A DNA stretch of 21,924 bases from a virus: the IMG/VR virus record IMGVR_UViG_3300048925_000228, positions 1 through 21,924 of that record; one strand, written 5' to 3'. The notes beneath the pieces are model-generated. The model was given only the letters and a program-made list of their open reading frames with translations. It was not told the origin of the DNA and did no database searches. Made by a program: the position numbers and the translations under genes. Positions 1 through 21,924 of the stretch are shown piece after piece (the first letter of the stretch is position 1; each line of letters starts with the position of its first letter).

Positions 1-51
1 ATCAGTGGCCGCTTTGATACCACTGTAGGCGCCCATTACCCAGTCCATCAT
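1..51 (-). CDS. Small hypothetical protein, N-terminal fragment, runs off left edge
   Basis: Reading the minus strand from 51 gives MMDWVMGAYSGIKAATD and stays open to the window edge. An AAGGA Shine-Dalgarno sequence (minus strand, 65 to 61) lies 9 nt before the first ATG. A second ATG at 48 is the alternative start. The N-terminus resembles small phage proteins of unknown function that begin with a short amphipathic Ala/Gly helix, but this is a weak impression. It is divergent from the terminase gene, where Mu would have the same-strand gp27 gene. It is therefore probably cargo rather than a structural gene. Only 17 residues are visible, so no function is given. Confidence 0.5.
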   Translation of the reverse strand, partial: MMDWVMGAYSGIKAATD

Positions 52-113
52 GGTGCAAGTCCTTCTAAAGAAAATCCAATTCAGCAGATTAATGTGAAGT
101 CTAGGTGCTGGCT

Positions 114-1664
114 ATGATGACGCCTGTAAAAAGTGGGCAGACATCTGCTCCCAGCGCTCTCCTTGACTATCAAAAGGAATGGATTGGAATCCGCGCACCT
201 CTCAAAGTCGGCGAGAAGTCCCGGCGGATCGGTCTGACATGGGCGGAAGCTGCTGACAACGTGCTGGTCGCTGCCGCTGAGAAACAAGCCGGAGGACAGA
301 CTGTGTATTACCTGGGATATAACCAGGATATGACGGTCGAGTACATCCAGGCTTGCGCCATGTGGGCGCGGGCCTTCAACTACGCGGCCGGTGAAATTGA
401 GGAAGGTATCTGGCCGGAGAGTGATCCGGACAAACACATCAAGACCTACACCATCACTTTCCCGAGTGGGCATCGGATCGTAGCTCTGACCAGCCGACCG
501 TCCAACCTTCGGGGACGCCAGGGTGTCGTCGTCATTGATGAGGCGGCGTTCCATCAGGATCTGGCCGAGCTTTTGAAAGCGGCGCTGGCGCTATTGATCT
601 GGGGCGGTGAAGTGCACGTCATCAGTACCCATGACGGCACTGAAAACGCGTTCAACGAACTGATAAACGATATTCGTGCAGGCAAGCGCAAGGGCGAACT
701 GTTCCGCTGCACATTCGGTGAAGCGGTTGCAGATGGCTTGTACAAACGTGTTTGCCTACGCAAAGGCATCCCGTATACACCGGAAGAAGAGGCTGCATGG
801 GTACAGGGCGTTTACGGTTTCTATGGGGACGCGGCTGAAGAAGAATTGGATTGTGTGCCGTCTCAAGGTGGCGGCGCATTCTTGAGCCTGGCATTGATCG
901 AGCAGCGCACCCACAAAGACGTTCCTGTCTTGCGGCTCAAATTCCCCCAAGGTTACGAGACCATCGCGGAGCACATGCGATTGGCGGAAACCCTGGAATG
1001 GTGCGAGTCCGAATTGCTGCCGCTGCTCCAGAAACTGCCGCCTGACGTACACAGCTATTACGGTCATGACTTCGCCAGGAGCGGAGACTTGTCGGTTATC
1101 TGGCCGCTGGTCAAAGATCAGAATATGCGCAAGCGCACGCCCTTTTTGGTCGAACTGCGTAATGTCCCATTCAAGCAGCAAGAACAGATCCTCTTCTACA
1201 TCGTGGATCGGTTGCCGAACTTCCAGAAAGGCGCGCCCGACGCACGGGGCAACGGCTCGCAACTCGCTGAAAGCGCGGCGGTGCGATACGGCTTCAATCG
1301 GATTGAGCGCGTCATGCTGACCGAGGGGTGGTATCGCGACAACATGCCGCTGTTTAAGGCTGCCTTGGAGGACGGCACCTTTGACGAAATCCCGGCCGAC
1401 CGCGACGTGACCGGCGACATCCGAGCTTTCCGGATGGTGAAAGGCGTTGCACGCATTCCGGAAAAGCGCACTACCGAAAAAGGCGATGGCTCAAAAGGCG
1501 GAGACAAGCGTCACGGAGACGCCGGTATCGCCGCCGCTTTGGCCGACTACGCGTCTCGCCAAGACGTTGAAATATTCGAATATCACCGAGTCCAACCGAC
1601 TGCCCAGGCTGATCGCGAGATTCAGCTCGGCGCCGGGTGGCGCTCCCAGAAAGGCATTTGGTAA
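114..1664 (+). CDS. Terminase large subunit (Mu gp28-like)
   Basis: This is the ATP-driven DNA packaging motor with a headful nuclease, acting at the portal of the procapsid. A deviant Walker A-like stretch (GEKSRRIGLTW) lies at about residues 33-43. The Walker B VVVIDEAA, with the Asp-Glu pair near 142-143, is followed by the coupling motif around ISTHDGTENAF. The C-terminal RNase H-like nuclease begins at YYGHDFARSGD, whose first Asp (about residue 319) is the probable metal ligand. At 516 aa it is a typical length. The frame extends up to a GTG at 105, but AGG at 103-105 sits well before the ATG at 114; the ATG at 117 is also possible. Its stop overlaps the portal start (TAATG), suggesting translational coupling. 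Confidence 0.93.
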   Translation: MMTPVKSGQTSAPSALLDYQKEWIGIRAPLKVGEKSRRIGLTWAEAADNVLVAAAEKQAGGQTVYYLGYNQDMTVEYIQACAMWARAFNYAAGEIEEGIWPESDPDKHIKTYTITFPSGHRIVALTSRPSNLRGRQGVVVIDEAAFHQDLAELLKAALALLIWGGEVHVISTHDGTENAFNELINDIRAGKRKGELFRCTFGEAVADGLYKRVCLRKGIPYTPEEEAAWVQGVYGFYGDAAEEELDCVPSQGGGAFLSLALIEQRTHKDVPVLRLKFPQGYETIAEHMRLAETLEWCESELLPLLQKLPPDVHSYYGHDFARSGDLSVIWPLVKDQNMRKRTPFLVELRNVPFKQQEQILFYIVDRLPNFQKGAPDARGNGSQLAESAAVRYGFNRIERVMLTEGWYRDNMPLFKAALEDGTFDEIPADRDVTGDIRAFRMVKGVARIPEKRTTEKGDGSKGGDKRHGDAGIAAALADYASRQDVEIFEYHRVQPTAQADREIQLGAGWRSQKGIW

Positions 1665-3208
1665 TGGCTGATTCACGCATCGTTGACCAGTACGGTCGCC
1701 CGATCCAGTACGATAAGCTCACCGAAGAGCTGGCGGCTGCCCGCACCACTGGCATTCGCCAGATTTGGCACCAGTCCGTGGCCAGTGGTCTCACACCTGG
1801 CCGTCTGGCCAGCATTCTGCAAGCGGCTGCTGAAGGCTCGGCGCACGACTATCTGACCCTCGCGGAGGAAATGGAAGAGCGCGATCTTCATTACGCATCG
1901 GTACTCGGCACACGCAAACTTGCGGTGTCCGGTCTGTCGATCCGCGTTGAGGCTGCAAGCGACGACGCCGAAGACATTCGCCGAGCGGATGCGCTCAAGG
2001 AGATTGTCGACTCGCCAGAGTTTGGAGAGCTACAGGCCGACCTCACCGACGCAATGGGCAAGGGGTACGCCGTTTCGGAAATCATGTGGGATCGGAGCGG
2101 GAGGACCTGGAATCCTTCGCGCTTTGAGCCGCGTGACCAGCGATTCTTCCAATACGACCGAGAAACCGGTCGGGAACTACGTCTGCTCGATGAGGCTGAT
2201 CCGGTTAACGGCGTTGCCCTGGCACCGTACAAGTTCATCGTTCACCTTCCGCGCATCCGGTCAGGCTTACCGATTCGGGGCGGCTTGGCTCGGCTCGCTG
2301 CCGTGGGGTACATGTGCAAAGCGTGGACATGGAAAGACTGGATGGGATTCGCCGACATTTTCGGCATGCCAATGCGTGTCGGTCGATATGGCCCAGGGGC
2401 GAGCAAGGACGATATTGCAACCCTGATGTCGGCCGTTGCAAACCTCGGCAGTGATGCCGCCGCTGTGATTCCAGACAGCATGAAGATCGATTTTCCGCAG
2501 GCTACCAGCGTTACTGGTGCGGGCGACTTCTTCAAAGGCTTGGCCGAATGGTGGGATAAACAGGTCAGTAAGGCGGTGGTCGGTCAGACCATGTCCACCG
2601 ACGACGGCTCAAGCCAGGCACAGGCGAACATCCATAACGAGGTTCGTCTTGATCTGCTACAAGCGGATGCGAAGGCTGAATCCAACACGCTCAATCGGTA
2701 CTTTGTGCGGCCCTGGTGCGATCTGAATTTTGCACCTGGTCGAAAATACCCTCGCTTGATTCTTGACGTGCCGCAGCCGGAGAACACGCAGCTCCTGGTC
2801 ACGGCGCTGGAAAAGCTTGTCCCGCTGGGGCTTGAGGTCGAGCAGTCAGTGATTCGCGACAAGCTGAATATTCCGGAGCCAGCCAAAGGCGCAAAGCTAT
2901 TGGGCGTCGCAACTCCAGCATCTACGGCTACCGCTTTGAACAGTGAGCAGGTGCGCAGAGCGACTGTTCAAAGGGATGTCGTAGATAACCAGGTCGATAC
3001 GCTGGAAAACGCAATGTCGGCAGCCATGGATGACATGGTGGAGTCCATTCGTTCGCTGTTGGATTCGGTTGGCTCACTGACGGAATTCCGCGATCGGTTG
3101 ATCGAAACCTATCCGGAAATGAATGCCAGCCAGCTCGCTGATGCCATGGCCGATGGTATGGCGGCTGCGAGCATGGCTGGTAGGTATGACGTGATGCGTG
3201 GGCTGTGA
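1664..3208 (+). CDS. Portal protein, DUF935 family (Mu gp29-like)
   Basis: The portal forms the dodecameric ring at the capsid vertex through which DNA is packaged and to which the tail connectors attach. The 514-aa protein has the family features: an N-terminal region with the conserved IVDQYGRPI opening, a central block around WDRSGRTWNPSRFEPRD, and the region FFKGLAEWWDKQVSKAVVGQ before a helical C-terminus. The ATG at 1664 is chosen because it overlaps the terminase stop and has AGAAAGG about 8 nt upstream. A GTG at 1637 would extend it into the terminase gene without support. It ends 5 bp from the stop of a convergent minus-strand gene. Confidence 0.93.
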   Translation: MADSRIVDQYGRPIQYDKLTEELAAARTTGIRQIWHQSVASGLTPGRLASILQAAAEGSAHDYLTLAEEMEERDLHYASVLGTRKLAVSGLSIRVEAASDDAEDIRRADALKEIVDSPEFGELQADLTDAMGKGYAVSEIMWDRSGRTWNPSRFEPRDQRFFQYDRETGRELRLLDEADPVNGVALAPYKFIVHLPRIRSGLPIRGGLARLAAVGYMCKAWTWKDWMGFADIFGMPMRVGRYGPGASKDDIATLMSAVANLGSDAAAVIPDSMKIDFPQATSVTGAGDFFKGLAEWWDKQVSKAVVGQTMSTDDGSSQAQANIHNEVRLDLLQADAKAESNTLNRYFVRPWCDLNFAPGRKYPRLILDVPQPENTQLLVTALEKLVPLGLEVEQSVIRDKLNIPEPAKGAKLLGVATPASTATALNSEQVRRATVQRDVVDNQVDTLENAMSAAMDDMVESIRSLLDSVGSLTEFRDRLIETYPEMNASQLADAMADGMAAASMAGRYDVMRGL

Positions 3209-3213
3209 CTCTA

Positions 3214-3429
3214 TTAGTCAGGAATGGTGGATTTCAATACTTCCGACGTGGCAAATGGTAGGTCGGGCATTGTAAGTAGGTGCCTGACCGCGTTGTCGTA
3301 AGCCGCTACATCGAAACCCGGTTGTTGTTTGAGTATTTCAACAATTGAACCAATCCCGAGCGTGACTTCACGCAATATTTCGCCGACTGCCTTGCCTAGT
3401 TCGTTTGGGGTGAGTTGATCCTGAGACAT
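3214..3429 (-). CDS. Small minus-strand protein of unknown function (71 aa)
   Basis: I do not recognise this gene. It encodes a 71-aa acidic, largely helical, soluble protein (starts MSQDQLTPNELGKAVGEILR) with no signal peptide or membrane segment. AAAAGGAA lies about 6 nt before its ATG on the minus strand, so translation is credible. It lies against the direction of the whole late operon, filling the gap between portal and MuF genes, and its stop is 5 bp from the portal stop. The portal-MuF junction is normally tight in Mu-like phages, so this looks like inserted cargo, perhaps transcribed in the lysogen. Its place next to a MuF gene with a toxin-like tail makes an immunity or regulatory role possible, but that is speculation. 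Confidence 0.7.
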   Translation of the reverse strand: MSQDQLTPNELGKAVGEILREVTLGIGSIVEILKQQPGFDVAAYDNAVRHLLTMPDLPFATSEVLKSTIPD

Positions 3430-3500
3430 AACTATTCCTTTTGATGAGCATTTTGGCTTTCCAATTCATTCAAGAACTAGCTTTTAAAGCAAGGAAAAAA

Positions 3501-4787
3501 ATGGCTGTTTCTCACGGAGCGCTTCCGTTCAAAGAGCAAAGTGACTATTTCAGGGGTAAAACGGATATCCCAACCCGCGCCTGGACGGACATCTATAACG
3601 TCGAACATGACTGGGCTTTTATAGTCGCCGGAACCATGAAGCGCGATCTACTAAGCGATATGCGCGGCGCAGTTGAAAAGGCGATCAGCCAGGGCCTGAC
3701 TCTGGAGCAGTTCAGAAAAGACTTTGACCAGGTCGTCGGGAAGCATGGCTGGCAATACAACGGCAGCCGTGGTTGGCGTTCACGCGTGATCTACGAAACG
3801 AACCTGCGCCAGTCATACAACGCGGGCCGTGACACCCAGATGGCCGACCCTGAGCTGCGCAAACGTCGGCCGTTTGGGGTCTATCGCCATGGCGACAGTG
3901 CGAATCCGCGGCCGCAGCATCTCGCGTGGGATGGAACCGTGTTGCCGCTGGATGATCCGTGGTGGTCGAGTCACAGCCCGCAAAATGGGTGGGGCTGCAA
4001 ATGCAAAAAATTCATGCTGAGCCAGCGCGACGTTGATCGTTTGGGGTTATCAGTGGGGCCCGCTCCGGTCATCGAATACGAAAGCAAAACGATTGGCGTG
4101 AACAGCCCCAACGGCCCGCGAGTCGTCCAGGTGCCGAAAGGTATCGATCCGGGCTTTGACTATGCCCCTGGTCAATCTCGTCTGAATGCTGCCGTTCCAC
4201 CCCTTCGGGCCTATGACCCGTTGCCAGATCCTGGTGCACGCGCGAGTAGCGTCCAGGGCGCGGGGTTGCCGAACCGTCGCCCGCCAAGCGCATTGCCGGC
4301 AGCGCGAGAAATGGCACCGGATCGGCTACTGCCCTCAGGCCTGAGTGATGCTGAGTACGTGGAAAGATTCCTCGGCGAGTTCGGCGCTACCGATGCCAAA
4401 CCAGTGGTATTCCGGGATGTAACCGGGGATGCCGTGGTGGTTGGTCGCGAGTTGTTCACCAATGCCAAAACCGGCGCTCTGAAGATCCGCAAGCGAGGCC
4501 ACGCCCGCGAGCTGCTGCTCCTGGCAGACGCAATCAAAGACCCTGACGAAGTGTGGGTGCGGCTGGAGTGGCTCTATTCCAGGAACAAAGCGGTCGTGCG
4601 TCGGCGTTACATATCGCGCTATCAAGTGGATGGCGAGGCTGTACCGGCGCTGTCGGTGTTTGAGGTGGGGGAAGACGGATGGGACGGTGTGACGACGTTT
4701 TCGCCAGATTCGAATGACCCGGACTATCTTGAGCAACTCAGGCTCGGAGTTCGCTTGTATCGCCGTCCGGAGATCCAGAAGAAGTAA
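3501..4787 (+). CDS. MuF minor head protein (Mu gp30/F-like) with C-terminal PBECR2-type nuclease domain
   Basis: The N-terminal half is the MuF head morphogenesis domain, a minor capsid protein needed for head assembly and thought to be injected with DNA. The conserved motif QHLAWDG (139-145) is followed by GWGCKCKKF with Cys166 and Cys168. A Pro/Ala-rich linker covers about residues 235-280. The remaining 150 residues match my recollection of the PBECR2 domain (phage Barnase-EndoU-ColicinE5/D-RelE-like nuclease), with the KRGHAREL block carrying His334 and a final GVRLYRRPE. Such fusions to MuF are described as phage polymorphic toxins. AAGGA lies just before the ATG at 3501, and the MAVSHGALPF start fits the family. 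The frame runs up to a TTG at 3441, which I reject. Confidence 0.9.
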   Translation: MAVSHGALPFKEQSDYFRGKTDIPTRAWTDIYNVEHDWAFIVAGTMKRDLLSDMRGAVEKAISQGLTLEQFRKDFDQVVGKHGWQYNGSRGWRSRVIYETNLRQSYNAGRDTQMADPELRKRRPFGVYRHGDSANPRPQHLAWDGTVLPLDDPWWSSHSPQNGWGCKCKKFMLSQRDVDRLGLSVGPAPVIEYESKTIGVNSPNGPRVVQVPKGIDPGFDYAPGQSRLNAAVPPLRAYDPLPDPGARASSVQGAGLPNRRPPSALPAAREMAPDRLLPSGLSDAEYVERFLGEFGATDAKPVVFRDVTGDAVVVGRELFTNAKTGALKIRKRGHARELLLLADAIKDPDEVWVRLEWLYSRNKAVVRRRYISRYQVDGEAVPALSVFEVGEDGWDGVTTFSPDSNDPDYLEQLRLGVRLYRRPEIQKK

Positions 4788-4887
4788 AACCGCGCGCCGC
4801 CACACGCGATTGAACCCTGAGTGTAGGCCTGGAGGTCTTGGCGGAGACTGCTCACTCAATGGGCAAATCAGATAGTAGGAGGTGTGT

Positions 4888-5442
4888 GTGGCGGGTGCAA
4901 TGCTAAATGTGGAGATGGACGACAGCCGGGCGGGGGCCGCGCTTGCCGAGTTGATGGATCGTCTCGGGGATCTGACTACCCCGCTCCTGGACATTGCCGA
5001 ATACCTACACCAGTCAACCGACGATAGGTTCAGCCGTCAGGTTGCTCCGGACGGCTCGCCCTGGGCGCCGCTGGCACCGTCGACACTGGCCAGAAAGAAG
5101 AGCAATAAGATCCTTCGCCAAGACGGTCACCTGCAGGACACCATCCGGCACAGCGTCAGCGGCAATGAACTTGCCTTTGGTACTGACCGAGTTTATGGGG
5201 CTATCCACCAGTTCGGCGGAAAGATCGAACACGCGGCCAGGTCACAGCAGGTTTACTTCAGCCATAAAAACGGCGTGGTCGGCAATCGCTTCGTGAAGCG
5301 CAGCAAGTCCAACTTTTCACAATGGGTAACGCATGGGGCTCGCACCGCTGAAATGCCAGCGCGTCCATATCTTGGCCTGTCGTCCGAGGATGACACTGAG
5401 ATCCTCGCTATCGTCGCTGATTACCTTTCCGAACCTTTGTAA
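4888..5442 (+). CDS. Phage virion morphogenesis protein (Mu gpG/gp31-like)
   Basis: This is a 184-aa member of the gpG / P2 gpS-like tail completion family, thought to act at head-tail joining. The family hallmark YGAIHQFGGKIEH lies in the middle, followed by a basic segment (RFVKRSKSNF) and the C-terminal MPARPYLGLSSED motif. A strong AGGAGG at 4877-4882 lies 5 nt from the GTG at 4888, which I take as the start. GTG 4882 overlaps the Shine-Dalgarno sequence, and ATG 4900 is 17 nt away. The 100-bp gap after the MuF gene holds only this leader. The gap on the other side begins the cargo slot. Confidence 0.9.
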   Translation: MAGAMLNVEMDDSRAGAALAELMDRLGDLTTPLLDIAEYLHQSTDDRFSRQVAPDGSPWAPLAPSTLARKKSNKILRQDGHLQDTIRHSVSGNELAFGTDRVYGAIHQFGGKIEHAARSQQVYFSHKNGVVGNRFVKRSKSNFSQWVTHGARTAEMPARPYLGLSSEDDTEILAIVADYLSEPL

Positions 5443-5516
5443 GCGTTTCTAAGGAAAGCTCGCTGGCGGCGTTTTAGGGGCTTGGCGGCACAACCGGGGC
5501 GACTAGTATTCGCAGC

Positions 5517-5537
5517 ATGCGTTAGAGATGCGTTAGA
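5517..5537. repeat. Short tandem repeat upstream of the membrane-protein cargo gene
   Basis: ATGCGTTAGA occurs at 5517-5526 and again at 5528-5537, one base apart. It lies in the 140-bp spacer before the 5583 gene, which otherwise holds no clear promoter. It could be a paired regulator site or chance. Confidence 0.4.
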
Positions 5538-5582
5538 TTCGCTTCAAGTTTATTTGTAAGCCACTGCCTCGGATGAGCATGC

Positions 5583-6083
5583 ATGGATCTGTACTCGTTG
5601 CAAATCGTCACAGTTGGAGCTGAAGCCGGAAATGCCCAAGCAACCTGGCTGCAATACCTAACCGCACTGTTGACCCCATTAGTCGCTGCTTTGGGTATTT
5701 GGATTGCGTTCAATCAGTGGAAAACTGCTCGAATGAAGCTGAAGCTCGATTTGTTCGATAAGCGATTGGCTGTCTATGAGGTGGTTCAGACCGCTGTTAG
5801 GCGAGCGGTTGTCCAAAAGCATTTCTCAGAAGATATGCTTGCTGAATATGTCCAGGGAATCGCTGGGGCTCGGTGGTTGTATGACCGGGAAATGAAGATG
5901 GCGTTATTCGACTTGTTCGAGTTGCTCTGTCGTATTCAACCCTACTGCGAGCTGCCAGACGACGCGTCAGAAGAGGAGCAAGGCATTCTCCTATCTAGAG
6001 AGTCAGAAGCAATGGAAAAGATCGAAGAGCAGTGGGCAGCTTTAGATGCGAGATTTGCTCCCTTTCTTACTCTCGGACACTGA
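5583..6083 (+). CDS. Membrane-anchored cargo (moron) protein of unknown function
   Basis: This is a 166-aa protein with one hydrophobic helix at about residues 23-43 (starting WLQYLTALL). A basic segment and the phrase KLDLFDKRLAVYE follow, then a long charged helical domain predicted to be cytoplasmic by the positive-inside rule. Small proteins with this helix plus 'LFDKR..VYE' layout occur widely in bacterial accessory DNA and have no known function to my knowledge. There is no Mu counterpart. The gene sits between G and protease I, has its own spacers on both sides, and is more AT-rich than its neighbours. GGATG lies about 7 nt before the ATG. Superinfection exclusion or another lysogen-protective role is an inference. 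Confidence 0.8.
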   Translation: MDLYSLQIVTVGAEAGNAQATWLQYLTALLTPLVAALGIWIAFNQWKTARMKLKLDLFDKRLAVYEVVQTAVRRAVVQKHFSEDMLAEYVQGIAGARWLYDREMKMALFDLFELLCRIQPYCELPDDASEEEQGILLSRESEAMEKIEEQWAALDARFAPFLTLGH

Positions 6084-6106
6084 GACCGTTCGCGACGTAT
6101 TCCGAC

Positions 6107-6154
6107 ATGCACCCATACCCCATTCTCTACGTATAGAATGGCGCACGGGTGCAT
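6107..6154. promoter_or_regulatory. Nested palindrome (operator or hairpin) between cargo gene and protease gene
   Basis: An outer pair, ATGCACCC (6107-6114) and GGGTGCAT (6147-6154), encloses an inner palindrome at 6120-6141. The inner palindrome has CCATTCT and AGAATGG arms around a TACGTA core, with one mismatched pair. No T-run follows, so it is a poor intrinsic terminator. A -10-like TATAGAAT lies inside the right arm, so an operator overlapping a promoter is possible. An RNA processing hairpin ahead of the protease gene is the alternative. Confidence 0.55.
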
Positions 6155-6232
6155 ACCCTTCCCTCGAAACCGAGCAAAGTCTTAAACCCCGCTGAAACTC
6201 CCCCTCTTTCATGACCCGCCGAAACTGGCGAC

Positions 6233-7204
6233 ATGAACAAGACACTTCTCGCACTCAACACCGACCTTTCCGCCTCCGTCATCGACGGTGTCGCGCCTGA
6301 ATGGGTTGAACTAATACCCGCTGGCCCGAAGGTCACTGGTCGCGACGGCCGTAGCTGGTTGTTCGACGAAGCGTCGGGCTCTCTGCTGCTCTCCAACTTT
6401 ACCGACCGAACTATCGATCTGCCGATTGACTGGGAGCACGCGACCCAGCACCGCGCACCGAAGGGTATGGATGCTCCGGCCTCAGCTTGGATCAAGCAGC
6501 TGGAAATCCGCGATGGCGCCCTCTGGGGGCGTGTCGAATGGACACCTCGCGGAGCATCCGACGTGGTGAACCGCGAGTATCGGTTCCTCTCCCCTGTCTT
6601 CGATTACGACCCGACCAGCATGCGCATTGCGTGCCTGGTCAGCGCGGGCCTGACCAACAAGCCCAACTTTCTGCTTACAGCCCTCAACCAAGAAACCCCG
6701 GAGAACACGCCAGTGAAACTTTCACCAGCGCTTTTGGCCGCACTCGGCTTGCCCGAGACTGCGACCGAAGAACAGGCCACTGCGGCTGCCACTCAGCTCA
6801 AAACCACCCAGCAAGCTCTCAACGCTGAGCAAAACAACCTGGAACGCTTTATCCCGCGAGCGGATTACGACGCAGCCGTACAGCGTGCCACCAATGCCGA
6901 ACAGGCTCTTGCCAATCAGAAGAAAATCGACCACGACAAGACCGTCGACGCGCTTCTCTCTGCTGCTACTCAGGCCGGAAAAATCACCCCTGCAACCGTC
7001 GACTACCACCGCGCAGCCTGCCAAGACGAAACCGGCCTGGCTCGGTTCAAGGCGTTTGTCGAAGCGGCTCCGGTCGTCGCGGCGGACACATCCCTGGGCG
7101 AGCGTCGCGCTGAACACAACGCCACTGCACTCAACGCTGAAGAGCAGAAAGTCGCCTCGCTGCTGGGCATGAGCGAAGCCGACTTCATCAAGGGCAAGGC
7201 ATAA
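6233..7204 (+). CDS. Prohead protease (Mu I-like, gp32)
   Basis: This is the maturation protease that cuts the scaffold and itself inside the procapsid. The first ~155 residues show the Mu I family layout: PEWVELIPAGP, then DWEHAT near residue 66 (a likely catalytic-site His region in this family), the EYRFLSPVFDYD block and the LTNKPNF ending. The last ~160 residues are a helical, Ala/Gln-rich scaffold domain that may also be made separately from an internal start at 6713. The ATG at 6233 has only a weak Shine-Dalgarno sequence. A 149-bp spacer with the nested palindrome precedes it, instead of the tight junction to gpG expected in Mu. Confidence 0.92.
   Translation: MNKTLLALNTDLSASVIDGVAPEWVELIPAGPKVTGRDGRSWLFDEASGSLLLSNFTDRTIDLPIDWEHATQHRAPKGMDAPASAWIKQLEIRDGALWGRVEWTPRGASDVVNREYRFLSPVFDYDPTSMRIACLVSAGLTNKPNFLLTALNQETPENTPVKLSPALLAALGLPETATEEQATAAATQLKTTQQALNAEQNNLERFIPRADYDAAVQRATNAEQALANQKKIDHDKTVDALLSAATQAGKITPATVDYHRAACQDETGLARFKAFVEAAPVVAADTSLGERRAEHNATALNAEEQKVASLLGMSEADFIKGKA
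6713..7204 (+). CDS. Capsid scaffold from internal in-frame start (Mu Z-like, gp33)
   Basis: In Mu, the scaffold Z is made from an in-frame start inside the protease gene. Here the equivalent point carries a GTG at 6713 with GGAGA at 6700-6704, a spacing of 8 nt. It opens a 163-aa product that starts at KLSPALLAALGLPETATEEQ, just after the protease domain ends. The product is predicted to be almost entirely helical and charged, with Ala/Gln/Glu-rich stretches, as expected for a scaffold. The start site is seen. Its use is inferred from Mu. Confidence 0.65.
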   Translation: MKLSPALLAALGLPETATEEQATAAATQLKTTQQALNAEQNNLERFIPRADYDAAVQRATNAEQALANQKKIDHDKTVDALLSAATQAGKITPATVDYHRAACQDETGLARFKAFVEAAPVVAADTSLGERRAEHNATALNAEEQKVASLLGMSEADFIKGKA

Positions 7205-7230
7205 CTCCCCCTCTATAAAGGATGCAATCC

Positions 7231-8124
7231 ATGATCATTACTTCGGGCACCTTGAGCGCGCTGTTTACTGCTTTCAAGGCCGAGTTTCAAAATGCGCAAT
7301 CGGCAACTCCAACTGACTGGAAGCGCATTGCAACGCTGGTGCCGTCTTCGTCTGCCAGTAATACCTATGGCTGGCTCGGTCAGTTTCCGACCTTTCGAGA
7401 GTGGATCGGTGACCGTGTTCTGAAGAACATGGAAGCGCACGGCTACGCCATCGCGAACAAAAAATTTGAGTCGTCCGTAGGCGTTCCCCGCGATGCTATC
7501 GAGGACGACGAGATCGGCGTTTATAAACCATTGTTCGCCGAGATGGGCCGAGCCTCCGAAGCGCATCCGGATGAACTGGTATTCGGGCTGCTGAAAGCGG
7601 GTCTGACAACCCTGTGCTACGACGGCCAGAACTTCTTCGACACCGACCATCCGGTCTACCCGCAAACCGACGGCACCGGTACAGCAGTCTCCGTCAGCAA
7701 CTATCAGGACGGCGAAGGCCCTGCCTGGTATCTGCTCGATGTCAGTCGTGCGATCAAGCCGATCATCTTCCAGGTTCGCCGCAACTATGCGCTCAAGGCC
7801 ATGACCAGCATGGATGACGAACAGGTCTTCATGCGCGACGAATACCGCTACGGCGTGGATGCTCGTGTAAATGCCGGTCTGGGCTTCTGGCAATTCGCCT
7901 ACTGCTCTAAAGCGCCATTGACCCCTGAAAACTACGCGGCCGCCCGCGCAGCCATGAAGAACTTCCGTGCAGACGGTGGGCGCCCGCTTGGCGTCAATCC
8001 GGGTCTCCTGGTTGTGCCTTCCCAACTGGAAGGCACGGCCCGAAAAATCCTGGTCAAGGACGCCGATGGTGGCAACGAATGGGCGGGCACCGCTGAAGTT
8101 CTGGCGCCGAGCTGGCTGGGATAA
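7231..8124 (+). CDS. Major capsid protein (Mu T-like, gp34)
   Basis: This is the main head subunit, presumably HK97-fold. The 297-aa sequence begins MIITSGTLSALFTAFKAEFQ and carries family blocks such as TFREWIGDR and NFFDTDHPV. AAAGGA (7217-7222) lies 8 nt before the ATG at 7231. An upstream in-frame ATG at 7222 overlaps that Shine-Dalgarno sequence and is rejected. The gene follows the protease/scaffold after a short spacer and is followed 9 nt later by the gp35-like gene with its own AAGGAGG. Confidence 0.94.
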   Translation: MIITSGTLSALFTAFKAEFQNAQSATPTDWKRIATLVPSSSASNTYGWLGQFPTFREWIGDRVLKNMEAHGYAIANKKFESSVGVPRDAIEDDEIGVYKPLFAEMGRASEAHPDELVFGLLKAGLTTLCYDGQNFFDTDHPVYPQTDGTGTAVSVSNYQDGEGPAWYLLDVSRAIKPIIFQVRRNYALKAMTSMDDEQVFMRDEYRYGVDARVNAGLGFWQFAYCSKAPLTPENYAAARAAMKNFRADGGRPLGVNPGLLVVPSQLEGTARKILVKDADGGNEWAGTAEVLAPSWLG

Positions 8125-8133
8125 GGAGGCGCC

Positions 8134-8625
8134 ATGACGATCGTTATCACTGCCAAGCGCGACGGTTTCCGTCGTGCCGGTATCGCGCACTCCAGCAAGC
8201 CAACCCCCTATGCCGACGACTTCTTCTCTGAAGAGCAGTTGAAGGCAATGCTCAAGGAGCCGCAATTGACCCTCGCTCATGTGGAGGATGGATTCGACCA
8301 GGTACAGGAGTCGTTCAATGAGCTCTCTGCACAAGCCGCGTTATCGGAAACGTCCAGCACCACACAAGATCCCCAGTCGCAAGCGCCTGAAACAGGATCT
8401 GCACCTGTTAACGATGGAGTGGGCGATGCCCTCACCGTCATCTCGACAGACGATCAGGGCGGCCCAGCGGCTGGCGGAAATGTCGGCGATCAGTTGGGGA
8501 ACATTGGTGCGGTAGTCAGCCCTGTGGTTATCCCGGCTGATGGCGGGAACGAGCCAGGTCAAGCCACAGACACTCAAGCCAAACCGGAAAAGCCGAAAGC
8601 CAAATCCAAGGATGGCGCCAAGTGA
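8134..8625 (+). CDS. Mu gp35-like head-associated protein
   Basis: The first ~50 residues form a small domain (RDGFRRAGIAHSS, then FFSEEQLKAML) of the HI1506/FluMu type that follows the capsid gene in Mu-like phages. The remaining two thirds are low complexity, rich in Gln, Ser, Gly, Pro and Asp, and end in a Lys-rich tail. The role is not established; decoration or connector functions have been suggested by position. AAGGAGG at 8123-8129 fixes the ATG. Its stop overlaps the next start (GTGA). At 163 aa, the disordered tail makes it longer than the folded core needs. Confidence 0.8.
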   Translation: MTIVITAKRDGFRRAGIAHSSKPTPYADDFFSEEQLKAMLKEPQLTLAHVEDGFDQVQESFNELSAQAALSETSSTTQDPQSQAPETGSAPVNDGVGDALTVISTDDQGGPAAGGNVGDQLGNIGAVVSPVVIPADGGNEPGQATDTQAKPEKPKAKSKDGAK

Positions 8626-9110
8626 ACATCGCACTCCCAAGCGCGGTTCAGTTGATGCACCGCTTCGGTGAGGAAGAAATCACCGTCGCGGCCGTCAAAC
8701 CACCGAGGGCGCCCATCGAGTCCAGCCTGTTGCTGGCGGCTGCCGAAGGCAAGCCGATGGATGACTGGAGCCCTGAGGACGTGGAAACGGCGGTGGATGC
8801 GCTGGCAAGGATTGCGGATGCCATCGGCCGTGCCCGAAGCGAGGTATCGTTCTACCTGCGCTTTCGCAAAGAGACCGAGGACGCGCCGGAGTGGGTCAAG
8901 GATGACTTGCCGGAGCTGGCCCGCTACCACCTTCAGGGAACTGCCGTAGAAGAGTCGGCAATGCGCCTGCGTTATCGCGACATCATCAAGCGCCTGGAAA
9001 AACTGGCAACTGAAGATGAAGCAAGGGGCGCATCCGAATCGGGTGACTCGGGTTTGCAGATTGCCCATCCGCCGCGCCTGTTTACTCGCAAATCCTTGGG
9101 GCGGTTGTGA
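8622..9110 (+). CDS. Head-tail connector protein, DUF1320 (Mu gp36-like)
   Basis: This is a 162-aa helical protein of the gp36 family, placed at the neck between portal and tail. It begins with a GTG that overlaps the previous stop, with AAGGA about 9 nt upstream. An N-terminal HRFGEEEITVAAV segment, a helix with DALARIADAIGRARSEVSFYL and a later ELARYHLQG..ESAMRLRYRD block match the family pattern. It carries an insertion-like Ala/Pro segment (residues ~25-50) and an extra C-terminal tail (HPPRLFTRKSLGRL). Function is by family and position. Confidence 0.85.
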   Translation: MNIALPSAVQLMHRFGEEEITVAAVKPPRAPIESSLLLAAAEGKPMDDWSPEDVETAVDALARIADAIGRARSEVSFYLRFRKETEDAPEWVKDDLPELARYHLQGTAVEESAMRLRYRDIIKRLEKLATEDEARGASESGDSGLQIAHPPRLFTRKSLGRL

Positions 9111-9661
9111 TGCTCGGGCCGCTAGAGGACGCGATTCTGGCTCGGCTGAAAGAGCTTCAAAAAGCCGTTCCACGTTTGCGCCTGGGCACCTACGGCGGAG
9201 AGCTGAGTGATCCGGATCTGCTCGTCACCCTGATATCCGGTGGCCCGTCGATCCTTATCACCACTCCCAAGATCGGCTTTAAGCAGAGATCAAATCGGCA
9301 CTACACCGCTGAGCTTGTATTTCGGCTGGTCATCTCCGCCGGGAATGAACGGCGGCTGCTCCCCAAGGGCGGCGATCCAGGAAGCTACTGGCTGTGGGAG
9401 ACCTGTCTCTCACTGCTGACCAACTGGCAGCACAAGGATGGTGGCTCGATGGTTCGACCTACCGAGTTCGCCAACCTGGTCAACGGCAAGTTTCAAACTC
9501 AGCACCTTTCGGTGCTGGGGCAATCATTCGCGCTTTCCCTTGATTGGGCTGTTCCGGAGCCAGATTGGCCGGAGCTGGAGCGTATCGCTATCGAGTACCA
9601 CGTACCGGCAAGTGATGCCGATGCGGTGGCCAACGACAACATCAAATTAAGGGACGCGTGA
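9110..9661 (+). CDS. DUF1834 protein (Mu gp37-like, probable tail terminator)
   Basis: This 183-aa member of the gp37 family has the opening LEDAILARLKEL. A beta-rich core follows (PSILITTPKIG, then YTAELVFRLVISAGNERRLL) and a C-terminal strand region (SFALSLDWAVPEPD). By position and family it probably caps the tail at the neck. The start is the ATG at 9110 overlapping the preceding stop (TGATG); GTG 9107 is the in-frame alternative. Its stop overlaps the next start in the same way, indicating coupled translation. Confidence 0.85.
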   Translation: MLGPLEDAILARLKELQKAVPRLRLGTYGGELSDPDLLVTLISGGPSILITTPKIGFKQRSNRHYTAELVFRLVISAGNERRLLPKGGDPGSYWLWETCLSLLTNWQHKDGGSMVRPTEFANLVNGKFQTQHLSVLGQSFALSLDWAVPEPDWPELERIAIEYHVPASDADAVANDNIKLRDA

Positions 9662-9855
9662 TGCACGTTATCGCCGCACCTGGTCATCGGGTGCCGAAAG
9701 AAGATGATCCTTACACCTACATCGAATCGGCCCCGGCCGAGGCCGTGGAGGTGCCCGACACTTCGTATTACCGCCGCCGTATCGCCAATGACGAGCTGCT
9801 GCTCGCCAAGAAGCGTGGTGGTGCCAAAGAAACAGCTAAAGGAATCGAGAAATGA
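9661..9855 (+). CDS. DUF2635 small protein (Mu gp38-like)
   Basis: A 64-aa protein with the family pattern: a short strand, the GHRVPKEDD segment, then VEVPDTSYYRRRIANDELL near the middle and a Lys-rich end. It is always found immediately before the sheath gene in Mu-like phages. Its role is unknown. AGGGA at 9650-9654 lies 6 nt before the ATG. It overlaps the neighbouring genes at both ends. Confidence 0.85.
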   Translation: MHVIAAPGHRVPKEDDPYTYIESAPAEAVEVPDTSYYRRRIANDELLLAKKRGGAKETAKGIEK

Positions 9856-10949
9856 TCGCCTTCGACACCATCCCGGCATCTATCCGAAAGCCTGGTGCCT
9901 ACTTCGAGTTCAACACGTCTTTGGCCGTGCGGAACCTGCCGACCAACAAACAGAGCATTTGCCTGATCGTGCCGCTGGGCGTCGATCCGGAACTGGCGGC
10001 ACATATACCGACGCCTGTTTACAGCGCGGACGAGGCCAGGAGCTTGACCAATAGTGCCGTTGCCGAAGAAATGGTTGCAGCGGTCATCAAATCGTATCGC
10101 TATGCGTCTCTGTCCATCGTAGGGGTTGTTGTCGAGGGTGACGCAGAGCCGAATATCGCAGCTGCGCTGGATGCAACTGCTGCGGGCAAGTTCACTATCC
10201 TGGTGCCAGCGTGGTACAGCCAAACGGCAATGACCGCGCTTCGAACGCACATCCAGACCTACACCGACTCCATCGAGCAGCAAAGCATTATCGGTGTGGG
10301 CGCACTGACCACCACGCTGTCTGCTGCGACCACACTGGCTGGTTCGCTCAACTCCGGCGCGATCAGTCTGGCTGTTCTGCCCGGTACTGCATCCAGTGCG
10401 CGCCAGGTCGCATGCGCTTACGCAGCAAAGATTGCCTCCGAGGAAGATCCGGCGCGCCCGCTAAATACACTGGAACTGAACGGCATCCAGATTCCGCCAA
10501 TCACCAAGCGCCTCGGCCGGACTGAGCAAGAAACCGCGTTGGCCAACGGCGTCACACCGCTGGAAGTTGGTCCGGGTGATGTGGTGCAGATTGTCCGTGC
10601 GGTCTCGACCTATACCAAAGCGGCGTCCGGAGCGACGGATGTTTCGCTACTCGACCTGACCACCATGCGCTCTCTGTATTTCATCCGTGAAGCGTGCCGT
10701 GAGCGCGTCCGCCTGCGCTTCCCGCGCTCGAAACTATCGAACAAGACGCCTGCCGCTGTGCGGGGCGAACTGCTCGATGTCCTGAAGAAGTTGGAAGAAC
10801 TGGAGATTGTTGAGGAGGTTGACGCCAATGCGGATGGCCTGATCGTTGAGCGCTCGCTCCAGGACGTCAATCGTTTGAATGCGGCGATTCCCGCCGATGT
10901 CGTCAACGGCCTGCATGTGTTCGCCGGCCGAATTGATCTGCTTTTGTAA
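9852..10949 (+). CDS. Tail sheath protein (Mu L-like, gp39)
   Basis: The contractile sheath polymerises around the tube and drives DNA injection. The 365-aa protein begins IAFDTIPASIRKPGAYFEFN, the typical sheath N-terminus that links neighbouring subunits. It carries the core block TKRLGRTEQETALANGVTPL and ends in a C-terminal arm (NGLHVFAGRIDLLL). It is shorter than Mu L (about 495 aa), so the variable surface domain is probably reduced. The ATG overlaps the preceding stop (ATGA), and AAAGGA lies about 9 nt upstream. Confidence 0.92.
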   Translation: MIAFDTIPASIRKPGAYFEFNTSLAVRNLPTNKQSICLIVPLGVDPELAAHIPTPVYSADEARSLTNSAVAEEMVAAVIKSYRYASLSIVGVVVEGDAEPNIAAALDATAAGKFTILVPAWYSQTAMTALRTHIQTYTDSIEQQSIIGVGALTTTLSAATTLAGSLNSGAISLAVLPGTASSARQVACAYAAKIASEEDPARPLNTLELNGIQIPPITKRLGRTEQETALANGVTPLEVGPGDVVQIVRAVSTYTKAASGATDVSLLDLTTMRSLYFIREACRERVRLRFPRSKLSNKTPAAVRGELLDVLKKLEELEIVEEVDANADGLIVERSLQDVNRLNAAIPADVVNGLHVFAGRIDLLL

Positions 10950-10961
10950 GGGGTGACTTAG

Positions 10962-11333
10962 ATGTCTGATAACTATGTGGGGCAGATCGTACTGGAGATC
11001 AACGGCACCGATTACGAGGTGGCCAGCGTTGAGCCAAGCCTCAAAACGGGTCGCAAGGTCGTCAAGACAATGAATCGTACCGGCCGCGCAACGGGCACAG
11101 CCAAGGGGATCGAAGAACACGAGTTGAAAATCTCTGTCCCGATTCCGAAGTCAGGCGAACCCGATTGGCGGGCACTGATGGATGCCAAGTTGACCATCTA
11201 TCCGCAGGACGGCGGCAGCAAGCGTCAGACTTGGACAGGGTGTTCGCTGATGGAGATGGGCAGCAAGTACCAGGTTGAAGGCGAAGCAACCCGCGACCTG
11301 ACCATTGCAGCCCTCAACTACTACACGGAATAA
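10962..11333 (+). CDS. Tail tube protein (Mu M-like, gp40)
   Basis: This protein forms the inner tail tube through which DNA passes. The 123-aa sequence shows the family features GQIVLEINGTDYEVASVEP at the start, a central RATGTAKGIEEHELKISVPIP strand pair, and WTGCSLMEMG near the end. AGGGGTGA lies about 8 nt before the ATG. It sits in the normal place between sheath and tail chaperone genes. Confidence 0.92.
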   Translation: MSDNYVGQIVLEINGTDYEVASVEPSLKTGRKVVKTMNRTGRATGTAKGIEEHELKISVPIPKSGEPDWRALMDAKLTIYPQDGGSKRQTWTGCSLMEMGSKYQVEGEATRDLTIAALNYYTE

Positions 11334-11336
11334 ATC

Positions 11337-11723
11337 ATGACCGAGCAAACCAACAAGCAATGGGAAGGCCTGACCATCGGCGGTGAATTGCAAATCGGCG
11401 TGTATTACGCCGGTACGCGTCACAAGTCGTTCACGCTACGCACACCCGTCACCGGAGATCTGATCGGTGCACAGGAACTCTTTCCCCATGGCCCAATGCA
11501 ACTTATCACCGTGGACGTCTATCGCCGTCAGCTCCTTTCCCTGGGCGATATTCCAGCCGATGCGCTGACTACGGATCTGCTGCGTGATGCGCTGACCGAA
11601 AGCGATCTGGGCCTGATCGCCGACGCGGATGCAGCGCTGGAAAAAAAGCTTATGCCGCCGAGCGCGGCATCACCGACTGGCGACGCATTGAGCATGGACT
11701 TGTCCGAGCCGGTTACCGCTTAG
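11337..11723 (+). CDS. Tail assembly chaperone, unshifted product (Mu gp41-like)
   Basis: This is the short form of the chaperone pair that binds the tape measure protein during tail assembly. The 128-aa zero-frame product starts with a beta-rich segment (EGLTIGGELQIGVYY) followed by helices (TTDLLRDALTESDLGLIADA). Codons GAA AAA AAG at 11640-11648 contain a canonical A AAA AAG slippery heptamer. Part of the ribosomes should shift back one base there and make a longer product. The zero-frame end (about 24 residues after the slip site) is Ser/Pro/Thr-rich and looks unstructured, as expected for an overlap region. Confidence 0.9.
   Translation: MTEQTNKQWEGLTIGGELQIGVYYAGTRHKSFTLRTPVTGDLIGAQELFPHGPMQLITVDVYRRQLLSLGDIPADALTTDLLRDALTESDLGLIADADAALEKKLMPPSAASPTGDALSMDLSEPVTA
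11642..11668 (+). promoter_or_regulatory. Programmed -1 ribosomal frameshift signal
   Basis: The heptamer A AAA AAG occupies 11642-11648 in the right phase for the chaperone reading frame. Five bases later a GCCGC/GCGGC stem (11654-11658 with 11664-11668, 5-nt loop) can act as a stimulator. This motif is the most efficient known -1 slippery site in E. coli. The frame entered is open to 11848. Confidence 0.85.
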
Positions 11724-11848
11724 ACGAAATCCGGCAGATGACTCGGCCTGAAATTGATGCCCGTATTGATTTGATAGTGGGCAAGCCGACGACTACGACG
11801 CGGTACGTCAGTAAACGACAACGTAAAAAGTTGCCTCCCCCCAAGTAA
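11648..11848 (+). CDS. Frameshift extension of the tail assembly chaperone
   Basis: This frame has no credible start of its own. It is read after a -1 slip at 11642-11648, joining 104 residues of the chaperone to 66 more for a fusion of about 170 aa. The added part contains a helical domain (WRRIEHGLVRAGYRLDEIRQ, then RPEIDARIDLIV) and a very basic tail ending KRQRKKLPPPK. It fills what would otherwise be a 177-bp gap between the chaperone and tape measure genes. This is the gpG-T type arrangement known in lambda and reported as a frameshift in P2 and Mu. The shift here is inferred from sequence. Confidence 0.82.
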   Translation, partial: AYAAERGITDWRRIEHGLVRAGYRLDEIRQMTRPEIDARIDLIVGKPTTTTRYVSKRQRKKLPPPK

Positions 11849-11851
11849 TAC

Positions 11852-11877
11852 AAGGCTCGATATCGGGCCTTTCTTGT
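11852..11877 (+). terminator. Terminator-like hairpin before the tape measure gene
   Basis: AAGGCTCGAT (11852-11861) pairs with ATCGGGCCTT (11862-11871) with one G-U pair, giving a GC-rich stem. A T-rich run TTTCTTGT follows. It starts 4 nt after the frameshift-product stop and lies 27 nt before the tape measure start codon. It could be an attenuator that lowers tape measure expression relative to the tube and chaperone genes, or a remnant. Confidence 0.55.
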
Positions 11878-11903
11878 ATCTGTAAGACGCTCAGGAGTGT
11901 TTG

Positions 11904-14132
11904 ATGAGTTCAGATCTGCGCGTTGCGCTTCGCTTTCAAGCCCATTCGGGAAACAGTCGCCGTGAGATCGAGCAGATCAACCGCGACCTGCGCAAGGCTG
12001 GTAAGGAAGGCGCGAAGTCCCTCGCCGACGAAAGTTGGAAGGCTGGAACGGCCATTACCAAAGTCGGCCAAGCTGGCGCAACGAGTTACCAGGTCATCCG
12101 CAATTCGATGCGTGAAACCGCTAAAGCAGGTTCGCAAACCCGTCTTGAGGTCAGCAAAACCAAAGAAGAACTGAAGAAAATGGCCGACGCCGGTCGTAAG
12201 GCTGCGCGGGACATCAAGGCCAACGCTACAAGCGCGGATCGTCAAGGCGTCCAGCCACTGCGCCAGAGCGTCGAACGGACAGAGTCTGCTTTCCGCCGTC
12301 TGGCACAGAACGGCGGCCGAAATCTGCTTGCACTCAAGACCGTCGCCGCTGGTGTCCGCCAGGAATTCGACCGTATTAAGTCCTTGGGCACTAGCGCCCA
12401 AGGGCAGTTAGCCGGGTTGGGCGTTGGTGTAGGTGTCGTGGCAGGCTTGAGCGGAAGTGCTCGCCTGGATCGTCAGTTGATCCGTACCAAGCAAACCGCT
12501 GATATGTCTCCAGCCGAGAAAGACGACTGGAAGAAAGAAGGGTTCAGGATTGCCAAGGATTACGGGTTAAGTCGCGAGAGTGTCGACAGCGGATTCAACA
12601 CCCTGATTGCTTCCGGCGTTAAATACGATCCGGCCAAAAAGACAGCCGACGCCATCGGTCAAGCCTCAACTGTTACCGGTGCGGATTCGGCCGTTCTGGG
12701 TAAAGCTGTAGTCGCGGCCGCCAGCGCCTTCAACATCGATTTGAACGAGGGTAACGCAGCGCTTGAGCTGTTGCAGAAGATGACCGTTGCCGGTCGTCTG
12801 GGAAATGCGGAGCTAGAAAACCTTTCTGACCTGTTTCCGAAAATCGGTGGTGTTGCTTCCGCTGCCGGTATGTCCATAGAGCAAGCTCTGGCTTTTACCG
12901 AAGCTCTTTCAAAAGTTGAGTTACAACCTGATCGCCTTGGAACACTGGCCGAATCAACGTTACGTGTGTTCAGTAATAAGCAATACCGCGATCAGATTAC
13001 GAAATCGAGCGGTGTAGGTTTCTTTAATAAAGATGGCAGTTCTAAAAATCCTGTCGCTGTTTTCGAAGAGTTGAAACGAAAGTACAACGCTATGAAAACC
13101 GATGCTGAGCGAGCCAAGTTTATGGGCATCGTTTTTAAGGGTATGGATCAGGACACCGTACGCGGCATGCGCAGCATGTTGACCGGTGATCGGCTGGACG
13201 ACTTCCGTAACGGCACTGCCGAGCTTAAGAAGGCAGAGCCGGTTTTTACTAATGACCTGAAAGAAAACACTCAAAGTGCAAGCGGCACAGCTGCACGAAT
13301 GAAGGCAACTTTGGGCGAAGCCATTGACCGGATGGCAACACCAATCAATAAAAGCTTTGCCGATATGGGCAGTTATCTGCTCGATGATCTGAACCTGTCC
13401 GGTGAGCAAATGCTATTGGGTGGTGCCGCCCTGGGCGTCGGTGGCTATTACGCGGGCCGTGGTGCCAAAGCGGGCGCAGGGGCTTTGCTGAATAAGGTAA
13501 TGGGTGGCCCTGAAACACTGAAGAACATTGCTGTGGGCAAAGTTCTGGAAGAAGCAACAGGCGTAACTTCAGTGTTCGTAACCAATTGGCCCAGCAACAT
13601 GCAATCCGGTGCAGGAATACCAGATTTGCCAGATGGTTCCTCAAAACCCGGCAAGGGCAAGCCTGGCGGCTTTCTCGCGCCCTGGCTTGGACCTGTCGCA
13701 CTTGCGGCAAGTGCCACACAACTGGCCGGAGCCAGCTCTAGCACCGACGAAGGTCGGTTGAGGGATGCCCAGCGGAGCGTGCTCCTGGACGACGGCCAGC
13801 GTACCTACCAAACCGCTTTCTACCGCAACCGAATCGACCTTGCAGCCAATAACCCAGACCAGTCCTCCGATTGGCTGTCAGCCCAAGCCCAGCGGCTGGC
13901 ACATCAGCAAACGGGTATGACGGCGGCGGGTCTGCCGATTGACGGTGCGAACCAATGGGCAGCCGGTATTGCGAATCGAGCGGTTGCCGCTGGTACAGAT
14001 CCTTCGGCTGCTGAAGCACGATTGCAAAAGCTGGTGGCTCAACCATTGGTCATCGATCTGCGCTTGGACTCTCACATGCTCCAGGCAGAGCTAGAACGCA
14101 GAACTGACGTTCAAATGAGGCGCGGACAATGA
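11904..14132 (+). CDS. Tape measure protein (Mu gp42-like)
   Basis: This 742-aa protein sets tail length and is ejected with DNA. The N-terminal ~160 residues are charged and coiled-coil rich (RREIEQINRDLRKAGKE). A Gly/Val-rich hydrophobic segment follows at about 169-184, then the conserved TP901-type core containing SGVKYDPAKKTADAIGQAS and LSDLFPKIGGVASAAGMS. A second hydrophobic stretch lies near 503-525 (MLLGGAALGVGGYYAGRG). CAGGAG lies about 6 nt before the ATG at 11904; the upstream TTG at 11901 is rejected. By the usual scaling of about 0.15 nm per residue the tail would be roughly 110 nm. The end overlaps the next start (ATGA). Confidence 0.92.
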   Translation: MSSDLRVALRFQAHSGNSRREIEQINRDLRKAGKEGAKSLADESWKAGTAITKVGQAGATSYQVIRNSMRETAKAGSQTRLEVSKTKEELKKMADAGRKAARDIKANATSADRQGVQPLRQSVERTESAFRRLAQNGGRNLLALKTVAAGVRQEFDRIKSLGTSAQGQLAGLGVGVGVVAGLSGSARLDRQLIRTKQTADMSPAEKDDWKKEGFRIAKDYGLSRESVDSGFNTLIASGVKYDPAKKTADAIGQASTVTGADSAVLGKAVVAAASAFNIDLNEGNAALELLQKMTVAGRLGNAELENLSDLFPKIGGVASAAGMSIEQALAFTEALSKVELQPDRLGTLAESTLRVFSNKQYRDQITKSSGVGFFNKDGSSKNPVAVFEELKRKYNAMKTDAERAKFMGIVFKGMDQDTVRGMRSMLTGDRLDDFRNGTAELKKAEPVFTNDLKENTQSASGTAARMKATLGEAIDRMATPINKSFADMGSYLLDDLNLSGEQMLLGGAALGVGGYYAGRGAKAGAGALLNKVMGGPETLKNIAVGKVLEEATGVTSVFVTNWPSNMQSGAGIPDLPDGSSKPGKGKPGGFLAPWLGPVALAASATQLAGASSSTDEGRLRDAQRSVLLDDGQRTYQTAFYRNRIDLAANNPDQSSDWLSAQAQRLAHQQTGMTAAGLPIDGANQWAAGIANRAVAAGTDPSAAEARLQKLVAQPLVIDLRLDSHMLQAELERRTDVQMRRGQ

Positions 14133-15454
14133 GCTGGTCAGAAACGTTATTGGATGCGTCGTTTCGCGGCGTACCAATTCAAGTCGTAGAGGAGAGTCTC
14201 CAGTGGCAGCGCTCGCTGGCCGAGCATGGGACGCCCTTCAAAAACGGTGACAGCGTGCGGGATCTTGGGCGCGGCGCTCGACGCTTCCCGATGCAGTTGG
14301 TGGTGTTCGGGGTCAACTACGAGATTGAGCTACAGAATCTGCTTGCAACGTTGGAAGTGCTCGGTTCTGGCGAGTTGATCCATCCGATTTATGGCAGCGT
14401 CAGCGTCGTTCCGCACAGTCTGGACGTGAAGCATCACGCCGATGCGCCGGACTCGGCAACGGTTAGCCTGGTATTTGTGGAGGACACTCCGGATCTGCCG
14501 TTCTTTGCCCGTCAATTTGAGTTCATCGACGTTGCTGTAACCGAAGAGGAAGACCAATACACCTGGCAGGACGGTGTTTTTGATTTGTTCGGACGCATCG
14601 ATTCCCTGGTCAGTGAGATTCAATCTTGGATCGGTGGCGGTTGGGTTGGCCTCATTGAAAAGGCGCTGGGCTTACCGGGTATTTTCTTGCGCGTACAACA
14701 ACTGCGCTCACAGATCCTCGGAGTGGTGTCCGGCGTCGCATCCATGGCGAGAAACCCGTCCGCCGCATTCGATCCCTTGGTTGATCTATTCCGCACTCCA
14801 AGCCAGATCCGAAGCGCCATTCAGGGCACGACGCCCAGCAAATCGAGCGAGCTTCTATCCATGTCGGGCGTTCCAGCGAGCATTCCGGGTGGCGACAGCC
14901 TGACCACGGAAGCGGCGCGAGCTGGTAACGCGTTCCTGATCAGCGCCCGACAGGGTGTTGCGCCTGATGCAGATCTTTTGCCCGACGGAATGCCGTCTGA
15001 TCCGGTCGCAGCCGCAGGGTTCGCGTTAGTCGTGCTGGTCATCACCGAGCTGGCTCTCTCGCATGCGCAAGCCGTGGCTATCGTCATCGAGGACGAAGGT
15101 AAAAAGCCGACGCTCAGCCCTACGGAGCTGGAGGGTTTGGTGAACCTGGTGCGGTCATTGGTGCAGTCCTCAATCCTGCTTCAGCGACGACTGTATGACG
15201 TTGAATTGGCGCGGCCGATCATTGAAGGACTGCGTAACACCGCCGCCATGATCCAGTCCAGGGCGCGCCAGGTCATTTTGCAGAGCCCGCCAATGATCGA
15301 GCGTACCGTCGAGTCCCCCGCGAGTCTGCGTCTGCTCGCCCATCGCTGGTACGGAGCGCACGCGAGATCCGCCGAGCTGCTTCGACTGAATCCGGGGCTG
15401 AACGCCCCTCACAACATCCCGGCCGGAAAGGTGCTGCGTGCTTATGCCGAATAA
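14129..15454 (+). CDS. DNA circularization / baseplate protein (Mu N-like, gp43)
   Basis: The N-terminal ~130 residues match the Mu N family (ETLLDASFRGVPIQVVEESL, then the GRGARRFPMQLVVFG block). A long helical middle follows. The last ~45 residues (LAHRWYGAHARSAELLRLNP, then IPAGKVLRAYAE) resemble a LysM-like fold of the tail protein X type, which in tails joins tube and hub. The family name comes from a proposed role in circularising Mu DNA; a tail/baseplate role is now favoured by position. It is 441 aa, overlaps the tape measure stop by 4 nt, and has GAGG about 8 nt before the ATG. Confidence 0.88.
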   Translation: MSWSETLLDASFRGVPIQVVEESLQWQRSLAEHGTPFKNGDSVRDLGRGARRFPMQLVVFGVNYEIELQNLLATLEVLGSGELIHPIYGSVSVVPHSLDVKHHADAPDSATVSLVFVEDTPDLPFFARQFEFIDVAVTEEEDQYTWQDGVFDLFGRIDSLVSEIQSWIGGGWVGLIEKALGLPGIFLRVQQLRSQILGVVSGVASMARNPSAAFDPLVDLFRTPSQIRSAIQGTTPSKSSELLSMSGVPASIPGGDSLTTEAARAGNAFLISARQGVAPDADLLPDGMPSDPVAAAGFALVVLVITELALSHAQAVAIVIEDEGKKPTLSPTELEGLVNLVRSLVQSSILLQRRLYDVELARPIIEGLRNTAAMIQSRARQVILQSPPMIERTVESPASLRLLAHRWYGAHARSAELLRLNPGLNAPHNIPAGKVLRAYAE

Positions 15455-16565
15455 TCCCGTTCCATCCATTCGACTCTCCATTGGGGGGCTTTCTCACGAC
15501 ACATGGGATGGCTGGTCTGTCGAGTCGGACTTGCTGACTCCCGCCGATGCCTTTGAGTTGGAAATCCACACCAAACAGGGCACGCGTCTCCCGAGCGTAG
15601 TGTCAGAGGGGGTGCCTTGTTCGCTGACGCTGGACGGGGATAGTGTGCTGACAGGTCAGATAGACGAGTACGAACACGACGTTTCGAAACGGGGTATTTC
15701 CATTCGCATAAACGGGCGTGACCGTGCGGCGCCTTTGGTGGATTGCTCTGCACCATTCGTCTCGATGAAAGAAGCTTCGCTAGATCAGATCATCGATCAG
15801 GTGATTCAGACGCTGGGGGCTTACCAGGTCGAGATTCGAGCGGAGAAAACCAAGACCCGGCGCCGTATACAGATCGAGCCAGGCCAGACCGCTTGGGAGG
15901 CTTTGCTACAGGTCGCCGAAGCCAACGGGCTGTGGCCGTGGATTGAGCCGGACGGTCGCCTGGTAATCGGTGGGCCGAACTACACCACGCCGCCTGTAGG
16001 TGTCCTGATCATGCGGGAGGATGGTGTAGGGAACAACGTGGAGCGCCTGAGCGTCCGCCGATCCATTGCCAACCGATACAGCCAAATCACTGTGCTCGGC
16101 CAGCACGGGCAGTACGAAAACGATGGGCTCGATACTAAGCGCTCCCAAATGCGCTCGGTCATTGAAGACGAAACCTTGGCACGTCGTGGAATCTTTCGGC
16201 CGAAGGTGGTTATCGACAGTTCCAGCGAGAACCAGGACATGGCCACCACTCGGGCGCGCAAGCTCTTGGCTGACAGTCGGTTGGAAGGTTTCGAGATCCG
16301 CGCAATCGTCAAAGGACATCGTTGTCCCAGTGGGAAAGTCTGGACACCTGGTCAGCGCGTTGTCGTGCGTAGCGAGCCTCACGGCCTCGATGACACCTAC
16401 TTTCTGATGTCTCGGACTCTGCGTCTGTCGCGTGGTGAAGGCGAGATAACCGAATTGCGGTTGCGTGAGGACAAGATGTGGATCCTGGATGGTAACAAGG
16501 TCAAAAAACACAAGGGCAAGTCCAATCCGGACGCCGCATTCATTGAAAAAATCAAGGGGGCTTGA
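15438..16565 (+). CDS. Baseplate hub protein (Mu gp44, P-like)
   Basis: This is the trimeric hub at the centre of the baseplate, related to T4 gp27 and P2 gpD. The 375-aa sequence has IRLSIGGLSHDTWDGWSVES at the start and the conserved ISIRINGRDRAAPLVDCSAP block near residue 90. The later segment WEALLQVAEANGLWPWIEPD is also conserved, and the C-terminus is Lys-rich. GGAAAGG lies 6 nt before the GTG at 15438 and 12 nt before the ATG at 15444, so either start is possible. The gene overlaps the N gene end by 17 nt (11 nt if the ATG is used). Confidence 0.9.
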   Translation: MLMPNNPVPSIRLSIGGLSHDTWDGWSVESDLLTPADAFELEIHTKQGTRLPSVVSEGVPCSLTLDGDSVLTGQIDEYEHDVSKRGISIRINGRDRAAPLVDCSAPFVSMKEASLDQIIDQVIQTLGAYQVEIRAEKTKTRRRIQIEPGQTAWEALLQVAEANGLWPWIEPDGRLVIGGPNYTTPPVGVLIMREDGVGNNVERLSVRRSIANRYSQITVLGQHGQYENDGLDTKRSQMRSVIEDETLARRGIFRPKVVIDSSSENQDMATTRARKLLADSRLEGFEIRAIVKGHRCPSGKVWTPGQRVVVRSEPHGLDDTYFLMSRTLRLSRGEGEITELRLREDKMWILDGNKVKKHKGKSNPDAAFIEKIKGA

Positions 16566-17128
16566 TGACTCGCAATCTGGCCGCGCTGATGCGTGAGCAG
16601 GCCGAACGCGCTGCAAGAGGTGTTCGCCAAGCCTTCCGAGCTGTTGCAGCACGGAACACCCATGGCAAGTTAATCGGCGTACAGATGCAAGGGCTTGCGG
16701 GCGAGACGGTCGACGGGGAGCAGTTCCAAAACTACGGGTTCAGTTCCGCGCCGTTGCCTGGTGCGGAATACATCGTTATCCCGGTCGGTGGAAACAGTAA
16801 GCACTCAGTCGTTGTGGCCAGCGAAGACGGCCGCTACCGATTGCAGCTTCAGGACGGTGAAGTGTCGCTGTACACCGACGAAGGCGATTACGTGCATATG
16901 AAGCGTGGTCGGATGATTGAGGTTGTGACTGATGACCTGGTGTTCAAGGTGAAGAACAAGGTTCGCTTCGAAACGCCGTTGGTGGAGATATCCGGAAATG
17001 AACACGTAGAGGGAAACATCAAGGCAGATGGGGAAATTGCAGACCACAAACGCACTATGAAGCAAGACAGGGATATTTATAACGCCCACGACCACGGGGG
17101 AGGTGCGAAGCCATCGCCAATGCAATGA
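16565..17128 (+). CDS. Baseplate spike protein (Mu gp45-like)
   Basis: This is the membrane-piercing central spike, trimeric like P2 gpV. The N-terminal half is an OB-like domain (VDGEQFQNYGFSSAPLPGAE, then HSVVVASEDGRYRLQLQDGE). The C-terminal half has short beta-helix repeats (FKVKNKVRFETPLVEISGNE, then NIKADGEIADHK). It ends YNAHDHGGGAKPSPMQ. The HDH triplet matches the His-X-His that binds a metal ion at the tip in P2 and Mu spikes. At 187 aa it is a standard length. The ATG at 16565 overlaps the hub stop, with AGGGGG upstream. Confidence 0.92.
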   Translation: MTRNLAALMREQAERAARGVRQAFRAVAARNTHGKLIGVQMQGLAGETVDGEQFQNYGFSSAPLPGAEYIVIPVGGNSKHSVVVASEDGRYRLQLQDGEVSLYTDEGDYVHMKRGRMIEVVTDDLVFKVKNKVRFETPLVEISGNEHVEGNIKADGEIADHKRTMKQDRDIYNAHDHGGGAKPSPMQ

Positions 17129-17187
17129 CTTTTATGGTACGTCTGCACTCTGAAAGCGAGCCTCTTACTGACAGGATGCAGACGAAT

Positions 17188-17907
17188 ATGGCTAAAAAGA
17201 TTGTTGTTCTTGTGCGCTTTTTTAAGACGAAAAACCATCGAGACGCGTTCGTACGTGGTGACTTGTATATGAATCGGCTGAGGTTTTTTAAGGCTTACGA
17301 AGAGCAAGATTCGTGCAACATAGGAGATAGACACGAAGGTACGTCGGGATGGTATCAGCCCGATCAAATTAAAGTGACCATTCAAGATCCTTACACTGGC
17401 GAGGATCATGTAATAAAAGATTTTGCTGGCCCAGTCTTGATAGGGCTCCATCGGCACAACGACTATCACGTGTACTGTATGTCGGCCGTGTATGGCGACG
17501 ACGAGGCTCAGTTTGAGTCGTTCGAGGAGATGAGGGCCAGCATGATGCTCGACGTTGCCAGGGGGGATCTGGGGGACTACTGCACGATTGTGGAAGCGAA
17601 GCCTTTCATCGAGCGTCTGGACAAAACCTTGAGAGCTGAAGTGGATTCTGGAAATGTCGTTGGGCGAGGCCTAGTGGAGTACTTCGACCCAGATACCTTC
17701 AGTGGCTCTTTCGATGAAGATCAGGCGATTATGAGGAAAAAGAACTGTTTTGCCCATCAAAAGGAATACAGGGTTTACGTCTATGATGGATCTAAGGGAG
17801 ATGACGCTAGAACCATAAATATTGGAGATATTTCCGACATTGCCTTCAGCTGCGATAAAAAGGACTTCGAAAAGCACTTTCAAATCACTCAGAAAAATCC
17901 AGATTAG
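17188..17907 (+). CDS. Cargo (moron) protein of unknown function
   Basis: This is a soluble protein of about 239 aa with no Mu counterpart, inserted between spike gp45 and gp46. It begins MAKKIVVLVRFFKTKNHRDA and continues with GDLYMNRLRFFKAYEE and RHEGTSGWYQPDQI. It ends with KEYRVYVYDGSKGDD and a short IGDISDIAF strand. I recall similar proteins of this layout scattered in bacterial accessory DNA, without known function. It is more AT-rich than the flanking structural genes, which suggests separate acquisition. The frame extends up to an ATG at 17125 overlapping the spike stop (ATGA), and to ATGs at 17134 and 17176. I prefer 17188 because the conserved-looking sequence starts there, but AGGA is 11 nt away. 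Confidence 0.78.
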   Translation: MAKKIVVLVRFFKTKNHRDAFVRGDLYMNRLRFFKAYEEQDSCNIGDRHEGTSGWYQPDQIKVTIQDPYTGEDHVIKDFAGPVLIGLHRHNDYHVYCMSAVYGDDEAQFESFEEMRASMMLDVARGDLGDYCTIVEAKPFIERLDKTLRAEVDSGNVVGRGLVEYFDPDTFSGSFDEDQAIMRKKNCFAHQKEYRVYVYDGSKGDDARTINIGDISDIAFSCDKKDFEKHFQITQKNPD

Positions 17908-17971
17908 TCGCTCTCGGAGTAATCGATCTTAAACCGTTCCGAAACACTCTGTACCTTCCGCACTCTGCATC

Positions 17972-18331
17972 ATGCCTTTCATGGACGCAGGCATAAACCC
18001 CACCACTGGCGACTTGACGGGCCAGCGTATCAATACGCTGGCAAACGCCGTCTACATCCGCCTCATGACTCCCCTCGGAAGCTGGTGGGCTGATCCCACG
18101 TTGGGCTCCCGCCTGCATGAACTTCGCCGCGAAAAAGACCGTCCTCGGGTTGGCATCCTAGCCAAGCAATACGCTGAGCAAGCGCTCCAGCCTCTGCTCG
18201 ATGATGGCCGCGCCAAGAGCATCACCATCACCGCCGAGCAGCCCCACAACGGCTGGCTCGACCTACAAATTGACATCACCGACGCCACCGGCAATCCGCA
18301 AGTGTTTCGCCAACCTGTAAGGGTCATTTGA
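17972..18331 (+). CDS. Baseplate wedge protein gp46-like (T4 gp25 / P2 gpW type)
   Basis: This 119-aa protein of the gp46 family links the baseplate to the sheath in related phages. It carries MTPLGSWWADPTLGSRLHEL (a variant of the usual LGTDP block) and QYAEQALQPLLDDGRAKSIT, and ends in a beta pair. No clear Shine-Dalgarno sequence precedes ATG 17972 or the alternative ATG 17981. The 64-bp gap upstream is free of a clear terminator, so expression probably reads through from the cargo gene. It is followed after one base by gp47. Confidence 0.9.
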   Translation: MPFMDAGINPTTGDLTGQRINTLANAVYIRLMTPLGSWWADPTLGSRLHELRREKDRPRVGILAKQYAEQALQPLLDDGRAKSITITAEQPHNGWLDLQIDITDATGNPQVFRQPVRVI

Positions 18332-18332
18332 C

Positions 18333-19403
18333 ATGGCTTATACCTCCCCATCGCTGGAGACCATTCTCGGAAACATTTTGCGAGATATCCGCAACCTTCA
18401 GTCTGAAGCCGATATAGGTACGGATAGCGACAACTACATCCGCTCTGCTGCGGTAGCTGCGGCGATTGAGGGCCTTTATCAGAAAATCGGTTGGGTGTTC
18501 CGCCAGATTTTTCCGGACACGGCCGACGAAGAGGAACTGATACGCGCAGCCAACATACGGGGGGTGCAACAGAAAGATCCTGTCGCCGCCACCGGTAATG
18601 CATTGTTAAAGGGGGCGCCTGGAGTCGAGCTGCTGATAGGCGCGACCATGAAACATGTCGTCAGCGGAGAGCAGTTCATCGCCAGCTCTGGCGCGACAAT
18701 TGGCGCGGAGGGTACAGCGACTGTTCCAGTCAAGGCGCAAAAACCGGGTGCGACTCTAAATCATCTGACTGGCGACTTGATTATCACCAGTCCGCCCCTT
18801 GGTATGGATTCAGCCGCAGCGTTTGTGGGTGAAACAACCGGCGGTGAAGATCTTGAAAAAGTCGAATCACTGCTAGCCAGGTTGCTGGAAATCATTCAGA
18901 AGCCACCCGCAGGCGGTGCAGTTTATGACTTCGTTCGCTGGGCCAAGGAGGTCGAAGGCATTACTGATGTTTTGCCCCTACCAAAGCGACGTGGTGCTGG
19001 GACTGTGGATCTGGTTGTCACGGCCAGCGGTGGGCTGCCGTCCACTGAAGCTATCGCCAACTGCAAAGCCCATGTACTGAGCGTTTGCTCCGTCATTGCA
19101 GATGTATCGGTTTACGCGCCGACCATTCGCACTGTGGACGCTGCGGCACAGGTCGAGCTTGAAGCTGGTTATCAGTTCGTTGATGTCCAAATCGCTGCAC
19201 AGAAGGCCTATGACATGTTGCTGGGGGCGCTGAAGCCTCGTGAGACGCTCAAACGTTCACACGTCGAAGCCATGATCAATAATCTTGCAGGTGTCGTGGA
19301 TCGGTCTCTGACCGCGCCGTCCGGCAACGTCAAAGCATCCGAAGATCCCGCGCTAATTGGCTGGATACGTCCCGGCACCATAACCCTTGGTTTGCTGGAA
19401 TGA
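18333..19403 (+). CDS. Baseplate J-like protein (Mu gp47; T4 gp6 type)
   Basis: This is the main wedge protein that forms the baseplate ring. The 356-aa sequence starts YTSPSLETILGNILRDIRNL, has the typical KIGWVFRQIFPDTADEEELI region, and a Gly-rich beta core around FVGETTGGEDLEKVESLLAR. The block YDFVRWAKEVEGITDVLPLP is a strong family signature. TAAGGGT lies about 10 nt upstream. The stop overlaps the gp48 start (ATGA). Confidence 0.93.
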   Translation: MAYTSPSLETILGNILRDIRNLQSEADIGTDSDNYIRSAAVAAAIEGLYQKIGWVFRQIFPDTADEEELIRAANIRGVQQKDPVAATGNALLKGAPGVELLIGATMKHVVSGEQFIASSGATIGAEGTATVPVKAQKPGATLNHLTGDLIITSPPLGMDSAAAFVGETTGGEDLEKVESLLARLLEIIQKPPAGGAVYDFVRWAKEVEGITDVLPLPKRRGAGTVDLVVTASGGLPSTEAIANCKAHVLSVCSVIADVSVYAPTIRTVDAAAQVELEAGYQFVDVQIAAQKAYDMLLGALKPRETLKRSHVEAMINNLAGVVDRSLTAPSGNVKASEDPALIGWIRPGTITLGLLE

Positions 19404-19975
19404 CTACTCTCGCAGATCAGCTTCGACTACTACTACCGCCTGTGTCCTATGACGGTACAGCGCCCTATCTGTCTGCGACGATTGGAGCGGAGGCGTCTGC
19501 ATTAGAGGCTTCGGAAAGCCAGGCTGAAATGGTTTACAACGCGATCTTCGCTGATAGCGGTGTTGCTCTAAGCGAATGGGAGCGCCTGCTCCAGCTGCCT
19601 GATCCGTGTCTGATTGGCGAGTCTTTGACCGTGCGACAGCGTGTCCAAGCAGTAGTCAGCAAGCTTCAGTCGCGAGGAGGTCAAAGCCGTTCCTTTTTCA
19701 TCGGCTTGGCCAAGGCGCTTGGCTATGAAATCACCATCACAACCTTTCGCCCCGCTCGTGTCGGCCTATCAAAGATCAACGATCCTTTGTATGGCGGTGC
19801 CTGGGCTTTCACTTGGCGGGTAAATGCCCCCGCCGTAACCATCAATCACGCGGCTGTCGGAATCTCCGGCGCAGGCGATCCCATCGCTTCATGGGGCAAT
19901 AAAGTCCTTGAGTGCAGGCTAAGTCAGCTTCAACCCGCCGAAGGCATCTTGTTATTTGGATATGGAGGACAGTAA
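19400..19975 (+). CDS. Baseplate protein gp48-like (DUF2313; P2 gpI type)
   Basis: This 191-aa protein closes the baseplate wedge and anchors the fibre in related phages. Family features are DQLRLLLPPVSYDGTAPYLS at the start, SGVALSEWERLLQLPDPC, and RQRVQAVVSKLQSRGGQSRS, followed by FIGLAKALGYEITITTF. The C-terminal strand part ends LFGYGGQ. It overlaps gp47 by 4 nt, and its stop shares a base with the fibre start (TAATG). Confidence 0.92.
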   Translation: MTTLADQLRLLLPPVSYDGTAPYLSATIGAEASALEASESQAEMVYNAIFADSGVALSEWERLLQLPDPCLIGESLTVRQRVQAVVSKLQSRGGQSRSFFIGLAKALGYEITITTFRPARVGLSKINDPLYGGAWAFTWRVNAPAVTINHAAVGISGAGDPIASWGNKVLECRLSQLQPAEGILLFGYGGQ

Positions 19976-21276
19976 TGCAGAAAATTGGCGATAGCACTGC
20001 AACAGCTAATGATGTGGGTGAGTTTTCCGAAGGTAATCCGGCAGCAGGTGTGGAGCCCACGTGGCTGACCGCTGCTTGGCACAATACGATTCAAAGGGAG
20101 CTTATTGCTGTTGTCATGGGGGCGGGTTTCTCTCTTGACCCGATAAAAGACGACCAGGTACTGACCGCTATTTTGAGCCTGCTTCAATCCGAAAGTGGGC
20201 GTTATGCACAAGATACCGGAGTCGCCAACAGCTATGTGGCGACGTACGCTCCAGCCATCACGAAACTCACTGATGGAATGATTCTGAAGTTCAAGGCAAA
20301 GACCGCAAACTCTGGGGCTTCCACTTTCAGCCCAAACGGGCTACCGGCAGCCCCTATCGTAGGAGGCGCGCACGCGGGACTTCAGGGTGGAGAAATCGCT
20401 GCGGCAGGTGAGGTCTGGCTTCAGTGGAACACGTCGGTTAGCGGTGGCTGCTGGGTTCTTATGTCTAACTCTGGTGCTGCTCGGCCTATTGCTCCGGCAA
20501 TCAGTAGCCAACACGCCATCCAGTTTGGCCAGGTATCAGGCGTAGTCGGACAGGCCCGAAACCTGAAGGCTTCTGTAACCAGTCCATCAGCGTCCGCGTT
20601 ATGGGTTGCTGATGAAATCATTCTGGAAAATACCCTTGGGGGGCTGCGTTACTGTCTGCCGAACTTCAATAAAACCATCAATCTTTCAAATACTGGCGCG
20701 GGCGGTATGGATGTCGGTTCAGCGCCATTGAGCGGACACGTCGCGATCTACGCGGGGTATAACCCTTTGACCGGAGCAGCGACCTTGTTCGGCTCCAGCG
20801 CGGTAAATGCGATTGCGACTGAGGTTTACAGCGGCTCAAGCATGCCAGCTGGCTACAACGCGTCGGCGTTGCTTGGGGTGGTGCCAACAAACTCAAGTGG
20901 TCAGTTTGCGCCATTCCATCAAATTGGAAGGCGCGTGTATCTGCCAACGATTAGTGTGCTAACGACAACCATTCAAACGACTACGCCGATACCTTTCTCT
21001 ATTGCCGGGGCTGTCCCCAAAAACGCCAAGACGTGGCGTGGGCAGTTACAGGTGACCTCTAACGCTTCGGCATCGACAATCTCTGGCTCGTTCACAGGGT
21101 CGCTTTCATCAATCGGAGGCAGTGGGATCAATACGAATAACACGGCGGTGAATGGTGGTTTGAACTCGCCAGTCACTGATATCCCGATTATCACGCCGCA
21201 AACAGCCTATTACTCGGGAATAGCAACTGCGGGCACTATGACGCTAACGGGGGGAGTGACTTCCTATGAGTTCTGA
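19975..21276 (+). CDS. Tail fibre protein
   Basis: This is a receptor-binding protein of 433 aa. The first ~70 residues (KIGDSTATANDVGEFSEGNP, then TWLTAAWHNTIQRELIAVVM) are the conserved baseplate-attachment head found in many Pseudomonas phage and pyocin-like fibres. The rest is a Ser/Thr/Gly-rich beta region with no collagen repeats, ending LTGGVTSYEF. The ATG at 19975 has GGAGGA at 19964-19969. An in-frame GTG at 19912 lies inside gp48 and is rejected. Only one fibre gene is present, and no inverted repeats or invertase gene accompany it, unlike the Mu G segment. Confidence 0.9.
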   Translation: MQKIGDSTATANDVGEFSEGNPAAGVEPTWLTAAWHNTIQRELIAVVMGAGFSLDPIKDDQVLTAILSLLQSESGRYAQDTGVANSYVATYAPAITKLTDGMILKFKAKTANSGASTFSPNGLPAAPIVGGAHAGLQGGEIAAAGEVWLQWNTSVSGGCWVLMSNSGAARPIAPAISSQHAIQFGQVSGVVGQARNLKASVTSPSASALWVADEIILENTLGGLRYCLPNFNKTINLSNTGAGGMDVGSAPLSGHVAIYAGYNPLTGAATLFGSSAVNAIATEVYSGSSMPAGYNASALLGVVPTNSSGQFAPFHQIGRRVYLPTISVLTTTIQTTTPIPFSIAGAVPKNAKTWRGQLQVTSNASASTISGSFTGSLSSIGGSGINTNNTAVNGGLNSPVTDIPIITPQTAYYSGIATAGTMTLTGGVTSYEF

Positions 21277-21472
21277 TGAGAACAAAATGTTTGTCCAATT
21301 CGATAGCCCTGAGCATACCGCTATCATCTCAAAATTCGGCTGTCCCCAAGATCCAGCCACATGGCCAAACATGGGGGAAGTGAGCGTCGCTGACCCTAGG
21401 TATAGAGCCTACTTTGAATCCGTACCAGAGTCAGTGAAGACTAGCTGGCCTCAACCCGAGGACGCTAGCTAG
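21266..21472 (+). CDS. Small tail-fibre-associated protein
   Basis: This 68-aa protein overlaps the fibre gene by 11 nt, with GGGGGAG about 9 nt before its ATG. It contains FVQFDSPEHTAIISKFGCPQ and DPRYRAYFE, a pattern I recall from short proteins next to fibre genes in Pseudomonas phages and prophages. A fibre assembly or tail chaperone role is inferred from position. It is the last prophage gene. Confidence 0.8.
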   Translation: MSSDENKMFVQFDSPEHTAIISKFGCPQDPATWPNMGEVSVADPRYRAYFESVPESVKTSWPQPEDAS

Positions 21473-21477
21473 GGAGT

Positions 21478-21510
21478 CGGTGCCAAACAAAACGCAAAGC
21501 GGTGCCAAAA
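21478..21510. repeat. Paired right-end repeats, probable transposase binding sites
   Basis: CGGTGCCAAA occurs at 21478-21487 and 21500-21509 with a 22-bp period, matching the spacing of adjacent R1 and R2 sites at the right end of Mu. They lie 16 to 48 bp inside the proposed terminus. Confidence 0.6.
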
Positions 21511-21526
21511 CCGGCGCGCGCTTACA
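21511..21526. other. Proposed right terminus of the prophage (attR)
   Basis: Read inward from 21526, the end is TGTAAGCGCGCGCCGG. It starts with the TG expected of Mu-like termini and resembles the Mu right end (TGAAGCGGCGCACG). The five bases outside are CCTGG (21527-21531), the candidate target duplication. The left end is not in the window, so this is unconfirmed. Confidence 0.5.
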
Positions 21527-21576
21527 CCTGGAGATGAACGGCGGATCGGGTCTCCAAGGAATGAATTGCCGGCCTT

Positions 21577-21595
21577 AATAGGAAGCATTACTATT
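21577..21595 (+). promoter_or_regulatory. Possible Fur box upstream of the sigma factor gene
   Basis: A 19-bp element with AATAG and CTATT arms ends 25 nt before the sigma factor ATG. It agrees only partly with the Fur consensus (about 10 of 19 positions by eye). Iron control is common for this sigma factor class, which raises the prior. Confidence 0.3.
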
Positions 21596-21620
21596 CACGC
21601 CCTTTCCACAGCACGCTGTC

Positions 21621-21924
21621 ATGAACCCCATGCTGCCCCGCAGACCCGGCTTTTTCGAGCATTACGAAGAGTTGATCGGCACCTGGACCCGGCGTCTGCG
21701 CAATCGCGCGCAGGCCGAGGATCTGGCGCACGACACCTTTGTGCGGGTGCTCGAATCCGATTCGGCGGCGGTGCAGCAGCCACGGGCGTATCTGCACCAG
21801 ACCGCACGCAACATCGCGGTCGACGGTTATCGGCGTGAGGATCGACGGGAAGCCATGGAGTCGCAGGCGATCGATCACAGTGTGTCGTCCTCCGGCGACC
21901 CGGAGCATTACATGCAGGCGATCC
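21621..21924 (+). CDS. ECF sigma factor, FecI type, N-terminal part (host gene, runs off right edge)
   Basis: The first 101 residues of a sigma-70 family ECF factor are visible. The region 2 signature RNRAQAEDLAHDTFVRVLES is followed by PRAYLHQTARNIAVDGYRRE, then the linker to region 4. This class directs RNA polymerase to iron-siderophore uptake genes, usually with a membrane anti-sigma (FecR type) encoded downstream; that part is outside the window. The start is ATG 21621, with ATG 21630 as the alternative and no strong Shine-Dalgarno sequence for either. It is chromosomal, starting about 95 bp beyond the prophage end, so the insertion may have cut its promoter region from upstream sequence. 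Confidence 0.9.
   Translation, partial: MNPMLPRRPGFFEHYEELIGTWTRRLRNRAQAEDLAHDTFVRVLESDSAAVQQPRAYLHQTARNIAVDGYRREDRREAMESQAIDHSVSSSGDPEHYMQAI

Follow-up and report, generated by a model that had tools for sequence, protein, structure and literature searches.

A predicted programmed -1 ribosomal frameshift in the tail assembly chaperone gene of a Mu-like phage and its relatives

Frameshifting in tail assembly chaperone genes is described as a general trait of tailed phages (Xu et al. 2004, as cited in PMC5009743). The locus studied here lies in the viral record IMGVR_UViG_3300048925_000228, of which the 21,924 nucleotides analyzed (positions 1 to 21,924) are referred to as the window. An open -1 frame runs on from its putative chaperone gene towards the tape measure gene, raising the question of whether the two frames are read as one product and, if so, how ribosomes pass from one to the other. 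The evidence set out below leaves little doubt that the locus is a programmed -1 ribosomal frameshift site of the standard kind found in phage tail assembly chaperone genes.

Genomic context of the chaperone gene

The window covers the half of a Mu-like phage devoted to morphogenesis, with genes for a terminase, a Mu-type portal, a gpG-like protein, a Mu-like protease, a gpT-type capsid, gp36 and gp37, together with sheath, tube, chaperone, tape measure, hub and baseplate genes. Family matches confirmed a Mu-like module in Mu order (Portal_Mu, E value, 2e-104; Mu-like_Pro, E value, 5e-64; Mu-like_gpT, E value, 9e-126), and Gp36, Gp37, Phage_tail_S and sheath matches were also identified. The order of tail tube, chaperone and tape measure genes is that of the lambda G/GT type (Table 1). 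When compared with PHROGs, the chaperone ORF matched PHROG 508, 'tail assembly chaperone' (E value, 6.2e-28), and the Pfam family Gp41_Mu gave a weak, sub-threshold match (E value, 0.0037).

Several other genes of the module were recorded. The tail sheath gene (window 9852-10949) encodes a product of only 365 aa, and the similar sheaths of Klebsiella ST405, SuMu and Mannheimia 3927AP2 gave a two-piece alignment over about 1400 nt; a domain present in those sheaths seems to be missing from that of the window. A 260-aa gene (17125-17907) separates the gp45-like from the gp46-like baseplate gene; it matched PHROG 26561 (unknown function; E value, 1.6e-31), had no Pfam or PADLOC match and resembles an inserted cargo gene within the baseplate operon. 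Searches of Pfam, PADLOC and PHROGs gave no match for a 166-aa ORF (5583-6083) that lies between the gpG-like and protease genes.

Table 1. Coordinates of the features discussed (window positions, except for the deposited-phage loci)
Feature	Position	Strand	Remarks
Tail tube gene	10962..11333	+	PHROG 185 tail tube, E value 9e-28
Tail assembly chaperone gene (Mu gp41/lambda G analogue)	11337..11723	+	PHROG 508; 128-aa 0-frame product; start ATG 11337, 0-frame stop 11721-11723
Slippery heptamer A AAA AAG	11642..11648	+	X XXY YYZ phase; codons 102-104 GAA AAA AAG at 11640-11648
-1 frame extension	11648..11848	+	66 codons plus stop TAA 11846-11848
Candidate stimulator hairpin	11652..11670	+	Folds; 7-bp stem, 5-nt loop, 3 nt past heptamer
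Tape measure gene	11904..14132	+	PHROG 973 tape measure, E value 5e-99; Pfam PhageMin_Tail, E value 3.5e-23
Deposited-phage loci with split annotation	L028 588-1096; L029 594-1174; L030 572-1158		

Slip site and predicted products

An in-phase slippery sequence is present upstream of the 0-frame stop of the chaperone gene. A preliminary description of this DNA had reported a heptamer in the correct phase, a -1 frame open for 66 codons and predicted products of 128 and about 170 aa, and the ORFs bear out each of these points. The extension begins AYAAERGITDWR, and 104 chaperone residues joined to its 66 codons give a predicted 170-aa fusion, analogous to lambda GT and P2 E+E', with EKKAYAAERGITDWR as the junction peptide. 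The extension had also been said to fill an otherwise empty gap; it occupies most, not all, of the 180 nt between the 0-frame stop and the tape-measure ATG.

Taken by itself, the heptamer is unremarkable. Two copies were observed in the window versus 2.7 expected, and synonymous codon shuffles gave an in-phase heptamer 0.19 times in the chaperone gene and 0.65 times in the window versus the one observed. It is conservation in relatives that lifts the site above chance.

Conservation of the slip site

Viral contigs were scanned for relatives with chaperone and extension as separate queries, and one Pseudomonas genome and faecal phage contigs were added; 76 distinct sequences, the window among them, cover the slip site. 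Among 25 genomes of one Pseudomonas genus, the search found nothing beyond the locus already known. The exact A AAA AAG was found in phase in 73 of the 76, and in relatives with the heptamer a -1 shift out of the chaperone frame leads into the extension. When a chaperone pattern was used for the lookup and the extension left unused, the extension was still found wherever the contig was long enough. The preliminary description had proposed an alignment of relatives as a check, in which a downstream frame conserved without the heptamer would speak against frameshifting; the alignment instead showed heptamer and extension conserved together, and for that reason the frameshift interpretation is strongly supported.

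Conservation extends to codon choice. All 73 sequences that keep the heptamer carry AAA at codon 103 and AAG at codon 104, with no synonymous change; at codon 102, 72 of the 73 encode Glu, always as GAA. Overall codon usage in these phages is 47% for GAA, 39% for AAA and 61% for AAG, and the remaining columns among the last 30 chaperone codons all vary, with synonymous entropies of 0.75 to 1.86 bits. In L083/L218 the site reads GGA AAA AAG, so that the Glu codon has gone and the run is of six A's, and the heptamer is retained.

Relatives without the exact heptamer

The three exceptions were L090, L071/L199 and L052/L242. L090 (IMGVR 3300036781_000839) has no A run and carries at the same place an in-phase G GGA AAA, close to the in-phase lambda heptamer G GGA AAG, and the -1 frame beyond the site carries its extension. 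The other two are metagenome contigs with six A's instead of seven, and the extension would therefore need a -2 or +1 shift. L199 has additional frame breaks in its capsid and tape-measure genes, and L213, from a neighbouring-numbered sample, has one in gp47; these breaks point to assembly indel errors. L242 (IMGVR 3300022658_000052; site 9437-9461, reverse strand; L052 1501-2076) has no other frame breaks in 12 kb. Overall, the six-A runs in L071/L199 and L052/L242 are probably sequence errors. That the slip site evolves between modes within one close Mu-like family, using -1 on A AAA AAG or G GGA AAA and, in L242, -2 (as in Mu) or +1, seems unlikely; if the L242 six-A site were real, it would show how an odd -2 site like that of Mu could arise by the loss of one base.

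Proposed mechanism

Most ribosomes would pass A AAA AAG in the 0 frame and terminate at 11723, yielding the 128-aa chaperone. In a minority, tRNA-Lys(UUU) would re-pair on AAA AAA after a slip of one base backwards, and translation as far as 11848 would yield the 170-aa fusion, the extra C-terminal domain of which would be the T-like part. A lysine tRNA set consisting only of UUU makes A AAA AAG slippery in E. coli. The Pseudomonas pseudonitroreducens genome that carries L021 has two tRNA-Lys genes, both UUU, and no tRNA-Lys CUU was identified among its 59 tRNA matches, all of which could be typed except two overlapping odd ones. If the analogy with lambda gpG and gpGT holds (PMC5009743), coating of the tape measure protein should fall to the short form and recruitment of tail tube subunits to the long form. 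As for efficiency in other systems, the GeneTack study gives 6-7% as measured for two HK97-like members (PMC3711429), and the P2 frameshift is reported to be 2-3 fold more efficient than that of lambda (PMC5009743).

A fusion could also be produced by transcriptional slippage, in which RNA polymerase adds an A at the run. Such slippage is known at poly-A runs longer than seven (PMC3711429), and the run has eight A's in SuMu and the Klebsiella phage, against seven in the window. Nevertheless, the run varies from six (L083, Mannheimia 3927AP2) to eight with the in-phase heptamer kept, and L090, with four A's only (G GGA AAA G), still retains the extension; the X XXY YYZ codon phase, which transcriptional slippage does not need, is preserved as well. 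Since the run ranges from four to eight A's across the family and its distant relatives and a valid in-phase heptamer is kept throughout, ribosomal slippage is favored, and we regard slippage by the polymerase as very improbable.

Selection on the extension and its mode of entry

A further reading is that the downstream frame is a small separate gene with its own start. Some records annotate the downstream ORF separately (for example, Klebsiella ST405 and SuMu), and a conserved ATG at codon 31 of the extension offers a candidate start. However, selection acts on the extension from before that codon. In the overlap with the chaperone gene, dN/dS was 0.40 in the -1 frame versus 1.20 in the 0 frame, and beyond the usual 0-frame stop it was 0.29 in the -1 frame versus 1.17 and 1.61 in the other frames; these are pairwise Nei-Gojobori averages and, with short-insertion loci not realigned, are approximate. 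Such values indicate purifying selection on the extension in the -1 frame only. Its first 30 residues are thus under selection in that frame, yet in 71 of 72 relatives no ATG, GTG or TTG occurs in the -1 frame before codon 31, and many relatives have a stop in this frame a few codons before the heptamer. As these residues are conserved and lack start codons, they are not made by ordinary re-initiation. An independent gene would, moreover, leave the synonymous invariance of the heptamer unexplained, and we consider it scarcely credible. Of the ways into the extension, slippage is the simplest that remains. The idea of an ordinary single gene split by a frame-breaking mutation or an assembly error, to which A-run indels (common errors) and the six-A run in two relatives might lend some color, is refuted by conservation: more than 70 distinct contigs share the same -1 relation, isolate genomes and P. 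pseudonitroreducens among them, and the 0 frame goes on for about 24 codons in most relatives.

The extension had no match in PHROGs or Pfam. An AlphaFold2 model of it (window 11648-11845) contained three helices with a pLDDT of 67, and a structural search with this model gave no significant match (best E value, 0.5; probability, 0.97), the best of the non-significant hits being a T4-type 'baseplate hub assembly catalyst' of Acinetobacter phage ZZ1. The structure model of the chaperone itself was poor (pLDDT 53).

Downstream hairpin

The preliminary description had placed a stimulator hairpin with a 5-bp stem 5 nt downstream of the heptamer. An inner 5-bp core does begin there (11654-11658 with 11664-11668) and is the conserved part; the full stem has 7 bp (11652-11658 with 11664-11670) and starts closer to the heptamer. 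The core is complete in 55 of 72 relatives and has four pairs in 12 more. Variation in the core is one-sided (G-C to G-U, C-G to U-G), with no compensatory, double-sided changes among the 72 relatives, and the folding energy of the hairpin in the window is no better than that of shuffles (z, -0.1 to -0.4). Because of these two results, the hairpin stands as a candidate whose stimulator role in frameshifting is plausible, which is less than had been proposed. The conserved A-A-E-R-G in GC-rich codons yields most of the hairpin for free. In a divergent group, GCUGCC pairs with GGCAGC in another register in place of this stem, and L021 has GAGC-GCAA-GCUC instead; such replaced stems hint that some hairpin may be kept. 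A search of Rfam with 11300-11950 gave no match.

Comparison with known systems

The arrangement resembles lambda G/G-T in having the chaperone gene between the tail tube and tape measure genes and an extension read as a fusion. Lambda differs in its heptamer, G GGA AAG, which lies near the very end of G, whereas here A AAA AAG is followed by a 24-codon 0-frame tail that overlaps the extension. P2 E/E+E', compared by description only, belongs to a contractile-tail phage and has the same two-product logic. E. coli dnaX has the same A AAA AAG heptamer and a downstream hairpin, but uses an additional upstream Shine-Dalgarno-like stimulator (PMC3711429); none was seen by eye upstream of the heptamer here.

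Mu gp41 (AF083977, Mu_41/Mu_56) occupies the homologous position in the Mu-like tail module and likewise gives a short and an extended product. In Mu, however, the shift is -2, annotated as verified, and gp41 has no in-phase X XXY YYZ heptamer. The extension was not in a Mu-type -2 (+1) frame in the window or in the relatives with the heptamer. From Mu, the preliminary description had taken a -1 site to be a notable variant in a Mu-like phage, a view that overstates the case, as -1 is the usual direction for tail chaperones and the -2 of Mu is exceptional (PMC4378225, PMC5009743). The same heptamer is found in phase at the same place in the Mu-like Haemophilus phage SuMu, Mannheimia phage vB_MhM_3927AP2 and Klebsiella phage ST405-OXA48phi1.1, where related extensions follow in the -1 frame; these phages are only 26-37% identical in the chaperone domain. 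These three heptamers and PMC4378225 rule out the use of Mu as evidence that -1 is unusual. The deposited genomes of the three phages have the two halves annotated as separate hypothetical proteins (Table 1).

Other heptamers occur among Mu-like phages. Bordetella PY223 has T TTT TTG ahead of a -1 frame, and a -1 frameshift is predicted in the tail genes (core ORFs 35/36) of the P. aeruginosa Mu-like siphophage PaMx73, which differs in its T TTT TTC heptamer and in its flexible, non-contractile tail (PMC4378225). The authors of the KS10 report found no slip site in their phage (PMC2628397). No earlier report of a slip site in the present chaperone family was found in the literature searched; Xu et al. 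2004, outside that search, may list details for FluMu.

Implications

The locus is a well-supported, previously unannotated instance of the known tail-chaperone frameshift, ordinary among tailed phages, and implies no new mechanism. At least 76 distinct Mu-like sequences can now be annotated correctly, with one gene and products of 128 and 170 aa, and some distant relatives of this family have been deposited with two hypothetical genes at this position. The result also favors -1 as the usual shift in Mu-like phages, from which the -2 shift of Mu departs.
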